Below are positions 1-64,000 of a stretch of 64,000 nucleotides of DNA, one piece after another. Made by a program: the position numbers and the translations under genes. Source of the stretch: Marinicella meishanensis (GTDB taxonomy: Bacteria; Pseudomonadota; Gammaproteobacteria; Xanthomonadales; Marinicellaceae); NCBI RefSeq assembly GCF_019931145.1, contig NZ_JAIOUV010000006.1:1-64000 (forward strand), given 5' to 3'. The notes below the pieces were generated by a model. The model was not told the DNA's origin and searched no databases. It was given only the letters and a program-made list of their open reading frames with translations. Position 1 is the first letter of the stretch, and each line of letters opens with the position of its first letter.

Positions 1-130
1 TCTGCTTCGCTTGTTCATTGTTCACCTTCTTTCCCGAAGTGATATCATATATCACCTCTAAGTCGGTGGCCAATTTCACTGTACCACTACAAAAACTCTT
101 TCTGATCAAGAGGAGTTATTTGGAGTTGTC

Positions 131-496
131 TTGGAAAGACAAGTTACAATAAATGGAAAAAAAGTAACACGATATTATTTTTCAACAATGATTATAGTAC
201 CCGCCTCATTTAGTAGATCATTTAATACAAGCTTTAAAAAGGGCAGTGTGGTATACGGGTATAATCATAGTCATCCAGCAAACAGTATTAGTAATCAAGA
301 AAAATTTTCACCTGATGATATTGAGTTTACACAAAATGCAAGTGGAAAACCTTATTTCTTAAGAACACCATCAGGTGCAGTCCGAGAATTAAGTTATGAT
401 GTTGCAATAAAACCAAGAGTAGGTAAGAACAGTAAAAGATACATAGCTGGTAAAAATTTATGTCACTCATTTGACTGCTCTGGTTTGGAGGATTAA
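131..496 (+). CDS. DUF4329-like JAMM-type toxin tip (N-terminally truncated)
   Basis: The protein resembles DUF4329, a domain often found as the C-terminal tip of RHS and other polymorphic toxins. Visible motifs are a JAMM-like metal site, H46-S-H48 followed by S60-x-x-D63 ('FSPDDI'), and the typical 'YFLRTPSGAV' strand. The only in-frame start is TTG at 131. The reading frame stays open upstream to a stop at 59-61, and that stretch encodes 'EELFGVVLE', which matches the expected first strand and glutamate of the fold. The gene is therefore probably the stranded end of a larger toxin whose N-terminus has been lost or frameshifted. The strongly A+T-rich composition suggests transfer. It lies 3 bp before the next ORF. 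Family assignment is by motif only; activity is unproven. Confidence 0.5.
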   Translation: MERQVTINGKKVTRYYFSTMIIVPASFSRSFNTSFKKGSVVYGYNHSHPANSISNQEKFSPDDIEFTQNASGKPYFLRTPSGAVRELSYDVAIKPRVGKNSKRYIAGKNLCHSFDCSGLED

Positions 497-499
497 GTA

Positions 500-1306
500 A
501 TGAAAAAAGTATATTTATTTATTTTTTTCCTAGCGCCTATTTCTTGCTCTTCGAGTGAATTTGAGGGAAAAGAAAGAGTCATTAGAAACGATGAAACTCT
601 AATTACCATTAATGTACCAAAGTACAAACAACTGATTATTAATGGAATAAATCATAGTCAAAAAACAAAGACCAATATTTTTTTAACAATACCTGAAGCA
701 ACAATTGAAAATATTAATCATAATATTCCAATAAACTTCAAAGAAGCGGTTCTACAGTTAACAGAATGGATGAGTAATGGCGACATTCAAAAGATCGTTT
801 CAAATAAAAATAATCATATTGCATATGTTAGTCTGTTTGATGATGCTTATGATTTAGGTATATTCTTAGAGGAATTATGGAAACTAAAGACTAATAATAA
901 ATTAAGTATTTTATTTCAGCAGTATGGTGTTTACAGCACTTTACCAGAAAGGACAATTGAAGGAACCAACCCGAGCTGGATTGTAGAAGCACTATTTAGA
1001 GGAATTCATGAAAATTACCATAGAAATGAAATTAGTTCTTCCGAAATATTAACGAGAGTTGGTTCTCTCTCGAACTTAAATATTTATGATGCTTTTATAG
1101 TTCCAACTGATGCTCCAGTTGGTTGTGAATTGTCAAAAATAGACGCATTGGATGTTCATTTTGAATCAAGAGGTCCTTTGTTATCAGATAGAATTATTCA
1201 TTGGGTTTCTTGTGAAAAAGATAAAACATATGTATTTCTATGGGAACAGGGATGGTTTATTCCTTCAGAGGATATATTAATTCAAATAAATGAGGCAATT
1301 GAGTAA
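500..1306 (+). CDS. Putative lipoprotein downstream of toxin tip, possible immunity protein
   Basis: This 268-residue protein starts at an ATG with a good ribosome site (GGAGG) inside the end of the preceding gene, so the two are very likely cotranscribed. Residues 1-17 form a short hydrophobic signal ending in 'APISC', a passable but not ideal lipobox (Pro at -3), so membrane attachment is likely but not certain. I do not recognise the rest. It is A+T-rich like its neighbour, with a long helical middle. In polymorphic toxin loci the gene immediately after a toxin tip is usually the immunity gene, so position suggests, but does not show, that role. Confidence 0.6.
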   Translation: MKKVYLFIFFLAPISCSSSEFEGKERVIRNDETLITINVPKYKQLIINGINHSQKTKTNIFLTIPEATIENINHNIPINFKEAVLQLTEWMSNGDIQKIVSNKNNHIAYVSLFDDAYDLGIFLEELWKLKTNNKLSILFQQYGVYSTLPERTIEGTNPSWIVEALFRGIHENYHRNEISSSEILTRVGSLSNLNIYDAFIVPTDAPVGCELSKIDALDVHFESRGPLLSDRIIHWVSCEKDKTYVFLWEQGWFIPSEDILIQINEAIE

Positions 1307-1506
1307 TGCATTAACAATATTTTATGACAGGATCCCGATGTAATGAACAGCTTTATAATTGAGCTGGTTAAAAAAATAGAATTTGAATTGTACTTTCTGG
1401 TTTAGAAGCCTTAAACGAATTCTTCCTTTATATCAGTATAACATAAAACACGTTATGTGATCCTGAGGTTTAAAGTGGGGGCCTGATTTTACGGACGCAA
1501 CTGAAT

Positions 1507-1567
1507 AATCACTCGCAAGCGTTTGCGGATGGTGTGATTAACAATTATCAATGGAGATGCCTGTCCC
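1507..1567. repeat. Imperfect hairpin plus REP-like remnant
   Basis: The gap 1307-1591 has no recognisable gene. Near its end is an imperfect hairpin: AATCAC at 1507-1512 pairs with GTGATT at 1534-1539, and CGCAA pairs with TTGCG inside. It is followed at 1551-1567 by ATGGAGATGCCTGTCCC, which matches the sequence beside the RAYT transposase at 24272-24287 except for one extra A. This looks like a remnant of the same REP-like family. It may also end the two transcripts that converge here, though it lacks a T-run. Confidence 0.4.
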
Positions 1568-1591
1568 TGTATTTTTCCAACTTTAATCACA

Positions 1592-2317
1592 TTAAATTGA
1601 TACTTTTTGTTGCTTCACGTCTGTTGATATTGATATCAATTCAGACTGAAATTTAAACACCACTTGATCTTGAGTTGTGACACACGAAATTCGTTCAATG
1701 ACCTTGGGTTGGCGTGATTTGATGTTCTTGATTGAGGTGATCGCGTAATTAACACCTTCCAGGTGCCTGGCACTCGGAAAGATGATGGCATCAAAGCCAT
1801 TGTTTTGGCAGGCCCATTGACCTATTTTTTGGGTATATGAATGATCATCTGGAAGGGTGATTTTGTTTTCTATTGATTTAAATTGGGCGCTGGTCAAATC
1901 CAAAGCCTTTTTGGTGGCCACCGAGCACGAGAAGAGCAAGTGATTGGTGTTCAGCGGCTTGTCATATGTCACCTGGATGTGATCCAAGAACATAAAGCGG
2001 TAATACGCACATTCAACCAGGCATGTCATTGGATCTTTGGCAGCATAAAAGTGGCTTTTCATGTCAGTGGTGCCGTAGCGAGAGCCATACTTGAGGGGAG
2101 GGTATCTGAATGGTGTGGTGAGCAAATAATGTTTATTTGAATGCACCGGTCTGGGCTTGATTTCATCAAGCAAGTTCTCAATGATGGATTGCTCTTCGAT
2201 GGAATCAGTGATGTTCATGGTGGCAATTTCCATGTCCGATTCGACAATCCGAATGACCTTGCCATTAAACTGAATGCCTTGCGTGTCTTTATTAAACAAG
2301 GCATCAAATCGAGCCAC
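1592..2317 (-). CDS. RES-domain toxin
   Basis: Toxin of a Xre/RES type II module. RES toxins such as MbcT degrade NAD+ in the cytoplasm and stop growth. The RES fold is visible as 'TPFRYPPLKYGSRYG' (R71, Y72 and R80), 'YAAKDPMTCLVE' (E102) and a late 'FDAIIFPSAR..EGVNYA' segment carrying the conserved serine. At 241 residues it is near the usual length. The start is a GTG that shares its first G with the TAG stop of the antitoxin gene (TAGTG), so translation is coupled. Antitoxin-first order is normal for the family. The key residues look intact, so the toxin is probably functional. Confidence 0.88.
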   Translation of the reverse strand: MARFDALFNKDTQGIQFNGKVIRIVESDMEIATMNITDSIEEQSIIENLLDEIKPRPVHSNKHYLLTTPFRYPPLKYGSRYGTTDMKSHFYAAKDPMTCLVECAYYRFMFLDHIQVTYDKPLNTNHLLFSCSVATKKALDLTSAQFKSIENKITLPDDHSYTQKIGQWACQNNGFDAIIFPSARHLEGVNYAITSIKNIKSRQPKVIERISCVTTQDQVVFKFQSELISISTDVKQQKVSI

Positions 2318-2682
2318 TAAACTTTTCCCCTCATGGCATCAAGGTAGTTGTTAACCATTACCAACCCTTCCATTGATTGCATGACATCAATGGGCTTACC
2401 ATCGAAGTATTTGTTTTTAGTTCTAAGAAAATGGCTTTTGAACCCAGAGTCAGATCCAGATAAGGCAAACAATGATCGATAAATACGTATGATCATCAAG
2501 GAAACCTCACCTCGTAGTGAGTGGGGATCTATACCTGCTTTTAACGAGCGAGAAAGCGTGCTTCGGTCCACTTTCATGATCTTGGCCAAGTCTGCTTGGG
2601 AAAGCTTCATTTCGCCCGCTGCTTTAGTTAAAGCTTTGGCAACGACAGCACTTTCATTGGATTTTGTTTCTGGTCTTCTCAT
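2317..2682 (-). CDS. Xre/MbcA/ParS-type antitoxin
   Basis: Antitoxin partner of the RES toxin. The N-terminal half has a helix-turn-helix ('LSQADLAKIMKVDRSTLSRSL', residues about 28-48). The C-terminal half has the MbcA/ParS toxin-binding domain (DUF2384 type), with 'SLMIIRIYRSLFALSGSD' and 'MQSMEGLVMVNNYLDAMRG'. In this family the C-terminal tail blocks the toxin active site and the complex represses its own promoter. The promoter would lie in the 2693-3012 gap, which contains nested inverted repeats (TCTCAAAAT 2788-2796 with ATTTTGAGA 2813-2821; CATAGAT with ATCTATG further right) that could be operators. Confidence 0.85.
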   Translation of the reverse strand: MRRPETKSNESAVVAKALTKAAGEMKLSQADLAKIMKVDRSTLSRSLKAGIDPHSLRGEVSLMIIRIYRSLFALSGSDSGFKSHFLRTKNKYFDGKPIDVMQSMEGLVMVNNYLDAMRGKV

Positions 2683-2951
2683 TCTTAATTAACCTCTAAA
2701 TTCTGATATTAATTATAAGGACATGACGTGCATATAGCAACATATATTATATTCATTGCATTTTTCACGAATAAATTAATATGCTAATCTCAAAATACTT
2801 TCATCAGCATAGATTTTGAGACTCTTTATGAATGATCCATGTCTCGAGATAATCTATGTTAATTAATATACACAATGGATTTAACCCCGATTTTGCGGGC
2901 ACTTCTAGAAGGTTATTATTAACCATTGCATGAGTGAATTTTCCTGAATGC

Positions 2952-2996
2952 TTGCGTATATCTATTGACTACACTATAGTGTGTATCTATTGACTA
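2952..2996 (+). promoter_or_regulatory. Promoter with palindromic operator for the DUF1778/GNAT pair
   Basis: A sigma70-like promoter is visible: -35 TTGCGT (2952-2957), a 17-bp spacer, and -10 TATAGT (2975-2980). The -10 lies inside a perfect 12-bp palindrome, ACACTATAGTGT (2971-2982). The palindrome is flanked by two direct copies of TATCTATTGACTA (2959-2971 and 2984-2996), spaced 25 bp apart. A ribbon-helix-helix antitoxin bound here would cover the -10, giving autorepression. The start codon is at 3013. Confidence 0.6.
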
Positions 2997-3012
2997 TACA
3001 TTAAACGAAATT

Positions 3013-3279
3013 ATGTCCAAAACTGCCCCCATCAATATGCGCGTAGAGCCCAGTCAGCATGCCTTGTTGACCAAGGCTGCTGCCCTGCTAAAAAAGGACC
3101 GAAGCGCCTTTATTTTGGATGTGGCTTGTCGAGAAGCTGAGCAGGTTTTGTTGGATCAGCGACTGTTTCAATTGGATGAAGAAAAATTCAAAGCTTTTGA
3201 AGAGGTCTTATTGGCGCCCATTCCTGACAACAAAAAACTCAAAGCCTTGCTTGCTGAGTCCGCACTTTGGGAAAAATAA
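3013..3279 (+). CDS. DUF1778 ribbon-helix-helix antitoxin (TacA-like)
   Basis: An 88-residue antitoxin of the DUF1778 family. The N-terminus 'APINMRVEPSQHALLTKAA' is the DNA-binding ribbon-helix-helix. The C-terminus ('FKAFEEVLLAPIPDNKKLKALLA') matches the toxin-neutralising tail of TacA, which wraps over the acetyltransferase. The gene overlaps the toxin gene by 13 bp, which supports coupled expression. The promoter just upstream carries a palindromic operator, so autoregulation by the TacA-TacT complex is likely. Confidence 0.88.
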   Translation: MSKTAPINMRVEPSQHALLTKAAALLKKDRSAFILDVACREAEQVLLDQRLFQLDEEKFKAFEEVLLAPIPDNKKLKALLAESALWEK

Positions 3280-3770
3280 CTCGGCCTGTTTCACTTAAGA
3301 CCCCGCATCGAATCGATGCCTTCAGTTGTGGTGTTTTATCACTGGATGAGTGGTTGAAAAAACGAGCTTTAAAAAATCAAAATCAAGATCAAGGAGCCAG
3401 CAGAACCTTTGTCTGTTGTGACGGAGATGATGTCATCGGTTATTATGCCTTGGCAACAGGAAGTGTTGAACGAGCAGCCAGTCCAGGAGGTATTGCTAGG
3501 AACATGCCCAGTCCCATACCTGTGATTGTTCTGGGTAGATTGGCCGTTGACTGTGAGTACCAAGGACAGCGCCTGGGTGCTCATTTGCTCAAAGATGCCA
3601 TCTTAAGGACGCTTGCCATTGCTCAGCAAGTTGGTGTCAGGTGTCTGTTGATTCATGCCATATCAGCCAATGCCAAGGACTTTTATCTCAGTTATGGTTT
3701 TCAAGAATCTCCGATTGACCCAATGACTTTGTTTTTGTCTCTCCAAAAGGCTCAGAAATTGTTGGGATAA
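3267..3770 (+). CDS. GNAT acetyltransferase toxin (TacT-like)
   Basis: A 167-residue GNAT-family toxin. Members of the TacT group acetylate the amino acid on charged tRNAs and so stop translation. Visible features are 'DAFSCGVLSLDEWLKKRA' near the N-terminus (typical of the family), 'VIGYYALATGSV', the acetyl-CoA loop 'EYQGQRLGAHLL' (residues 97-107), and 'FYLSYGF' with Y140 at the position of the known catalytic tyrosine. The start is TTG at 3267, inside the antitoxin gene. Length and motifs look complete. Confidence 0.88.
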   Translation: MGKITRPVSLKTPHRIDAFSCGVLSLDEWLKKRALKNQNQDQGASRTFVCCDGDDVIGYYALATGSVERAASPGGIARNMPSPIPVIVLGRLAVDCEYQGQRLGAHLLKDAILRTLAIAQQVGVRCLLIHAISANAKDFYLSYGFQESPIDPMTLFLSLQKAQKLLG

Positions 3771-3851
3771 GAAATTTTATTAACATCAATCACCCTGTAT
3801 GAGTGTTTAGAGAATGTTCTTTCAATGAAGTCTCTGACCTCTGGTTTTCCT

Positions 3852-4025
3852 TTAAATTTCGATGTCAGTGTCTTTTGATTTTTTTCTATTGCCGTCCGTA
3901 CTTGGTTCGGTGGTGTGGCCAAACAGCTTTCTGAATTCATCTAAAAACCGCAGAATTTGCTCTGTGGTCATCTTTTTACCCATTTCGATTTGCTTGGGAT
4001 TGTGTAATTGAATGGTTTTTTTCAT
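3852..4025 (-). CDS. 57-residue protein coupled to nucleotidyltransferase
   Basis: A short reading frame starting 'MKKTIQLHNPKQIEMGKKMT' and continuing 'EQILRFLDEFRKLFGHTTEP'. Its ATG overlaps the TGA of the nucleotidyltransferase gene (ATGA), the strongest sign that it is translated. The sequence is charged and probably helical, and resembles no family I can name with certainty. By position it could be the second component (antitoxin or cofactor) of a two-gene nucleotidyltransferase module. A different 62-codon frame at 3752-3940 on the same strand overlaps it but lacks the coupling. Confidence 0.5.
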   Translation of the reverse strand: MKKTIQLHNPKQIEMGKKMTTEQILRFLDEFRKLFGHTTEPSTDGNRKKSKDTDIEI

Positions 4026-4480
4026 AATGATTTCAGTGATTTAACATCCTCAAGGTCCTGTGGCCTGGCAGATTTAGTTTTCATGTCAATCAGGTCAGTT
4101 TTGTTCAATAAACAGACCTTGCTGAGGCCCACTGATTTTTTGACCACCTCTCTATCTCCCAAATCATAATTGATCACCAAATCAACGCTTTTTGACAAGT
4201 CTTCTGGGTCATAGAAATTCCAAGCAATCATGTTTCTATTTTCAATAAATTCATCTCTGTTTTCATACAACTCTTTGGCATTGATGGGCAATTTTGAAAC
4301 CAACCCAATGCTGTTCATTGCATTCTCTACCCCAATCAGCTGATCCAGTTCCCATTGAATGACAAAATCAATGTCAACAGTTCCTCGAACAGCGCCGTGT
4401 AAAGCCACAGCATAGCCACCGATCAATGCATAATTGATGTTGTTGCTAGACAGTGTTTCACATACTTGCAAGATAAACAT
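4022..4480 (-). CDS. Nucleotidyltransferase-fold protein
   Basis: A 152-residue protein with the minimal nucleotidyltransferase signature: 'YALIGGYAVALHGAVRGTVDIDFVI' has the GG helix-turn followed by D-I-D, the metal-binding aspartates, at about residues 37-39. A later 'SVDLVINYD' may supply the third aspartate. 'LNKTDLIDMKTKSARPQDLEDV' at the end is common in AbiEii-like and DUF6036-type nucleotidyltransferases. Such proteins modify tRNA or other targets in toxin-antitoxin and phage-defence modules, which fits the adjacent toxin-antitoxin pairs. Its substrate cannot be told from sequence. The 57-residue ORF downstream is translationally coupled. Confidence 0.75.
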   Translation of the reverse strand: MFILQVCETLSSNNINYALIGGYAVALHGAVRGTVDIDFVIQWELDQLIGVENAMNSIGLVSKLPINAKELYENRDEFIENRNMIAWNFYDPEDLSKSVDLVINYDLGDREVVKKSVGLSKVCLLNKTDLIDMKTKSARPQDLEDVKSLKSL

Positions 4481-4487
4481 GGTCTGT

Positions 4488-4721
4488 TTATATCACGATT
4501 GAAATAATTTCGTATAAGTTTTTTGGTTTTATCAGTGGCATCAATTTTTTGGCGATAAATAAGAGATAAGCACCAACGATTGGTGTGTGACAGTAAGAAC
4601 TATAAAAATTGTTGAGCCGGTTTATGGTACTTTGCTTGCCTTCACTTTGAAAGATAATTTCTCCAATCTCAATAAACCACCTCAAGCAAGACCAGCCCAA
4701 AGTATCACCAAACGATCCCAA
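4488..4721 (-). CDS. Uncharacterised short ORF upstream of nucleotidyltransferase
   Basis: A 77-codon open frame ending 7 bp before the nucleotidyltransferase start on the same strand. Its C-terminal half ('YLLFIAKKLMPLIKPKNLYE') reads like a normal basic, partly hydrophobic protein. I recognise no family, there is no clear ribosome site, and the N-terminal part overlaps the possible promoter of the divergent lipid operon. It may be a remnant of a degraded gene. Low confidence. Confidence 0.25.
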   Translation of the reverse strand: MGSFGDTLGWSCLRWFIEIGEIIFQSEGKQSTINRLNNFYSSYCHTPIVGAYLLFIAKKLMPLIKPKNLYEIISIVI

Positions 4722-4793
4722 TTGATCGTTGGTTGGTACTGAATATTTGGGGCTTGCAGTTCAATGGGTGTAGGATAGACTTTGGGAATTTTC

Positions 4794-5222
4794 ATGAAGT
4801 CGAGGATGGGTGTGGATTCAGGTGGAACGCAATTCAGGGGTTTTTCTTCAGGCCTGAGCAAGGATGGGCCGTTTGCTGTGTTGGCTTTTGTTGTTTGGGG
4901 TGGATGGGCTTTGTATGCCAATTTCCATGCCGGGTTTGTTGTGGCTGTAATCTCGGCGGTGTTTCAAGGGACTTTCAGTTTGGTGATGACCTTGTGCATG
5001 GGTTTTCTGACCGCGTTTTTGTACCACCGCTTGGCGGTTCCTTGGTTGCAGTTGGTGATGCCGGCCTTGTTGATTTCTTTGTTGGCGTTGGGTTGTTTGA
5101 CGCTGCTGCATCATGTGATCGGGACCCCTGAGATCATGATGACCATTTGGCCCGCTTTGGTGGTGGGCTATGGCTTTTGTTTGTACAGAACCATTCAATT
5201 AAGAAAGGAGGGCTCGAAATGA
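4794..5222 (+). CDS. Small membrane protein of lipid-synthesis operon
   Basis: About 142 residues with roughly four transmembrane segments ('FAVLAFVVWGGWALYANF', 'GTFSLVMTLCMGFLTAFLYH', 'LVMPALLISLLALGCLTLL', 'MMTIWPALVVGYGFCLY'). I chose ATG 4794 because it follows GGGA by a normal distance; a TTG at 4782 is possible. The stop overlaps the next start (ATGA), so it is translationally coupled to the phosphatidyltransferase gene. I do not recognise the family. Position suggests a membrane partner or a regulator of the lipid enzymes downstream. Confidence 0.75.
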   Translation: MKSRMGVDSGGTQFRGFSSGLSKDGPFAVLAFVVWGGWALYANFHAGFVVAVISAVFQGTFSLVMTLCMGFLTAFLYHRLAVPWLQLVMPALLISLLALGCLTLLHHVIGTPEIMMTIWPALVVGYGFCLYRTIQLRKEGSK

Positions 5223-5866
5223 GTGACGAGAAGCGCCGGGCGTTAAAAGTCAGGGAAAAACAGTGGGTGTCCAAAGTGGCGGCCCGCATCAGTCGAATGC
5301 ACATCACCCCGAATCAAATATCTTTGGCCAGTGTGGTCTTTGCCTTGTTGGCTGCTGGCGGCTTTGTGGGTTTTGGGGTGGCGCACAATCCGTGGTATTT
5401 GTTGGTTGTGGCGGTCATGGTGCAGTTGCGCTTGTTGTGTAATTTGTTTGATGGCTTGGTGGCGATTGAAGGGGGCAAAAGCACCCCGTCAGGTGAGTTG
5501 TTCAATGACGTGCCTGATCGCTTTGCCGATGTGGTGATTTTGGTTTCCTTGGGATATGCGGCGGCGGATCATGTCTATGCGGTCGAGTTGGGCTGGGCCG
5601 CAGGTGTGCTGGCGGTGATGACCGCTTATGCCCGAATTTTGGGCACCAGTTTATCCGCGCCGACTTTGTTTATCGGGCCCATGGCCAAGCAGCACCGCAT
5701 GGCTTTGGTCACGGGTGTGTGCTTGTTGGCCATCATTGAGTTGTGGTTGTTTGCCAGCCATTATGTTTTGTATGTCGGCTTGTGGGTGTTGGTGCTGGGA
5801 TCGGCCATCACCGTTTACCGGCGTTTGCGATTAATCCGTCAATTTTTGGAGCAAAACCATGTTTGA
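5219..5866 (+). CDS. CDP-alcohol phosphatidyltransferase family protein (YnbA-like)
   Basis: An inner-membrane enzyme that should transfer a phosphatidyl group from a CDP-lipid to an alcohol. The family motif DxxDGxxAR...GxxxDxxxD appears as 'NLFDGLVAIEGG' then 'GELFNDVPDRFAD'. The first Asp is Asn and the Arg is missing, while the last three acidic positions remain. I recall this pattern as typical of the YnbA-like branch, so it need not mean inactivity. The ATG at 5219 has a strong AAGGAGG site and overlaps the previous stop; a longer frame from 5147 is unlikely. It overlaps the CdsA-like gene by 8 bp. The set matches the YnbA/YnbB pairing of enteric bacteria. The alcohol acceptor is unknown. 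Confidence 0.85.
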   Translation: MSDEKRRALKVREKQWVSKVAARISRMHITPNQISLASVVFALLAAGGFVGFGVAHNPWYLLVVAVMVQLRLLCNLFDGLVAIEGGKSTPSGELFNDVPDRFADVVILVSLGYAAADHVYAVELGWAAGVLAVMTAYARILGTSLSAPTLFIGPMAKQHRMALVTGVCLLAIIELWLFASHYVLYVGLWVLVLGSAITVYRRLRLIRQFLEQNHV

Positions 5867-6791
5867 TTTATCTGATCCAGTGAATGTGACCATGCTCATG
5901 GTGTTGGGCTTCCTGGTGGTCGCCCATGTGACCAGCTTGGTCCTGGTGAAGCTGAACAAGATCCAATCCCCTGAGGAGCTGTTGTTGCGGCTCAAATCCT
6001 GGTGGTGGATCATCGGCTTGTTGTTTTTGTCCATTGTGTCGGGGGTGACCACCAGCATTGTGTTGTTCGGTTTCATCAGTTTCCTGGCGCTGAAAGAGTT
6101 TTTGTCCATTGTGCCCACCCGACAATCAGATCGGCGGGTGATCTTTTGGGCCTATTTGACGATTCCGGCGCAGTATTATCTGGTGGCGATCAATTGGTAT
6201 GGCATGTTCGTCATCTTCATCCCGGTGTATGCCTTTTTGATCCTGTCGGTGAGGATGGTGCTGACGGGTAAGAACAGTGGCTTCATCCATTCTGTGGGGG
6301 TGTTGCATTGGGGCATGATGCTGACAGTTTACAGTGTCAGTCATGTGGCTTGTCTGTTGGTTTTGCCCCTGGCTGATGCCACCGTGACGGGTTTTGGCTT
6401 GATGTTGTTTTTGATCATGATGACGCAGTTGAATGATGTGTGCCAGTACCTGTTTGGTAAATTGTTGGGGCGGCGCAAGATCATTCCTGCGGTGAGCCCC
6501 AACAAGACTTGGGCTGGCTTCATCGGTGGCTTGGCTTCGGTGACGGCACTGGCCGGATTGGTGGGCCCGATACTCACACCCATGGACCTTCAATTCAGCC
6601 TCATGGCTGGGTTCATCATTGGGGTGTCGGGGTTCTTTGGTGATGTGACCATATCATCGGTCAAAAGGGATTTGAAAATCAAGGACAGTGGTCAATTGTT
6701 ACCCGGTCATGGTGGGATTCTGGATCGCATTGACAGCTTGATGTTCACCGCGCCATTGTTTTTTCACTTTGTTCGTTATTTTTATACTTGA
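5859..6791 (+). CDS. Phosphatidate cytidylyltransferase (CdsA family, YnbB-like)
   Basis: An inner-membrane enzyme making CDP-diacylglycerol from phosphatidic acid and CTP. It has eight or so hydrophobic segments and the CdsA signature near the C-terminus: 'SSVKRDLKIKDSGQLLPGHG' followed by GILDRIDS, plus 'VSPNKTWAGFIGG' earlier. At 310 residues it is the usual size. It lies between a CDP-alcohol transferase and an acyltransferase, so the operon can convert an acylated glycerol phosphate into a CDP-lipid and then into a final phospholipid. It is probably a second copy in addition to a housekeeping cdsA elsewhere, but that cannot be checked in this window. Confidence 0.9.
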   Translation: MFDLSDPVNVTMLMVLGFLVVAHVTSLVLVKLNKIQSPEELLLRLKSWWWIIGLLFLSIVSGVTTSIVLFGFISFLALKEFLSIVPTRQSDRRVIFWAYLTIPAQYYLVAINWYGMFVIFIPVYAFLILSVRMVLTGKNSGFIHSVGVLHWGMMLTVYSVSHVACLLVLPLADATVTGFGLMLFLIMMTQLNDVCQYLFGKLLGRRKIIPAVSPNKTWAGFIGGLASVTALAGLVGPILTPMDLQFSLMAGFIIGVSGFFGDVTISSVKRDLKIKDSGQLLPGHGGILDRIDSLMFTAPLFFHFVRYFYT

Positions 6792-6792
6792 T

Positions 6793-7431
6793 ATGAATCG
6801 ATTGATCCAATTGTTGTTTTTTGGTTTGGTGGTCAAGCCGCTGGTTTTGATCGTGTTGGGCTTGAACATCCGTGGCAAGAAATTCTTACCGGCCAAAGGC
6901 CCGGCGGTCATTGTGGCCAATCACAACAGCCACCTGGACACCATGGTGTTGATGAGCTTGTTTCCCTTGTTCAAAATGCACAAAGTGCGTCCGGTAGCGG
7001 CTGCTGATTATTTTTTGAAGAACAAATTCATGGCTTGGTTTTCCTTGAAAATCATCGGCATCATTCCACTGGAACGCAGTGGCACGGTGGACAAAAGCCG
7101 TTTGTTTGATGACTGTCATGAAGCCTTGAACCGACAAGAAATTTTGGTGCTGTTTCCAGAAGGCAGTCGGGGAGAACCGGATAAGATGAGCGCTTTGAAG
7201 AAGGGGGTGTTTCATTTGATCAAAGATCAAGCAGGTGTTTCGGTCACACCGGTGGTGATGCATGGTTTGGGTTATGCTTTACCGAAAGGGGAGGGCTTGT
7301 TGGTGCCGGTGAATGTCGATGTGATCATTGGCCAGCCGATTGGTGAGCATGAGAATGCGGCGTCCTTTGTGAATGAAACGGCTGAGGTGTTTAATGAGTT
7401 AAAACAGCATTGCATCACCAAACAATCTTGA
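6793..7431 (+). CDS. 1-acyl-glycerol-3-phosphate acyltransferase family protein (PlsC-like)
   Basis: An acyltransferase of the PlsC/LPLAT group. Motif I is 'NHNSHLD' (H-x4-D) at about residues 42-48, 'GIIPLER' is motif II, 'LFPEGSRG' is motif III and 'VTPVVMHG' is motif IV. One N-terminal hydrophobic segment (about residues 3-22) anchors it to the membrane. I chose ATG 6793, one base after the upstream stop, instead of the longer frame starting at 6769. It closes the four-gene lipid operon. Substrate specificity (lysophosphatidic acid or another acceptor) is not visible. Confidence 0.9.
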   Translation: MNRLIQLLFFGLVVKPLVLIVLGLNIRGKKFLPAKGPAVIVANHNSHLDTMVLMSLFPLFKMHKVRPVAAADYFLKNKFMAWFSLKIIGIIPLERSGTVDKSRLFDDCHEALNRQEILVLFPEGSRGEPDKMSALKKGVFHLIKDQAGVSVTPVVMHGLGYALPKGEGLLVPVNVDVIIGQPIGEHENAASFVNETAEVFNELKQHCITKQS

Positions 7432-7483
7432 AGGTTCACCGGCTGTCGAATTGAATGGTGATGCCTGATGGGCCAAGCCAATC

Positions 7484-7681
7484 TTACGATTCTTTTTGTG
7501 GGCTGTTTTTGTGGTGCTGAATCAGCAGACCAACTGCGCATGCCACCACCAAGCAGGTCATCACGTAAGTCGTTCCATAAACCCAATGAATCAACATCAG
7601 CACCGGACTGACCATTTCATCCGCTTGGGCAAGGATGGGGAAAACCAACAGTGTGATCATCAACATGACTTGTTTCATCAT
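7484..7681 (-). CDS. Small exported or membrane protein
   Basis: A 65-residue protein beginning MMKQVMLMITLLVFPILAQA, a typical signal sequence ending in A-Q-A at about residue 20. A second hydrophobic segment ('YVMTCLVVACAVGLLIQHH') follows and the tail is basic. The start follows AGGAG at a good distance. Longer frames upstream lack a ribosome site. I recognise no family. It is convergent with the lipid operon, 52 bp away. Confidence 0.6.
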   Translation of the reverse strand: MMKQVMLMITLLVFPILAQADEMVSPVLMLIHWVYGTTYVMTCLVVACAVGLLIQHHKNSPQKES

Positions 7682-7890
7682 TTTTCTCCTGATTTCGTAA
7701 AGACACCCATAATTTATACTTATTGTGTCCGAATGACACTGATTTGGGTTCAGGGTATTGATATGTGATACTTTGGGTGATGGGGATTGGATTTCTGAGT
7801 CATGCTCAGGGTGCCCCGGCAAGCGTGTCTGCCTGGTTCGGTTTAGCAATGGGTCACTGTTGGGTTCCTGTTCTTCAGGTTTTCTGGGTT

Positions 7891-8802
7891 TTATCTGCTT
7901 TTATGAGGGGAATCCAACTCAGCTTGTACTGGGTTGGTTTCGATCAAAGCCATGAGCAGTGGGGTGATGTTGGGTGTTTGTGTGGTCAAATGCGATGCAT
8001 ACCACTGCCGAAACAAACCCGCTTGTCCCAGCGGTTTGGCAACCCAGTCAAGTCCAGATCGTTTGCCGCCCAAAACCCATTCACTCAAAAAGCTCGCACC
8101 TAAACCGGCCCGAACCAGTTGCATGATGCTGCCGGTCAAAGGAACGGCAGATACTTGTTTGGGTTGGATCTGCTGGGGCTTCAGGAATTCATCCATGGCC
8201 CGACTGGCTTGAGCGTATTGAAAGAAATGTTCATCCCTGCAATCATCGGGCATGATGTATTCACGTCTGGCCCAGGGATGGTCTTTGGAAATCACCGCCA
8301 AGTACTCGTCGGTAAACAAAGGTGTGGATGTGACCTGGCGGTGATCACACGGTCTGTTGGCAATGGACAAGTCAATTTCACCAGCCAGCAGGGCCCGATT
8401 GGGATCGTCTGTGGCTTCAGCAACCACTTCGGCGCGGGTGTGTTCTTGACAGGCTTTGATCACGGACGGCAGCCAGTGATAACAGGTGAAGCATTGGGTG
8501 GCAATGCGCACAGTCGGGCGGTTGGGTTGGGTCAGGGCAACCAGGTCTCGATCCGCTTCTTCACACAATGGCATGATTTGATTGGCCAAGGCCAACAGGC
8601 GTTTGCCAGCAGCGGTCATGATCATGCGTTTGCCTATGCGCTCAAACAATTGAACACCCAATAAGGCCTCCAATTTCAAGATGCGACGAGACAGCGAAGA
8701 TTGGGTCAGGAACAAACGATCGGCTGCAGCAGTGATTGATTCTGTTTGCTCCATCAGCTGGAGGGTGTGCAGGTGCTTGAGTTCCCATTTAATTGAATGC
8801 AT
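7891..8802 (-). CDS. LysR-family regulator, MetR-like
   Basis: A 303-residue LysR-type transcription factor. The N-terminal winged helix-turn-helix is at residues about 6-65 ('ITAAADRLFLTQSSLSRRIL'). The effector domain begins 'VRIATQCFTCYHWLPSVI', which closely resembles MetR ('QCYTCYxWLP'), the homocysteine-responsive regulator of methionine genes. The gene is divergent from a metallo-beta-lactamase-fold gene, the usual LysR arrangement for control of the neighbour. The shared intergenic region has a tandem 9-bp repeat, ATTATATG[C/G], at 8832-8849. The MetR-like label is by resemblance; the true effector is unknown. Confidence 0.85.
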   Translation of the reverse strand: MHSIKWELKHLHTLQLMEQTESITAAADRLFLTQSSLSRRILKLEALLGVQLFERIGKRMIMTAAGKRLLALANQIMPLCEEADRDLVALTQPNRPTVRIATQCFTCYHWLPSVIKACQEHTRAEVVAEATDDPNRALLAGEIDLSIANRPCDHRQVTSTPLFTDEYLAVISKDHPWARREYIMPDDCRDEHFFQYAQASRAMDEFLKPQQIQPKQVSAVPLTGSIMQLVRAGLGASFLSEWVLGGKRSGLDWVAKPLGQAGLFRQWYASHLTTQTPNITPLLMALIETNPVQAELDSPHKSR

Positions 8803-8831
8803 AAAATGAATGTATGAGATTCAGATAATTC

Positions 8832-8861
8832 ATTATATGCATTATATGGTTTTAATATAAT
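8832..8861. promoter_or_regulatory. Divergent promoter region with tandem ATTATATG repeat
   Basis: Between the divergent LysR and MBL-fold genes lie two adjacent copies of ATTATATG[C/G] (8832-8840 and 8841-8849), followed by TATAAT at 8856-8861, a consensus -10 for the plus-strand gene. The -35 would fall inside the first repeat, so a regulator bound there could control polymerase access. This is inference from position. Confidence 0.35.
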
Positions 8862-8886
8862 GATTTTTTTAATTAATGGATCCCAC

Positions 8887-9714
8887 ATGAACACACCCAT
8901 CAATACACCCATGAAAAAAAGAACATTCCTTAAGTTGGCCGCCATATCGGGTGTTGGTGCCTCCCTTCCGGTTTGGCCCCAAGAATCACCTGAACGTTGG
9001 GTGCGACGATTGAATTGGTCGGGCGTGCAATTCAGAAACGGTTCTACCGATGTGTTCATCGACCCCATTTTTACCGACATTTGGGGTGGCTCAAACCGCT
9101 ATCCATTGGTCGATATTGACCGGTCAGCCAGTCGCAAGTATGTGTTGTTGACCCACACCCATGGTGACCACTTCGATGTGACTGGATTGAAATCGGTTTT
9201 GGGGGAAAAAGATTGGATCATTTGTGCTGCCAATCAGGCCACCAACATTGCTTCTCGGGGCTTTCAAGTCTTGCCAGTCGAGCCCTATCAACCCATCACT
9301 CGGCGCGGTTTCACCATGATTCCGGTGCCAGCCAGTGATGGCCTGGGAGATGAACAAGTGTCCTGGGTGGTGTTGTTTAATGGCCAACGCTATTTGCATT
9401 GTGGGGACACCATTTGGCATGGAAAGTGGCGGTCTTATGGGGCTGTGTATGGGCCATTTGATGTGGTCTTTATGCCGGTCAATGGGGCCATACAAGCCGA
9501 CGAACCTGCATCGGAAATCCCCTTGTCATTAACCCCCAAAGAGGCGGTGGATGCGGCCATTCTGCTGGGAGCCAAACAGCTGGTGCCGACTCACTATGGC
9601 TTTCATGTACCAGGCAGTTATGAAGAGGTGAACGAGCCATTGATACAACTCAAAACGCTGGCGGACTCGAGGCAGGTGGTTGTCAATTGGCTGAAACCTG
9701 GTGAACGCCTTTAA
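8887..9714 (+). CDS. Exported metallo-beta-lactamase-fold hydrolase
   Basis: A secreted MBL-fold protein of the UlaG / NAPE-PLD-like branch. Metal ligands are visible as 'LTHTHGDHFD' (HxHxDH), 'HCGDTIWH' and 'PTHYGFH'. The N-terminus 'MKKRTFLKLAAISGVGASLP' looks like a Tat signal with Lys-Arg in place of Arg-Arg, so the protein is probably folded with its metals before export. The start may be ATG 8887 or ATG 8911; neither has a strong ribosome site. It ends 4 bp inside the end of a convergent gene. It is divergent from a MetR-like regulator that probably controls it. Substrate unknown. Confidence 0.85.
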   Translation: MNTPINTPMKKRTFLKLAAISGVGASLPVWPQESPERWVRRLNWSGVQFRNGSTDVFIDPIFTDIWGGSNRYPLVDIDRSASRKYVLLTHTHGDHFDVTGLKSVLGEKDWIICAANQATNIASRGFQVLPVEPYQPITRRGFTMIPVPASDGLGDEQVSWVVLFNGQRYLHCGDTIWHGKWRSYGAVYGPFDVVFMPVNGAIQADEPASEIPLSLTPKEAVDAAILLGAKQLVPTHYGFHVPGSYEEVNEPLIQLKTLADSRQVVVNWLKPGERL

Positions 9715-10655
9715 CGGTGCAACACCTGTCCTTTGACCCCAACCGGAATGCGATACACTTTGCCACCACGGTTCTGGGCATACGTGGTGGTGAGGTAGAT
9801 CGATTCATGATCAAAAGCCCCTTCTCCAAACGCCATGCTGGCAGCACCAAACACGCCCTCGGCGATTAAAGTGTGGCTCCTTGTTTTGGGGTCGAATCGC
9901 CACACTTGGCCTGCGTTGTTGGCGGCGATGTACACCCGACCCAGCACGTCCATTACCAATCCATCCGGAGCGGCTTTTGGGTCCGGCAAAGCAAGGGCCA
10001 AAGTCGCGGCAGCGATTGGGTGGCCGGATTCATTTAAATTGATTGACCACAATTTGTTGTCGGCCACAATGGGTTTAATGGATGAGAAAATTTGGGCCAC
10101 AAAGAGGGTTCTGCCATCATCAGATAATGCCAAACCGTTGGGGTGGTTGACAGCCGTTGTGAACAATTCTATGCGTTGATCTGGGTGAATTAAAAACACT
10201 TCATTGGTGACGTCGTCAGAAACCAAGATGCTGGCATCATTTCGCACCAGAATAAAATTGGGATCGCCAATGGCGTTGGCTAACCAGGGCTGTTTTTGGC
10301 CTTCAGGAGAGATCCGCCATATGATGCCATCTTGGTTTTTCTGGTGTCTAAAGGCGTTGGTGGCACCAAAATCTGCGACCAACAAGTCCTTCTCACCATA
10401 CCCGGCCAACCCCAAATTGGACAACAATTCTGTGAGTTTGCTTGCTGTGCCATCGGTGTTGATTTCCCACAGGGCTTTGCCACCAGTCACAAACAGCCGG
10501 CCTTCACCATTAAAGGCAATCCCCTCACAGCCAGGAAAAACACCTTCCACCAGCACCTCCGGGGTGACCGGAAAATTTGGTTCTGTACTGGTTGCTGTTA
10601 AGGGCGCTAACAGCAACAAGCACAATGCGCACAATTTATGAATTGGGGTGTTCAT
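9711..10655 (-). CDS. Secreted SMP-30/gluconolactonase-like beta-propeller
   Basis: A 314-residue exported protein. The signal peptide 'LCALCLLLLAPLTATSTEPN' ends near residue 24. The rest is a six-bladed propeller of the SMP-30/strictosidine synthase type, with repeated blades such as 'GCEGIAFNGEGRLFVTGGK', 'NHPNGLALSDDGRTLFVAQ' and 'APDGLVMDVLGRVYIAANN'. This fold often hydrolyses lactones using a divalent cation. The start at 10655 lies 20 bp inside the end of the histidine kinase gene, so it is the third gene of that operon, an unusual place for such an enzyme. A sensor-linked scavenging role is possible but unproven. Confidence 0.8.
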   Translation of the reverse strand: MNTPIHKLCALCLLLLAPLTATSTEPNFPVTPEVLVEGVFPGCEGIAFNGEGRLFVTGGKALWEINTDGTASKLTELLSNLGLAGYGEKDLLVADFGATNAFRHQKNQDGIIWRISPEGQKQPWLANAIGDPNFILVRNDASILVSDDVTNEVFLIHPDQRIELFTTAVNHPNGLALSDDGRTLFVAQIFSSIKPIVADNKLWSINLNESGHPIAAATLALALPDPKAAPDGLVMDVLGRVYIAANNAGQVWRFDPKTRSHTLIAEGVFGAASMAFGEGAFDHESIYLTTTYAQNRGGKVYRIPVGVKGQVLHR

Positions 10656-12441
10656 GGTCTTTTTCTGAATCTGGTTGTTTAAAATAGAGGTGGAATGCCA
10701 AACCTGGATTTTGTTTTTTAACTTCAATGTGGCCTTGCTGCGCCTTGACCAGGGTTTTGACCAACGCCAAGCCAATGCCAGTGCCTGAAGTGGTTCGGGT
10801 CAACTCGTTGCCATCCCGGTAAAACAGTTGAAATATTTTTTTTAGTTTTGACTGCGGCAAGCCACCACCATAATCACGTACCATCATCTTGATGGTGTGG
10901 CCTTTGCCGTCACTGAAGACAATGTCGACTTTTTCCCGGTCAGGGTCATTGATTTCCAAAGCGCGGTAAAACTTGATGGCGTTGTCGACCAAATTAATCA
11001 TGATTTGAATAAACGCGTCCCGATTCACCATGAGTGCTTGCTCGCCTAAATGGGCATCGTCTATGTGCAGTTTGAAATGATGCTGTTCTAGCAATGAGCC
11101 CAACTTGGAATGAATCAAATCAATGAGGGTGCGAACAGTGGTGGCCTCAAGAGACAAGTCCTGGGTTTGCTTGACTTTGGAAAGCAGCAAAACATTGTTG
11201 ATCAAGCGCGACAAGCGTTGGCTTTCATCATGGATGAATTCATGGTATTGCTTGGTCACTTGGTTGTCATCAATCATGTCTGACTTCAGCATTTCTGAAT
11301 ACATGAGTATCGAAGTCAAGGGTGTTTTCAATTCGTGGCTGACAGACGATGCAAAATTCATGCGTTCTTCGGCCAAGTTGATGTGATGTACCCCAGACCG
11401 ATAAAACACAACGCAACCGGCCAGAACCACAAACAGCAGCAAACACAAAAACAAAAACACAAATTCAGAACCCGGTCCCAGTGGCAAATTGGCGGTGGTA
11501 AAGCGCAATTCATATTGGTCAAACGGCGCCACCAATTGACCAAAGTAGATTCGCATCCAGTCTTTCTTTGAGTGTGGACTTGTGTTGATCTCCACAGACG
11601 ACACATCCGCATCGTTGATGTCATATGTGAAATATCTGGTGGCCGCCAGTTCGGGCTCGACCACATTCATCAATCGGGCTTCAACCAGGCCATCAAATCG
11701 ACCCAAATTCACGAATTCCGCAATCAAGTTAAACAAGAACAATTCATTACTCACCACAAACCCTTGCTGAACCAAGCCATTGTTCCATGCCATGCGATGA
11801 AAAATGATGTGGCCATCTGGGGTCGTGTGTTGATCAAATGAGGATGTGTCGCGTGACAATTCATTGGCATTGACCCAGCGAGATTCAGATTCAATCGAAC
11901 CATGCCCCAGGGAAACGGCTTGCAAAAACCCATTGTCAATCAACAGCGCTCTTAAGGTGACAATTGCGTTTTGTCGCAATTGAATTTGTTCGGAATTTAA
12001 CGGCAATGACTCGTTGGCGTTGTCTTGCCATTGCAGTGGCAACAATGGCGATTCGAACTGTCCATTGGCGTTGATCTGAAAGTGTCCGAGCAAACCCAAC
12101 GGATGATTGGCGGCATCGACACTGGCGGCCAAAGGAGAAACCTCAAAAGTCACATCGCCAGTCACTGGGTTTTTTGTGGGTTGATAAAACCCGTATTCTT
12201 CAGGTGACCTTTGTTCTTCGGTGTCAAGGTGGTCTTTGATGTGTTTGTTGATTTGAACCAAAGCGTTCGACGCTTTCCAGCGGTATTGGAAGTAGGATTC
12301 ATAAATGAACTGTTGGTATCCAAAATAGATCATCAGGCCCAAGCTGCCCACCACCCCCAGGAAAAAAACTGACATGGCAATTCGCAAGCGCCTGATTTTT
12401 TGCAGTCGGGTCATGGATTTGCGTGATTGATTACGCAACAT
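10636..12441 (-). CDS. Membrane sensor histidine kinase
   Basis: A 601-residue sensor kinase. One transmembrane segment (about 20-42) and another (about 325-350, 'FVFLFLCLLLFVVLAGCVVF') bracket a large periplasmic sensor region of roughly 280 residues that I do not recognise. The H-box 'SSVSHELKTPLTSILMYSEM' is followed by N-box 'NLVDNAIKF', G1 'DYGGGLP' and G2 'GTGIGLALV', so the catalytic core is complete. The gene overlaps the response regulator gene by 11 bp and the SMP-30-like gene by 20 bp. The kinase should phosphorylate the adjacent OmpR-type regulator. Confidence 0.92.
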   Translation of the reverse strand: MLRNQSRKSMTRLQKIRRLRIAMSVFFLGVVGSLGLMIYFGYQQFIYESYFQYRWKASNALVQINKHIKDHLDTEEQRSPEEYGFYQPTKNPVTGDVTFEVSPLAASVDAANHPLGLLGHFQINANGQFESPLLPLQWQDNANESLPLNSEQIQLRQNAIVTLRALLIDNGFLQAVSLGHGSIESESRWVNANELSRDTSSFDQHTTPDGHIIFHRMAWNNGLVQQGFVVSNELFLFNLIAEFVNLGRFDGLVEARLMNVVEPELAATRYFTYDINDADVSSVEINTSPHSKKDWMRIYFGQLVAPFDQYELRFTTANLPLGPGSEFVFLFLCLLLFVVLAGCVVFYRSGVHHINLAEERMNFASSVSHELKTPLTSILMYSEMLKSDMIDDNQVTKQYHEFIHDESQRLSRLINNVLLLSKVKQTQDLSLEATTVRTLIDLIHSKLGSLLEQHHFKLHIDDAHLGEQALMVNRDAFIQIMINLVDNAIKFYRALEINDPDREKVDIVFSDGKGHTIKMMVRDYGGGLPQSKLKKIFQLFYRDGNELTRTTSGTGIGLALVKTLVKAQQGHIEVKKQNPGLAFHLYFKQPDSEKDHEHPNS

Positions 12442-13132
12442 CGGATGTCAACAACTGATAACCTTGGCCCCTGATGGTGATTAAAAATTGGGGGTCTTTG
12501 GGGTCAGATTCAATTTTTTTGCGTATTTTGGCCACATGAATATCGACGGTACGCGTGTCCAATTCTTCCGAGTTTTGGTATCCCCACACCTGAGAAAGCA
12601 GCTCAATCCGATTGACTGGACGATTGAAACGTTTGAGGCAAAGCAACAAATCCATTTCACGGCGAGTCAACTCACATGGCTGACCATGGGCTTGACCAGA
12701 CAAGCGTTGCACATCAATTTGAATGGTGTTACCGATCTCGAACCAGTCATCGGTCCAGCCGGTTCGATTCAATAAATTTTTGACCCGCAACACCAATTCA
12801 TGAACTGAAAATGGTTTGGCCACGTAGTCGTCTGCTCCCAAACTCAAGCCTTCAATGATGTCGGCTTCACTGTTTTTGGCGGTGAGCATGATGATGGCTT
12901 GGTCTTTTGACTGAGTGCGAATGGCCTCACAAATGGTGAAACCATCAACGGCTGGAAGCATGACATCCAAAATGATGCAGTCAAAAGGCTGAGACAGGGC
13001 CAAATCTAAACCCTCTTGGCCATGGCTGGCGTGACTGACATCGTAACCATGATAGACAAACAGATCGATTAAACCACGCAAGATGGCCGGTTCGTCTTCA
13101 ACAATCAGCAGTTTGGCTTTGTGTTTGTGCAT
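12431..13132 (-). CDS. OmpR/PhoB-family response regulator
   Basis: A 233-residue response regulator. The receiver domain has the acidic pair 'VEDE' (about 11-14), the phospho-acceptor Asp in 'CIILDVMLP' (about residue 55), Thr in 'MLTAKN' and Lys in 'VAKPFS'. The C-terminal winged helix has 'ELTRREMDLLLCL' and 'VDIHVAKIRKKIE', typical of OmpR/PhoB DNA-binding domains. It is the first gene of an operon with its kinase. The intergenic region upstream carries direct repeats with the 11-bp period expected for this class. Confidence 0.93.
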   Translation of the reverse strand: MHKHKAKLLIVEDEPAILRGLIDLFVYHGYDVSHASHGQEGLDLALSQPFDCIILDVMLPAVDGFTICEAIRTQSKDQAIIMLTAKNSEADIIEGLSLGADDYVAKPFSVHELVLRVKNLLNRTGWTDDWFEIGNTIQIDVQRLSGQAHGQPCELTRREMDLLLCLKRFNRPVNRIELLSQVWGYQNSEELDTRTVDIHVAKIRKKIESDPKDPQFLITIRGQGYQLLTSDVA

Positions 13133-13190
13133 GCATGGTGTTATGGCAATCGGTTTAAACCATATTATCCCCAGAATTCAATTGCTTCAA

Positions 13191-13237
13191 TGTAAATGAA
13201 TTGTAAATTTTGACGGTCACATTTTTACCTAAATGTG
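13191..13237. promoter_or_regulatory. Candidate response-regulator box and inverted repeat
   Basis: Two copies of TGTAAAT (13191-13197 and 13202-13208) sit 11 bp apart, the spacing used by OmpR/PhoB-family regulators. Just to the right is an inverted repeat, CACATTT (13218-13224) with AAATGTG (13231-13237). Both lie between the divergent response-regulator operon and the secreted lectin-like gene at 13295, so either or both could be controlled. Confidence 0.45.
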
Positions 13238-13294
13238 GCTGTTCAATTCACACTGGAGTGATAGATTGGTTGTTTTCAATCAGGAACTTTGCGC

Positions 13295-14392
13295 ATGAAA
13301 CTTGTTTTGATTTTGGCCATGTTATTGAGTGGTGTGGCCATGGCTCAGGTCAGTTATCCATTGAATGAGGCCACTTGGGATTTTCACACCAAAGCCCATG
13401 TGTTTGAAGCCCACCATGGAGAAGAAGCCGTGGAAATTGCGGATGGATTGGCCGTGTTGAAAGAGGTTCAATTTCTCAATGGGACCATCGAATTTGATGT
13501 GTTCTTAAGTGCAGAGCAGTCTTTTCCAGGCATTCGTTTCCGCGGGGTGGATAAAAATCAGATGGAATCATTTTTCTTGCGCCCGCATCTGACCGGTAAA
13601 CCTGACGCCAATCAAGCAGCACCTGTGATTGGTGGCTTGACTGCTTGGCAATTGTATTTTGGCCCCAGTTATTCATTTCCATACGATTATCGATTTGATG
13701 CTTGGACCCATGTCAAGTTGGTGGTGAATGACAATCAAGCTCAGGTGTTTTTAGACCATGCCAAGACACCGCATTTGTCTTGGTACTTAAAACACAAGCC
13801 CCAAGCGGGTTTTGTGGGCCTTGGGGGTGGTTTTGCCCCCGCTCATTTCGCAAACGTGACGATCGATGAGAAGGCGACTGACCTGGTAAATTTTGATGCC
13901 AATGAAGTCCCCAAATTGGCTTCAGCGGTCGGCCAGTGGGACATTTCAGACAAGTTCATGGAAACTGAATTGGCTGATTTGGACAATTTGGAAAACATGA
14001 TTGAGCAAAGGGTGTGGCCGCATAAGATGACACAAGAGGAACGGGGCTTTGTCAACATTTCTTGGGATGTGATTCGGTATGGAAGCGAAGGAGATACCGT
14101 GTTTGCCCGCGTGCTCATTGAATCAGAACGTGATCAATACAAGCGCTTTGAGTTCGGGTTCAGTGATCGAGCGGTGGTTTTGTTGAATGGGAAGCCATTG
14201 TATAAAGGCAGCAAAAAGTGGCGCAGTCGTGATTACCGTTACTTAGGAACTGTGGGATTTCATGACTCGGTTTACTTGCCATTGAAGAAAGGCCAGAACA
14301 CCTTGTTGTTGGCAGTGACTGAAGATTTTGGTGGTTGGTTGGTGGGCGGACAATTCTCAGATCAGACCGGGATTCGGTTGACCATGGAGTGA
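13295..14392 (+). CDS. Secreted protein with lectin-like N-terminal domain
   Basis: A 365-residue exported protein. The signal peptide 'MKLVLILAMLLSGVAMAQ' ends in A-M-A. Residues about 25-190 look like a concanavalin-A/LamG-type jelly roll ('NGTIEFDVFLSAEQSFPGIR', 'WTHVKLVVNDNQAQVFLDH', 'GFVGLGGGFAPAHFANV'), as in DUF1080-type sugar-binding or hydrolase domains. The C-terminal part (about 280-365) looks like a second beta domain. I see no certain catalytic motif. ATG 13295 was preferred to an upstream TTG. The gene is divergent from a two-component operon with likely operators between, so it is a candidate target of that system. Confidence 0.75.
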   Translation: MKLVLILAMLLSGVAMAQVSYPLNEATWDFHTKAHVFEAHHGEEAVEIADGLAVLKEVQFLNGTIEFDVFLSAEQSFPGIRFRGVDKNQMESFFLRPHLTGKPDANQAAPVIGGLTAWQLYFGPSYSFPYDYRFDAWTHVKLVVNDNQAQVFLDHAKTPHLSWYLKHKPQAGFVGLGGGFAPAHFANVTIDEKATDLVNFDANEVPKLASAVGQWDISDKFMETELADLDNLENMIEQRVWPHKMTQEERGFVNISWDVIRYGSEGDTVFARVLIESERDQYKRFEFGFSDRAVVLLNGKPLYKGSKKWRSRDYRYLGTVGFHDSVYLPLKKGQNTLLLAVTEDFGGWLVGGQFSDQTGIRLTME

Positions 14393-14805
14393 AGGGATAT
14401 CAGCATACTGAATCTGAGTGAATCTGGCCAGTCCATGGGTTCACTCACCATAACTTTGTGTCGAGCCATGGTATCATCACCGCATGTCTAACCGAACTGA
14501 CTCTGACAAACGCACTCCATAGAAAATTCTTACATGTCAATCAGGGCTTTGCCAAAATAAACTTGACCTGAACAACCTAAGTCTTGGTTTTTGAAAGGTG
14601 AGAACCATGGGCTTGGTAAGAAAAGACTAAGTACGTATGAAAATACACCTAACCATCATGTGGTGAGCCGATGAGTGGGTAGGGCTTCCTTAAGGGTGAA
14701 GATCAAGATTCAGGCAAGTCCTACGAACACCGAAGAAAAATCGTCCATAAAGTCCGTTCAACCCAAGTCTGGTCTGACAAGCGCGTGCTGATTATTTGGA
14801 CTGGC
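14393..14805. other. Intergenic region, no gene recognised
   Basis: A 413-bp gap between convergent genes. I see no open frame of useful length, no T-run terminator and no clear repeat. GTGAA...TTCAC near 14418-14444 is a weak inverted repeat only. It may hold a degraded gene or an unrecognised RNA. Confidence 0.3.
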
Positions 14806-15879
14806 TTATTTTCTGAACATCCAATATTGACCGTCTGCGTGCTCAACGGCTTTTAATCCTGATCTTTCATGCGCCCGCAGTCCCTGGTTGATCAGGTAAA
14901 ACATGTCTGAGATCACAGCCCGTTCATCGGCGTAGTAAGAATGGCCCAGAAATGAAGTTTGAATCTCAGTGGCATCGATGGTTTCTATGCCTGAAATGAT
15001 CACGATGTGGTCTCCTGAATCACCGGCTCTTGGGTGGCCGCCATGCACCGCTTTTGAGGCTTGCAGCGCCATGTCTTCTGATGAGGCATGCAGGGTCACC
15101 GGTCTACCAGCCTCGACCAGCGCCGGGGCGATGTCGCGTTTGAAAATGTCTGCATCAATGTCGGGAGCGGCCAGGATGATTTCCTTCACTTTGCTGCCGA
15201 TGGCGGGGTTGGCATTGACTGCGTCCAAATAAGCCTGGGTCAAGGCCCTGCTGCCCATGCTGTGAGCAATGAGGAACACATGATCGGCATCGGATTCGTC
15301 CAGAAAATGAGTCAGGAATTGTTGGACATTGGATTTGGCCCATTGGATGTTCACTTCATCAAAAGTGTATTTGGGGGTGCTGCCGTGCGATGGCCAGCTG
15401 TAAAAGGCCGGGATGCCGTCGAAGCCCAGGTCATAGGCCATTTGTGCCGTGCGCCGTGCGGCATCCTCAAAGGTGACGTTGTAGCCGTGGATATAAATGA
15501 AGGCGTTTTTCTCATCTGATTCTTGGAGGCGGGCGGCGGTTTGTTCGAAGTAGGCGGCTTTTGACAAAGGTGAAATCTGCAGCAATACCACATGCTTATC
15601 CGGGATTTCTCTGAATTCAAATCGCCACATTGAAGGAGACTCCAAATCGCCCATTTTGTGATCACGTGGGATGCTGACTGTTGTCGTGCCGTAAGTCAAT
15701 TCCCCCCGGAGAGGGCCAAAATGGGTTTTCACATCCGAGGTGTCATCAGGGTTTCTGTCCGTGGCATAGAACACCTCAACTTGCGCGTGATTCAACTCAG
15801 GAGTGGGTCTCACTCCACGATTGGTGCAGCTTGCCATGAAGGCAACAATGAGGATGAATAAGGCAGTTTTATGAGTCAT
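14806..15879 (-). CDS. DUF900-type alpha/beta hydrolase lipoprotein
   Basis: A 357-residue lipoprotein. The signal ends 'AFMASC', a good lipobox at Cys 18. The hydrolase core has 'NAFIYIHGYNVTFEDAARR' (oxyanion region), the nucleophile elbow 'IAHSMGS', an acidic residue after 'ILAAPDIDADIF', and a histidine in 'LGHSYYADE' as the likely third member of the triad. These match the DUF900 family of alpha/beta hydrolases, which carry esterase or lipase-like activity on unknown substrates. It is probably held at the inner face of the outer membrane. No operon partner; convergent with the gene on its left. Confidence 0.85.
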   Translation of the reverse strand: MTHKTALFILIVAFMASCTNRGVRPTPELNHAQVEVFYATDRNPDDTSDVKTHFGPLRGELTYGTTTVSIPRDHKMGDLESPSMWRFEFREIPDKHVVLLQISPLSKAAYFEQTAARLQESDEKNAFIYIHGYNVTFEDAARRTAQMAYDLGFDGIPAFYSWPSHGSTPKYTFDEVNIQWAKSNVQQFLTHFLDESDADHVFLIAHSMGSRALTQAYLDAVNANPAIGSKVKEIILAAPDIDADIFKRDIAPALVEAGRPVTLHASSEDMALQASKAVHGGHPRAGDSGDHIVIISGIETIDATEIQTSFLGHSYYADERAVISDMFYLINQGLRAHERSGLKAVEHADGQYWMFRK

Positions 15880-16039
15880 TTTGGCCCTCAGTTAATTTTT
15901 TATTGGTCAGGAGATTTCATTTTGGATGATAACATCATATGCCATGTTCCTAAGAGTTGATTCTTCGTTGCCATAATGCAGCAAAAGGGTTTGTATCTGC
16001 CAGCCAAATGGTCGATGCCAGTCAAAGTCAATCCGCTCA

Positions 16040-16429
16040 TTAAATACCATCAACCTCCACATTGATATTGACCGATGTCAGCCGTTGATGTTCATCAAAG
16101 CAATACAACACATAGACGTATTCCGGCAAAATCAAATAAAGCCTGATATCCAAGACGCGTCTGATCATGTGGCCGGATTGTTTTTTGCGGATATAAAATT
16201 CTCCATGGTGATTACAGGCCCCAGTACAACCAGATCCTGCATAAGACCAATGTTTATTGGAACCTGTCAGTTCTTCCTTGTGGCGATCCATGATGACATT
16301 CAGCTCAGTCCCAATGGGCGTTTCTTGCAATTGCCAGGCTTGCAAAGCGGCTTCATCTGGCAAAAGAAACGAGCATTGAGAAAGCAACAAAGTCAAAAGA
16401 ATTAATGCAACTGTGAAGATGGATTTCAT
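16040..16429 (-). CDS. Small putative lipoprotein, unknown function
   Basis: A 129-residue protein starting MKSIFTVALILLTLLLSQCS, a strong signal sequence with a likely lipobox Cys at 19 (Ser-Gln before Cys is slightly unusual). The mature part has 'GSGCTGACNHHGEFYIRKK', with two nearby cysteines, then strands suggesting a small beta fold. I recognise no family. It stands alone between a lipoprotein hydrolase gene and a divergent secreted protein gene. Confidence 0.6.
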   Translation of the reverse strand: MKSIFTVALILLTLLLSQCSFLLPDEAALQAWQLQETPIGTELNVIMDRHKEELTGSNKHWSYAGSGCTGACNHHGEFYIRKKQSGHMIRRVLDIRLYLILPEYVYVLYCFDEHQRLTSVNINVEVDGI

Positions 16430-16644
16430 GGTTCAAAATGTTTAACTGTCGCCAGCAAATGTACTACATAATGAACCAATTCATGTGGTGGCAAAACAAA
16501 GTGCTGATTTACAAGCCTCAAGTAGAGTTTCATTCCCCCATTTCTGCAAGGCATCAACAGCAGAATCCATCAACTCATGTCATGAATCTCAATTGAAACT
16601 CGAAGTAGTCAGTATCTTTTGAGTAATCAATGGGAGTTTATAAC

Positions 16645-17205
16645 ATGAAGACTTTGATTTTTGGCGTGCTTTGTTTGTTTCATTTTTCTGCTTGTGGGCA
16701 AAACCTGTTGGCCAACAGCACCTTTGACAGTGATGTCAGTGATTGGTCAGGGCAACCTGGTGTTTATTCCTGGTCAGACACGTTTGGCAGCCCTTTTTCG
16801 GGAGCCGGTTCGGTGTATATGGAAAAAGAAATCATCAATAACAACAGAATCTTTGGTATTTCAGCCACCCGGGTTGCCGTGAATGAGCACCACACTTATT
16901 GGTTTGCCGGCATGGCCTATATACCCGACTCCAGTGCTGCTTTCAGGGCGTGGGCCAGGATTTCTTGGTTTGATGCAATCGGCAATAATCTGACCAGCCC
17001 CAGTATCCTAAATTTCAGTTTCCCAACCGATACCTGGGTGCCGGTTGAAGGATTTGTCACCGCGCCCGAGACAGCGGTTGAAGCCAGGATTTCGATCAAT
17101 GTGGAAAGTGATGCGCCCCCGAAAGGCGGTACCCTTTTGTCATTCGGCTATTGGGATGATGTTTACTTTTTTGTGGACACGATTTTTCGAACTGATTTTG
17201 ATTGA
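16645..17205 (+). CDS. Secreted carbohydrate-binding-like protein with C-terminal IFxxxFD tail
   Basis: A 186-residue exported protein. The N-terminus 'MKTLIFGVLCLFHFSACGQN' is a signal peptide that might also be read as a lipobox (F-S-A-C). The mature part ('NLLANSTFDSDVSDWSGQPG', then 'WVPVEGFVTAPETAVEARI') resembles carbohydrate-binding modules of the CBM4/9 jelly-roll type. The last residues, 'DTIFRTDFD', match the tail found on four other secreted proteins in this window and may be a sorting signal. ATG 16645 was chosen over an earlier ATG because the signal begins there. A terminator-like hairpin follows at 17253. Confidence 0.7.
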   Translation: MKTLIFGVLCLFHFSACGQNLLANSTFDSDVSDWSGQPGVYSWSDTFGSPFSGAGSVYMEKEIINNNRIFGISATRVAVNEHHTYWFAGMAYIPDSSAAFRAWARISWFDAIGNNLTSPSILNFSFPTDTWVPVEGFVTAPETAVEARISINVESDAPPKGGTLLSFGYWDDVYFFVDTIFRTDFD

Positions 17206-17252
17206 TCAATCACCACCCCTGACATTCTTGACTTGAATTTGGCTGCCCACCT

Positions 17253-17274
17253 AAAAAAGCTTCGGGTCTTTTTT
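17253..17274 (+). terminator. Terminator-like hairpin
   Basis: AAAAAAG (17253-17259) pairs perfectly with CTTTTTT (17268-17274) around an 8-base loop, ending in a T-run. It lies 48 bp after the secreted carbohydrate-binding-like gene. The stem is A/T-rich and so weak, but the layout is right for a terminator. The remaining gap to 17549 holds nothing else I recognise. Confidence 0.5.
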
Positions 17275-17549
17275 GCTTGGCCTTTTAACAACATTCTGTG
17301 GTGGCCTGTCTCTGTTTTTTTCTTCTTGTTATTACCATTCTGATGGATTGCTCATGATTGACTGATGATTGGGTTTATCGGTTGTTGTGTCAATTTGTAC
17401 TTTATAAACTGCTGAATCTTCGCTGCTGTGATTGAACGTTAATCGGGCAGTGAAACGAACCGCCAATTGAATGTCACAACAGGGCAGTCCAATGCTTGAC
17501 CTCCTCAAATTCATTGGTAATAAATTAAAACCAACAGATAAATTCCAAT

Positions 17550-19106
17550 ATGAAAACTAAACTTATAATGATTTCGTTGGCTCTTTGGCTGACACAAATG
17601 GCACATGCCAATGATATATTTAATGGTGTCATAAGCCGGGCTCTGGACCCATGCACCTTAACAACCCATCATTCAACCATGATTGTCGATGAGGTGTTGA
17701 TTCCGGGTTACCCAAACTCAGATGGCATGGATGTGTATATTGAGAAGTCCGTCAAACTCAGTTTGCCTGGTCGCACGCCCGTCGTGATGATCATCAATGG
17801 CAATGGATATGGAAAATCAGCTTATGCAGAGATGGCCACTTTTTTGGCACGCAATGGTTTTGTGGTGGCAGTGGCTGAACGAGAGTTTGTTTCATCAGAT
17901 CCACTGTTTCCCTTGAATGCGTTAAACAGCGTATTTGCTTTGCATGACATCGATGAGGATTCCCCGATTGGATTCGTTGGGCACAGCTTTGGCGGTTTTG
18001 TGGTCAATGAAGCCGCCATTGAGCAAGTGAATCTTGGGCTGGATTTTAACCTCAAATCAATCATCAATGTGGCGCCCAACATTCGCAGAGTGAATCCTTT
18101 GCCTGAGACCTTGTCTGGTCAGTTGAATGGTTTGCATACGGCGTCATTCCTCTCTATTTGGGGATCGAGAGATCGTGATATGGAAGGATTGGGTGGCATC
18201 CCTCGTGAGGGGATTGCAGCCTATGACCGCGTTGGTACCGAAAGCTCAACAACATGTGGCAATCCACCTTGTTTCGTTGACGCTGAAGATTTGATTGAAA
18301 AGGTATCTGTGTATGTCAATGGCGCTGATCATGCTGAGTTCATGGGTACAGTGACAGTGAATGCGCCTGGAGATTATGCGGTCTATTTAGACACACCGGA
18401 CCAGACTTGTATTGGCAAAGCCTATCTCAATGCGTTTTTACGCAAACACCTGACTGGTTATGACAAGTTTGATCGATTCTTGCGAAAAGAGGTATCGCCG
18501 CCATCGTTTAAAAAGATATTCACATCGGCTGATGATGGGCTTGGGCAACCAGCGGGTGCTGCGTTGCGTATTTACCATCAATACAGCCCAGTGCAAAAGC
18601 GTTCATTGGAAAATTTTGAAGACGATCACTACGATGTTTACGCAGATTCAGGAGAAATTTTGCATTTCATCATTCAAGAGGGCAGCAATGTCAATGCGCC
18701 GTTTTACATCAGGCACCAATCAAGCACTTTGTTGGTGGCTTGGGCAGAACAGAACACCGGTCAATACATTGGCTTTGAAGTTCCACCATATGCTGAAGAT
18801 GCCAGTACATTCACGCATTTGTCGATGCGCATTGGCCAGTTAAATGGCATGCCGTATCCGATGTATGCCAATGGACACGAAGACTTGACCATCAGAATGG
18901 GGTTATTTGACCAAAGTTTTCAGGCACAGGACGAATATGTGACCATTCCTCGGGCTGATACACACAGCACCATGCAGACAGTGACCATCCCACTGGAAGA
19001 CCTGAATGGTGTCAACATGGATCAATTGCGCATGGTTTACCTGGCGTTTGACTCAGGCACCCAAGGCACCTTAATCATTGATAACATTGAATTCATCAGA
19101 GATTAG
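17550..19106 (+). CDS. Secreted alpha/beta hydrolase with C-terminal beta domain
   Basis: A 518-residue exported enzyme. The signal peptide 'LIMISLALWLTQMAHAND' ends at about residue 20. Residues about 70-320 form an alpha/beta hydrolase: 'PVVMIINGNGYGKSAYAEMA' (oxyanion region), 'IGFVGHSFGGFVVNEAA' (nucleophile Ser in GHSFGG) and 'GADHAEFMG' (likely His). It resembles dienelactone-hydrolase or PET-esterase-like secreted esterases. Residues about 345-518 form a beta-rich domain, probably galactose-binding-like ('GTLIIDNIEFIRD' at the end). Substrate unknown. No operon partner. Confidence 0.8.
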   Translation: MKTKLIMISLALWLTQMAHANDIFNGVISRALDPCTLTTHHSTMIVDEVLIPGYPNSDGMDVYIEKSVKLSLPGRTPVVMIINGNGYGKSAYAEMATFLARNGFVVAVAEREFVSSDPLFPLNALNSVFALHDIDEDSPIGFVGHSFGGFVVNEAAIEQVNLGLDFNLKSIINVAPNIRRVNPLPETLSGQLNGLHTASFLSIWGSRDRDMEGLGGIPREGIAAYDRVGTESSTTCGNPPCFVDAEDLIEKVSVYVNGADHAEFMGTVTVNAPGDYAVYLDTPDQTCIGKAYLNAFLRKHLTGYDKFDRFLRKEVSPPSFKKIFTSADDGLGQPAGAALRIYHQYSPVQKRSLENFEDDHYDVYADSGEILHFIIQEGSNVNAPFYIRHQSSTLLVAWAEQNTGQYIGFEVPPYAEDASTFTHLSMRIGQLNGMPYPMYANGHEDLTIRMGLFDQSFQAQDEYVTIPRADTHSTMQTVTIPLEDLNGVNMDQLRMVYLAFDSGTQGTLIIDNIEFIRD

Positions 19107-19489
19107 AGGGTGCTTGGAGTATGAACCATTGGTGAGCTTGTCATGGGTGTTTCAAAACAGGATCATCATATGAATCACGCAACTGACCGATCCGCAGGCG
19201 ATGACCAAGGACAAACAATGGAGTGTTTGTCTTTGGTCTTATCTCAAACAGAAGCCTCAATTCAGGCATGGATAAATAGCCACTTGCCCTTGTGTAATCC
19301 AAATGTGTCTTTGAAACCGATAATTGATTCGTGCCAACGATGCTGATTGAATTGAATCAAGGGTTCATTTCAGGCTTCAAAATAATCGAATAGCGTATTT
19401 CAGATTTGTATGAATACATGAATTCAGTCGACTTGTTTTGTGATTAAAGCATAGTGTTTGATAGGTCCATCAACGTTCCTTTATCTATC
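19107..19489. other. Intergenic region, no clear gene
   Basis: A 67-codon open frame at 19143-19346 lacks a ribosome site and a recognisable composition, so I do not call it. The rest is A+T-rich and probably holds the promoter of the DoxX gene. No repeat or hairpin stands out. Confidence 0.3.
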
Positions 19490-20002
19490 ATGAAAAATAA
19501 CAACATTGAAACTCATGCGTTTACATCAACGTCAACTGTACAGACAAAAACTTTGTATCTCATACCTTTGAGGTTGTATTTGGGATTGTTTTATATTCAA
19601 ACCGGCGAAAATAAAGTTTCCAAAGAATTTGGTTTGGGTTGGGTTTCAAGTATGGAATCTCAAATCAATGCAGCAATACCTGATTTAAGTGACTGGTATG
19701 CATTTTTTATTCAAGAAGTTGTGTTAAAAATGCCAGTTACATTTGCCATGTTGGTATCCTGGGGAGAGCTCTTGCTGGGCATCTCATTGCTCCTGGGAAT
19801 CACGGTCAGATTATCCGCAATGTTGGGTGCGTTTATGGCATGGAACTTTGCTTTGTTGTCAGGGCGAGATTTGTGGTTACCTCATTTTGATACAACTTTG
19901 ATGTTGGCTTTGATGGTTTTGGCATTGACGAGATCTGGCCAGGTCTTGGGATTTGACCAAATCATTGGTAAAAAATTTCCCAGCATAAAACCCATTTGTT
20001 AA
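19490..20002 (+). CDS. DoxX-family membrane protein
   Basis: A 170-residue protein with four transmembrane helices and the DoxX pattern: 'LRLYLGLFYIQTGENKVSKE' (first helix), 'LVSWGELLLGISLLLGITVR' (the conserved E-x2-LG segment), and 'LSAMLGAFMAWNFALLSGR'. DoxX proteins sit in the inner membrane and are linked to quinone or thiosulfate chemistry and to oxidative stress, but many have no assigned role. ATG 19490 was chosen because the preceding codons lack protein-like sequence. The gene precedes the tandem-hydrolase operon but is separated by 200 bp. Confidence 0.8.
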   Translation: MKNNNIETHAFTSTSTVQTKTLYLIPLRLYLGLFYIQTGENKVSKEFGLGWVSSMESQINAAIPDLSDWYAFFIQEVVLKMPVTFAMLVSWGELLLGISLLLGITVRLSAMLGAFMAWNFALLSGRDLWLPHFDTTLMLALMVLALTRSGQVLGFDQIIGKKFPSIKPIC

Positions 20003-20203
20003 TTTCATTCCAGCTCAATAGTTGTCCATTGTTGCTGTTTTACTTTGGTTAATGGAACGGAGCCATGGACAGGATCGATTTGGGATTTCAGTCGAATGAT
20101 TCTCAGCACGCCAAAAAAAACCTGGGATTAAAAGTACGAATAAAGTTAAAACTTCGATTTTTTCATGTCTTTGGATTCCAATATGGGTTTTTGGATTAAT
20201 CAC

Positions 20204-21616
20204 ATGAAAATACAATGCTTCTCCTTATTGCTTGTGTTGCTTTGTTTCAACACCTCAGTAAATGGGTCGACTCGATCATATGACAAAAACTTGTCTGTGT
20301 CTTATTATGCAGATGATGGGGTCTTAATTCACAGCAATTTGGTCTTGAAAAACAACCACAAAAATGCACCGACAGCTATTTTATTTCATATGGCTGGCAG
20401 TAATTCAATGGGTGAATACACTGGATTCAGTCATGAGCTTGCTGACCAGGGATATCATGTTCTTGCTGTTGACACCAGGGCAGGGGGGGGGAAGTTCAAC
20501 CAAATAAACAAAACTGTTCAACATAACAGTTCATTGGAAAACTCAGGATATTGTGAGGCAACACCAGATGTTGAAGCCAGTATTCGTTATGTGAGGGAGC
20601 ATGTTTCAAAGGGACCAGTCATTCTTGTTGGGAGCAGTTTCAGTGGGGCCTTGGTGATGAATGCGGCAGCCAAATACAAAGATTTGGTGAGTGGATTTGT
20701 GGCTTTTTCTCCAGCATCAGGGCCTCCAATGGATGGATGTGAGCCTGAAGAGGCTTTGGCTTTTGAAATTGAAGGAATGGTTATACTGCCTGATTCAGAG
20801 CTTGAGTATGGTTGGATCAATCAGCAGTATATGCTATTTAAAGAACACGGCATCAAAACCATGACAGTTGAAGGTGGAATCCATGGGGTGTCAACTGTTA
20901 TTGATGACCGAATTAACAGGGATGTGAGTTCCCTACGGGCTCATATATTTGACTTGATGAAAAATATGATTACTGATAAGGAAAAAAAAGTGGTGTTCAG
21001 TGTTGATGATTGGGAAATTGTCACTTATGAAAGGTCTGCACTTGGATCCAAGATGGCAATCTTATTTAATCAGGCCGCAGGAGACAGTAAGCAGTATCTT
21101 TCAACATCAAGAAAGTTGGCTGAAGCAAACATCACTGCATTAAGAGTCGATTTAAGGGGGCATGGTGAAAGTAATAATTTAGGCATTTTTGATCCCCGAA
21201 TCGAAGATTCAAAAACCATGCTTTTTGAGTCTCACAATGAAATGATTCAGATTTTTCAATATGTGACGAAAAAATTGGGGTATGAATCTAGAGATATTTA
21301 TGTGTTTTCTGCAAGTTACAGTTCGGATGAAGTGGTGAAGTCTCAAAAAATGCTTAATCTTGATGTGAATCACTTTGCATTTTCACCTGGATCTTTAAGT
21401 TCTGATTCAGTTTTATTCATATCTCAATCGAATCATCTGGTCTCAGTCATAAAATCACAAAATGAAAGAAAGTTTTTCGCTAACATGTTTCAAGAGATTG
21501 GAACCATAGCACCTAATGTGTCGCAAAAAATCATTGATGGTAGTGGACATGGGGTAGGAATTCTTGAGCAAAACCCCAAATTTATCAATGAGATCATTGC
21601 ACTCATTAATTTATGA
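20204..21616 (+). CDS. Exported protein with two tandem alpha/beta-hydrolase-like domains
   Basis: A 470-residue exported protein. The signal is 'MKIQCFSLLLVLLCFNTSVN' plus G-S. The first domain (about 25-250) has 'PTAILFHMAGSNSMGEY', the serine region 'VILVGSSFSGALVMNAAA' (GSSFSG, a variant of GxSxG) and a late His in 'VEGGIHGVS'. The second domain (about 260-470) repeats the layout: 'KMAILFNQAAGDSKQYL', 'LRVDLRGHGESNN', 'YVFSASYSSDEVV' where the nucleophile elbow is degenerate, and 'IDGSGHGVG' for His. This looks like an internal duplication in which at least the second copy is altered. Its stop overlaps the next start (ATGA), coupling it to a membrane regulator. Confidence 0.75.
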   Translation: MKIQCFSLLLVLLCFNTSVNGSTRSYDKNLSVSYYADDGVLIHSNLVLKNNHKNAPTAILFHMAGSNSMGEYTGFSHELADQGYHVLAVDTRAGGGKFNQINKTVQHNSSLENSGYCEATPDVEASIRYVREHVSKGPVILVGSSFSGALVMNAAAKYKDLVSGFVAFSPASGPPMDGCEPEEALAFEIEGMVILPDSELEYGWINQQYMLFKEHGIKTMTVEGGIHGVSTVIDDRINRDVSSLRAHIFDLMKNMITDKEKKVVFSVDDWEIVTYERSALGSKMAILFNQAAGDSKQYLSTSRKLAEANITALRVDLRGHGESNNLGIFDPRIEDSKTMLFESHNEMIQIFQYVTKKLGYESRDIYVFSASYSSDEVVKSQKMLNLDVNHFAFSPGSLSSDSVLFISQSNHLVSVIKSQNERKFFANMFQEIGTIAPNVSQKIIDGSGHGVGILEQNPKFINEIIALINL

Positions 21617-22761
21617 ACAGTTTGATAGCCAGTAGCTCTGAATTTTTCGGTGTTTCAACACTCGTACAAGCTGGATTGTTTGCATTGATTTTCTTGTTCC
21701 TCGAAGTCAGGGAGCGTTTTTCGTTTCTCTTGCTGAGTGGAATTTTAGTTGTGATTGCGCTGATCAAAACGCATGAGCTGTTGTTTGTTTTTGGTGCCTA
21801 TCATATATACCCTGGAACATTTTTTTTCGTTTTGCCGTTTCAGTGGTTGCTTGCTCCTCTGGTTTATTATTATATTCACATCAGATATGGTGAAAAAGAA
21901 AGGTCAAGTCTGAAATACATTCCTCACTGCTTGCCTTTTCTCATCGCTGCAATGATTTGTTTGGATTCATTATTAAACATGAAAGGTGATCCACCGCTGA
22001 ATGAATCGATCTTGATGAATGATTTTTTTAATCAAACTTTAATTCAATTTTGGTGGCCAGTATTACAGTCCATTCAAATGATGACCTATCTGGTATTTGT
22101 CATCCGCTTTTTAAAGAAACAACTGAGTCAGCAATACAATTGGCACTCAAATGGCGTGCCAATCGATGCCAAATTTCTGCAAATAACTTCTCTGGTATGG
22201 TTATTTTTGGTCATTATTGATTTGTTCATGACTTTGGCCATATTTGCTCTCGCAAATAAACAATTCTATTCTTTTTTCAGTTCGCTGTTGGTGATTGCAG
22301 ACTATTTGCTGGTGAATGTATTGATCGTGTCAGCCCTCAGTTTATATTTTAAGCAAAAATATGTAAGTCTGAAGAATTCAGGGGAGCCGAACAGGGAACT
22401 GGCACTTGACCATCAAGAAATGACCAGAATTTTGGACCTGGTGATAGCATATGTTAAACAGAGTCAGTGTTTTCTTTCTCCAGACTTGACGCTGAAAGAA
22501 TTATCGAAAGAAACAAAAATATCACCAAGAGATATTTCTTTGTCGATCAATAACATGTATCAAAACTCTTTTTATTATTTCATCAACGAATTCAGGATAA
22601 AGGCAGCCAAAAAGATGTTGACCGAATTTCCCCAATCCAAGATCATTGATGTGGCTTATGAAGTGGGATTTAATTCAAAATCATCCTTCAACAAAATGTT
22701 TAAACATTTTACTGGGCACACACCGTCTGGTTTTAAAAAGCATGGATTGGTCAATTATTGA
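21613..22761 (+). CDS. Membrane-embedded AraC-family regulator
   Basis: A 382-residue protein with about seven hydrophobic segments in residues 10-250 and an AraC helix-turn-helix domain in about 275-380 ('LTLKELSKETKISPRDISLS', then 'IIDVAYEVGFNSKSSFNKMF' and 'FTGHTPSGFKKH'). This architecture, with a multi-span N-terminus fused to an AraC domain, is common in Bacteroidetes and some gammaproteobacteria, where it probably senses a signal in the membrane. Its start overlaps the hydrolase stop by 4 bp (ATGA). The exported hydrolase could generate or remove the ligand that this regulator senses; that is inference. Confidence 0.85.
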   Translation: MNSLIASSSEFFGVSTLVQAGLFALIFLFLEVRERFSFLLLSGILVVIALIKTHELLFVFGAYHIYPGTFFFVLPFQWLLAPLVYYYIHIRYGEKERSSLKYIPHCLPFLIAAMICLDSLLNMKGDPPLNESILMNDFFNQTLIQFWWPVLQSIQMMTYLVFVIRFLKKQLSQQYNWHSNGVPIDAKFLQITSLVWLFLVIIDLFMTLAIFALANKQFYSFFSSLLVIADYLLVNVLIVSALSLYFKQKYVSLKNSGEPNRELALDHQEMTRILDLVIAYVKQSQCFLSPDLTLKELSKETKISPRDISLSINNMYQNSFYYFINEFRIKAAKKMLTEFPQSKIIDVAYEVGFNSKSSFNKMFKHFTGHTPSGFKKHGLVNY

Positions 22762-22864
22762 AATGTGGTGACTGATGATACGAAATGTTGCTTTGTGAAC
22801 TCCGATTGAACTTGCCGGTTTTGATTTGTTACACCTATTTTCTGGCAAGGTATTATCACAGAAT

Positions 22865-22930
22865 GGAATACTCAAGGACAGGCGTTCGGCATAAAGAGGA
22901 ATACTCAAGGACAGGCGTTCGGCATAAAGG
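22865..22930. repeat. Two-copy 33-bp tandem repeat
   Basis: A 33-bp unit starting GGAATACTCAAGGACAGGCG occurs twice back to back (22865-22897 and 22898-22930); only the last base differs. The core GGACAGGC is the reverse complement of GCCTGTCC in the REP-like sequences at 1559 and 24279. It lies on the far side of the decayed RAYT gene, so it may be part of the element's other border. The rest of the gap 22762-23106 holds no gene I recognise. Confidence 0.7.
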
Positions 22931-23565
22931 TCAGCTTGAGAAAATTAGCTTGTTTTTGCTTTGATTGGCATTGATTTTTTAGGTCTTGTAGTGAGTGATA
23001 GCCTGAATCGGGTGATGCTTGTTGAATTTGGTTGGTTTTGCCAGATTTGAAATAAGTTGGGCTGTGGCAGACTGAATCTGCTGTTGATAAATTGATGGAT
23101 TCGACGCTATTCTAAAGCGGCTTTCAATCGCAATCCCATAGCGAATTTCTTGCCCACTTTGTGGCAGAAGTTTTTGAGTTGATCAACCGTACCAACTGCT
23201 GAGAATCCGACTGTTTTGAAGCCGGTCAATTCATCCATCCAAGTATCTGGATTGAGTCCCAGTCTATCGAGGATGGGTGGTAGGTTTTGAGGGATGTATC
23301 CGAGCTTGTTTTCAAGGATGGCCCGGCCTGAATAATCGACCAATTCCAAATATCCTGAGAGTGAAAAAGGCAGGTCTTTGTCGTCCTTGCCAAAGCCAAT
23401 CAATCGGGTGTTTGTGTTTTTGATGCGTTCATGAATCGAAGTGTAGTCAGATTGTTCAGGCGTCTTACACATGGCGGCCTTGATGGGGTTTAAGTCCACA
23501 TAAGCCATGCAAGTCAAAAGTGCCCGCTCATCCAGCAATGCCTGGCTTTTGAAGCGGGATTCCCA

Positions 23566-23640
23566 ATTAATTTGTCAGGAACAAATTAACCCATCGGCTT
23601 GCCGATGACCCATAGGGCTAACTCCAGGGATGGAGTTAGC
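23566..23640. repeat. 75-bp palindromic insertion with in-frame stop in RAYT
   Basis: On the plus strand the element is four hairpins in a row. TTAATTTGT pairs with ACAAATTAA (23567-23589). CATCGGC pairs with GCCGATG (23592-23607). CCC-ATA-GGG sits at 23609-23617. GCTAACTCCA (on the + strand starting at 23617) pairs with TGGAGTTAGC (23617-23640, 10-bp stem). Removing exactly these 75 bases restores the expected 'CTGHF-WESRF' of the RAYT family. The length is a multiple of three, but the read-through frame has a TGA after 21 codons. Confidence 0.8.
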
Positions 23641-23700
23641 AAAGTGGCCGGTACAACCATCTTCGATGTTGGCACGACGCGCAATGTATTCATTCAAACA

Positions 23701-23769
23701 CTTATTCGTCTCATCCATGAGACTCACCCCTGCGGGGCTTGCGTGAAAAATCGTTCCAGACGATTTTTT
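23701..23769. repeat. 69-bp in-frame palindromic insertion in RAYT
   Basis: On the plus strand this is three hairpins: GTCTCAT-CC-ATGAGAC (23708-23723), CCCC-TGC-GGGG (23727-23737) and AAAAATCGT-TCCAG-ACGATTTTT (23746-23768). On the coding (minus) strand it adds 'KKSSGTIFHASPAGVSL' plus six more residues between 'VSWFM' and 'CLNEYIARR', where other RAYT proteins run straight through as 'WFM(K/R)xLNE'. It may be 66 bp if one lysine is native. The layout (long stem, G/C core, long stem) resembles the 75-bp insertion 60 bp away, though the sequences differ. Confidence 0.75.
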
Positions 23770-24180
23770 CATAAACCACGAGACGTCCATCAAACGCTTG
23801 CGGTATGTTTCAGTCTTATTGATGACGAATTCCAACTCTGGCTTGGTCAGTTGCTCGCCCCTGACAAAGCGCTCACAGATTAAGGGTAAATCAAACAAGC
23901 CAGCCCAGGTCATCAGCACTCTTTTGTCTGCCCAATCCTTGGTTGAGCTGACTTTCAACACGATGTGAAAATGATTGCTCATGATGGCATAAGCACAGAT
24001 ATCCACGGCAAACAATTTGGCCAAAAACTGCATCCGATCTACAACCCATTTTCTGCGGTGTTCAAATGACCTGCCTGAGTCTTTATCTTCACCGCAAAGG
24101 AAGGCCCTGCGCACACAACGACTGACCACATGATAGTAGGGTGTTTCATCCACACAAATTTGGTATTTCCTGGCCAGGCC

Positions 24181-24207
24181 CATGGTTTTTCTCCATTTAA
24201 AACCATG
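24181..24207 (-). promoter_or_regulatory. Hairpin covering the RAYT start codon
   Basis: CATGGTTTT (24181-24189) pairs perfectly with AAAACCATG (24199-24207). The RAYT ATG is inside one arm (CAT at 24181-24183), so the folded mRNA would hide the start codon, and the ribosome-site region (GGAG) lies in the loop. Such a hairpin would keep transposase translation low. Confidence 0.5.
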
Positions 24208-24271
24208 ATTTTGGTTGTTCAGAAGAATTTTATCTGTGGCAAAGCCCTGATCGGCGTGTAAGAATATTTCT

Positions 24272-24312
24272 ATGGAGTGCCTGTCCCGAACTAACTCTGT
24301 CCCGAATTAACT
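24272..24312. repeat. REP-like flank with 16-bp tandem repeat
   Basis: ATGGAGTGCCTGTCCC (24272-24287) matches 1551-1567 apart from one extra base there. It runs into two adjacent 16-bp units, CTGTCCCGAACTAACT (24281-24296) and CTGTCCCGAATTAACT (24297-24312), with one difference. Sequences of this kind commonly flank RAYT genes and may be recognition sites for the transposase. Confidence 0.6.
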
Positions 24313-24433
24313 TTTGTGGTGGGTCAAGGGTTCGTTGAGCCTTTGGCAAATCGATGTTGTTTTATGTGCTGAATTGATGTGGGTGAATAAAAGATGTTTT
24401 TTCTCACATTTGTGAGGGGCTGTGATGAGTTTC

Positions 24434-25114
24434 TTATGTTTGGTGCAACAGCTTATCCATGGTTTGTTTTCTGTAGGTTTCTCCGATGGTGATTTCTTCA
24501 TCCAGTACCCTGAGCGTGTCGATTTCAAAGCAGGTCACTTGATCCAGGTTGACCAGATAAGAACGGTGCACCTGGATGAAGTTAGTTGGAAGTTTGGCCA
24601 GTGCCTCGGCCACCGACTCCCGAGCCATAATGGTCTTGTCTGGTAAGTGATACAGGGCATAATTGCCGTCTTTTTTGATGAAGTGGATGTGGTCGGTGTT
24701 GATCCGATGGGTGGTGGCACCACTTTTAACCAGTACCATGGCCTGGTGTTGTTGGGTAGGCTGGTTTTTTTGTTCGATGAACTTGCTGATTGATTGGGTG
24801 AAGCGATCCAAACTGATCGGTTTTAACAAGTAATCGGTGGCTTTCACTTCATAACTTTCAACGGCAAATTCTGAATAAGCCGTGGTAAAAACAATTTTGG
24901 TTTTGGCGTCAATCAATTTGGCCAATGAGAGGCCGTCGATGTGTGGCATGTTGATGTCCAGGAATATCAGGTCCACTGGATTTTCATGTAAAAATTCGAA
25001 TGCTTTCAGACCATTTCTGAAGGTGCCAATGGTTTCAAAGTCATTGAAATGTTCGAGGTAACTTTTCAGCAATTCGATGGCCTTTGGCTCATCATCAACG
25101 ATGACAACTTTCAT
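24434..25114 (-). CDS. LytTR-family response regulator
   Basis: A 226-residue response regulator. The receiver has 'VIVDDEPKA' (acidic pair), the phospho-Asp in 'LIFLDINMPHIDG' (about residue 54), Thr in 'FTTAYSE' and Lys in 'YLLKPIS'. The C-terminal LytTR domain has 'IHFIKKDGNYALYHL', 'FIQVHRSYLVNLDQV' and 'ITIGETYRKQTMDKLL', which bind DNA as a ten-strand beta fold. Its start overlaps the stop of the kinase gene by 4 bp (ATGA). The peptidase and hydrolase genes 1.2 kb away on the other strand are possible targets. Confidence 0.92.
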   Translation of the reverse strand: MKVVIVDDEPKAIELLKSYLEHFNDFETIGTFRNGLKAFEFLHENPVDLIFLDINMPHIDGLSLAKLIDAKTKIVFTTAYSEFAVESYEVKATDYLLKPISLDRFTQSISKFIEQKNQPTQQHQAMVLVKSGATTHRINTDHIHFIKKDGNYALYHLPDKTIMARESVAEALAKLPTNFIQVHRSYLVNLDQVTCFEIDTLRVLDEEITIGETYRKQTMDKLLHQT

Positions 25115-26136
25115 GGCAGATTGATCTTTAAATTCACTTGGTAAACACCCGAGTCCTCAATGAATAAGGTGTGTTGTTTGGGATAAACCAGTTCCAGCCT
25201 TTCTCTGGCTGCGGATATGCCGGTACCGGCGCCTTTGTTCTGTTGCAATGAATCAATCACCTGATTGGTGATCAAGAATGTCATTTCATTGGTTTTGTTT
25301 GCTTTAAAGACAATTTTGATGGTGGTTTCCAACTCAGGTGCGGCGCCGTATTTAAACGCATTTTCAACGAATGGGATGAACAGCCCAGGTTCGATGCTTT
25401 TGTTGGTCACATCGCCGATCACGCTCAGTTTCAGTTTGACTTCATGCGCTTCAAAACGCAGCAGCTGTAATTCACAATAGTTTTTGATGAACGCAATTTC
25501 TTTTTCTAAGGGGACTGCCGGGGATTTGTTTTCATCAATCACATGCCTCAGTAAGGCAGATAAATGTTCAAAGGAAGCACTCAATTGAGGCGATTTTTCC
25601 TGATTGACCAATGACAACAAGTTGTTCAAAGCATTGAATAAAAAATGCGGTTGCAGCTGATTTCTCAGCAAGTTCAACTCGGCTTGCTTTTTGGCCAGTA
25701 TCAGGTTTTGTTCACGTCGTTGTGATTGAATCCATACTTTGAACAAGCCATAAGACATGGAAACAGCCAAGTAAAAAAACACCACCCCAAAAGTGATTTG
25801 CTTGGGCAACAGCAATTCATGAAAAAACCGCTGTTCAATCAACCAATACACGAGCAGTGCCAATGTGAATAAACAGACCGAAATCAGGAAAGATTGGGTT
25901 TTTGGCCCATCGGCCTTCAATTGAGTGAGGTTATGGAGGTTGGCATAAAACATCATGGCAGAAATGACAATGCAAACCAACAGTTGATGGATGAGGTTGT
26001 CATCCCGGATGGTGCGGATGGTTTCCTGGTCATTGATGATTTCAATTTCCTGGCCTTGAATCGAGAAACTGCTGGTGATGAGCCATCCAGTGATGACCCA
26101 AAACAAAGCATTGAAAATGTGTTCAATCCATTTCAT
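25111..26136 (-). CDS. LytS/YehU-type membrane histidine kinase
   Basis: A 341-residue sensor. Four hydrophobic segments fill residues 8-150. The kinase domain of the HisKA-lacking (His_kinase, PF06580) type follows: 'LRNQLQPHFLFNALNNLLSL' with the phospho-acceptor His, 'IPFVENAFKYGAA' as N-box and 'GAGTGISAARERLELVYP' as G-box. There is no separate periplasmic sensor domain, so the signal is probably felt in the membrane. It is the first gene of a two-gene operon with the LytTR regulator, with 4-bp overlap. Confidence 0.9.
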   Translation of the reverse strand: MKWIEHIFNALFWVITGWLITSSFSIQGQEIEIINDQETIRTIRDDNLIHQLLVCIVISAMMFYANLHNLTQLKADGPKTQSFLISVCLFTLALLVYWLIEQRFFHELLLPKQITFGVVFFYLAVSMSYGLFKVWIQSQRREQNLILAKKQAELNLLRNQLQPHFLFNALNNLLSLVNQEKSPQLSASFEHLSALLRHVIDENKSPAVPLEKEIAFIKNYCELQLLRFEAHEVKLKLSVIGDVTNKSIEPGLFIPFVENAFKYGAAPELETTIKIVFKANKTNEMTFLITNQVIDSLQQNKGAGTGISAARERLELVYPKQHTLFIEDSGVYQVNLKINLP

Positions 26137-26339
26137 GGGTCAATGATAGTGACATCGAGTCTGAATGGAAAGACTGATGTGACCAACACCCTGGAATTTG
26201 TTTTGAACTGTGAGAAATCCCCATTGCTCACAAGATTGCGTGGTTTGATCACAGGCCAATTGGGGTTGGGCACATAATTCCCCCATGGCATTCATGGTTC
26301 TTATGATGGCAGGTGTCGAATCATCTTTAAATCCATGAC

Positions 26340-28001
26340 ATGAAACAATTCAAATCATTGGCGCTGCTGTTTTTCACTTTGGCTTCCTGGGTGGCTGATG
26401 GCAAAAGCGCCCCAGACTCGGTCACTGACTTGTTGGCTCAACATTTTCAGGCACTGGGCGCCACCGAAAGGTTGGCCACCCCATCAAGCCACATGCGTGG
26501 TGAGTTGTTGCTTGCCAACCTGACCATTCCATTCGAAGCGGTGCAGTGGCAAAACAGCCATTATTACTTCAAGCAGCAGCCAGTGTTGAGAGGCATGGAT
26601 TTGACGCCGCCGATCATCAAGCTGCTTAACGACCAAGGGGCATACTTTGTGGTTGATGAAACTGACTTGGGCAGGGGGGTGAATGTGACCAAACTGCCAG
26701 ATGATGCGCGGTCAAATTGGACTGCCTTGCACACCACAGCATTGAGTCCCTTGTATTACTTTGAAAAAATGGGCTTCAACATGCGTTTGGCGATCTCATC
26801 AGAGTCCGAAAGCCAAACCATGCATCACATTGCAGTGACCACCCATGATGGTGGTCAAATCTTGGTTTTGGTGGATGGTAAAAGCCATTTAATTCAGGCC
26901 ATGGTCTTCAGTTCTTATCACCCTCAATTGGGCATGGTTGAAGTTCGGCGCACTTTTGGTGACTATGAATCACAACAAGGCTTGTTGTTGCCAACTGGTT
27001 GGACCGACCACAGGGCCGGGATGGACATTGTTTATTCACTGACTGAAATCGGGTTCACTGAGGCTGTTGACCAAGACATATTTGCAGTTGGCCCCATCGC
27101 TAATGAGCCTCAAATATCCAATGAGGACATCAAAACGGTGCTGGATGATTACCTTCAGGCGCTGCACCAGCACAGCCCCTTTGTAGCCGCGGTTGCCAAG
27201 ATCGAAACGGGGCTGCAGCATGACTGGCAACAAGGGTTGTACCAGCATGTAACCAGTCCAAGAGTGCTCTCAAGCCGGTTGACTGAGCGGCTCATTCAAT
27301 TGAGCGGGGATCATCATTTTGGTATTGAATTCAATCCTGATCTGTTCAATTGGCTCAATGAAAACCCTGCCAATGAGGTGGCAATCACCCGCCAAGACAA
27401 GCAACGACTGGCTGCTTCCATCCAATCAAGCCGCTTAGCGAATAACGACTTGTTTTATTTGAAGATCACTGAAATGATGCCGCTTGCCGTGACCGCAGAG
27501 TTGATTGACTCACTGATGTCTCAAGCCGCTGTGGCCTCCGGTTTGATCATTGACCTGCGAGACAACACCGGCGGGGCTGCTGACTTCAATCAATATGTTG
27601 TCAGCCACCTTTTGCCCAAAGACAAGGTGTTGTATCAACGGGTTTTGAAAGACAAAACGGTGCCTATTCGCACCATCCCAACCAAGCATGATTATCCCTC
27701 ATTACAGACCATGCCGGTGTTTGTAATCGTTAATAAAAACACTGTTTCGGCCGGCGAGCAGCTGGCTTATTTGCTGCAGAATCATCAGCGAGCCAAGGTG
27801 CTGGGTGAGACCACTTTTGGTGCAGCACATGGCTCAATTGATGTGCCACTGAGCAAAGGGTTGATTGGTTTGGTGCCCATTGCTTATGAACAACATGTCA
27901 CCACCCATCAAGATTGGGAAGGCAGCGGCGTGGTGCCCGACATCTTGGCTGCCACCAACGACCTGAATTCTTTAATACAACTGATCGGAGACCTGAGATG
28001 A
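26340..28001 (+). CDS. Exported S41-family peptidase
   Basis: A 553-residue exported protein. The signal is 'SLALLFFTLASWVADGKSA'. Residues about 30-270 are a beta-rich N-terminal region that I do not recognise. About 285-545 is an S41 (C-terminal processing/IRBP-like) peptidase domain: 'GLIIDLRDNTGGAADFNQ', the nucleophile Ser in 'NTVSAGEQLAYLL', 'LGETTFGAAHG' and 'GVVPDI'. No PDZ domain is evident. The stop overlaps the next ATG (ATGA), so it is cotranscribed with a serine beta-lactamase-fold hydrolase. The pair probably acts on peptides in the periplasm or outside the cell. Confidence 0.85.
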   Translation: MKQFKSLALLFFTLASWVADGKSAPDSVTDLLAQHFQALGATERLATPSSHMRGELLLANLTIPFEAVQWQNSHYYFKQQPVLRGMDLTPPIIKLLNDQGAYFVVDETDLGRGVNVTKLPDDARSNWTALHTTALSPLYYFEKMGFNMRLAISSESESQTMHHIAVTTHDGGQILVLVDGKSHLIQAMVFSSYHPQLGMVEVRRTFGDYESQQGLLLPTGWTDHRAGMDIVYSLTEIGFTEAVDQDIFAVGPIANEPQISNEDIKTVLDDYLQALHQHSPFVAAVAKIETGLQHDWQQGLYQHVTSPRVLSSRLTERLIQLSGDHHFGIEFNPDLFNWLNENPANEVAITRQDKQRLAASIQSSRLANNDLFYLKITEMMPLAVTAELIDSLMSQAAVASGLIIDLRDNTGGAADFNQYVVSHLLPKDKVLYQRVLKDKTVPIRTIPTKHDYPSLQTMPVFVIVNKNTVSAGEQLAYLLQNHQRAKVLGETTFGAAHGSIDVPLSKGLIGLVPIAYEQHVTTHQDWEGSGVVPDILAATNDLNSLIQLIGDLR

Positions 28002-29437
28002 AATTTCATTGCACTTACTTATTGATGATGAACCTGTTGCTTGTGCAGGCCAAAGAAGCCACCCAACAGCAGTCACCTGACCCCGCATTCCAATGGCCCG
28101 CCATTGAGGCAAAAGTGGATCAACTGGTTCAACAATACCAAGATTTGGATATATTTTCGGGTGTGGTGTTGATTGCTGAAAAGGGTCAACCCGTTTACCA
28201 CAAAGCTTTTGGTTTGGCAGATCGCCAGAACCACATCAAAAACACCCTGGAGACCAAATTTGACATTGGCTCAATGAACAAAACCTTTACCAAGGTGGTG
28301 ATCTTGCAACTGGTGGAGCAGGGTAAGCTGGGATTGCAGGACAAACTCAGTCGGTTCTTGCCCCAGTTTTCGTCACCGCCTTATGCCCAAGTTACCATAG
28401 AACAGCTGTTGAACCACACGTCGGGCTTTGGCGATTACTACATGTCTGAGGGATTCTTTGATTTACCAACCAGTGAAAAAGACATCGCGTCTTTGACGCA
28501 AAGGATTGGTCAAATGCCTTTGCTGTTTCCGCCCGGTGAACACATGGAATACAGCAACTCTGGATACATTCTGTTGGGGGCAGTGATCGAAAGAATCACC
28601 GGCAAAACGTATCACCAGGTGGTGAAAGAGTGGGTGGTTGATCCGTTGGGTCTTTCTAACACCTACCTTACTGACAAATACCAAGTGCCCAACCGGGCCA
28701 TTGGGTATTTCAAAACCATGCAGGGAGAATTGCGTGACAACGCGGGTTTTGTCGAAGTGCCCAATCCCGATGGAGGCTTCCAAGCGACCGCTGCGGATGT
28801 GATGAGATTCTATCGGGAATTTCATTATGGGCAGACGCTTCTGAAAGAATCCAGCAAGATGTATGATGAATTTTTTCGCATGACCCGCGAACACCTCAAC
28901 AGCGGTGCGGCCATTCCACATGCCGGCGGCTTTAATGGTGCCAATTCAGTGAATTACGAGGTCCTCAGGGATCAAGTCACCATCACAGTATTGGCCAACA
29001 TGAATGAGCCGGTGGCAGAACAATTGGGCCTGGGCATCCTGACCATCATCAGAGGCAAAGAACCCAAGCAACCAGCCTTGCCGGCCATTGAGTCCATATA
29101 CCAAGCCTATGTGAAGCATGGCCTTGAATTCATACGAGAAAACTTTGCCACATTGACGGTTAATTTTCACCCCACAGACCCCAAATCCTTGATCCTCAAC
29201 CAAGTGGGTTATGGGTTCCTGTCTGCGGACCAAACCGACCAAGCGATTGAATTGTTTCAATTGAATACAGAACTGTTTGGGGCTGAGGATGCCAATGTTT
29301 GGGACAGCCTGGGTGAAGCCTATTTGGCCAAAGATGATCAGACAAAAGCGCTGCAATGCTATGAAAAAGCCTTGGCAATGGATCCTGGTTTGGAATCGGC
29401 CCAAAGGGCTGTCAAGCGGCTTAAATCCACGGATTGA
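27998..29437 (+). CDS. Serine hydrolase of beta-lactamase/DD-peptidase fold with TPR tail
   Basis: A 479-residue exported protein. The signal 'YLLMMNLLLVQAKEA' ends near residue 19. The beta-lactamase-type core has SxxK in 'DIGSMNKTFTKV', YxN in 'MEYSNSGYILLG', and H-x-G in 'PHAGGF' as the third motif; these match class C/ClbP/EstB-like serine hydrolases. The C-terminal 100 residues ('DANVWDSLGEAYLAKDDQTK', 'ALQCYEKALAMDPG') are TPR repeats, an uncommon fusion that may bind a partner. It starts at the ATGA overlap with the S41 gene, so a longer frame starting at 27914 is ignored. Substrate unknown; not necessarily an antibiotic-resistance enzyme. Confidence 0.88.
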   Translation: MKFHCTYLLMMNLLLVQAKEATQQQSPDPAFQWPAIEAKVDQLVQQYQDLDIFSGVVLIAEKGQPVYHKAFGLADRQNHIKNTLETKFDIGSMNKTFTKVVILQLVEQGKLGLQDKLSRFLPQFSSPPYAQVTIEQLLNHTSGFGDYYMSEGFFDLPTSEKDIASLTQRIGQMPLLFPPGEHMEYSNSGYILLGAVIERITGKTYHQVVKEWVVDPLGLSNTYLTDKYQVPNRAIGYFKTMQGELRDNAGFVEVPNPDGGFQATAADVMRFYREFHYGQTLLKESSKMYDEFFRMTREHLNSGAAIPHAGGFNGANSVNYEVLRDQVTITVLANMNEPVAEQLGLGILTIIRGKEPKQPALPAIESIYQAYVKHGLEFIRENFATLTVNFHPTDPKSLILNQVGYGFLSADQTDQAIELFQLNTELFGAEDANVWDSLGEAYLAKDDQTKALQCYEKALAMDPGLESAQRAVKRLKSTD

Positions 29438-29453
29438 TTGGTCTCAAGAGGCG

Positions 29454-29481
29454 TTTGGGTGGTCATTACTGGCCACCCAAA
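29454..29481. terminator. Hairpin between convergent genes
   Basis: TTTGGGTGG (29454-29462) pairs with CCACCCAAA (29473-29481) around a 10-base loop. It lies 16 bp after the serine-hydrolase stop and 86 bp before the end of the convergent S41 gene. A bidirectional terminator is plausible but there is no T-run. Confidence 0.35.
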
Positions 29482-29567
29482 TGGTTTCACCAGTGGCATC
29501 CGGAGCTGGTCCAGGTCCATTCCAGCTCAGCTCACCTCGAGGTTTTGTAGACCGATTAATGTGGTTT

Positions 29568-31781
29568 TCATTGCTTGGCATGGATGATTTCAATGGCTTT
29601 ATCCAACACTTCATCGCGACCTTCGCGGATGCCTTGGATGGTGGGACGGACCCATACATCTGGCACAATCCCAAGCCGCTGTGTTTCTTGCCCATTGGGA
29701 TAATACACCCCAATGCCTGAAATGGTGGTATACAAACCACCGGGCAATTTGATGCCAGAAATGTTGCCATCCGCGCCAGCGGTGGTGCTGCCAACGATGG
29801 TGGTGTTGTGACCTGCCCTGAAGGCCATGGCGGTGTATTCTGCTTGGCTTTGGCTCATTTCATTGACCAACACCACCACCGGACCCAGAAAGGTGTCTGT
29901 TGATTTGGGAATACTCAACGGCTGGTCACGAAAACTGAATTCACCCGGATTGTGGACATCGATGAAGGTGAATTTGACAAATTCGCTGTCTTGTTGAGCG
30001 AACCATGTGCCCAGCTTGAACACCGCAAATGCCGCAGGGTAATTGCGGATGTCAATGACCAGGCCTTTGGCCGAGTGGTATGCTTGTTTGATGGTTTCGA
30101 AATCTGCGTCTTTGATGTTTTGCAGCGTGATGTAAGCGATGCCATCAGCCCGCAGGTGATGACTGGGTTGGTCATTGATTGGTTTGGCGAAAGTGTAATG
30201 CCCCGGCAAATCCGCTTTCGGATAAAGACCCACCTTTTGTTTGATTGTTCGCTGGCCCCTTTGTAAGGTCCATTCACTGCTGGTTTGGTTGGATCTGAGG
30301 ATGCTGAAAGAAATGTCTCGCAGTTGCGTGGGTCGATTGGACGCCGGGAACAGATGCTCCATTTGTTGTACCCGGTTGGCAATGGCTTTTCCATTGACAT
30401 GGGTGATGACATCGCCCAACTTGAGGCCAGAGTCCTTGAATTTGTTTTCATCAAAATGGCCATCAATCACCAATTGATCATCGATGAATGTGGTGTGCAC
30501 GGGTGGGTAGTGGGTGCCGAAAAATTGTTCCAACTGGTCATGACCTTCCCACAAACTGGCATGAGAATCATTCACCTCACCAATCAATTGGATGGCGGCC
30601 ATCTCATAAGCCAACTCATCATCGGCCGCCAAGAACATGGGGATGTATGAGGATAAGACGTCGCGCCAGTGTTTATCTGTCAGGTGGATGTAGGGAAAGA
30701 AATAGTTGATCATGTTCCAGTATTTATACACCGCCAACAAGCGGAAGCCGGCATCGGGATAGGGCATGTGGCTGTAAGGTTTTTCATGGGTGAACTTGGC
30801 GTTGCCCACGCCATTGATGGCGCTGATGTAATGATGGGGTTCTTGGTTGCGGTTGTCATAAATGTGCTGCAAAGCCGCTTTTAATTCGGTCGAAATGCCA
30901 TGATTAATCCAACTGAAATCGGGTGAGTTCAAGGCGGTGACATCCAGCTGGTTGGTGATTTCAATTTCAGGAACTTCGCCAAAACCCTCAATCCATTGCA
31001 ACAGATGCTGATCCCTCTGAATGGTGTCGGTGTGCTTCAGATAGGCAGGTAACAGCCGAAACAATTCATAGTCCCAGTTGTATAGGCCTTTGGCCACCGC
31101 CGGGTGGTGGTATTTCAAAAAACCCCAAACCCGGCCCAACAACACCAGGTTTTCATGCTGTTGTTGGCTCAGGTCACGCAGTTCCAATCCTGAGCCCTGG
31201 TCGAACTCGGCGTCCAACTCAGCCGGTGGTTTGACCGCTGTCGGGACTTCGCTCAATGGTTTGCCATCGATGCTCAGTTCAAACTGATCGATCCACATTT
31301 TGCCTTGACCCACCAGCAATGCGCCAAAAGCAATCTGCGACACGGCACTGGGCACATAATTCAGCTCAATTTCATATTTTTGCCATTCGTTGGTGCCGGT
31401 GATGCCCCGTTCATTCATGTTGTTGAAATCAACTTGAGGGTCCAGTCGTAACCAGAGCCCAGCAAAACCATCTGTGACATTTTCTGTTTTGACATAAGCC
31501 GATAATTTGATTTTCTCACCGTTGTAATTGGCCGGTAACTCATAAGACCACGCTTTGAAGTTGGGTTGATCACCCTGGTATGCAATCACCGCTGAATGGT
31601 TGCCTGAATACTTGATTTCGGCATCAACCCCAATCTGATAGTCAGCGCTGCCAAAATCATTCCACCCAAAAGGTCGTCCGTCCTCGATTTCTTCAAAATT
31701 CAAAAACTTTTGAATGACTTGGTAGTCGGTGGATTGGGCCAGTTGAGGCACTAAAAGCAACAGTAAGATTAACAATTTCAT
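29568..31781 (-). CDS. Exported multidomain S41-family peptidase with PDZ domain
   Basis: A 737-residue exported protein. The signal is 'LLILLLLLVPQLAQSTD'. Residues about 20-200 look like a carbohydrate-binding jelly roll ('WSYELPANYNGEKIKLSAYV'). A helical middle follows ('LGRVWGFLKYHHP', 'LLAVYKYWNMINYFFPY'), then a PDZ-like segment ('GLKLGDVITHVNGKAI') at about 470. The S41 catalytic domain has 'GLVIDIRNYPAAF', the nucleophile Ser in 'NEMSQSQAEYTAMAFRAGHN' and 'GSTTAGADGNIS'. This is the tail-specific protease type seen in many marine bacteria. ATG 31781 was chosen because the signal starts there; the upstream extension to 31859 has no ribosome site. It is convergent with the serine-hydrolase gene. 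Confidence 0.88.
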   Translation of the reverse strand: MKLLILLLLLVPQLAQSTDYQVIQKFLNFEEIEDGRPFGWNDFGSADYQIGVDAEIKYSGNHSAVIAYQGDQPNFKAWSYELPANYNGEKIKLSAYVKTENVTDGFAGLWLRLDPQVDFNNMNERGITGTNEWQKYEIELNYVPSAVSQIAFGALLVGQGKMWIDQFELSIDGKPLSEVPTAVKPPAELDAEFDQGSGLELRDLSQQQHENLVLLGRVWGFLKYHHPAVAKGLYNWDYELFRLLPAYLKHTDTIQRDQHLLQWIEGFGEVPEIEITNQLDVTALNSPDFSWINHGISTELKAALQHIYDNRNQEPHHYISAINGVGNAKFTHEKPYSHMPYPDAGFRLLAVYKYWNMINYFFPYIHLTDKHWRDVLSSYIPMFLAADDELAYEMAAIQLIGEVNDSHASLWEGHDQLEQFFGTHYPPVHTTFIDDQLVIDGHFDENKFKDSGLKLGDVITHVNGKAIANRVQQMEHLFPASNRPTQLRDISFSILRSNQTSSEWTLQRGQRTIKQKVGLYPKADLPGHYTFAKPINDQPSHHLRADGIAYITLQNIKDADFETIKQAYHSAKGLVIDIRNYPAAFAVFKLGTWFAQQDSEFVKFTFIDVHNPGEFSFRDQPLSIPKSTDTFLGPVVVLVNEMSQSQAEYTAMAFRAGHNTTIVGSTTAGADGNISGIKLPGGLYTTISGIGVYYPNGQETQRLGIVPDVWVRPTIQGIREGRDEVLDKAIEIIHAKQ

Positions 31782-32244
31782 GGCGTCCCTGTGGATTGGA
31801 TTAATGTATTCCCAGCATTTTGGGTTCAGTAGATGTGGGTATGATGCAGCAAAATCCAAGCGAAGTGTGGGTGTTTTTTGATCATGTCATTTGTTCTCTC
31901 AAAAATGGCAGCAAGCTCAGCGGTCAATGGGTGCTGACTTCTCTGATCAGCACCGTGGTGGATTCAGGTTTGACCTTACCAATCAAAAAATAATTCCGCT
32001 GGATCAATGAATCAATTTTTACAGCTTGAGTTTTCCATGGCTTATGGCAATCATTCGTCAATCCTGCTTTGCTGATTTTTTGCACCGCTCATCAATATAG
32101 TGGCACATGAAATGAATCAGTGAGTCGGGGTAACTTTCAAGTCGGTGTGGTCTCATTTGCTCATTCACTGGCTTATGAAGATAAGTCATAACCACATTTG
32201 ATTGAATGCAGATATACTGTTGAACAAGTCTTGATGGAGCTTGT
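31782..32244. other. Intergenic region with possible 50-residue ORF
   Basis: The gap has one small plus-strand frame, 31841-31993 (starts 'MMQQNPSEVWVFFDHVICSL'), which I regard as possible but unsupported because it has no ribosome site. It also holds the promoters for the divergent S41 gene and the 72-residue membrane protein. No repeat or RNA gene recognised. Confidence 0.25.
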
Positions 32245-32463
32245 ATGGCATACATACCACCGGTTTTGGGTTATCTGTTGGTATTGTTTCTGGCTTTGAT
32301 TCTGTTGCTGCATATTTACGCCATTTACGTGACTCTGAACACACCGTTCAATGACCACCGCAGAAAATGGTATCAAATGTTGATCAATTGCCTCGTACCG
32401 ATCTTTGGCCCCTTGTTTACCTTGTGGGTGAATTGGCCAGATTACCAACACAATAAGGGGTAA
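32245..32463 (+). CDS. Small two-helix membrane protein
   Basis: A 72-residue protein with two hydrophobic helices ('LGYLLVLFLALILLLHIYAI' and 'YQMLINCLVPIFGPLFTLWV') and an N-terminal 'MAYIPP'. The layout resembles small inner-membrane proteins of the phospholipase-D N-terminal (PLDc_N) type, but the motif is too weak to assign. It has no operon partner. Confidence 0.5.
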   Translation: MAYIPPVLGYLLVLFLALILLLHIYAIYVTLNTPFNDHRRKWYQMLINCLVPIFGPLFTLWVNWPDYQHNKG

Positions 32464-32508
32464 TGAGGCAAATTTTGGGCGCAGTTGAAGCCATCATGAT
32501 ACGAATGA

Positions 32509-33843
32509 TCAGTCGATGACGGTTAATTCACAGCGTTTAATTTGATCGACAGGCAGGGCCAAATTGACATAGGCGCTCCAGTACAACAGGTGCATGCCCA
32601 CCTCGTTATCATTTTGATTGACCGCATTGATGAACACCGAGTCGGTGAAAAAACACCCGCTGTAGATGTCCATCACGATGTGGGTGCCGGTGTTTGAGTT
32701 GTCGATGCCGGTGACGAAGGCGCCATTGTCTTCTTGGGTGCGCCAGTAGCGGGTGACCGGATCATAGTGGAATTGGGTCACGGCCATCACCAACTCGCCA
32801 TGGACGGTGCCACTGAACCAGTTGCGCATGCCCAAAATGATTCGACAACCATCCAAATCACCACAATAATTTTCGAGGATTGCTTGGGGAATGGGCACGG
32901 TTCTTTGATTTGGGCTAAAGGATCCGGTGTCGATGGCGGTGGCGACTGCTTGGAATCGGCCCCCTTCATTTTGAATGGTGGTGATGGCTCCTCCATTGAT
33001 TTGTTGTTCATACAACAGCTGCGGGATGTTCACGCTGTTGCCATTGGAGATGCTCAAGTCAGGCCCGTTGAGGGACAAGGTCTGGCTGTCGGTACCGGTG
33101 CCGTCTTGCAAGGGTGAAAGGTCCACCGTGTTGCCATCGGTAATGGATAAATCGGTGCCTACCAATGACAAAGTTTGATCATCAGTACCGGTGCCGTCTT
33201 GCAAGGGTGAAAGGTCCACTGTGTTGCCATCGGTGATGGACAAATCGGTACCCACCAATGACAAGGTTTGGTCATCGGTGCCGGTGCCGTCTTGCAAGCC
33301 TGACAAATCAACGGTGTCACTGTTGCCGTTTTCAATGCCCACGGTCAAGGTGGTGCCATTGAGGGCCAAACCGGTGATGCTTTGTTGGTCTGCGTCATCG
33401 CCAGGCAACCACCCGAGGGTTTGATCAAAGGTCAAAATCTGACCGGCCTGGGCGCCTTTATCGATCAAGGTGCTGGCATAGGGAACCGCCAGGAGCTTTT
33501 GTCTGGGGCTCAAAGTTTCATACTGGGCATCGGCGTTGCTTTTGACCCTGATCTCCAACCAAATGGATAAGCCATCCAATGCGTTGCTGCCCAAGTCCAA
33601 TTCAGGCAAGAAAAACTGGCCTTGGTCGACGTCCACACCCAACACTTCGACCTGGTTGCCAATCGGGTCGGTGAGCACGGGATCCCCATGGGCTTGGATT
33701 TGAAAATCATAGACGCCACTGGCAGGACTGCCTTGGTCCAATAATTCACCTTGGTAATTGAATGACTGATCCACTGGTTGGGCTTTCGCGTCCCCAAACA
33801 GGGTCACCACAAACATGAAAAGTATCCCAATAAAGTTCCGCAT
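32509..33843 (-). CDS. Exported repeat-stalk protein, unknown function
   Basis: A 444-residue exported protein. The signal is 'FIGILFMFVVTLFGDAKAQ'. Residues about 25-120 ('FNYQGELLDQGSPASGVYDF' onward, with 'PRQKLLAVPYAS') are a conserved N-terminal unit found on many bacterial surface proteins with tail-fibre-like stalks. Residues about 150-275 are tandem 31-residue repeats ('DDQTLSLVGTDLSITDGNTV' plus eleven residues), identical in two copies and degenerate on each side. The C-terminal 150 residues form an unrecognised domain with Cys pairs. It probably projects from the cell surface. It follows a short IFxxxFE-tailed gene by 10 bp and is likely cotranscribed. Confidence 0.65.
   Translation of the reverse strand: MRNFIGILFMFVVTLFGDAKAQPVDQSFNYQGELLDQGSPASGVYDFQIQAHGDPVLTDPIGNQVEVLGVDVDQGQFFLPELDLGSNALDGLSIWLEIRVKSNADAQYETLSPRQKLLAVPYASTLIDKGAQAGQILTFDQTLGWLPGDDADQQSITGLALNGTTLTVGIENGNSDTVDLSGLQDGTGTDDQTLSLVGTDLSITDGNTVDLSPLQDGTGTDDQTLSLVGTDLSITDGNTVDLSPLQDGTGTDSQTLSLNGPDLSISNGNSVNIPQLLYEQQINGGAITTIQNEGGRFQAVATAIDTGSFSPNQRTVPIPQAILENYCGDLDGCRIILGMRNWFSGTVHGELVMAVTQFHYDPVTRYWRTQEDNGAFVTGIDNSNTGTHIVMDIYSGCFFTDSVFINAVNQNDNEVGMHLLYWSAYVNLALPVDQIKRCELTVID
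33092..33295. repeat. 93-bp tandem coding repeats
   Basis: Copies begin at 33092, 33185 and 33278, exactly 93 bp apart, each starting GT[A/G]CCGGTGCCGTCTTGCA. The third copy is partial (18 bp shown as the start, then diverges). The period equals 31 codons, so recombination between copies changes protein length without a frameshift. A degenerate unit lies at about 33000-33091. Confidence 0.8.
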
Positions 33844-33853
33844 AATTCACCCC

Positions 33854-34099
33854 TTATTCAAACTCGTTGGCAAAGATCAAATCCCCGTTGCCTTGCCAGT
33901 AGCCACCCTTGATGGCGTAGCGGCTGCTGGTCATTTGGCTGGCATCGCTTTGGGCCAGGCTGCTTTGGAGGGAGAATCTTTGATTGGTGCTGATGCCACC
34001 ACTGTTGTTGATGGTGGATTTTTGAATCGCAAGGTCACTGGTGCCGGTGACTTCATCCGTCCCGGTCATGCACATCAAAATCATCAACAATGCCTTCAT
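33854..34099 (-). CDS. Short exported protein ending in IFxxxFE tail
   Basis: An 81-residue protein starting 'MKALLMILMCMTGTDEVTGT', whose signal part is weak. The middle, 'SLAQSDASQMTSSRYAIKGG', followed by Y-W-Q, is a pattern common just before the tail of surface proteins in Marinicella-like bacteria. It ends 'GDLIFANEFE', the same tail as four other proteins in this window. It lies 10 bp upstream of the repeat-stalk gene on the same strand. It may be a complete small surface protein or a relic of a larger one. Start codon uncertain. Confidence 0.55.
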   Translation of the reverse strand: MKALLMILMCMTGTDEVTGTSDLAIQKSTINNSGGISTNQRFSLQSSLAQSDASQMTSSRYAIKGGYWQGNGDLIFANEFE

Positions 34100-34422
34100 C
34101 GTTCAACACTTTACCGCAACAGATTGTGAGAATTCAACACCTTCAGACGAATAATGCCTGGACATTCAGACTCGTGGTTTTGCCAGTGGATTCTAGGGAT
34201 CGGGTGACTTTCCTTGGGTTCACTTCCTTGTTTTATTTTGTATTTAATCAATGGATCATTGAATTTCTCGGCCCAAGGGGACCGTCGTTGTTGCCTATGG
34301 CTGCTGGGTCGACATGAATCACAGACAATCCCTGGTGCTACGCCAAACATGGCTGTGCCTGAACCATCAAGTTGGCTAACGATGGATATTGTTGTTACAA
34401 TGATGTGAGTGAGGGGTGGGAT

Positions 34423-35586
34423 ATGATCATGAAAAAACTGTTTTTGCAAGCTGGCATGTGGCTGTTGTTGGTCCATGGGGATGCCGCCAAGGCCCAAATG
34501 CCTGGAGCCTTTGAGTTACATAGTTTACCATGTGCAAGTCACACCATCTATTTGGACTTTAATGGTCATGTCACATCAGGAACTCCCTGGAATTCAAATT
34601 TCACTGGTGGCGCAGACTTCACCACGTTGGCTTGGAGTTTGGATGGCGACCGCACCACCTTCAATCAAACCGAGTTGGACACCATCCGGAATATTTGGTT
34701 GTCTGTGGCTGAAGATTTCTTGCCTTTTGCAGTCAATGTCACCACCGAACAGCCACCTGTGGCGGACTTGATTAACAGTGGCGGGGGTGATGAAAAGTGG
34801 GGTGTGCGGGTGGTGATTGGGCCAGAAGATTGGTACCCGGGTTCGGCTGGTGGGGTAGCATACCTCAGTTCTTGGAATTGGAACAGTGATACACCTGCCT
34901 ACGTGTTTAACACCTCACTGACCGGGATCCGTGAAGCAATCAGCCATTTCGTGGGCAGCACCTTGTCCCTGAGAATAGATGGTGACAATGTGGTGGCCTA
35001 TTATGCCGGACATGGCACTGGACCAACATCCTGGTCGACCATCAAAGGCGTGGGCTATTTTGTGAACCTGTCGCAATGGAGTCAGGGCGAATATCCCAAT
35101 GCCAACAACCAGGAAGATGACCTTGCCATCATCACCAGTGGCACTTGGGGTTTCGGTTACCGCCTGGATGACCATGGCGATGATGGCGCTTCAGCCACTC
35201 GAATCTTGGCAGATGAAGTCACCGGCATCATTGAACAAAACTCGGATGTCGACGTGTTTGAGTTGGTGACTGGCGGTGGTCTGGTCGACATAATGGTGCA
35301 AGCCCCACATCAATTTACCAACCTTGATGTGGCCATTGATTTGGTTGATGTGGCCACCGGAATGCTTGTTGCTTCAGACGATCCCTTGGACCTATTGGAT
35401 GCTGCCATCAGCACCAACCTGCCAGCTGGAGTCTATTGGTTGTTCGTTGATGGCGTGGGGCGACCCCAAAGTACCAGCGATCCCGATGACCATGGCTACA
35501 GTGATTATGGGTCACTAGGCGCATATGAGGTCTCTACCTCATTCACATCTGACATAATTTTCATGGATGATTTTGAAGCTGATTGA
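34423..35586 (+). CDS. Secreted metalloprotease homologue with degenerate zinc site
   Basis: A 387-residue exported protein (signal 'LFLQAGMWLLLVHGDAAKAQ'). The mature part matches a family of secreted zincins that carry HExxHxxGLxHDG and then 'YYxGHGxGxxSWxPIMG'. Here the first site reads 'ISHFVGSTLSLRIDG', so the Glu and both later His ligands are replaced (Phe, Ser and Ile), while the downstream 'YYAGHGTGPTSWSTIKGVGY' and 'QWSQGEYPNANNQEDDLAII' are conserved. The C-terminal half ('SDVDVFELVTGGGLVDIMVQ', 'LPAGVYWLFVDGVG') is a pre-peptidase-like beta domain. The end, 'DIIFMDDFEAD', carries the shared tail. The start is ATG 34423 or 34429 after GAGGGG. Probably a pseudoenzyme. Confidence 0.75.
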   Translation: MIMKKLFLQAGMWLLLVHGDAAKAQMPGAFELHSLPCASHTIYLDFNGHVTSGTPWNSNFTGGADFTTLAWSLDGDRTTFNQTELDTIRNIWLSVAEDFLPFAVNVTTEQPPVADLINSGGGDEKWGVRVVIGPEDWYPGSAGGVAYLSSWNWNSDTPAYVFNTSLTGIREAISHFVGSTLSLRIDGDNVVAYYAGHGTGPTSWSTIKGVGYFVNLSQWSQGEYPNANNQEDDLAIITSGTWGFGYRLDDHGDDGASATRILADEVTGIIEQNSDVDVFELVTGGGLVDIMVQAPHQFTNLDVAIDLVDVATGMLVASDDPLDLLDAAISTNLPAGVYWLFVDGVGRPQSTSDPDDHGYSDYGSLGAYEVSTSFTSDIIFMDDFEAD

Positions 35587-35630
35587 AGGCAAAAAAACCT
35601 AAATCCGGCAAGTTTCTGCCATGCAACCAC

Positions 35631-36782
35631 CTATTTCTTATTACCCTTGCTGAATGGGTAAAACAATTGTTGGAAAAAAGTACGGGGAATCCGTGGCACG
35701 GTGCCGTAGTGTGAGGGCCAGTGCTCTTTGGGCATGTGGTAGGTGTTGAACAATTTGTCGAACAGTGGGGTGTGTACCGAATAGTTGGTGTCGATGGCCG
35801 GTTTTTGAGAACTGTGGTGCCAGTGATGGAATTTCGGGGTGACCAGGATGTACTGCAGCGGGCCCAATGGGATGTTGACGTTGGCATGCACGTAGACTGC
35901 CTGGAAGGCCGCGAAAGACACGTATATGTCCAGTGCCGCTTTGTCCGGACCGATCAGATACAAGGGTACAATGGCGATGATGCGGTCAGAAAAGGTTTGC
36001 ACGATGTGGTTGCGGGAACCGGCCAGCCAGTCCATGTATTCCACAGAGTGGTGTACGGCGTGGATATTCCACAGGCTGGGTACTTCATGATACAGGCGGT
36101 GTGACCAGTACAACACAAAGTCGGCGGCCAACACCAGCATGATGACTTGAAGCCACAGGGGTTGGGATTGCACGAAGGCTTGCAGGTCGGCACTGATTGC
36201 CCACGAAAACACCTTGGTGAAAAAGTAGTTGGCCACCAGCAGCAACACAGTGATCAACAAATGGTTGACGATGAAGTAAATCATGTCCAGTTTCCATTCT
36301 GGCCGGGTGATGATTTGTTCGCGGTATTTGGGAAAGACTTTTTCGATGAAAATGAACACCGCAGCCGAGGCCACAAATGCCAGCAACAACCAATCCAAAC
36401 CGAACGACAGTTGACTCGGTTCCACCGGTCCGGTGGGGATGTGATAACCACCGAGGGCAAAGGCCAACAAGGTACACAAGACGCCGGTGGCACCCATCCG
36501 TTTGCGTTTGTTCAAAATAAAGGTCAACAACCCAAAGCCCAAAGAAATCCACATGCAATACATCAGCACGTCTTGTAAAAACTCGGCATCATAGGCCGCC
36601 CGCAAGTCAGCTGTGGTCAAGTAACTGGGGTATTGGTAGGCCAACACCGCCAACAAACTGATGATGCCCAAAAACATCGAGAGGTAGCCACTGATGCGGC
36701 CATCGCCGATGCGAAAAGCTTTGTCAGACAGGTCAGGTGTGACCCGTTTCTTGTATTCATATCCTTCAGATTCAAAACGCAT
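35631..36782 (-). CDS. Fatty acid hydroxylase / sterol desaturase family protein
   Basis: A 383-residue integral membrane oxygenase of the ERG3/hydroxylase type. Several transmembrane segments run between residues 35 and 230. The di-iron histidine boxes are visible in order: 'HRLYHE' (about 229), 'HAVHHS' (about 241), and 'HHWHHS' (about 320), matching HxxxH, HxxHH and HxxHH. These enzymes hydroxylate or desaturate lipid chains using O2. The substrate is unknown. It is on the opposite strand to the TonB receptor and next to an AraC regulator on the same strand, 146 bp upstream. Confidence 0.88.
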   Translation of the reverse strand: MRFESEGYEYKKRVTPDLSDKAFRIGDGRISGYLSMFLGIISLLAVLAYQYPSYLTTADLRAAYDAEFLQDVLMYCMWISLGFGLLTFILNKRKRMGATGVLCTLLAFALGGYHIPTGPVEPSQLSFGLDWLLLAFVASAAVFIFIEKVFPKYREQIITRPEWKLDMIYFIVNHLLITVLLLVANYFFTKVFSWAISADLQAFVQSQPLWLQVIMLVLAADFVLYWSHRLYHEVPSLWNIHAVHHSVEYMDWLAGSRNHIVQTFSDRIIAIVPLYLIGPDKAALDIYVSFAAFQAVYVHANVNIPLGPLQYILVTPKFHHWHHSSQKPAIDTNYSVHTPLFDKLFNTYHMPKEHWPSHYGTVPRIPRTFFQQLFYPFSKGNKK

Positions 36783-36928
36783 AAATAACTCCTTGGAAAC
36801 GGCAGACCCAGTTTAGCAATGATTACGCAGATTATCCAACTTTACTCAGGATTCAAACAGGTGACCGGGACGGGTGGTGGGGGGCTGATGTGATTTTGAT
36901 TTGCGGTCTTGGTGGGGCCTGTGGGAGA

Positions 36929-37840
36929 TTAATCGAAGTATTTGACCTCGCACTGCATGAAGCCCCTGATCAGGTGGTTCATTTGGAAAAACTTTTTGGG
37001 TGAGGGGTAATTCAAGTTGGTGAAGTCTTTGATCATGTGGCTTTCATCATAGTAGCCGGCATTGGCGGCCAATTCAGCCATACTGATGTTTTGGTTTTTG
37101 CGGTAGGTGTGCAACACCCGTTTGAAGCGGTAAATGTTTTTGATTTGAGAGATGTTGAGATTGAAGGAATTGCCGCAGAGCCTTTGCACGGTGCGTTTGG
37201 ACAAATTCATTTTGGCTTCCAACTGGTCCAGGTTGGGGTCGGTGGAAATCAAGGACAACAATTTATGCGCTTTGGTGTGATTGGGCACCTGGATGAATGG
37301 AATTGATCGATCCGATTGAGGAAAATTGATCTCGTTGGTGCCAATGTTGTCCAACATGAAGCGATAGATCAAGTCATCCTCTTGGGCTTGATCGAGGCGG
37401 TAAATGCCATCGGCAACTTCCTGCAACTGGGTGTGGTCAAAGGTGTGTCTGGATTTGAATCTGAAGTGGACCAGTTTACCTGGTTGAGGGCTGGACCATT
37501 GGCCAGCAGAGGGTTTGTTTTTGACCAAGTGCACCCGCGGTAATTGGAGTCGTTGTTGGTTGGGTGACTGGTAATAAACATCGCCTTCAATGATGATCGT
37601 GATCCACGATGAGATGTCCACACCATCCAGTCCAGAACAGGTGGTCTTGTCTTGTGAGGGTGAGAAAGATTGCACCAATGAATAATTGAAATGAGATTGA
37701 CTTTTCCTGGAATGGGAATAATGCGAGCAACTGCAGATGTTGATGCTGGGAATGTGCGAATTCGTCATTTCAATCGGGTTGCCAAAGGGTTGATGATTGG
37801 AAGGGTGTTGCCTGGTTTGGGTCATTTCAATTCGATTCAT
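36929..37840 (-). CDS. AraC-family transcription regulator
   Basis: A 303-residue protein with an AraC DNA-binding domain at about residues 195-295: 'LEAKMNLSKRTVQRLCG' (first HTH) and 'SMAELAANAGYYDESHMIKD' (second HTH), then 'NYPSPKKFFQMN'. The N-terminal part has a weak ligand-binding cupin-like region ('HLVKNKPSAGQWSSPQPGKL'). The start at 37840 may be too early; an ATG 24 codons in ('MTNSHIPSI') is also plausible. It is divergent from the TonB receptor, so it may control it or the hydroxylase gene downstream. Confidence 0.8.
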   Translation of the reverse strand: MNRIEMTQTRQHPSNHQPFGNPIEMTNSHIPSINICSCSHYSHSRKSQSHFNYSLVQSFSPSQDKTTCSGLDGVDISSWITIIIEGDVYYQSPNQQRLQLPRVHLVKNKPSAGQWSSPQPGKLVHFRFKSRHTFDHTQLQEVADGIYRLDQAQEDDLIYRFMLDNIGTNEINFPQSDRSIPFIQVPNHTKAHKLLSLISTDPNLDQLEAKMNLSKRTVQRLCGNSFNLNISQIKNIYRFKRVLHTYRKNQNISMAELAANAGYYDESHMIKDFTNLNYPSPKKFFQMNHLIRGFMQCEVKYFD

Positions 37841-38422
37841 TGATCCAAGATACCCAAAGTGGTCGCTCTTTTCATGGGTGGAAGGTCATCATTTGAATGG
37901 TTCAAAAAAGGCCTGATTTCAAAAGCTACGTCAAAATTAGTATTTTGCGTAACTTGGGCCCTGATTTCTTGTAAAAATGCGTCATTCCCACTCGCAGAAC
38001 GTCGCTATATGGTGGTTTCAGGGGGTATCTGGCAGATCCCATTCGCGGTTTTGTCGTGGTCCTTACATGCCACCGTGTTGGCTTCATCACGGCTTTATTT
38101 TTCCTGGCGAACAAGCCAGCTTTTTGGTGGCGGTAAGGGCACTGGAAGCGCCGCTGTAAAGTGGCTTCAGTGCTTGATTTACGGTGATCTTCGTGGGCTG
38201 TGTTGGTTGTCGTTCAATGGTTCATTACAGCGATTTTGAATCAACAATTTGGCCGTTGCTTTGGCTGCTGCCAGCTGGTTTCATGGGTTTGTTAATTTTT
38301 AGTGAATTTGACACATTTATACAATGCAGTGTTTGGGGCAAACCGTACCATGAGCTTCCTAAAGGATATGACAATTAATTTTATTGAGCCAACTCAAGGA
38401 TAACCATTTGGAGAACACATAA
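37841..38422. other. Long divergent intergenic region upstream of TonB receptor
   Basis: A 582-bp gap between the divergent AraC regulator and the TonB receptor genes. Short open frames here lack ribosome sites and protein-like composition, so I do not call them. It probably holds the promoters and regulator sites for both genes. I could not identify a consensus Fur box or a clean promoter by eye. Confidence 0.4.
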
Positions 38423-41020
38423 ATGAACATGAAACGTAATCCCATGACCGATGCCGTGCAAAAAGCATTGTTAACCGGTTTGATTGCTTCTTCTGCATTG
38501 GGAACCGTCGCTTTCGCCCAAGACAGCGACGACGAGTCAGTAGAAGAGCAGGGTAAGATCACGGTCACCGGTTCGCGCATCAAACGCTCAGACGTTGAAG
38601 GTGCATTGCCCATCACCGTCATCACCCGTGAACAAATCGAACTCAGTGGTGAGTCCAACGCCGCCGACTTCATCCGCAACCTGACTTTCAACAGTGCCGG
38701 TTCTTTCAGACCTCAGTCTGGTAGTTCGGCGCAAGGTGATTCGCAGGTGTCACTGCGGGCTTTGGGCTCTGGCCGGACATTGGTGTTGATTGACAACCGC
38801 CGTTTACCCACTTCGCCAACCACAGGATCTTCACAAAACTTGAGCACCTTACCCATGGGCGCGATTGAGCGCATTGAGGTGTTGACTGATGGTGCTTCAG
38901 CGATCTACGGTTCTGATGCAATCGGTGGGGTGATCAACGTCATCACCCGTGATGATTACCAAGGGGCTGAAATCATGTTGGGTGGGGCTGAAGTATCAAT
39001 TCCTGCCAACGGTGGTGAGCGTGAAGAAGGATCGATCGTATTCGGCGCCTCTTCGGACCGTTCCAGCTTGCTGGCTGGTGTGTCTTGGAACGACCGCGAA
39101 ATCATCTTTGCCCGAGACTTGCCTTGGACCCCAGCCGGTGCGTCCGTATACGGCAACAGTTTCACCACCATCACCGATGGGGCGGATAATTTTGACTGGA
39201 CCTCATTCATCACGGGTTGTGATTTCCCCGGCACGGGTTTCTATACGGTACCCAACAGCGCTGCGGTGAACCCACAACAAACCCGCTGTGCTTACAACTT
39301 CACATTGGTTTCTGCTGACGAAGCGTCTTCAGAAAATAAGTCGTTTTATGCCAAAGCCACGCATGAGATCAATGATTCTTGGGAATTGTGGGCCAACACC
39401 ACTTTCGCCCAAGCCGAATCTTTTGGCCGTTATGCTCCGGTTCCGGATTCATCATTCTTCTCCACGCCGTTAACGGCCAACAGCCCCAACAACCCAACCA
39501 ACCCCAACAGTGGTTTGTACGACCCATCTTTAGGTTTGGACCCACAAGCGGTTAACTGGTGGCACCGTTTCGATGCTTTGGGCAATCGCGATGACACCGT
39601 GACCAATCAGGTGTTGGATTTCTTGGTCGGAACCACCGGTCAAATCGGCAACGCCGAAGTTGAGTTTGGTCTGCGTCACACCGACAACCGAACCTCAACC
39701 GTGGGGCGCAATTACTTGTTGCGTTCGGCTGCTGCCAGTTTGATTGAGTCGGGTGCTTATGACCTGGCCAATCCTTATGCCAATCCTGAAAATGTGTTGA
39801 ATCAAATGCGCATCACCATTTTCCGTGATTCTAAATACGATCAAGACGAGCTGTTCGGTTCGGTGGCCTTTGATCTGTTCGACATGGACGGTGGCCCCGC
39901 TTCGCTGTACGTCGGTGCCGAGCACCGCAATGAAAAATACGCCGACTTGTACGATCCGCAATCTGAAGCGGGCCAAGTGGGTGGTTCTTCAGGCAACTCA
40001 GCGGCCGGTGACCGTGACGTGACCGCGGTGTTCTTCGAGGCTTTGTTCCCCGTAATGGACAACCTGGAAGTCAATGTGGCTGGTCGTTACGATGATTACT
40101 CAGACTTCGGTGACAACTTCGCACCCAAAGTGTCGCTGCGTTATCAACCACTGGACAACCTGACCCTGCGGGCTTCGTATGGCCAAGGTTTCCGGGCTCC
40201 AACGCTGGACATCTTGACGCAGAAAACCACGTTCTCTGCCACCACTGTGCGTGATCCGCAATCTTGTGTGAATCAAGGCCAACCGGCGACATGTTCACTG
40301 CAGATCAATGACTTCATCCAAGCCAACTCCTTGTTGCAACCAGAAGATTCTGACCAATGGTCGGTGGGTCTGGCTTACGAGCCATTTGATTGGTTCAACT
40401 TCACCTTGGATTACTACAACATTGAGATCACCAACCGGATACGTCAGTTCACGGCGCAAGCGGTCATCAACAATGAAATCAATGGCGTCAACAATCCACC
40501 AGGCTTGTTCTGTCAACGTTCACCAACCGGTTCCATCATTCAGTGTTTCACTGGTTTCGGTAACGACGGTGAAGTGGAAACCTCAGGTTTGGACTTGAAT
40601 GCCCGATTCAACTACGAGATTTTGGGTGGCAACATGACCACGCAATTCCAGCTGTCCCACATCCTGGACTTGTCGGTTGATGGCGGTCCTGAGTTGGCCA
40701 AATCTCCTGGTTTCCCAGAGCAAAGAGCGGTGTTGTCTAACCAATACTCTTATGGTGACTGGTCTTTGGCCTACAACATCAACTACATCGGTGACCAAGA
40801 CGCTGATGCCGCCAACTTGTCGGCGCCATCTTGGACCACCCATGATGTGCAGTTGAACTACCACGCCGCTTGGGATGGTCGCTTCACCGTGGGTGTGCGT
40901 AACGCCGGCGAGAAATTCCCACCGGTTAACCGGGGGGCCATCGGCAACCGTGATTATGACTTCAACTTGTATGATGGTTATGGTCGCGTGACCTACTTCA
41001 GATACACCCAAACGTTCTGA
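38423..41020 (+). CDS. TonB-dependent receptor
   Basis: An 865-residue outer-membrane transporter. The long signal peptide ends near 'LGTVAFAQD' (about 33). The plug domain has 'ITVTGSRIKRSDVEGALPIT', 'SLRALGSGRTLVLIDNRRL' and 'IYGSDAIGGVINVITRDDY'. The 22-strand barrel fills the rest and ends in 'RVTYFRYTQTF' with the terminal Phe needed for BamA. The 'GSRIKRSDVEG' start matches the large family of amino-acid or peptide receptors of Alteromonadales and Xanthomonadales. The substrate is unknown; the neighbouring secreted peptidases would fit peptide uptake, but that is inference. A GGAGA ribosome site precedes the ATG. Confidence 0.92.
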   Translation: MNMKRNPMTDAVQKALLTGLIASSALGTVAFAQDSDDESVEEQGKITVTGSRIKRSDVEGALPITVITREQIELSGESNAADFIRNLTFNSAGSFRPQSGSSAQGDSQVSLRALGSGRTLVLIDNRRLPTSPTTGSSQNLSTLPMGAIERIEVLTDGASAIYGSDAIGGVINVITRDDYQGAEIMLGGAEVSIPANGGEREEGSIVFGASSDRSSLLAGVSWNDREIIFARDLPWTPAGASVYGNSFTTITDGADNFDWTSFITGCDFPGTGFYTVPNSAAVNPQQTRCAYNFTLVSADEASSENKSFYAKATHEINDSWELWANTTFAQAESFGRYAPVPDSSFFSTPLTANSPNNPTNPNSGLYDPSLGLDPQAVNWWHRFDALGNRDDTVTNQVLDFLVGTTGQIGNAEVEFGLRHTDNRTSTVGRNYLLRSAAASLIESGAYDLANPYANPENVLNQMRITIFRDSKYDQDELFGSVAFDLFDMDGGPASLYVGAEHRNEKYADLYDPQSEAGQVGGSSGNSAAGDRDVTAVFFEALFPVMDNLEVNVAGRYDDYSDFGDNFAPKVSLRYQPLDNLTLRASYGQGFRAPTLDILTQKTTFSATTVRDPQSCVNQGQPATCSLQINDFIQANSLLQPEDSDQWSVGLAYEPFDWFNFTLDYYNIEITNRIRQFTAQAVINNEINGVNNPPGLFCQRSPTGSIIQCFTGFGNDGEVETSGLDLNARFNYEILGGNMTTQFQLSHILDLSVDGGPELAKSPGFPEQRAVLSNQYSYGDWSLAYNINYIGDQDADAANLSAPSWTTHDVQLNYHAAWDGRFTVGVRNAGEKFPPVNRGAIGNRDYDFNLYDGYGRVTYFRYTQTF

Positions 41021-41036
41021 TCAGGTTAGGTAAGCA

Positions 41037-41066
41037 GGGGTGAGGTGACTGATTCGCCTCACTCCC
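41037..41066 (+). terminator. Hairpin after TonB receptor gene
   Basis: GTGAGG (41040-41045) pairs with CCTCAC (41057-41062); outer GGG/CCC pairs extend it with one bulge. It starts 17 bp after the receptor stop. There is no T-run, so it may act as a weak or Rho-aided terminator or protect the mRNA 3' end. Confidence 0.4.
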
Positions 41067-41337
41067 ACAGGTTTGTGTCATCACTCGCTTTGATTAATAT
41101 GTTCTCTGTTAATTGTAGAAATTCCACTTCATAAAATTGCATCTATATAGTGAGTTTCAGGGTGATGACACATTTTTTTAAGCCAGTTGTTGATGATAAT
41201 CGATTGCATTGCCTTGAATTGGTCCGAATGCGTTGATATTCAAGTAATGGCTGGGGTTTGAATTATTTCGATTAAAAACGCCCAATCAACGTTAAAATAA
41301 GTCATGCATTGTTATCAGGTACGCAACAATTTTCAAC

Positions 41338-41646
41338 ATGAACTTATTACAAGCGACAACCATTGGTAAGTGTTTGTCTAATCAGACCCGCATTCAAATT
41401 TTGCTTTGGTTGAAAAAACCAGATCAGCATTTTCCACCACACCAAACCCTCAAACACTTTAATGACGGTGTATGTGTCAGTTATATCCAGGACAAGTCAG
41501 GACTGTCTCAGCCGACCATATCGACATACCTTGCCAACATGGAACAGTGTGGCTTGTTGACTTCGACCAGACATGGGAAATGGACTTATTTCAAAAGGAA
41601 TGAAGCAGTGATAAAAGCCTATGGAGAATTCTTGACGGCTGAATGA
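41338..41646 (+). CDS. ArsR-like helix-turn-helix regulator
   Basis: A 102-residue protein with a winged helix-turn-helix of the ArsR/SmtB type: 'IGKCLSNQTRIQILLWL' (helices 1-2), 'VSYIQDKSGLSQPTISTYLA' (recognition helix) and 'GLLTSTRHGKWTYFKRNE' (wing). No metal-binding cysteine cluster such as CxC is visible, so the effector is not obvious. It is followed by a GNAT and an SDR gene on the same strand (56 and 2 bp gaps), which may be its targets. Confidence 0.8.
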   Translation: MNLLQATTIGKCLSNQTRIQILLWLKKPDQHFPPHQTLKHFNDGVCVSYIQDKSGLSQPTISTYLANMEQCGLLTSTRHGKWTYFKRNEAVIKAYGEFLTAE

Positions 41647-41701
41647 GGCTTCATTATAATATAGACATATAGATATATTTCAATATAACTGACTTCCTCA
41701 T

Positions 41702-42133
41702 ATGTTAACTGTCCACCTGATCAATCCTTTAGAACACAAAAGAGCAGTTCTGAATTTGCTGCAACAATTGAATCCAGAAATGGCTTTCAGCTTAATTGAA
41801 GAAAGGCTGACCTCAATGGTTGAGTCGAATAATTATCTGTGTTTCGGTTTGTTTGAAGATGAACGCTTGATTGGCTTGTGCAGTGGTTGGAGCACAGTGC
41901 GGATTTATTGCGGCAAACAACTGGAATTGGATAATGTGATCGTCGATCAATCCCTCCAGTCAAAGGGTTTAGGGACATTTTTTATGCAAGCATTGAAACA
42001 GTGGACTGTTGAGAACAGTTATCAATCCATTGGTTTGAATACATATGTCACCAACAGCCAATCACACAAATTCTATTTGAATCAAGGGTTCACTATTTTG
42101 GGATTTCACTTCGAACATTTTTTACAGTCATGA
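41702..42133 (+). CDS. GNAT-family N-acetyltransferase
   Basis: A 143-residue protein with the GNAT fold: 'YLCFGLFEDERLIGLCSGW', 'LELDNVIVDQSLQSKGLGTF' (acetyl-CoA loop Q-S-K-G-L-G) and 'NSQSHKFYLNQGFTILGF' near the end. Typical length. It is distinct from the TacT-like toxin at 3267: it lacks the toxin-type N-terminus and has no antitoxin gene beside it. The substrate is unknown. It is two bases upstream of the SDR gene and likely in one operon with it. Confidence 0.8.
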   Translation: MLTVHLINPLEHKRAVLNLLQQLNPEMAFSLIEERLTSMVESNNYLCFGLFEDERLIGLCSGWSTVRIYCGKQLELDNVIVDQSLQSKGLGTFFMQALKQWTVENSYQSIGLNTYVTNSQSHKFYLNQGFTILGFHFEHFLQS

Positions 42134-42134
42134 C

Positions 42135-42737
42135 ATGAAAATTTTAATCATTGGTGGTGCTGGTACCATTGGAAAATACGTGACTGAGCACTTACAACAG
42201 GCTCATGAGGTATTGGTTGCAGGGCGTTCTGATCAACATTTGTATGTAGACATTGCTGACAGTTCCTCAATCCAGAAATTGTTGTCTGCAGTTGGCCCAT
42301 TGGATGCGATCATTTGTGTGGCAGGAGAAGCCAAATGGGACGATTTCGCCAAACTGTCAGCAGCAGATTATGACATTGGGCTGAGAAGCAAATTAATGGG
42401 GCAAGTTAATGTGGTCCGTTATGGGGTGCAGCACCTGAAACCTGGAGGTTCGATCACCTTAAGCACTGGCATATTGGCAGATGACCCGGTGAAAAAGACT
42501 GCCAGTGCTGCCATGGTCAATGGTGGAATTCACAGTTTTGTGCAAGCTGTGGCTTTAGAGCTTGGCTCCAAAGCCAGAATCAACGCGGTATCAGCCGGCG
42601 TGGTAGCGGCCTCCTACGAAAAATACCAAGCCTATTTTCCTGGTCATAACCCAGTGCCCATGCAAAAAGTGGTCAACGGCTACGTTCGCAGTGTCTTTGG
42701 TGCAGACTCAGGTAAAATCATACGCATCTATGAGTGA
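42135..42737 (+). CDS. Short-chain dehydrogenase/reductase, atypical active site
   Basis: A 200-residue Rossmann protein. The N-terminus 'MKILIIGGAGTIGKYVTEHL' binds NAD(P); 'LDAIICVAGEAKW' corresponds to the NNAG region. The active site normally has S-x10-12-Y-x3-K; here Ser is present in 'TLSTGIL', but the next region reads 'KKTASAAMVNGGIHSFV', so the Tyr and Lys are absent. I recall this as a recognised branch of small SDRs, so it is likely functional but with a different chemistry or role. It starts one base after the GNAT gene stop. Confidence 0.8.
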   Translation: MKILIIGGAGTIGKYVTEHLQQAHEVLVAGRSDQHLYVDIADSSSIQKLLSAVGPLDAIICVAGEAKWDDFAKLSAADYDIGLRSKLMGQVNVVRYGVQHLKPGGSITLSTGILADDPVKKTASAAMVNGGIHSFVQAVALELGSKARINAVSAGVVAASYEKYQAYFPGHNPVPMQKVVNGYVRSVFGADSGKIIRIYE

Positions 42738-42776
42738 TCGCAGTGAGAGTCCGCTGATGATGCCTGGGTCACGAAT

Positions 42777-44180
42777 CTAGTCATCTGATAATTCTTCAAA
42801 GCCGGTGACAAATATGGGTATTTCATCGGCGATTGGCACTTCAGCTGCGCCGATGTCGACGATGCCGGTGTTGCCGATGCGATTGTTGTCGTAGAAATCG
42901 AACTCAGGCAAGGTGTTGGGCCAGGGATTGTTGTTGCCCATGTCGCGTGCCGGCGAGTTCTCTGCAATCATCGGTTCATCCACATTCAGCAATTGAGGAT
43001 CGGCAGTGGAATTGTTGCTTTGTTGGATGTTGGCATGGATGAAGTTGCTGCCGTTGTCCAAGGCCATGATGTTGTTGCCGAAGCGGGTGCCACTGGTGCC
43101 GGTGATAAAAACACTGGCTTGGTCGTGGTCGTAAAAGGTGTTGTTGATCAAGGTCATGACGGCGCTGTCTCTGGATTCAGATCGGATGCCTTTGGTGTCG
43201 GCGTTGTGGATGAAGTTGTTGGCAAACCACATCTGCGAATCATTGCGGCCCAATAAGTTGACCTGTTCCAGTGCATTGGGGCTGATATCGGTGTCGTCAT
43301 TTTGGGCCGCCAACACGTCGTTGTTGGCAATCACACCCACGGCTTGTTCACTGAGCCAGAAGCTGGCATTGACACCCACCACACTGGCCGCTTCGGTGTT
43401 GATGTTTTGTGCCAGATAATTGTGGGTGAATGTCACCTCGGTTTGATCATTGGCATCGATAAACACACCCAGGCCAGTGACCTGACTGGGGGAGTCGCTG
43501 CGGCTGCGGGTGATCACTGAATCAGTGACGGTTAATTGCGCTTGGTTGTTCATGCGGGCCATCATGCCGACGCCGGAGATGGTGCTGCTGGTGGATTCTG
43601 CCAAGTTGTTGGATATGGCCACGCCTATGAGGTTGGTTTGGCTGTTGGTGAAACCGACCACTTCCAGGCCCGCACCGGTGGCGCCATTGGTGTTGATGGC
43701 AAAGTTGTTGGCCAGCAAGATGTTGGTTAAATTGAACACAGAAGTGCCATTGACAAAGGCGTTGATGCCAGCCCCAAAGCCCACATTGGAACCACGTTGA
43801 ACGGCAAAATTGTGTAAAGTCAGTTCCCCATCTGGCAGGTTCACATTCAACACCCGAGAAGTGCCATAGCTGGTCAAATCAGCACCGGCATACAGTGATG
43901 TCGAAGTGTATGAGTCAGTTTGCGAGACAAAGCCGCTGTCCCAGCCACCGGAAATGGTCAAATCGGTGCCATTGCTGATGCTGATAGAGACGCTGGTGTT
44001 GAAGGATTGGCCACTTTGCAGGCGGATTTCGTGGGTGCCACCAGCTGTTACAGCCGCATTTACGGCCGCTTGCAGGTCTGAGAAATCGGCGTTGGGGTTG
44101 CCATTAAAACTGACGGTGTAAACCGTTCCCTGGGCTGCGGTGAAAAAGCACACCATTGCCATGGCCATCATAAGTTTCAT
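42777..44180 (-). CDS. Secreted right-handed beta-helix protein with IFxxxFE tail
   Basis: A 467-residue exported protein. The signal 'MKLMMAMAMVCFFTAAQGTV' ends near 18. The body is a parallel beta-helix with many N-x-F/I turns ('LTISGGWDSG', 'FVNGTSVFNLTNILLANNFA', 'DTKGIRSESRDSAVMTLINN'). The end matches a 'choice-of-anchor Q' region: 'ENSPARDMGNNNPWP' then 'NNRIGNTGIVDIGAAE', followed by the tail 'IPIFVTGFEELSDD'. It is probably a surface adhesin or polysaccharide-binding protein. No catalytic site is evident. The start at 44180 follows a good ribosome site. Confidence 0.75.
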   Translation of the reverse strand: MKLMMAMAMVCFFTAAQGTVYTVSFNGNPNADFSDLQAAVNAAVTAGGTHEIRLQSGQSFNTSVSISISNGTDLTISGGWDSGFVSQTDSYTSTSLYAGADLTSYGTSRVLNVNLPDGELTLHNFAVQRGSNVGFGAGINAFVNGTSVFNLTNILLANNFAINTNGATGAGLEVVGFTNSQTNLIGVAISNNLAESTSSTISGVGMMARMNNQAQLTVTDSVITRSRSDSPSQVTGLGVFIDANDQTEVTFTHNYLAQNINTEAASVVGVNASFWLSEQAVGVIANNDVLAAQNDDTDISPNALEQVNLLGRNDSQMWFANNFIHNADTKGIRSESRDSAVMTLINNTFYDHDQASVFITGTSGTRFGNNIMALDNGSNFIHANIQQSNNSTADPQLLNVDEPMIAENSPARDMGNNNPWPNTLPEFDFYDNNRIGNTGIVDIGAAEVPIADEIPIFVTGFEELSDD

Positions 44181-44363
44181 CGTGTTTACCTCTTGTTTGT
44201 CGTTGTGATCTGAAGTTGGGAAACTGCATTCCTTGGCGTCTTTAACAAGGCACCCAGGCAATCACTGACATGTTTTTGGGTGATTTTTGAAGATTCAGTC
44301 CGACATCTTGGGTGCAGTGCGGTATATTGGCCGCTTGTATTGGCAGAAAACGGGTACTTGATC

Positions 44364-45221
44364 ATGCTGGCTAAAGTCATTGGGTGTTGTGGGTTGTTGG
44401 GTTATGGCCTGCTGTTATCAGCCAATCCCTTGGAACAAACCATCGCCGCCATTGAGCAACAAATCGCTGGGCGCATTGGGGTGGCGGTTTGGGACACTGA
44501 TTCGAATCAACAATGGCAGTACCATGGCGATCAGCGTTTTCCCATGATGAGCACCTTCAAAACCCTGGCCTGTGCCAACATGCTGTACGATGTCAGTCAA
44601 GGGAAGCTGGATCCCAAACAAAGCAGCCACATCAACGCCGAGCAATTGGTTGAATGGTCACCCATCACCAAAAGCATGGTGGGCCAGCCCCTTTCGGTGT
44701 TTGATGCTTGTGAAGCCACCTTGTTGACCAGCGACAACACCGCAGCCAATGTGGTGTTACAGCACATCGGAGGACCGGCTGGTTTGACAGAGTTCTTGCG
44801 ATCCATGGGCGATGCAGTGACCCGATTGGACCGCAAGGAACCGGAGTTGAATGAAGCCCAAACAGGGGATCCACGCGACACCACCACCCCGCATGCCATG
44901 GTGCAAACTTTGCAGCGTGTGTTGCTGACTGATTCGGTCCTCAAGCTGGCAGACCGCCAGCAGTTGCGGTCATGGATGCAGCAAAACCGGGTGTCCGACC
45001 AGGTGCTGCGTGCGGTGTTACCGGAAAGTTGGCTGATCGCGGACCGCACCGGCGCCGGGGCCAATGGTTCCCGCGGCATCACCGCTTTGTTGTGGCAAGA
45101 AGGTCGTTCACCGATCATTGTTGCCATTTACGTGACTGAAACCGAGTTGTCATTGGCTGAACGCAACCACACCATGGGGGCCATTGGCCGCGAAATATTC
45201 AAGGCCTTTGACGTACAATGA
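44364..45221 (+). CDS. Class A beta-lactamase, RTG type
   Basis: A 285-residue exported enzyme that should hydrolyse beta-lactams in the periplasm. The N-terminus 'LAKVIGCCGLLGYGLLLSA' is a signal peptide. All class A motifs are visible: S70xxK in 'MMSTFKTLACAN', SDN in 'LLTSDNTAAN', E166xxxN in 'DRKEPELNEAQTGDPRDTTT', and K/RTG as 'DRTGAG'. The Arg in the RTG triad, and Cys residues near positions 77 and 123, place it near the carbenicillinase (CARB/PSE) group. I chose ATG 44364; the frame from 44280 lacks a ribosome site. It is divergent from the beta-helix gene and is a chromosomal gene with no mobile element beside it. Confidence 0.93.
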   Translation: MLAKVIGCCGLLGYGLLLSANPLEQTIAAIEQQIAGRIGVAVWDTDSNQQWQYHGDQRFPMMSTFKTLACANMLYDVSQGKLDPKQSSHINAEQLVEWSPITKSMVGQPLSVFDACEATLLTSDNTAANVVLQHIGGPAGLTEFLRSMGDAVTRLDRKEPELNEAQTGDPRDTTTPHAMVQTLQRVLLTDSVLKLADRQQLRSWMQQNRVSDQVLRAVLPESWLIADRTGAGANGSRGITALLWQEGRSPIIVAIYVTETELSLAERNHTMGAIGREIFKAFDVQ

Positions 45222-45347
45222 ATGTCGACTGATTGATCCAAGAGGGCACACAGTCGGATGCCGTTGGGGACTTTAAATCAAGATCAATTGTGTGGTTTTG
45301 CTGGGTGGTGGTATTGATGTCTATGAACAAATGAATTGGAGGCTGTC

Positions 45348-46202
45348 ATGAAAGCATTGAAAATTGGGGTGGTGGTCGGACTGGTGTTGCTGTTGGGTCC
45401 GCTGGGTTGGATCTATGGCCACAGTGAATACAAATTAAGGCAAGTGGCACCGCCGGCGCCATTCAAGCTCACTTTAAGTCCGTCGGCTGCGGTGCTGCAG
45501 CAAGGTCAGCACATCACCCGCACCCGGGGATGTTTTGGCTGCCATGGCCAACAATTACAAGGGCGCGATTTCAGTGAGCAATGGGATTGGGTCAAGCGGG
45601 CCGTGGCGCCCAATCTGGCGGCTTATGCCAAACAACATGATCCAGCCACTCTGGAGCGGGCCATCCGCCATGGCATTGGTGCCGATGGCCGGGCCTTGTG
45701 GTCGATGCCTTCTTACAACTACACCCGTTTGACCGACCAAGATCTGTCGGCCTTGATCCTGTATCTGCAATCAGCAACTGTGGTGGAACAAGCCTTGCCC
45801 AGCCCGGCACTGGGACTGAATGCGCGCTGGGAAATGACTTACCATGGACTGGAAAACATGCATGAGCTGGTGGCGCAGGTGCCGCCGCTGAAGCTCGAGG
45901 ATGCCGAAAATGGTGACCTGCGGGCCGGTGAATACCTGGCCATGACCACCTGCAATGAATGCCATGGCCTGGATTTGCAGGGCGAGAATTTTCCAGATGG
46001 GAGCACCCCCAACCTGGCGGCCATGATCAAAGCCTATGACAAAGCCCAGTTCGATCGCCTGATGAAGCAGGGCGTTGGCTTGGGCGAACGGGCCGATTTG
46101 GGCCTGATGTCGATGGTGGCCAAGGACCGCTTTGCTTACTTCACCGAAGATGAGCTGCGGCAGTTGTATGCCTATTTGCAGCAGCTGGAAGTCAAACTTT
46201 GA
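45348..46202 (+). CDS. Membrane-anchored dihaem cytochrome c
   Basis: A 284-residue protein. The N-terminal segment 'IGVVVGLVLLLGPLGWIYG' anchors it in the inner membrane. Two haem c sites are visible: 'TRGCFGCHGQQLQGRDF' (about 61-65) and 'TTCNECHGLDLQGENF' (about 201-205), each followed by a conserved Met-containing loop ('LWSMPSYNYTRLTDQDLSAL' and 'DLGLMSMVAKDRFAYF'). The domains face the periplasm and transfer electrons. It has no visible oxidase or dehydrogenase partner in this window. ATG 45348 has a TTGGAGG ribosome site. Confidence 0.9.
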   Translation: MKALKIGVVVGLVLLLGPLGWIYGHSEYKLRQVAPPAPFKLTLSPSAAVLQQGQHITRTRGCFGCHGQQLQGRDFSEQWDWVKRAVAPNLAAYAKQHDPATLERAIRHGIGADGRALWSMPSYNYTRLTDQDLSALILYLQSATVVEQALPSPALGLNARWEMTYHGLENMHELVAQVPPLKLEDAENGDLRAGEYLAMTTCNECHGLDLQGENFPDGSTPNLAAMIKAYDKAQFDRLMKQGVGLGERADLGLMSMVAKDRFAYFTEDELRQLYAYLQQLEVKL

Positions 46203-46230
46203 GGGGTTGATCCTGACAGGTGAGTTGTCA

Positions 46231-46245
46231 TCAATCGACAAAACT
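46231..46245. repeat. 15-bp sequence matching MITE terminal repeat
   Basis: TCAATCGACAAAACT is identical to 54192-54206, the end of the inverted repeat of the element at 54191-54367. A chance match of 15 bases in 64 kb is unlikely. It lies 59 bp upstream of the spondin-N gene start, so it may be a remnant of the element or a regulator site. Confidence 0.5.
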
Positions 46246-46303
46246 TGTGATAATTTTGTCCAAATCAGTTCTACTCTGACAAGTTCTGAAAGCGGAGGAT
46301 CGC

Positions 46304-47356
46304 ATGAAAAAATGTTGGAGCAGTCTGATCATGCTGCTGGCATGGCCATTGACTTGGGCCCAAGTGGAACCGGCTTATGTGGCCACTTACCGGGTTACCT
46401 TTGAATCTGACTGGAGTGCCAACACACACCCGGTGGATTTTCCTGCTGATCCCCACTACTCCGGATTGATCGGCGCCTCCCACGGTGCCGAGACCCACTT
46501 GTGGTCGATGGGTGAATTGGCCAGCCCAGGGATCCAATTGATGGCTGAAACGGGCAGCAAGTCGATCCTCAGCAACGAAGTGGCCGCTTTGATTCAGTCT
46601 GGCATGGCAGAGTTTTTATTGTCTGGACCTGGCATGGGTGATTCTCCCGGTTCGGTGAACATGGTGTTCGATGTGAGCCAAGCCCATCCGCGCGTCAGTT
46701 TGGTGTCGATGATTGCGCCCAGTCCTGATTGGTTTGTCGGGGTGGATGGTTTGTCCATGCGTGAAGCAGGTCAATGGCTGGACCGCATAGAAGTGGACTT
46801 GCGGGCTTATGATGCGGGCACCGACAGCGGCACCAGATACACCTCATCCAATTCAGCCACCGCACCGCCTGCAGCGATTCAGGCCATCAACTCATCGCCT
46901 TTTGATGTGAATCCGGTGTTGGGGCGGTTTGTCTTCGAATTGTTGGATACCGCTGGGGCTTTTCCCTGGTCTGGAGCGCACAGTGGTTTGTACTTTGACC
47001 CCAACAATTCAGGCGATGGCGTGACTTTGATCGTTTCCGAAGGCGAAACCCGTAATTTCGTGCTGGCCACCTGGTACACCTACCGCGATGGGCAACAAAT
47101 GTGGTTGGCCGGCAGCGCTGACTTCGAACCAGGTGACACCGCAGTTGAGGTCAACATGTTGCGCACCACAGGCGCCAATTTTGGCATCGATTTCAACGCC
47201 GCTGATGTGACCGCGATCAATTGGGGTAACTTGACCTTGAGTGTGCCCGCTTGTGGCGTCATTGATATGGCCTATGAGGGTGTTGAAAACCCCACAGAAG
47301 TGGGTACCACCCAATACCGACAACTGGCTGGCATCGAAGCATTGCGATGTGAGTGA
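46304..47356 (+). CDS. Exported spondin-N domain protein
   Basis: A 350-residue exported protein. The signal is 'SSLIMLLAWPLTWAQ'. Residues about 25-190 are a spondin-N (PF06468) domain: 'ATYRVTFESDWSANTHPVDF', 'YSGLIGASHGAETHLWS', 'SGMAEFLLSGPGMGDSPGS' and 'WFVGVDGLSMREAGQWLDRI'. In animals this domain is in F-spondin; in bacteria its role is not settled. The C-terminal 130 residues ('SGLYFDPNNSGDGVTLIVSE', 'FVLATWYTYRDGQQMWLAGS') form a second domain common in secreted gammaproteobacterial proteins. A ribosome site GCGGAGG precedes the ATG. Confidence 0.85.
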   Translation: MKKCWSSLIMLLAWPLTWAQVEPAYVATYRVTFESDWSANTHPVDFPADPHYSGLIGASHGAETHLWSMGELASPGIQLMAETGSKSILSNEVAALIQSGMAEFLLSGPGMGDSPGSVNMVFDVSQAHPRVSLVSMIAPSPDWFVGVDGLSMREAGQWLDRIEVDLRAYDAGTDSGTRYTSSNSATAPPAAIQAINSSPFDVNPVLGRFVFELLDTAGAFPWSGAHSGLYFDPNNSGDGVTLIVSEGETRNFVLATWYTYRDGQQMWLAGSADFEPGDTAVEVNMLRTTGANFGIDFNAADVTAINWGNLTLSVPACGVIDMAYEGVENPTEVGTTQYRQLAGIEALRCE

Positions 47357-47439
47357 GCAGCATTGGCAGGTGCCTGTGCATCATTGGAACAACCAAACTT
47401 GCTGTGTATAATCTGATTAATCGTTCCAAGGATACCAAC

Positions 47440-47808
47440 ATGACCGACACCAGTCACCATGATCAGCGCATTGCCCGCATGACTTTCGCGTCGATTTATC
47501 CGCTGTATTTGCAGAAGGTGGAGAAGAAAGGCAAGACCCAAGCCGAGTTGCATCAGGTGATCACTTGGTTAACAGCTTTTGATGATCAACAGCTGCAACA
47601 GCTGATTGATGAGGGGGTTGATTTTGCCGAGTTTTTCAAACGCGCCACTTTAAACCCGCATGCCGATTTGATCAAAGGCTTGATCTGCGGTTATCGAGTG
47701 GAGGAGATCACCAACCCCCTGACACAGCAGGTCCGGTATTTGGACAAGCTGGTGGATGAGTTGGCCCGCGGTAAGAAAATGGCCAACATCCTCAGAACGC
47801 CAAAATAA
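47440..47808 (+). CDS. DUF2200 family protein
   Basis: A 122-residue cytoplasmic protein that matches DUF2200 end to end: 'RIARMTFASIYPLYLQKVEK', 'KGKTQAELHQVITWLTAF', 'GVDFAEFFKRATLNPHADLI' and 'MRYLDKLVDELARGKKM'-like residues at the end (here 'VRYLDKLVDELARGKKM'). The function of the family is unknown. ATG 47440 was chosen because the family begins at this point; the frame extends further upstream but without similarity. Confidence 0.9.
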   Translation: MTDTSHHDQRIARMTFASIYPLYLQKVEKKGKTQAELHQVITWLTAFDDQQLQQLIDEGVDFAEFFKRATLNPHADLIKGLICGYRVEEITNPLTQQVRYLDKLVDELARGKKMANILRTPK

Positions 47809-47911
47809 ACCGGGACCAAAACGAAGTTTCAAAAACCTCACTTTAGCGCTGTTATTTTCACGTCGATTTCTATAACCTATGGGCTTTTGAATTATTGGTG
47901 AGGAGAGTTGA

Positions 47912-49831
47912 ATGAAGTTGATGTCATTGAAGAAAATGGGCTTGATGCTGGTGCTGGGTACCGGTTTAAGTTGGGCACTGTCAGCCAAAGAGGTGATGAC
48001 ACCTGAAAAATTGTGGCAAGTGAAACGGGTCAGTCCATTGGGCTTGAACCAAGCCCGGACCCACGTCATTTACTCGGTGACCACGCCCAACATCGAGGGC
48101 AATGCAATGGACAAAAAGGTTTACCAAGTGGCGATCAAGGATGGCCAGACGCAGCTGTTGGAGGCTTATCAAGGCCAGTTGAAGGATGACAAGATTTCAC
48201 CCGATGGCAGCAAAAAACTGATGCACGAAGCGGTGTCGGTGGAGGCGGTGTTGGCCACTGAGCGCCATGAGTCCTTGGCCAAAGCCAACGCCTATGTGTT
48301 TGATGATTTGAATTATCGGCACTGGGACACCTGGAATGACGGTTCTTTTAATCACGTGTTCTATCAGGACCTGAAGACCGAAGCCAAGGTCGACATCATG
48401 GCTGGTGAGCCGCATGACACCCCCCAATCGCCCTTTGGCGGTGCCGAAGACTACATTTGGGGCCCCAACGGTGAGTCGATTTATTATGTCAGCAAGAAGT
48501 TAACTGGCACCGAATACGTGACCAGCACCAACACCGACATTTATCGCTATGATCTGGCCAGCAAAAAAACCACCAACCTCACCGCGGACAACCCCGGTTA
48601 TGACACCCATCCAGAATTTTCATCGACCGGCCAGCTGGCTTTCTTGCGCATGGATGAACCTGGGTATGAGGCCGATAAGAATGACTTGATGGTGATGCAC
48701 GATGGTCGCGCGGTGAATTTGACCGCCCATTGGGATGGCACAGTCAGAGACTTTCAGTGGAGTAATGACGCCAAGCACATCTACTTTGTGGCGCCGATTG
48801 ATGGCACCATCCAGTTGTTTCAAGTGGCGGTGGATCTCGATAACGCCGAGCCAGCCAAGATCACCCAGTTGACCCAAGGTTTGTTCGATGTCAATGGCAT
48901 CGTCGCTGAGGTTGACGGACAATTGATCGTGACCCGCAACAGCATGAACGCGGCCAAAGAAATCTACCGCTTTGACTTGGCCAGCCAACAGCTGCATGCC
49001 TTGACCGCTGTGAATGACGATTTTTACGCGGCCCTGGATTTGCCCACGGTGAAACAGCGCATGGTGAAAACCGCTGATGGTCACGACATGTTGGTGTGGG
49101 TGATCTATCCTCCGGGGTTCAATGAGCGCAAAAAATACCCGACCTTGTTGTACTTGCAAGGCGGTCCGCAATCACCTTTGTCGCAGTTTTACTCTTTCCG
49201 TTGGAATTTTCAATTGATGGCTTCGCAAGGCTACATCGTGGTGGCCCCCAATCGCCGTGGCATGCCGGGTCATGGCGTGGCCTGGAATGAAGCCATCAGC
49301 AAAGACTGGGGTGGTGGTGCGATGCAAGATTACCTCGATGCCATCGATGCGGTGGCCGAAGAGAAATATGTGGACAACGACCGCCTGGGTGCGATTGGTG
49401 CCAGTTTCGGTGGTTATTCGGCGTTTTATTTGGCCGGCCACCACGATGGCCGCTTCAAAACCTTCATCTCACATGATGGGGTGTTTGATTTCCGCAGCAT
49501 GTATGGCACCACCGAAGAATTGTTCTTTGTGAACCACGACGTGGGTGGTCCGTACTGGGATACAAACAATGCCGCAGCGCAGCAAAGCTACAACGAATTC
49601 AATCCCAGCAATTTTGTCGCCAAGTGGGATGCACCGATGTTGGTGATCCATGGCGGCAAAGACTATCGCGTGCCTCTGGGGCAGGGCATCCAAGCTTTCC
49701 AGGCCGCCAAGCTCAGGGGCCTGAAAAGCCGCTTCCTGTATTTCCCCGAGGAAAACCACTGGGTGCTGACCCCACAAAACGGCATTGTGTGGCAACGGGA
49801 ATTCTTCCGCTGGCTCACCGAAACCTTGTGA
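47912..49831 (+). CDS. Exported S9-family (prolyl oligopeptidase-type) peptidase
   Basis: A 639-residue exported serine peptidase. The signal 'MGLMLVLGTGLSWALSA' ends near 25. Residues about 30-370 form a seven-bladed propeller with repeated 'W/F-x-Y/D' strands ('YIWGPNGESIYYVSKK', 'FQWSNDAKHIYFVAP'). The alpha/beta hydrolase domain has the nucleophile in 'IGASFGGYSAFYLAG', Asp in 'VIHGGKDYRVPLGQG' and His in 'FPEENHWVLTPQN'. This is the dipeptidyl/acylaminoacyl peptidase group, acting on short peptides. A clear terminator follows at 49864. Confidence 0.93.
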   Translation: MKLMSLKKMGLMLVLGTGLSWALSAKEVMTPEKLWQVKRVSPLGLNQARTHVIYSVTTPNIEGNAMDKKVYQVAIKDGQTQLLEAYQGQLKDDKISPDGSKKLMHEAVSVEAVLATERHESLAKANAYVFDDLNYRHWDTWNDGSFNHVFYQDLKTEAKVDIMAGEPHDTPQSPFGGAEDYIWGPNGESIYYVSKKLTGTEYVTSTNTDIYRYDLASKKTTNLTADNPGYDTHPEFSSTGQLAFLRMDEPGYEADKNDLMVMHDGRAVNLTAHWDGTVRDFQWSNDAKHIYFVAPIDGTIQLFQVAVDLDNAEPAKITQLTQGLFDVNGIVAEVDGQLIVTRNSMNAAKEIYRFDLASQQLHALTAVNDDFYAALDLPTVKQRMVKTADGHDMLVWVIYPPGFNERKKYPTLLYLQGGPQSPLSQFYSFRWNFQLMASQGYIVVAPNRRGMPGHGVAWNEAISKDWGGGAMQDYLDAIDAVAEEKYVDNDRLGAIGASFGGYSAFYLAGHHDGRFKTFISHDGVFDFRSMYGTTEELFFVNHDVGGPYWDTNNAAAQQSYNEFNPSNFVAKWDAPMLVIHGGKDYRVPLGQGIQAFQAAKLRGLKSRFLYFPEENHWVLTPQNGIVWQREFFRWLTETL

Positions 49832-49863
49832 TGACCGCATAACGGCTCTGTCCGTTTTGCTGC

Positions 49864-49894
49864 AAAGCCGGTCCCGAAGGGGCCGGCTTTTTTT
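49864..49894 (+). terminator. Rho-independent terminator
   Basis: AAAGCCGG-T-CCC pairs with GGG-G-CCGGCTTT around the loop GAA, and runs into seven or more T. It starts 33 bp after the S9 peptidase stop. Strong and well placed. Confidence 0.85.
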
Positions 49895-50255
49895 GTGCCA
49901 GCCCAATCCAGATCGACCACCCGAACCGGCAAAAAATGACCGATGAATGGCAGCCATTCTCAAGTTTTGCAAACGCCATCCTTACAATGGGTACCAAGCT
50001 TGTGGACTGCGCCAGCCAGCCAAAAAAACAAACAAGCAGAAGGATTTGCGGCCTTTTCTTCATGCAATGATTAAGCCAATGCCTGAACCATTCTGCCCTC
50101 AGTTCGGGGCGGGTCAGGGTGTTTGTGTTGATGTGTCGATTTTATTTTGATTTTTTTGACAAAAATGCCACGCAGAATACGAGAGTAAAGATGAGTCTCA
50201 GGCTGATGCCTGATTGTTAACCTGGGTTTTTGAACCCAACAACCAAGAGAAGGAT

Positions 50256-52958
50256 ATGAAAAATAAAATAATTCTGGCCATGATGGCCACGGGGATGATG
50301 GTGACGGCTTTACCTACCCATGCCGGTCCCATCAACAACGAATGCGGTCCAGGCAGCACTGTCAACCCCGAAAACATCGACTGCCCCAATGACCCCAAAA
50401 CCACCAACTGGGAATACGACTTCATGAACATGTCATACGGCTGGGACAAGTCCTATGGCACGGCGCGGGTTGCGATCATTGAGCAAAATGTTGATCAAAA
50501 CATGATCTCCAATTCGCTGAACTCTGAATTTGGTCGGGTGCGGCTGCATGATTCTGGGAGTTATTATTGCAGAAACAATTGGAAATTGGATGAACACCAT
50601 AGAGCTTGGGCTCAAAATGACCCTAATTCTTCAAACTGTACAGGTACCTATAATGAAGAGGTCCTCAAACATTCGGTCAGAACACCTGGATCATTGAATT
50701 CGGACCAAAACCATATATTTTATCAACCTGATGTTTTTGTGAATGAACACGCTGTATATGATGACTCGACAACTGGCGACGGTTTCAATCAGTTCATTGA
50801 AGTCGCCGTAAAAAACACTTTACTGACTGGTGAGTTGGAATTCAGGTTTTATCATCAAGGCCAAAATAAATTTTTTTATGAGTGCTTAGACCCTGAAGAC
50901 ACTAACTACACCAGATTATGCATGAAAAAAGGCACCAATGTGGGCTCATACACCTTATTTTACATTGAAGGAAAGGCACCAGAGCTCGACGTGAATGACA
51001 TCAACTTTAACTTTCATGTTGATGGTGTTTCAATACAGAATGTAAAAGGCCTGAAAAAACATTGTGAACAAGGTGACTATGATTCGACTTACAACAATGG
51101 GTCAAGTTATTGTGGGCTCAGATCATATCATTTGGTTAATTTCATGGATTCATTTGTTGAAACCAAAGTTCAGTCATATGTTAATGCGAGTATTGTTCCT
51201 CTTAAGCACGGAGATTACATCATGAGTTTATTGGGGGCCAATGACAATGACAACACTGGGGCCCCGTCTTTTTGCCGCGAATGCAGTCTCAGTTTTTACA
51301 TGACTGAAGAACAACCCTTGCCGAATAGTAATAATTGGGGTGTAAGTATTGAGCAAGATGGAGTATTGACAGAGTTCACCTCCAGAAAAAGAAGGCTGGC
51401 TTTCAATAATGCAGTAGATCAAGGAGCACAAGTCATCAATTTGTCTGGATACTTTGGTCCAGAGGCTTACATGGATTGTGATACGCAGCAAGTCTTTGGC
51501 GTTGAACAAACATTCTGCGATCGGATGGAAGAAGCCTATGAGCGGGATGTGGTGTTTGTCGCGGCTGCCGGCAATCGTCGCGGTGCCAATTTCAACTGGC
51601 CAGCCAATGAAAGTGACTGGGTGATTGGTGTCGGTGGTATCGACAACCAAGGAGCCATTTGGGATGATTTGGCCACAGATGGCAGTTGCAACGGAGAACC
51701 CGAAGAATGTGGCTCACAATGGGGGGGTAACTTGCCGATCATGGCACCCGCCAAGAACGTCGAAGTGTTCCAAGAATGTGGTGAAGTAACCGATCCTGAT
51801 TGTTCTGATAATGTTTTCAGTTCATTGTACTTTACTCACGACGGTACCAGTTTTGCTGCGCCGATCATCAGTGGCGTTGTGGCCATCATCCGTTCCTTGA
51901 ATCCTTTGTCCTCGTTTGATGAAGTCAAAGACAATCTATACAACAGTCGCCTGTTTACTGACGCACAAAACCGGACGTATTCGGTGCCCAACATCAATTG
52001 GATCCTGAAAAACAAAGTCCTGGGCTTTTCCAATGGGGTCAAAATCGCCAATCGGGTGAAGCCCATGTTCCGCCTGAAAGCGACATACACCGATGGCAGT
52101 GACACCAAGGCCACACATTTGTCGACCTCCATCCCACAAGTGGCGGTGTCGGCGATCAAGCGCAAGTACCTGGCGGACATCGATGAAGAAACCGGTTTGA
52201 CTGAAAATTCAATCACATATGCGGTCGATCCCAGCGAGCCATTGGCCTTGGGTTATCCCAGTTTCCGCGGTTCGGGTGCCAGCAACAATGCCCGCGCGCC
52301 ATTTTATATCTTTGGTGGGCATGAGAATCCTTTCACCGGTGCCGATGATATGGTTCCGCTGCATCATTTTGGCTACAAAAAAGCCACCGGCTACACCAGT
52401 TATCCTGGCTGCGGCAGCCGGGGTGACCATGGCTATGCCACCACCACGATCAACAAGTTCGTGACCGACGACTTCATGAAATGTCAGTACACGCACAACC
52501 CATTCGTGTATGAAGGCATCGAAGGCTACTTGTTGCCCACCTGTCCGGTGCCTGGACAGTGTTACGGCGATGTCGTGGGTGGTGGTGGCAGTTATGGAGG
52601 CGGTTCGGGACTCGGTACGGGTGCCGGTCAGGTCAACACCGACGCCACCGCACCGCAATGTCTGAAAATCCGCTATTCATCGGTGGAAGACAGCCATGCC
52701 CTGTTCATGGCCTCTGAGCAAAGCAAGTTTGCCACTTACACCACTCCGATCACCAACTACAACGGCATGGCTGATGCGGAGTGTTTGGGGTATGTGTTCC
52801 CCAATGTGGACAGCGACACCGATGGCATCATTGATGGCATGGAGTTGGTGCTGGGTACCGATCCGAATGATCCGGATTCTGACGGTGATGGCTTGTTGGA
52901 TGGGGTTGAATACCCACCCGCCAGCAACTATGTGTCGGATCCAATGATTGCCAACTGA
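50256..52958 (+). CDS. Subtilase-family (S8) secreted protein with large insertion and Asp-to-Glu change
   Basis: A 900-residue exported protein. The signal 'IILAMMATGMMVTALPTHAG' ends near 24. The S8 blocks are all present in order: the Asp block reads 'VAIIEQNVDQNM' where 'VAVIDTGVD' is usual, so the catalytic Asp is Glu. The His block is 'LKHGDYIMSLLGAN' (HGxx with Tyr instead of the second His), the oxyanion Asn is in 'VFVAAAGN', and the Ser block is 'THDGTSFAAPIISGVVA'. About 240 residues are inserted between the Asp and His blocks, with cysteines and a beta-rich look. Thrombospondin-3-like calcium repeats end the protein ('DSDTDGIIDGMELVLGTD', 'DPDSDGDGLLDGVEYP'). Activity is uncertain. 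Confidence 0.85.
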   Translation: MKNKIILAMMATGMMVTALPTHAGPINNECGPGSTVNPENIDCPNDPKTTNWEYDFMNMSYGWDKSYGTARVAIIEQNVDQNMISNSLNSEFGRVRLHDSGSYYCRNNWKLDEHHRAWAQNDPNSSNCTGTYNEEVLKHSVRTPGSLNSDQNHIFYQPDVFVNEHAVYDDSTTGDGFNQFIEVAVKNTLLTGELEFRFYHQGQNKFFYECLDPEDTNYTRLCMKKGTNVGSYTLFYIEGKAPELDVNDINFNFHVDGVSIQNVKGLKKHCEQGDYDSTYNNGSSYCGLRSYHLVNFMDSFVETKVQSYVNASIVPLKHGDYIMSLLGANDNDNTGAPSFCRECSLSFYMTEEQPLPNSNNWGVSIEQDGVLTEFTSRKRRLAFNNAVDQGAQVINLSGYFGPEAYMDCDTQQVFGVEQTFCDRMEEAYERDVVFVAAAGNRRGANFNWPANESDWVIGVGGIDNQGAIWDDLATDGSCNGEPEECGSQWGGNLPIMAPAKNVEVFQECGEVTDPDCSDNVFSSLYFTHDGTSFAAPIISGVVAIIRSLNPLSSFDEVKDNLYNSRLFTDAQNRTYSVPNINWILKNKVLGFSNGVKIANRVKPMFRLKATYTDGSDTKATHLSTSIPQVAVSAIKRKYLADIDEETGLTENSITYAVDPSEPLALGYPSFRGSGASNNARAPFYIFGGHENPFTGADDMVPLHHFGYKKATGYTSYPGCGSRGDHGYATTTINKFVTDDFMKCQYTHNPFVYEGIEGYLLPTCPVPGQCYGDVVGGGGSYGGGSGLGTGAGQVNTDATAPQCLKIRYSSVEDSHALFMASEQSKFATYTTPITNYNGMADAECLGYVFPNVDSDTDGIIDGMELVLGTDPNDPDSDGDGLLDGVEYPPASNYVSDPMIAN

Positions 52959-52985
52959 TGCTTGTGCATCATGGTTTGTTCCGAA

Positions 52986-53015
52986 AAAACCGGTCTCCTT
53001 AGGGCCGGTTTTTTT
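52986..53015 (+). terminator. Rho-independent terminator
   Basis: AAAACCGG (52986-52993) pairs with CCGGTTTT (53005-53012), followed by more T. It lies 28 bp after the subtilase stop. Confidence 0.8.
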
Positions 53016-53122
53016 GTTGAACTGTGATTGGCCGCAAATTTGTTGCCATTAACCGAATGTGGGGCATGCAGCGCCTATAAGTGCGTTACAGTCAAGGTTT
53101 TGAAATAATCCGGAGGTGTCTG

Positions 53123-53776
53123 ATGAATACCTTACATGCAGGTTGTGGTTGTTTGATGTTGATCATGGGTGTTGGGGCCCAAGCCCAAGAATTACCAGCG
53201 CCATACCGCATTGATGGGGCGGTGAGTCATGCCGAACGGCGGACAGCGCAAGATTCAGCAGCCAACTTGATCACCGATCAATTGACTGTGGTGGAAACCG
53301 ATGCGGTCTTTTATGTGGGCATCCAGTCGAACACCCGCACCATTGCCAATGTGTATGCCATGGGTGCAGATGTGATCAAGATCATGCATGCCTCAGCGGC
53401 ATTGGGTGAATACAATTACCTGCGTCAAGATGGGCAATGGCACCCAGACCGCGAGCAATGGCAGTGGCGCTATCGGGACCTGACGATTTGGGATGAATTG
53501 CACGCCCAACCCTTGCAAGATATGGCTTCGTTTTATGCCGAGTTTGGTTGGTTTGCCAACACCATTTCCCAGGGCAGTTACCGGGAATGGGAATTTGTGA
53601 TATCCAAAAAAATAGTCAAAGACATCAGAGATTTGGGGGTGACTTTTACGTACCAAGGTGAGGTAACCCATTTGGTCAATCAACCGACTTGGTTCAATGG
53701 GGTGACTGACGACAAGCAAATCAATCAAGGATTGCACAACGGCGACATGCCGGCAAGCATCGTGCCCAACCAATGA
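53123..53776 (+). CDS. Exported protein of unknown function
   Basis: A 217-residue exported protein. The signal 'CGCLMLIMGVGAQAQELP' ends near 22 (A-Q-A). The mature part has a regular, beta-rich middle ('LTVVETDAVFYVGIQSNTRT') and acidic, aromatic runs ('REQWQWRYRDLTIWDE'). I do not recognise a family. ATG 53123 follows CCGGAGG, a strong ribosome site. It stands alone. Confidence 0.7.
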   Translation: MNTLHAGCGCLMLIMGVGAQAQELPAPYRIDGAVSHAERRTAQDSAANLITDQLTVVETDAVFYVGIQSNTRTIANVYAMGADVIKIMHASAALGEYNYLRQDGQWHPDREQWQWRYRDLTIWDELHAQPLQDMASFYAEFGWFANTISQGSYREWEFVISKKIVKDIRDLGVTFTYQGEVTHLVNQPTWFNGVTDDKQINQGLHNGDMPASIVPNQ

Positions 53777-53869
53777 ATGGCCACAGTTTGGCTTGACTGC
53801 GTGCAGCTGGTCAAACAGCGTGCAGTGTGGTTAGGCCAGTTTACCAGTCATTGTTTGGTGGGTGAATGA

Positions 53870-53892
53870 GGCCAGCCCGTATGAGGCTGGCC
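53870..53892 (+). terminator. G/C-rich hairpin
   Basis: GGCCAGCC (53870-53877) pairs perfectly with GGCTGGCC (53885-53892) around a 7-base loop. It follows the unknown exported gene by 93 bp and has no T-run. A short frame over it (53862-54185) is not protein-like and is not called. Confidence 0.4.
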
Positions 53893-54190
53893 AAGTGCTG
53901 CACAGAAGATCCGCTCACAAAGTGCCCAATGCAATGATTGATTCAAAGCAATTGGGTTACATCATGAATGAAGCAGCCCGCCAAGTGATGGTTGATGAGA
54001 ATGGGTTGATCGGATATTGCAGGCTGTTGGCTGTGGTGGTGTCTGAGCTGACGTTGGAGCCAATGAATTGGCTGCCAGACTGGTCACTGAACGTGGTGCC
54101 ATTGGCGTCTACTGCCGTCAGTTGGGATTGGGCCCAGATGGTGGTTTGCTGGATGGGTGGGAACGGTCCGGGGACCAGCGGGTAATGCGA

Positions 54191-54367
54191 CTCAATCGAC
54201 AAAACTCAAATGGTACGCATGACCAGGCATTGGCATGACCAATTTCAGGGCAAAAACTCTGAAAAAGCGGTCATCTTGACCGCTGTGAAACCGCAGGATT
54301 GGTTTGGGTGTCGTCAACCGCCATCAAGGTAGCAGCATGCGGACCATTTGAGTTTTGTCGATTGAGT
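54191..54367. mobile_element. MITE-like element with 31-bp terminal inverted repeats
   Basis: Left arm 54191-54221 (begins CTCAATCGACAAAACTCAAA) and right arm 54337-54367 are inverted copies, matching at 30 of 31 positions. Inside is a perfect 8-bp hairpin, AGCGGTCA-TCT-TGACCGCT (54266-54284). The element is 177 bp, has no gene, and sits 82 bp upstream of the DUF2339 gene, so it may also act as an RNA structure in the leader. Target-site duplications are not clear by eye. A 15-bp match to one end occurs at 46231. Confidence 0.65.
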
Positions 54368-54449
54368 GATGGCCTTCTGCTGAGAATGATGTCAGAATCA
54401 TGACATGTGGGTAAAATCAACAGAACTTGAATAGGGAGGTTGTTCATTC

Positions 54450-57400
54450 ATGAAGGTTTTGGCTTTTGTGGTGGCCGGTGCCATCTTGTTGGCTTATGGT
54501 GATGAAGGCATGGCCATCTTGTTGGTGGGCTTGCTGCTTTATTTGTTGGTGCGTTTGGCGGCCTTGGATAAACGGGTGGCTGAATTGGAGCGGCAGCTGC
54601 GTGACCCGACAGCACGCCGTATGTCAGGCAAACACTCAGCGCAAGAGACCAATGCATCAAGCGAGGTGTCCTCAACACCTGCGCCTGAACCGGTGTCTGC
54701 CAAGGTCCCAACAGACCCCTCGACCTCACCGGTATCTGAGGCGTCATCTCCGCCGACATTTGCGGTTGAATTCGAAAAAGAGCCGATGACTCCCATTGAC
54801 AAACCCGCAGCACAACCAGCGAGGATTCCAGAAAAAAGCGAAGGCTTGGCGCCCACTGAACCCAAACCGACCGCTGCTGTCGACACCAAAGCCACGGTGA
54901 AAACGGCGGCTGCCAAAGTCAAAGTCGCACCACCCAAATCACCACTCAAATCACCACCCAGGCCACCGGCCAAGCCTTCGGCATTTGAGCAGGCATTGGA
55001 TCGCGGCTTGCAGAAAATCAAAGATCTGGTAGTGGGTTATTTCACCGGGGGCAACTCCTTGGTTCGCACCGGCATGCTGGTGTTGTTTGTCGGCGTGGCG
55101 TTTTTGTTGAAATACGTCGCCGAACGCACCGTGGTGCCGGTGGAAGTGCGTTATATTGGGGTGCTGTTGGCGGCCCTGGTGATGCTGATTTTGGGTTGGC
55201 GATTGCGGCCCAAACGCCCCGGATATGCCTTGAGCTTACAAGGCGGTGGCATCGGCTTGCTGTATTTGACTTTATTTGCTGCCTTGCGCATACACCAATT
55301 GCTGCCACCCTCGGTGGTGCTGTTGTGTTTGATCGGTATTGTGGTGTTGGCGTCTGCTTTGGCGGTGCTGCAAAACGCCATGGCCTTGGCAGTGATTGGG
55401 GTGATCGGCGGCTTTGCGGCGCCGATATTGACTTCAACCGGCAGTGGCTCGCATGTGCAGCTGTTTGCCTATTACCTGTTGTTGAACCTCGGTATTTTGG
55501 GCATGGCCTGGTTCCGATCCTGGCGGTTGTTGAATGTGCTGGGTTTTGTGGCCACTTTCGCGGTGGGCTCATTGTGGGGCTTGCAGTACTACCAGCCGGC
55601 TTACTTTGCCACGGTGGAACCGTTTTTGATCGCTCATTTTTTGTTGTATGTGTTGATCGCTGTGTTGTTTGCTTTCAAACAACCACCCAAACTCAGAGGC
55701 ATCAACGACGGTACCTTGATTTTTGGTACCCCCATCGTGGTCTTTGCACTGCAGGCTGGCCTGGTTAAGGACTGGACCTATGGCTTGGCTTATTCGGCTT
55801 TGGTGCTGGGTGTGTTTTACGTCTTGTTGGCTTGGTTGATCAAGCTCATGCACCGCCCCTTTTTCAAAGACTTGGTGGAATCCTTTGTGGCCTTGGGGAT
55901 CGGTTTTGCAACCTTGGCCATTCCTTTGGGCTTTGATGGCCGGGTCACTTCGGCCATGTGGGTGGCCGAAGCCAGTGCACTGTTGTGGGTGGGTGTGCGC
56001 CAGTCACGCCTGTTGCCACGGCTCAGTGCTTATGCCTTGACTGCCATGGGATGTGTGGCTTTTTTCCTGGAGCCGCCAGGCAGTGGTGACTTGTTGCCGT
56101 TCTTGAATGCCGATTTTGTTGGGGTGTTGATGGTGGTGGCGGCCAGTGCGTTCATGGGCTGGTATGTGCGTGCCCAAGGTCAGCGCCTGTGGTCGGCAGA
56201 AGCCACCTGGATACCGCGTTTGATGTGGCTCAATACGGTGCTGTGGTGGTTGGGCGGATCCTTGGTAGAACTGCATCGGCATTTTCCAGAGCAGGTGTAT
56301 TTGCTGCAATCCCTGTGGTTGGTGGTGACGGTGGTGTGGCTGTTGGTGGTGGCACAGCGACTGGCTGACGGTTTGTTGGTGGCCTATGCCTTGATCATCC
56401 AATGTTTGATGCTGCCATTGTTGTTACTGACGCCAACCGGGGCCTTATCTGAGCCGTTGATCAATGTCAGATTTCTGGGCTTGATGGTGGTGGCTGTGTT
56501 TTACCTGGCCATGTCGTTGTTTTGGCGCCAGTTAGATTGGCCCAAGTCACCGGCTTCTCTGGCCCAGGGCATCAATCATCGCTTGTTGTCACGTTTTGTG
56601 TTGGCCGTTGGTGTGGTGTTGTGGCTGTTGGGCCTGACCATTGAGATTCAGCAGTGGTATGCGTTCGGTCAGCTGTTGTGGATGATGTTGATGATGGCTG
56701 GTTCAGCCGCCCTGTTGTGGGGTGTCGGCCGGCGCTTATCGCAAACAGATTTCATCTGGGCTGCGGTGTCGGTGGTGTTGGCCATGGTCTTGCCATTGTA
56801 TTTCTCCTTGCTGGCCGGTGAGTGGTTCGTGCCCAGTCGGGTCGATGACCCGCTGCCGGTGTTCAATGTCACGGGCCTGTCCTTGCTGATTTACTTTTTG
56901 GCCCATTTCAGTTTCAGTCACCACTGGCAAAAACACCGTTATGCTGAGCAAGCATTCAACGATCAAGTGATCTCTCGGGTGCTGTTGGGGTTGGCCATGG
57001 GGGCTTGGGCAATGGCTGGCTGGCTGGAAATCGAGGCGTTCTTTGCGCTGCCGCAGTTGATGTCGGTGCTGGTGGCGTTTGTGGCCTTGTCGGTGGTGTT
57101 GTTTGTGTGGCTGGCACACCGCTTGCAGTGGTCCGATTTGCATCGCATCAAATATGCCTTGACACCCCTGTTGATGTATATGGCGCTGGTGACCACCGCA
57201 CTGCAGGACTTTCATGCCGGTTATGGCTGGGCAGCCTGGCTGTTGGCTTTTGCGGTGAATTATTGGCTGCTGCGGGTGTATGAAGGCGCGTCGTTCAAAT
57301 GGGCCGCTGGCTACCATGTGGCCAGTTTGTGGTTGTTGGCCATGGTGTTGATGCTGGATGCCGTGTCTTGGGTAGGTGACTGGTTGGGCCAAAACAACAT

Positions 57401-58121
57401 TTGGTACCACGCCACGGCACCGGCTGTGCTGTTGCTGCTCTGTGGCGCGGTGATGGCTTTGAAGCACCGTTTGCATTGGCCCTTGGTGGTGCAACAAATG
57501 GCCTATTTCAGCCGGGCCATTCCGGTCATGCTGTGGCTGTTGTGGGGCTTGGTGGTGTGGATGAATCTGCGTGAACCCGGTGCGCTGTTGGGCGTGCCTT
57601 ATTGGCCGCTGCTCAATGCCATGGATTTGGTGGCCTTGATGGCCATGGCTTTGGCTGTGGTCAGGCACCGCCAAGACGAGATGGCGTTCCTGATGCCATC
57701 GATGAAAGCCAAATATGTGGTGGCAGCGAGCACCGGTTTCTTGCTGCTCAATGCCACCATGTTGCGCTGTTTCCATTATTGGTATGGCATCGAATACCGG
57801 TGGTCAGATATGCTGAATTCTTACCTGGTGCAAACCGGGTTCAGTGTGTTGTGGGCTACCACTGCTTTGGCTTTGATGGTGTTGGCGACCCAGCGGCACT
57901 GGCGCCAAGTGTGGCTGGTGGGATTGGGTTTGATGGTCGTGGTGGTGATCAAATTGTTCACGGTTGACATGTCCGCTTCGGGATCCATCGAGCGCATTGT
58001 GGCGTTTTTGTCGGTGGGTTTCTTGATCTCGGTGGTGGGGTATTTTTCTCCGATACCGCCTGGCTCTGCGAAACCAGATGAGCCGAAATCAACACCAGCG
58101 GAGACACCAAGTGAGAAATAA
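54450..58121 (+). CDS. DUF2339 multispan membrane protein
   Basis: A 1223-residue inner-membrane protein with about 25-30 hydrophobic segments. The N-terminus has one helix and a coiled-coil-like stretch ('LAALDKRVAELERQLRD'), then a Pro/Ala/Lys-rich linker (about 55-180) that is probably cytoplasmic, then the membrane part starting 'NSLVRTGMLVLFVGVAFLLK', typical of DUF2339. The family's function is not known. The DUF3999 gene overlaps its end, and these two families are commonly paired, which suggests a joint complex in the envelope. The upstream MITE-like element may affect expression. Confidence 0.93.
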   Translation: MKVLAFVVAGAILLAYGDEGMAILLVGLLLYLLVRLAALDKRVAELERQLRDPTARRMSGKHSAQETNASSEVSSTPAPEPVSAKVPTDPSTSPVSEASSPPTFAVEFEKEPMTPIDKPAAQPARIPEKSEGLAPTEPKPTAAVDTKATVKTAAAKVKVAPPKSPLKSPPRPPAKPSAFEQALDRGLQKIKDLVVGYFTGGNSLVRTGMLVLFVGVAFLLKYVAERTVVPVEVRYIGVLLAALVMLILGWRLRPKRPGYALSLQGGGIGLLYLTLFAALRIHQLLPPSVVLLCLIGIVVLASALAVLQNAMALAVIGVIGGFAAPILTSTGSGSHVQLFAYYLLLNLGILGMAWFRSWRLLNVLGFVATFAVGSLWGLQYYQPAYFATVEPFLIAHFLLYVLIAVLFAFKQPPKLRGINDGTLIFGTPIVVFALQAGLVKDWTYGLAYSALVLGVFYVLLAWLIKLMHRPFFKDLVESFVALGIGFATLAIPLGFDGRVTSAMWVAEASALLWVGVRQSRLLPRLSAYALTAMGCVAFFLEPPGSGDLLPFLNADFVGVLMVVAASAFMGWYVRAQGQRLWSAEATWIPRLMWLNTVLWWLGGSLVELHRHFPEQVYLLQSLWLVVTVVWLLVVAQRLADGLLVAYALIIQCLMLPLLLLTPTGALSEPLINVRFLGLMVVAVFYLAMSLFWRQLDWPKSPASLAQGINHRLLSRFVLAVGVVLWLLGLTIEIQQWYAFGQLLWMMLMMAGSAALLWGVGRRLSQTDFIWAAVSVVLAMVLPLYFSLLAGEWFVPSRVDDPLPVFNVTGLSLLIYFLAHFSFSHHWQKHRYAEQAFNDQVISRVLLGLAMGAWAMAGWLEIEAFFALPQLMSVLVAFVALSVVLFVWLAHRLQWSDLHRIKYALTPLLMYMALVTTALQDFHAGYGWAAWLLAFAVNYWLLRVYEGASFKWAAGYHVASLWLLAMVLMLDAVSWVGDWLGQNNIWYHATAPAVLLLLCGAVMALKHRLHWPLVVQQMAYFSRAIPVMLWLLWGLVVWMNLREPGALLGVPYWPLLNAMDLVALMAMALAVVRHRQDEMAFLMPSMKAKYVVAASTGFLLLNATMLRCFHYWYGIEYRWSDMLNSYLVQTGFSVLWATTALALMVLATQRHWRQVWLVGLGLMVVVVIKLFTVDMSASGSIERIVAFLSVGFLISVVGYFSPIPPGSAKPDEPKSTPAETPSEK

Positions 58122-59529
58122 TTCGCCAACTGAGTGGCCCAGAAAGTGGCGCATTAGGTGGCTGGCCCTGTGGTGCTGTGCCTTCAGTGCGCAGGCGGAA
58201 TTTCGCCATGCCATGCCATTGCACTTGACACAAAAAGCTGATGGCTATCGTTTGTCGATACCGGCTGCCGTCTATCTCCATGCCCACAATGCCGATTTGC
58301 GCGATGTGCGGATCCTCAATGCAGCTGGCGATGAGGTGCCCATCAGAATCACCATGGACGAAGATCAATGGCGCCAAACCTGGTCAGCAGTGACCCTGCC
58401 GCTGTTCAACCTCCAAACCACCAAAGACTTTCCGATCAACAGCCAACAAGTCAAAACCACCTGGACCGGTGATCAGCAAAGCATCACCGTCACCACCAAC
58501 GAAGCCGTCAAACGGTTCCTGCAAAGCCAGGAACAAACCAGCCGCAATCAGGTGTTGCTTGATGCCACGGTATTGAGCCATCAATCGGCGGTGGCCTTGG
58601 AGTTGGATTGGACTTTCGCCACTGCCGGTAACCGGGTGTTTTATGTGGACTTGCTGGGCAGCACAGATTTGGCTGATTGGCAGGTGGTGTTGCCGCGGCA
58701 CAAATTGGTGGAAGTCAACACCGGCCAGCGGGTGGTGTATGAAAACCGCTTGAATTTACCTCAGCGTACCCACCGGTATTATCAACTGCGGTTTCATGGC
58801 CCGGTGGTGCCGGTGGTTAACAGGGTGACTGCCGTGACGGTGCAACAACATGTAGACCGGCCACTGCGGTGGTTGCCCATTGATCGGTTTGAGGCATTGG
58901 ACCCTGCTTTGCATGGTCATGTGTTGCAATGGGACACCGGCGGTCATTACCCGGTTGAAGCCGTGAAGCTGTCATTTGATTACCAAAATCTGATGGCCGA
59001 TGTGCAACTGCAATCCCGTCCCAATGACCAAGCACCTTGGCGGGTGGTGGCACAAAGCGGGATTTATGAGGTGGGATCCGGCGAATTGTCGATGTTCAAT
59101 GACCGTTTGGCCGTGCCAACAAACCACCACCGCCATTGGCGTTTGCGCACTGAGTCGACCATCAACAGCCAATGGGTCGATGGCATCGAAATGGCCTGGC
59201 GCGCTCACCTGCTTCAGTTTCTGGCCCAAGGGGCCGGGCCCTATACTTTGGTTTTTGGTGATGAGCAGGTCAATGCCTGGCCTGACAATGCCTGGTACCA
59301 AGCCTTGGATCCTGACCTGCAAACAGGCCTGTTTGTCGATGCCGTGCAAGTGGGGCCGATGACAACCACCCCTGAGCCGGTCATCGAACCCGAAACTAGT
59401 GTCCAAGAGGACCCCATCAGCCGCTGGGTGTTTTGGGGCTTGCTCACCTTGGTGTTGATGATCTTGCTGCTGATGGCGGTGCGGTTGTTGCGGGAAGTGG
59501 CTTCAGGCTCAGGAGAATCAGTTGACTGA
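58111..59529 (+). CDS. DUF3999 exported membrane-anchored protein
   Basis: A 472-residue protein with signal 'WLALWCCAFSAQAEF' and one C-terminal membrane helix ('RWVFWGLLTLVLMILLLMAV'), so the bulk faces the periplasm. The body matches DUF3999: 'LRDVRILNAAGDEVPIRI', 'RYYQLRFHGPVVPVVNRVTA' and 'GPYTLVFGDEQVNAWPDNAW'. I prefer GTG 58111 as the start because GGAG lies 7 bases upstream; an ATG at 58078 is possible but inside the previous gene by 44 bp. It overlaps the DUF2339 stop and the next gene, so the three are one operon. Confidence 0.88.
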   Translation: MRNNSPTEWPRKWRIRWLALWCCAFSAQAEFRHAMPLHLTQKADGYRLSIPAAVYLHAHNADLRDVRILNAAGDEVPIRITMDEDQWRQTWSAVTLPLFNLQTTKDFPINSQQVKTTWTGDQQSITVTTNEAVKRFLQSQEQTSRNQVLLDATVLSHQSAVALELDWTFATAGNRVFYVDLLGSTDLADWQVVLPRHKLVEVNTGQRVVYENRLNLPQRTHRYYQLRFHGPVVPVVNRVTAVTVQQHVDRPLRWLPIDRFEALDPALHGHVLQWDTGGHYPVEAVKLSFDYQNLMADVQLQSRPNDQAPWRVVAQSGIYEVGSGELSMFNDRLAVPTNHHRHWRLRTESTINSQWVDGIEMAWRAHLLQFLAQGAGPYTLVFGDEQVNAWPDNAWYQALDPDLQTGLFVDAVQVGPMTTTPEPVIEPETSVQEDPISRWVFWGLLTLVLMILLLMAVRLLREVASGSGESVD

Positions 59530-60337
59530 TGGAGCCCAAAGCAAGAAGTGGCCAGCAGACAAATCTACTCTGGTGGTTTTGATAGGCAGGGTGTTGTTCA
59601 TTTCTTTCACCATGATTCTGTCTGCTTGTGTATATCCAGCGCGCCAAATCAAAAAGTCAGTCAGTGCCCCCCAGTGTGAAATGGTCAATCATTCTGATGT
59701 TTTGGCTGACCTTGGCATTTGGCAATACATTTATAGGGATTTTAATCGTTTGGTGTTGATGCCTAAAGAAAACAACTACCAGGATTCACAACCTGAACAT
59801 TCAAGCAATGATGAAGTCGTTGATGAGATGTATGCACATGCGTGCCAAATATGTGGTTCTTCAGGTGTCCATTCCATGAAAATCGCAACCGTTGAAAATG
59901 CTTTGGGAGCCATGATTCCACAGTTGCAGTTAACCTGCAACAAACCATTGTCTGTCAATGAGCGGATTGTGTTGTTTGGGTTGCACGGGTTGACTGTAAC
60001 AGCACAAGATTCATATGCAGTGACTTCTCGCATAAAAATCAGTTGGCCAACTTGGTCAACTGAAGTAAATGAAGCAGAAAGGGCTGTTTTACTTGGTTAT
60101 TTGGGTCGTAAAATTTTGCCATTGTGTGGGCAAGTAAAAGATTTGGTCAGAATTAATTTTGGCTATGAGCAAATGGAACTGAAAAGAACGGCAATTCGCT
60201 CTGTGAACAAACTGTATCATGAAGTGACCCTGCATTGTAAACAACCACTGAGAAAAATTTTGTTAGATGCCATGGTCAAGGAGCATGTTTTGAAAGCGGA
60301 TCATGAATACATTGATGGTGTTCACTCAGTGGATTGA
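59522..60337 (+). CDS. Putative lipoprotein in DUF2339/DUF3999 operon
   Basis: A 271-residue protein starting at TTG 59522, 8 bp inside the DUF3999 gene. The signal 'VLIGRVLFISFTMILSACVY' has a good lipobox (L-S-A-C) at about Cys 36. The mature part carries CxxC ('HACQICGSSGVHSMKIAT') and many strands; I recognise no family. Its overlap with the DUF3999 gene suggests a role with the membrane complex. It is more A+T-rich than the two genes before it, which may mean it joined the operon later. Confidence 0.65.
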   Translation: MTDGAQSKKWPADKSTLVVLIGRVLFISFTMILSACVYPARQIKKSVSAPQCEMVNHSDVLADLGIWQYIYRDFNRLVLMPKENNYQDSQPEHSSNDEVVDEMYAHACQICGSSGVHSMKIATVENALGAMIPQLQLTCNKPLSVNERIVLFGLHGLTVTAQDSYAVTSRIKISWPTWSTEVNEAERAVLLGYLGRKILPLCGQVKDLVRINFGYEQMELKRTAIRSVNKLYHEVTLHCKQPLRKILLDAMVKEHVLKADHEYIDGVHSVD

Positions 60338-60341
60338 ATTA

Positions 60342-60607
60342 GGGCCTGTAAATACCAACTGAAAGAATAATATTCAGGCTGCAAAGGTAACAATCAAGGC
60401 GCGAATCGCGTGGTTTGGTCATTCCAATCGAGCGATGAGCAACGCCGGGTGTGACCTTTGTAGGCTGCACCCATTGGGTTGGGTCGTATTTTTCATCCCT
60501 CTGAGTTATTCACACGTTCATGTGGAGTGACCACACCTCACGACTGATGCCTTGATGGCTGAAAAATACGACCCAGCAGTTGCCTTTTAGTTGATGTTAA
60601 CAGGCCC
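60342..60607. mobile_element. Nested palindromic MITE-like element
   Basis: Terminal inverted repeats of about 24 bp (60342-60365 and 60584-60607; ends GGGCCTGT...ACAGGCCC) match at about 20 of 24 positions. Inside are a second imperfect inverted pair (CAGGCTGCAAAGGTAACA and TGTGACCTTTGTAGGCTG, around 60376-60467) and a perfect 16-bp pair, TGGGTCGTATTTTTCA (60480-60495) with TGAAAAATACGACCCA (60560-60575). The 266-bp unit has no gene. Target-site duplications are not clear. It sits 5 bp after the lipoprotein stop and could also end that transcript. Confidence 0.6.
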
Positions 60608-60682
60608 AAGGCCAATAACACTCATGGCTTGCCAATGGATTTTCACCCTCCCATTATTCAGCGATATTGATGTTGTCTTGAT

Positions 60683-60726
60683 AGATTTGAAATGACAAAG
60701 ATCGGCCACTTTGTCATTTCAAATCT
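60683..60726. terminator. 18-bp perfect hairpin after metalloprotease gene
   Basis: AGATTTGAAATGACAAAG (60683-60700) pairs perfectly with CTTTGTCATTTCAAATCT (60709-60726) around an 8-base loop. It starts 23 bp beyond the stop of the minus-strand metalloprotease gene and follows the MITE-like element. Without a T-run it is not a classic terminator; it could be a bidirectional terminator, an RNA-stabilising hairpin or another small palindromic element. Confidence 0.5.
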
Positions 60727-60749
60727 CATTCGATCATGCGCACAAGAAG

Positions 60750-62825
60750 TCAATCAAAACCCGAAGTGAAGATGACGTCATTACAGCCTGAAAGGCAGGT
60801 CACGGTGACCTCGTAGTATTCGCCGTTGGCGTAGTCTTCGTTGTGCTGACCAATGCGCACATCGAAGCGGCCATCACTGGCCACTTGAAAGTCGATGCGG
60901 GAGGCCAGTCCGCTGCCGCCATCGTCATCAAAGGCCAATTGGCTGCCACATTCTTTTCGCAGTGACATGTTGGTGTCGGCACCGCCGTTCAGGTTTTTGG
61001 TTTCAATGCGATAGGTGGCGCCGGTTTGACCATTGAAGTGAATCCAATCGGCATCACAGTGTAAGTGGGCTTGGGTGAAGCCAAAATCCAAATGAGAACC
61101 CGAGCAAAAGTCATCGGTACCGCCTGAACCCATGTTTTCCCAGCCGTCATCGGCGCAGGTTTGGGTGGCCATCACGGTGATGTTGCGATCCAACCAGGAC
61201 GAATTGTTGTTGGGCACATTGTCCGCTGCGGTGGCGATGTGAGCGGCCAGGAAGTAACTGCCGGCCGGGGTGTTGGCTGGTAAGCCCAAGGGCACATTGT
61301 CCAGGTGGAAAAATGAATCGGGGTTCATGGTGCCGCTGTTGGTGTTGCCGATGTAAAAGGCATTGGTCCAGTCATTGATGTTGGGCGTTAAATACCAGTT
61401 GATGGTGGCACTGGCGCTGGTGGTGCCCGAGTTTTCCAACACGAAGTTCGACACCGTGAAATTGTCACCGGCCTGCAGCACGTTGCTGCTCAAAGTGGCG
61501 TCGGCATAAAACTGGTGTCCGGGTGAGTGGAACAGAGAAATGCTGAAATCGGTTTGGGCCACGGCTGCGGTGGGAAAAGCGGTTCTGACCGCCATCACGT
61601 CGTCGGCATACAACACATTGTAGGCCCGGTATTTCTTGGGGGCATAATTCATCACTGACAATTCTTCAAACTGGTGCTGCAAACCCCAAGCATGACCGAT
61701 TTCATGCGACAAGGTGCGGTTGGCATTCCACACGCCTGGGTTGTCATAGGTGCTGTAGTCATCCACCGACCAGCTGTAGGCTGGGTTCAAGGCGATGTCA
61801 GCCTCGATGCTGAATCCAGATCCGTCCCACCGCAACCAACAGATGGCCAAGGTGTTGGCGCCCCAACCTTGGCCAAACTGATCGATCATGGTTTGGTTGT
61901 TGACAAAGCCGGCGATCTCGTAAATGCCGTTTTGCCAGGCCCAGGTGTTGGAGGGGTTGGCGTAAACCTGAAAGATGTTGGCATATTGGTTCCAATAAGC
62001 CATTTGGAATTGGTCGTGGTTACCCAATAAACCGCCACCGGGCAGGGGGTTGAAATTGATCGGAATGAATTTGGCGCGGTGATCATAAGACCAACGCTGG
62101 CCATTGAAGTCAGGCACCAAGTCTGTCAAATCAGTGCTGTGTTCAGCCAGGTTCAGCATGGCCGCCGTGGCTTGCTGCGGTGCGTGCTGGTGATCAGGTC
62201 CAGCGGTGGCCGGCAAGGTGGTGCCGGTGGACTGGAATGTGTGGCCAGGATGCGCATAGGGACGGCTTGGAAACTGGTTGGTTGGGTTGTTTACCCGGTG
62301 GGGCAGCGGCTTGGCTTTGGCCACCGGGATTTCTTGTCTGACTTGTTCAATGAATGTTGCAAAGTCGATCACTTTGCGGTTGACCTGGATGATTTCACCC
62401 AAACCACCCACCACTGAATTGCGGTTGTGACCAGCGCTGAACTTGCCTTGATACAAGCCCGTCACTGGACTGAACAACGGTTTGCTGTGGCTTTCCAGCA
62501 TCAACAAAACCTCTTCGGCCACCGCAAATTCTGGCACATCGCTCAATGATTGACCTTCTTCAGGCAATTGCCCGCCGGCGAAAGTCAACTCCAAGGTGTC
62601 TTTGGTAAAGTCTCCAAACATGACTTCATCTACGGCGAATTCGTAGTCGGTCACGATCAGGTTGCCGCGATCGTTCCACCGCGCTTGTTTGCTTAAGACT
62701 TGTCCGACAAAGATCATCTCTGACCGTTGAATGACTTCTTCTCGGTCCATTTCCACCACCGCAGCCTGGCCTGGAAAGACCCATGTGCTGAAGGTGATCA
62801 TCAACAATAATTTCAAATGTTTCAT
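60750..62825 (-). CDS. Secreted zinc metalloprotease (M10-like) with IFxxxFD tail
   Basis: A 691-residue exported protein. The signal is 'LKLLLMITFSTWVFPGQAA'. An N-terminal propeptide-like region (about 20-250) precedes the protease domain, which has the zinc site 'LSHEIGHAWGLQHQ' (HExxHxxGxxH) and a Met-turn 'SVMNYAPKK', as in matrixin-type M10 peptidases. Then come a CARDB-like immunoglobulin domain ('VLQAGDNFTVSNFVLENSG') and a pre-peptidase C-terminal-like domain ('YRIETKNLNGGADTNMSL', 'DGRFDVRIGQHNEDYANGEY'). The end is 'CNDVIFTSGFD', the shared tail. Unlike the protein at 34423, the zinc site is intact. ATG 62825 is chosen because the signal begins there. Confidence 0.88.
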   Translation of the reverse strand: MKHLKLLLMITFSTWVFPGQAAVVEMDREEVIQRSEMIFVGQVLSKQARWNDRGNLIVTDYEFAVDEVMFGDFTKDTLELTFAGGQLPEEGQSLSDVPEFAVAEEVLLMLESHSKPLFSPVTGLYQGKFSAGHNRNSVVGGLGEIIQVNRKVIDFATFIEQVRQEIPVAKAKPLPHRVNNPTNQFPSRPYAHPGHTFQSTGTTLPATAGPDHQHAPQQATAAMLNLAEHSTDLTDLVPDFNGQRWSYDHRAKFIPINFNPLPGGGLLGNHDQFQMAYWNQYANIFQVYANPSNTWAWQNGIYEIAGFVNNQTMIDQFGQGWGANTLAICWLRWDGSGFSIEADIALNPAYSWSVDDYSTYDNPGVWNANRTLSHEIGHAWGLQHQFEELSVMNYAPKKYRAYNVLYADDVMAVRTAFPTAAVAQTDFSISLFHSPGHQFYADATLSSNVLQAGDNFTVSNFVLENSGTTSASATINWYLTPNINDWTNAFYIGNTNSGTMNPDSFFHLDNVPLGLPANTPAGSYFLAAHIATAADNVPNNNSSWLDRNITVMATQTCADDGWENMGSGGTDDFCSGSHLDFGFTQAHLHCDADWIHFNGQTGATYRIETKNLNGGADTNMSLRKECGSQLAFDDDGGSGLASRIDFQVASDGRFDVRIGQHNEDYANGEYYEVTVTCLSGCNDVIFTSGFD

Positions 62826-63094
62826 GCTGTTCTCTGGTTGTTGTTCATGGCCAAGGTCTTCTCTGAATTGGTTTTTACGCCGCTTGATGTCAGCGCCTTG
62901 TGCTTCATGATGCGACAATTGAACGGTGACAGCGCCGGCTTTTTTGCGTGCATTCCGGAAATCAGGCCTGGTTCACAATTTGCCGCAAAAACCGTTAAGT
63001 TTGCCGACAGATTACCGCGAATTGCTGGGGGGGAGGGGCCCTGCGGCCGCTTTGGGCTGCAGGGTGCTGGCTGTTGAAGCCTGACAGTAAACCG

Positions 63095-64000
63095 TCAGGG
63101 TTTGGGCAAAGGGGTGGCTTGGTTATTTTGTAAGCGGGTGATCAGTTTGCGGCAAGCTTGGCTGTGGTTGGCGTATTTGGGGAATTCATCCAAGGCTTGG
63201 GCCAACAGCTGCAAGGCAGCGATCAAATGTTCAAAATCTGGATGTTTTTTGTGAATGCCATGCAACAACTTGATGGTCAGGGCTGGGTTGTTGTGGGCGG
63301 CGCAGGCTTGGGCAATGACCCATTTCAATCCAGGTTCAGAGACTTGGAAGTCCGGCATTTTTAACCACAACCTTTTGAATTGGCGGCTGATCAGGTCTTC
63401 CCGGCCTGAGCGTTTTAACAGTTGGCAGTATGGGGGCAGGAAAAGGGCCAATTCCGGGGCGTTGCCGGTGGCCAGTAACAATTCAAAATGCCGGTGATTC
63501 AAGTCCAGGTCAGCGTTGTTGAGCTTGACTTGTTCGGCACTCAGTTCAGTGGCCTTTTTGAACTGGGCGGTTTTGATCAAAGCACTGAGTTTGGCTCGGG
63601 CAATGGCGCCATCACCCCGCCGTTTGTTGTTGTCACCCTGCAACCGCGCACTGTAACCCAATGCCTGTTGGTACTGAAATACCATGTAGCCCAACAAATG
63701 ATGCAGCACGATCAGATAATAGAATGTCACGGCATACAACAGCACCGTGCCGATGCTGGATGGTATCCAAAAAACCCATTGATACAACACAGCCATCGAA
63801 CCCAACATGATCATGATGAAACCCAGAATCAACCCATAGGGCAAGCCCACCGATTTGATCAATGCTAAAATATTCGTTGGATTCAAAGCATCGATCATGT
63901 CATCTGAAATGGCATAATTGATGATGATGGCTGGGAAAGACAACGTCACCAGCAGCGCCACCACGCCGCCCATGGCTGGACCTAAAAAAGTGTTGGCCAG
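63095..64000 (-). CDS. Multispan membrane protein, 5' end outside window
   Basis: The frame is open to the right edge of the window (the first visible codons read LANTFLGPA before an internal ATG at 63973), so the start is outside. The first 125 visible residues have three or four transmembrane helices ('GLPYGLILGFIMIMLGSMAV', 'IGTVLLYAVTFYYLIVLHHL'), then a soluble tail of about 170 residues with paired helices resembling TPR-like repeats ('FKKATELSAEQVKLNNADLD', 'ALTIKLLHGIHKKHPDFEHL'). This is typical of uncharacterised DUF4013-like membrane proteins, but I cannot name it firmly. A small inverted repeat (CCTGAC/GTCAGG, 63080-63099) covers the stop. Confidence 0.7.
   Translation of the reverse strand: MANTFLGPAMGGVVALLVTLSFPAIIINYAISDDMIDALNPTNILALIKSVGLPYGLILGFIMIMLGSMAVLYQWVFWIPSSIGTVLLYAVTFYYLIVLHHLLGYMVFQYQQALGYSARLQGDNNKRRGDGAIARAKLSALIKTAQFKKATELSAEQVKLNNADLDLNHRHFELLLATGNAPELALFLPPYCQLLKRSGREDLISRQFKRLWLKMPDFQVSEPGLKWVIAQACAAHNNPALTIKLLHGIHKKHPDFEHLIAALQLLAQALDEFPKYANHSQACRKLITRLQNNQATPLPKP

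What the first reader, a model, noticed from the sequence alone, without database searches (positions are those of the whole stretch)
23566..23769. Two palindromic insertions of 75 and 69 bp inside one RAYT gene, the second in frame
Removing 23566-23640 restores the expected 'CTGHF-WESRFKSQALLDE', and removing 23701-23769 restores 'WFM-CLNEYIARRAN'. Both elements are runs of hairpins with a G/C-rich core between long stems, and both are multiples of three. The 69-bp one adds 23 residues without a stop. This is like the Rickettsia palindromic elements that insert into coding genes, but here the target is the very gene that mobilises REP hairpins. Two independent hits in 200 bp suggest a hot spot or self-targeting.
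Basis: seen in the sequence. Interest (0 to 1): 0.8.

Follow-up and report, generated by a model that had tools for sequence, protein, structure and literature searches.

The report
Hairpin elements homing into a transposase
Two small non-coding hairpin elements have inserted into one REP-type transposase gene, and one of them sits at a spot in this gene that related elements have hit again and again in other bacteria, as if it were a homing site.

Summary
Two same-genome RAYT paralogues (95% and 86% identical over 138 residues) lack both inserts. E1 (75 nt, 23566-23640) breaks the frame with a TGA; E2 (69 nt, 23701-23769) adds 23 open codons. Both belong to one family of mostly 64-76 nt: three or four hairpins, covarying stems, GGA kept in the loops of the two outer hairpins. 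A covariance model finds it in 139 of 369 genomes of the class. No Rfam model matched it above its cut-off in the loci tested.

E1 is not a random hit. Ten RAYT genes are interrupted at the same invariant Phe-Trp codons: six by this type at TTN^TGG, four by a shorter GGA-paired type 3-5 nt further on, all in one orientation. On a tree nine of them need nine changes. Inserts are more alike than their host genes.

RAYT as mobiliser is weakened: 34 of 139 element-bearing genomes show no RAYT. Hairpin 2 matches the published CsrA consensus, which suggests RNA function without proving it. The enzyme that moves the element is unknown; a hairpin-recognising mechanism is inferred.

The parts
23770..24183 (-). 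N-terminal part of the RAYT gene (138 codons, holds the NHFH HUH motif)
   Evidence: open frame; 95% and 86% identical paralogues L018, L019; family: L019 hits PF01797 at 23.7 bits (cut-off 23) and NF047646 at 42.4 bits (below its cut-off of 80); the window's own two pieces gave no Pfam match at 0.001
23701..23769 (-). E2, 69-nt element, GGA strand is the RAYT coding strand; adds 23 open codons
   Evidence: absent from L018 and L019; 84% copy at C13:14883-14951; R1 71.3 bits, a training member
23746..23768 (-). E2 outer hairpin 1, loop CTGGA on the GGA strand
23727..23737 (-). E2 small G/C hairpin CCCC-GCA-GGGG
23708..23723 (-). E2 outer hairpin 2, loop with ATGGAT
23641..23700 (-). middle part of the RAYT gene between the inserts (CLNEYIARRANIEDGCTGHF)
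23566..23640 (+). E1, 75-nt element, GGA strand opposite to the RAYT coding strand; in-frame TGA for the RAYT; at the F159|W160 junction
   Evidence: absent from L018 and L019; R1 68.5 bits, R2 61.5 bits, a training member of both; junction table
23567..23589 (+). E1 outer hairpin 1, loop CAGGA
23592..23607 (+). E1 inner hairpin A, CATCGGC-TT-GCCGATG
23609..23617 (+). E1 inner hairpin B, CCC-ATA-GGG
   Evidence: family alignment; the single-sequence fold shows only 2 pairs there
23617..23640 (+). E1 outer hairpin 2, CCAGGGATGG apex
23107..23565 (-). C-terminal part of the RAYT gene (WESRFKSQ ... to the stop), frame still open
   Evidence: profile positions 162-322

Best explanation
E1 and E2 are two separate insertions of one family of small, non-coding, non-autonomous elements (mostly 64-76 nt): two outer hairpins with GGA in the loop, and one or two short G/C hairpins between them. 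SHOWN: (a) both are absent from close paralogues; (b) the structure is kept by paired changes while the loops stay fixed; (c) the family is widespread in the class; (d) E1 lies at a place in RAYT genes, the invariant Phe-Trp codons, that has received such elements many times, in one orientation, with no target duplication seen. INFERRED: the element moves as a folded single strand, recognised through its two end hairpins by an enzyme acting in trans (an HUH-type or comparable hairpin-recognising recombinase), which joins it at a preferred target. The invariant stretch TTY-TGGGA makes a stable target across genera, as for homing introns and inteins. In this gene E1 stops translation and E2 adds 23 residues, so the product is at most a 202-residue fragment that keeps the HUH motif.
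For: Empty sites in same-genome paralogues. 3 of 78 readable RAYT homologue loci (80 fetched; L028 and L099 do not span the site) carry an insert, all three at the same junction; R1 finds three matches in those 448 kb at E<=1, exactly these. A second Thalassomonas copy (L158) has the same insert. Searches of 369 genomes add G260, G225, G311, G062 and G296. Junctions: six at TTN^TGGGA (TTA in L091, else TTY; own ambiguous by one base), three at TTYTGG^GA, one at TTYTGGGA^. Tree of 81 C-parts: nine interrupted rows, nine changes, at least six forced by well-supported branches (L202 too short, dropped). Element vs gene identity 94 vs 80-84%, 97 vs 75-81%, 83 vs 63-65%. Structure: 17 sequences, 86.3% of cells paired, covariation 0.505 vs 0.161 shuffled; 84 distinct further rows, 91.8%, 0.552 vs 0.156 (rows were found with and fitted to the model, so this leans towards it). 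GGA bases kept in 81-84 of 84 rows in both loops. Two Psychromonas genomes show only the RAYT copy at E<=0.01.
Against: No moving enzyme was found. E2 fits no repeated RAYT site. Nine changes on the tree could include precise losses. Copies outside RAYT show no strict target word (by eye). RAYT sites are not clearly unpaired: mean percentile 0.27 on the coding strand, 0.71 on the other, 73 homologues. The four shorter inserts (L198, L199, L202, L203) are linked to the family by loops and orientation only; R2 does not match them at E<=1. L203 keeps only the gene start (about 16 residues) and the Phe-Trp codons before its insert, so most of its first half is deleted; L158 has a frameshift upstream. 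Own E1 is only 68-70% identical to the other inserts it was compared with, little above its genes' 60% downstream.
Confidence: 0.72

Rival explanations
1. Ordinary REP/RPE-like palindromes that land at random in genes; the RAYT is one unlucky target.
For: Intragenic GTAG/CGTC REPs, some with two inserts in one gene, are described (PMC3733652, passages). E2 behaves like this.
Against: Six inserts at the same junction (own ambiguous by one base) and four more 3-5 nt further on, in ten RAYT genes. All three R1 matches in 448 kb of RAYT loci are at that site.
Confidence: 0.12
2. RAYT self-targeting: this RAYT, or its kin, mobilises the GGA element and inserts it into its own gene, as an accident or as autoregulation.
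For: Genomes with any RAYT hold the element more often: 102/37/123/107, odds ratio 2.4, p 1.7e-4; with this clade 28/111/26/204, odds ratio 2.0, p 0.02. RAYTs act on hairpins (recalled; PMC8266576 and PMC3116915 seen in search listing only).
Against: 34 of 139 element-bearing genomes have no RAYT (NF047646 at E<=1e-10, or this clade at E<=1e-40), though many are drafts. The association is not corrected for kinship or genome size. In G257, G266 and G311 no listed element lies beside a listed RAYT (by eye; lists capped).
Confidence: 0.18
3. The elements are RNA modules that bind CsrA/RsmA: each carries two hairpins with the CsrA word, and arrays in tRNA trailers act as CsrA sponges. Insertion in the RAYT is a by-product.
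For: The outer hairpin 2 apex is mostly CAGGATG, CCAGGGATG or CATGGATG and the like, against RUACARGGAUGU in hairpin loops (PMC7937890, passages). On the GGA strand G-U exceeds A-C cells: 17 to 5 in hairpin 1 and inner hairpin 2 (p 0.017), 17 to 8 over all pairs (the subset was chosen by me). The own genome has csrA and element arrays between csrA and tRNA-Ser(gct) and after two other tRNA-Ser genes. csrA-bearing genomes hold the element more often: 126/13/186/44, odds ratio 2.3, p 0.012.
Against: E1-type inserts put the GGA strand opposite to the RAYT coding strand, so the RAYT mRNA would not show GGA. 13 element-bearing genomes show no csrA, including two of one genus (G133, G248); several are incomplete. 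Closeness to csrA may come from the tRNA-Ser gene next to it. No expression data.
Confidence: 0.35
4. The insert spreads between RAYT copies by gene conversion or by transfer of whole interrupted genes, not by transposition.
For: RAYTs of this kind are multicopy in Psychromonas and Thalassomonas; inserts there are alike (82-97% identical).
Against: Flanks of L071/L158 are 75-81% identical while the inserts are 97%; L067's nearest gene among those compared is uninterrupted L061 at 93% of the downstream 480 nt, same genome. Own, G260 and the Psychromonas inserts are unlike in sequence.
Confidence: 0.12
5. The extra residues are ancestral and were lost in other RAYTs.
For: None beyond the limits of parsimony.
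Against: 75 of 78 readable homologues and both own paralogues lack them; inserts near this site are of unlike sequence and length (49-75 nt), and five of the six TTN^TGG ones were seen to carry in-frame stops.
Confidence: 0.02

Closest known systems
REP / BIME / REPIN elements with RAYT (TnpA-REP) transposases
   Same: Small palindromic, non-autonomous, dispersed in Gammaproteobacteria (recalled); they concern the same gene family.
   Different: These are mostly 64-76 nt with three or four hairpins, GGA in both outer loops, no evident GTAG or CGTC tag (by eye); present in genomes without a detectable RAYT; they sit inside the RAYT.
Rickettsia palindromic elements (RPE) and intragenic GTAG/CGTC REPs (PMC3733652, passages)
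   Same: Palindromes inside protein genes, sometimes twice in one gene, sometimes in frame (E2).
   Different: The same junction of one gene family is hit repeatedly; E1-type inserts carry stops and are not always a multiple of three (70 nt in G260).
CsrB/CsrC and RsmX/Y/Z sponge RNAs
   Same: Repeated GGA-loop hairpins (recalled); arrays of several units.
   Different: Dispersed, built of paired units inserted in T-arm copies behind tRNA genes; no Rfam model matched above its cut-off over the element. Binding untested.
IS200/IS605 family ends and their short derivatives
   Same: Subterminal hairpins, insertion without target duplication (recalled).
   Different: No transposase inside; none recognised as partner; no fixed target word outside RAYT and T-arm sites.
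tyrT-type repeats behind tRNA genes (recalled)
   Same: Tandem units that repeat a tRNA 3' end; unit 169 nt behind tRNA-Ser(gga) here.
   Different: Here each unit carries the hairpin element in its T-loop copy.

Membership tests
REP (GTAG or CGTC superfamily) | GTAG or CGTC tag at the foot of a single 20-40 nt hairpin | tested here: not met
   Element starts seen by eye in 79 copies are mostly ACAAA..., ACTAA... or ACCAA..., with no GTAG/CGTC foot shared (not scored by a program)
REP mobilised by RAYT | occurs with a RAYT gene | tested here: inconclusive
   odds ratio 2.4, but 34 of 139 element-bearing genomes without RAYT
Rickettsia-type in-gene palindromic element | insertion in a coding gene that keeps the frame open | tested here: not met
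   met by E2; not met by E1 and its homologues with stops, nor by the 70-nt insert of G260
RAYT (host gene) | match to IS200-like / REP transposase models | tested here: met
   paralogue L019: PF01797 23.7 bits, cut-off 23; NF047646 E 6e-11 but 42 bits, below its cut-off of 80; L074 21 bits for PF01797, below cut-off; the window's two pieces: no Pfam match at 0.001; H71 and H73 of the HUH motif invariant in 16 rows
CsrA-binding RNA | ARGGAU-type word in a hairpin loop | tested here: met
   against the consensus quoted in PMC7937890
CsrA-binding RNA | binds CsrA | not testable with these tools
   no binding or expression data
Known Rfam family | match to a curated model above its gathering score | tested here: not met
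   3 own loci and 8 others at E<=1: over elements only a weak AaHKsRNA22 hit in L185 (24.9 bits, gathering 39.8, E 0.62) and hits whose main part is the tRNA beside an array
Site-specific (homing-like) element | recurrent independent insertion at one site | tested here: met
IS200/IS605-like mobility | single-strand excision and joining by an HUH enzyme | not testable with these tools
   only the absence of target duplication at the RAYT sites was seen

The most novel reading that the evidence does not exclude
A widespread class of ORF-less elements built of paired CsrA-type hairpins behaves as homing elements. They recognise a conserved word in RAYT genes (and the T-loop of tRNA-end copies), integrate precisely in one orientation, and thereby silence the transposase that could multiply rival hairpins, while their RNA arrays in tRNA trailers feed into the Csr network.
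Probability: 0.2. Interest if true: 0.92.

Novelty: new variant of a known kind. Interest (0 to 1): 0.74.

Why it matters
Precise, recurrent insertion at one invariant motif is known for homing introns, inteins and integrases, which bring or use a known enzyme (recalled). Here the insert is about 70 nt, has no gene, and hits the gene family thought to spread REP hairpins. That makes two questions testable: what moves small bacterial palindromes, and whether hairpin elements compete by breaking each other's transposase. The wide occurrence (139 of 369 genomes) and the CsrA-type loops also suggest a source of GGA-hairpin RNA in Gammaproteobacteria that I did not find described (paper searches named in Tried and rejected).

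Tried and rejected
Significance of length divisible by three: rejected, because G260's insert is 70 nt. CsrA link through csrA neighbourhood: elements lie 277-1238 nt behind csrA on the same strand in 7 genomes (own and six, read by eye off the capped lists). In own and five of the six, tRNA-Ser(gct) lies in the same stretch; in those five the elements with strong scores lie behind it, in own four of five lie between csrA and that tRNA, and in G323 no tRNA was found in the 2 kb read. I do not count this as evidence for CsrA. Local structure as the reason for the RAYT site: inconclusive. Relaxed selection after interruption: own vs L018 dN/dS 0.14 before and 0.63 after the inserts, on 21 and 13 substitutions, too few; L067 vs L061 0.07 and 0.09. 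Phage or plasmid carriers: no blastn match for one copy (L180) in either collection. Paper searches for a description of the element or of interrupted RAYTs found none (mostly listings). The library holds open-licence PMC papers only, so absence there is weak. A structure prediction was not run.

Full report
OBSERVATION. The RAYT gene on the minus strand (24183 to 23107) is interrupted twice. The paralogues read straight through both places. E2 (69 nt) is open in the RAYT frame; E1 (75 nt) holds a TGA, so the N-terminal frame ends after 202 residues. Three of the four strand folds have z below -3.5, the fourth -1.96. L018 itself is cut by a contig end.

ONE FAMILY. E2 has an 84% copy at C13:14883-14951; E1 has no close DNA copy in the genome. 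Nine own copies align with an invariant GGA in the first loop while the stems differ. Hairpin 1 pairs in all 72 cells with letters. A model from these nine (R1) finds 24 matches at E<=10 in the own genome, 21 at E<=0.002: E1, E2 and other training copies, arrays behind tRNA-Ser(tga) and tRNA-Ser(gga), copies between csrA and tRNA-Ser(gct), one beside tmRNA, and a few elsewhere. On 17 copies from own, Psychromonas, Thalassomonas, Parahaliea and a Colwellia assembly, 86.3% of cells pair and the covariation score is 0.505 against 0.161 shuffled. Model R2 from these hits 139 of 369 class genomes at E<=1e-4; only 13 candidates per genome were scored, so copy numbers are lower bounds, and four of the five genomes of the own order (all but own) show none. 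From the listed places I fetched 80 more stretches. 85 matches gave 84 distinct rows with 91.8% paired cells and covariation 0.552 against 0.156; these rows were found with the model and fitted to it. Helix 3 is the weakest, 79.4%. In 79 of the 85 (five second matches in one stretch and one duplicate, L221, left out), loop 1 is CGGGA 37, CTGGA 17, CAGGA 12, the other 13 scattered; hairpin 2 has a C-N(1-3)-GGA-N-G apex in 74 of 79. Most of the 79 are 70-75 nt long (74 of 79; range 65-80).

THE RAYT SITE IS A HOT SPOT. Of 80 homologue loci from named genomes (the best 80 of 180), 78 can be read across the site; 75 are uninterrupted and three are interrupted (L067 and L091 Psychromonas, L071 Thalassomonas), all between the same two codons as E1. 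R1 finds three matches in these 448 kb, exactly those. A search of ten of these genomes with R1 adds a second Thalassomonas RAYT (L158) with the same insert; the two Psychromonas genomes have no other copy at E<=0.01. In 369 class genomes, 54 have a RAYT of this clade at E<=1e-40. G260 turned up by its element (70 nt, same type); splits at the same profile position led to G225, G311, G062 and G296 with a shorter GGA-paired insert (49-53 nt). Other broken RAYTs looked at (G055, G188, G332, G246) show no hairpin pair that I recognised at the site. The junctions: own, L067, L091, L071, L158 and L197 (G260) between TTN and TGGGA (TTA in L091; own ambiguous by one base); L199, L202 and L203 after TTYTGG; L198 after TTYTGGGA. 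In all ten the GGA strand is opposite to the RAYT coding strand. F159 and W160 are invariant in 16 diverse RAYTs. The parts before the insert of L197, L198, L199 and L202 are plainly RAYT (best tblastn E between 1e-48 and 1e-79), but L203 keeps only about the first 16 residues and the Phe-Trp codons; L158 has a frameshift upstream.

INDEPENDENCE. A tree of 81 C-terminal parts puts the nine interrupted rows apart: nine changes, at least six forced by well-supported branches; shuffled labels give 8.7, so the label is not clustered at all (L202 was too short, and long branches make some places unsure). The inserts are more alike than their genes: L067/L091 94% vs 80-84%, L071/L158 97% vs 75-81%, L067/L071 83% vs 63-65%; own E1 against the others is 68-70% with its genes at about 60% downstream, which says little. 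L067's closest gene among those compared, L061 in the same genome, is uninterrupted. Precise losses cannot be ruled out for single cases.

WHERE ELSE IT SITS. 15 of 79 flanks scored as a tRNA T-arm by a simple pattern, GTTCG^element^ATCC; by eye there are more. Own arrays repeat a tRNA 3' end with the element in its T-loop copy; in Parahaliea the repeated piece resembles the 3' end of an elongation-factor-Tu gene (recognised by eye). One element appears to sit inside another (C13:14973-15036). No target duplication was seen at the RAYT sites.

MECHANISM. Shown: precise insertion, one orientation at the RAYT site, no duplication seen, conserved end hairpins, conserved loops. Inferred: a folded single strand is the moving form and the enzyme acts in trans. 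RAYT as that enzyme is possible but weakened. RNA function through CsrA is suggested by the match of hairpin 2 to RUACARGGAUGU (quoted in PMC7937890, passages seen) and by more G-U than A-C cells on the GGA strand (17 to 5 in hairpin 1 and inner hairpin 2, 17 to 8 over all pairs). It is weakened by 13 element-bearing genomes without a detected csrA, several of them incomplete.

KNOWN OR NEW. REPs and in-gene palindromes are known (PMC3733652, passages; PMC2817692, PMC3116915 and PMC8266576 in search listings only). I found no description of this element or of a RAYT insertion hot spot, and no Rfam match above cut-off over the element. I call it a new variant of a known kind: small palindromic non-autonomous elements, with an unusual structure and an unusual site preference.

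Noticed in passing
L128 (own C15:91153-94308): elements at 1093-1163, 932-1002, 720-789, 505-574, 201-270: Five elements follow csrA in the same orientation, four before and one after tRNA-Ser(gct). Six other genomes also have one 277-1238 nt behind csrA.
   Followed up: partly
L107:1143-1549 and L108:4501-5037: Tandem units (169 nt in L107) behind tRNA-Ser(gga) and tRNA-Ser(tga), with tRNA 3'-end copies that hold the element in the T-loop.
   Followed up: partly
L155/L159 (Parahaliea): Two tandem units that repeat what looks like the 3' end of tuf, each with an element.
   Followed up: no
L108:4974-5037: One element in reverse orientation appears inserted inside another, just after its first hairpin.
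   Followed up: partly
L146 (own C15:68868-68940): An element beside the tmRNA gene, again between T-arm-like flanks.
   Followed up: no
L198, L199, L202, L203: A second, shorter insert type (49-53 nt; three share a TGCCG core, two GGA hairpins), not matched by R2; its family was not surveyed.
   Followed up: partly
L203 (G296): This RAYT seems to have lost about residues 17-158, its start being fused to the Phe-Trp codons just before the insert.
   Followed up: partly
window 22861-22930 and 24270-24330: Two tandem copies of a ~32-nt repeat with GGACAGGC behind the RAYT, and GACAGGCACTCC-like sequence before it; possible own REP of this RAYT.
   Followed up: no
A4 (16 RAYTs): Invariant tyrosines are Y17, Y65, Y181 and Y231; the place after LNE varies (P, H, F, Y), so the catalytic Tyr of this clade is not obvious (the comparison with other RAYTs is recalled).
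   Followed up: no
L071: The second His of the HUH motif reads Tyr (NHYYLVL), so this interrupted Thalassomonas RAYT looks dead on its own account.
   Followed up: no
L204 (G188): A RAYT with a tandem duplication around LMDISWFMRVL followed by unrelated sequence.
   Followed up: no
window 60683-60726: A perfect 18-bp hairpin stem with an 8-nt loop, the longest found in the window with loops of 3-8.
   Followed up: no
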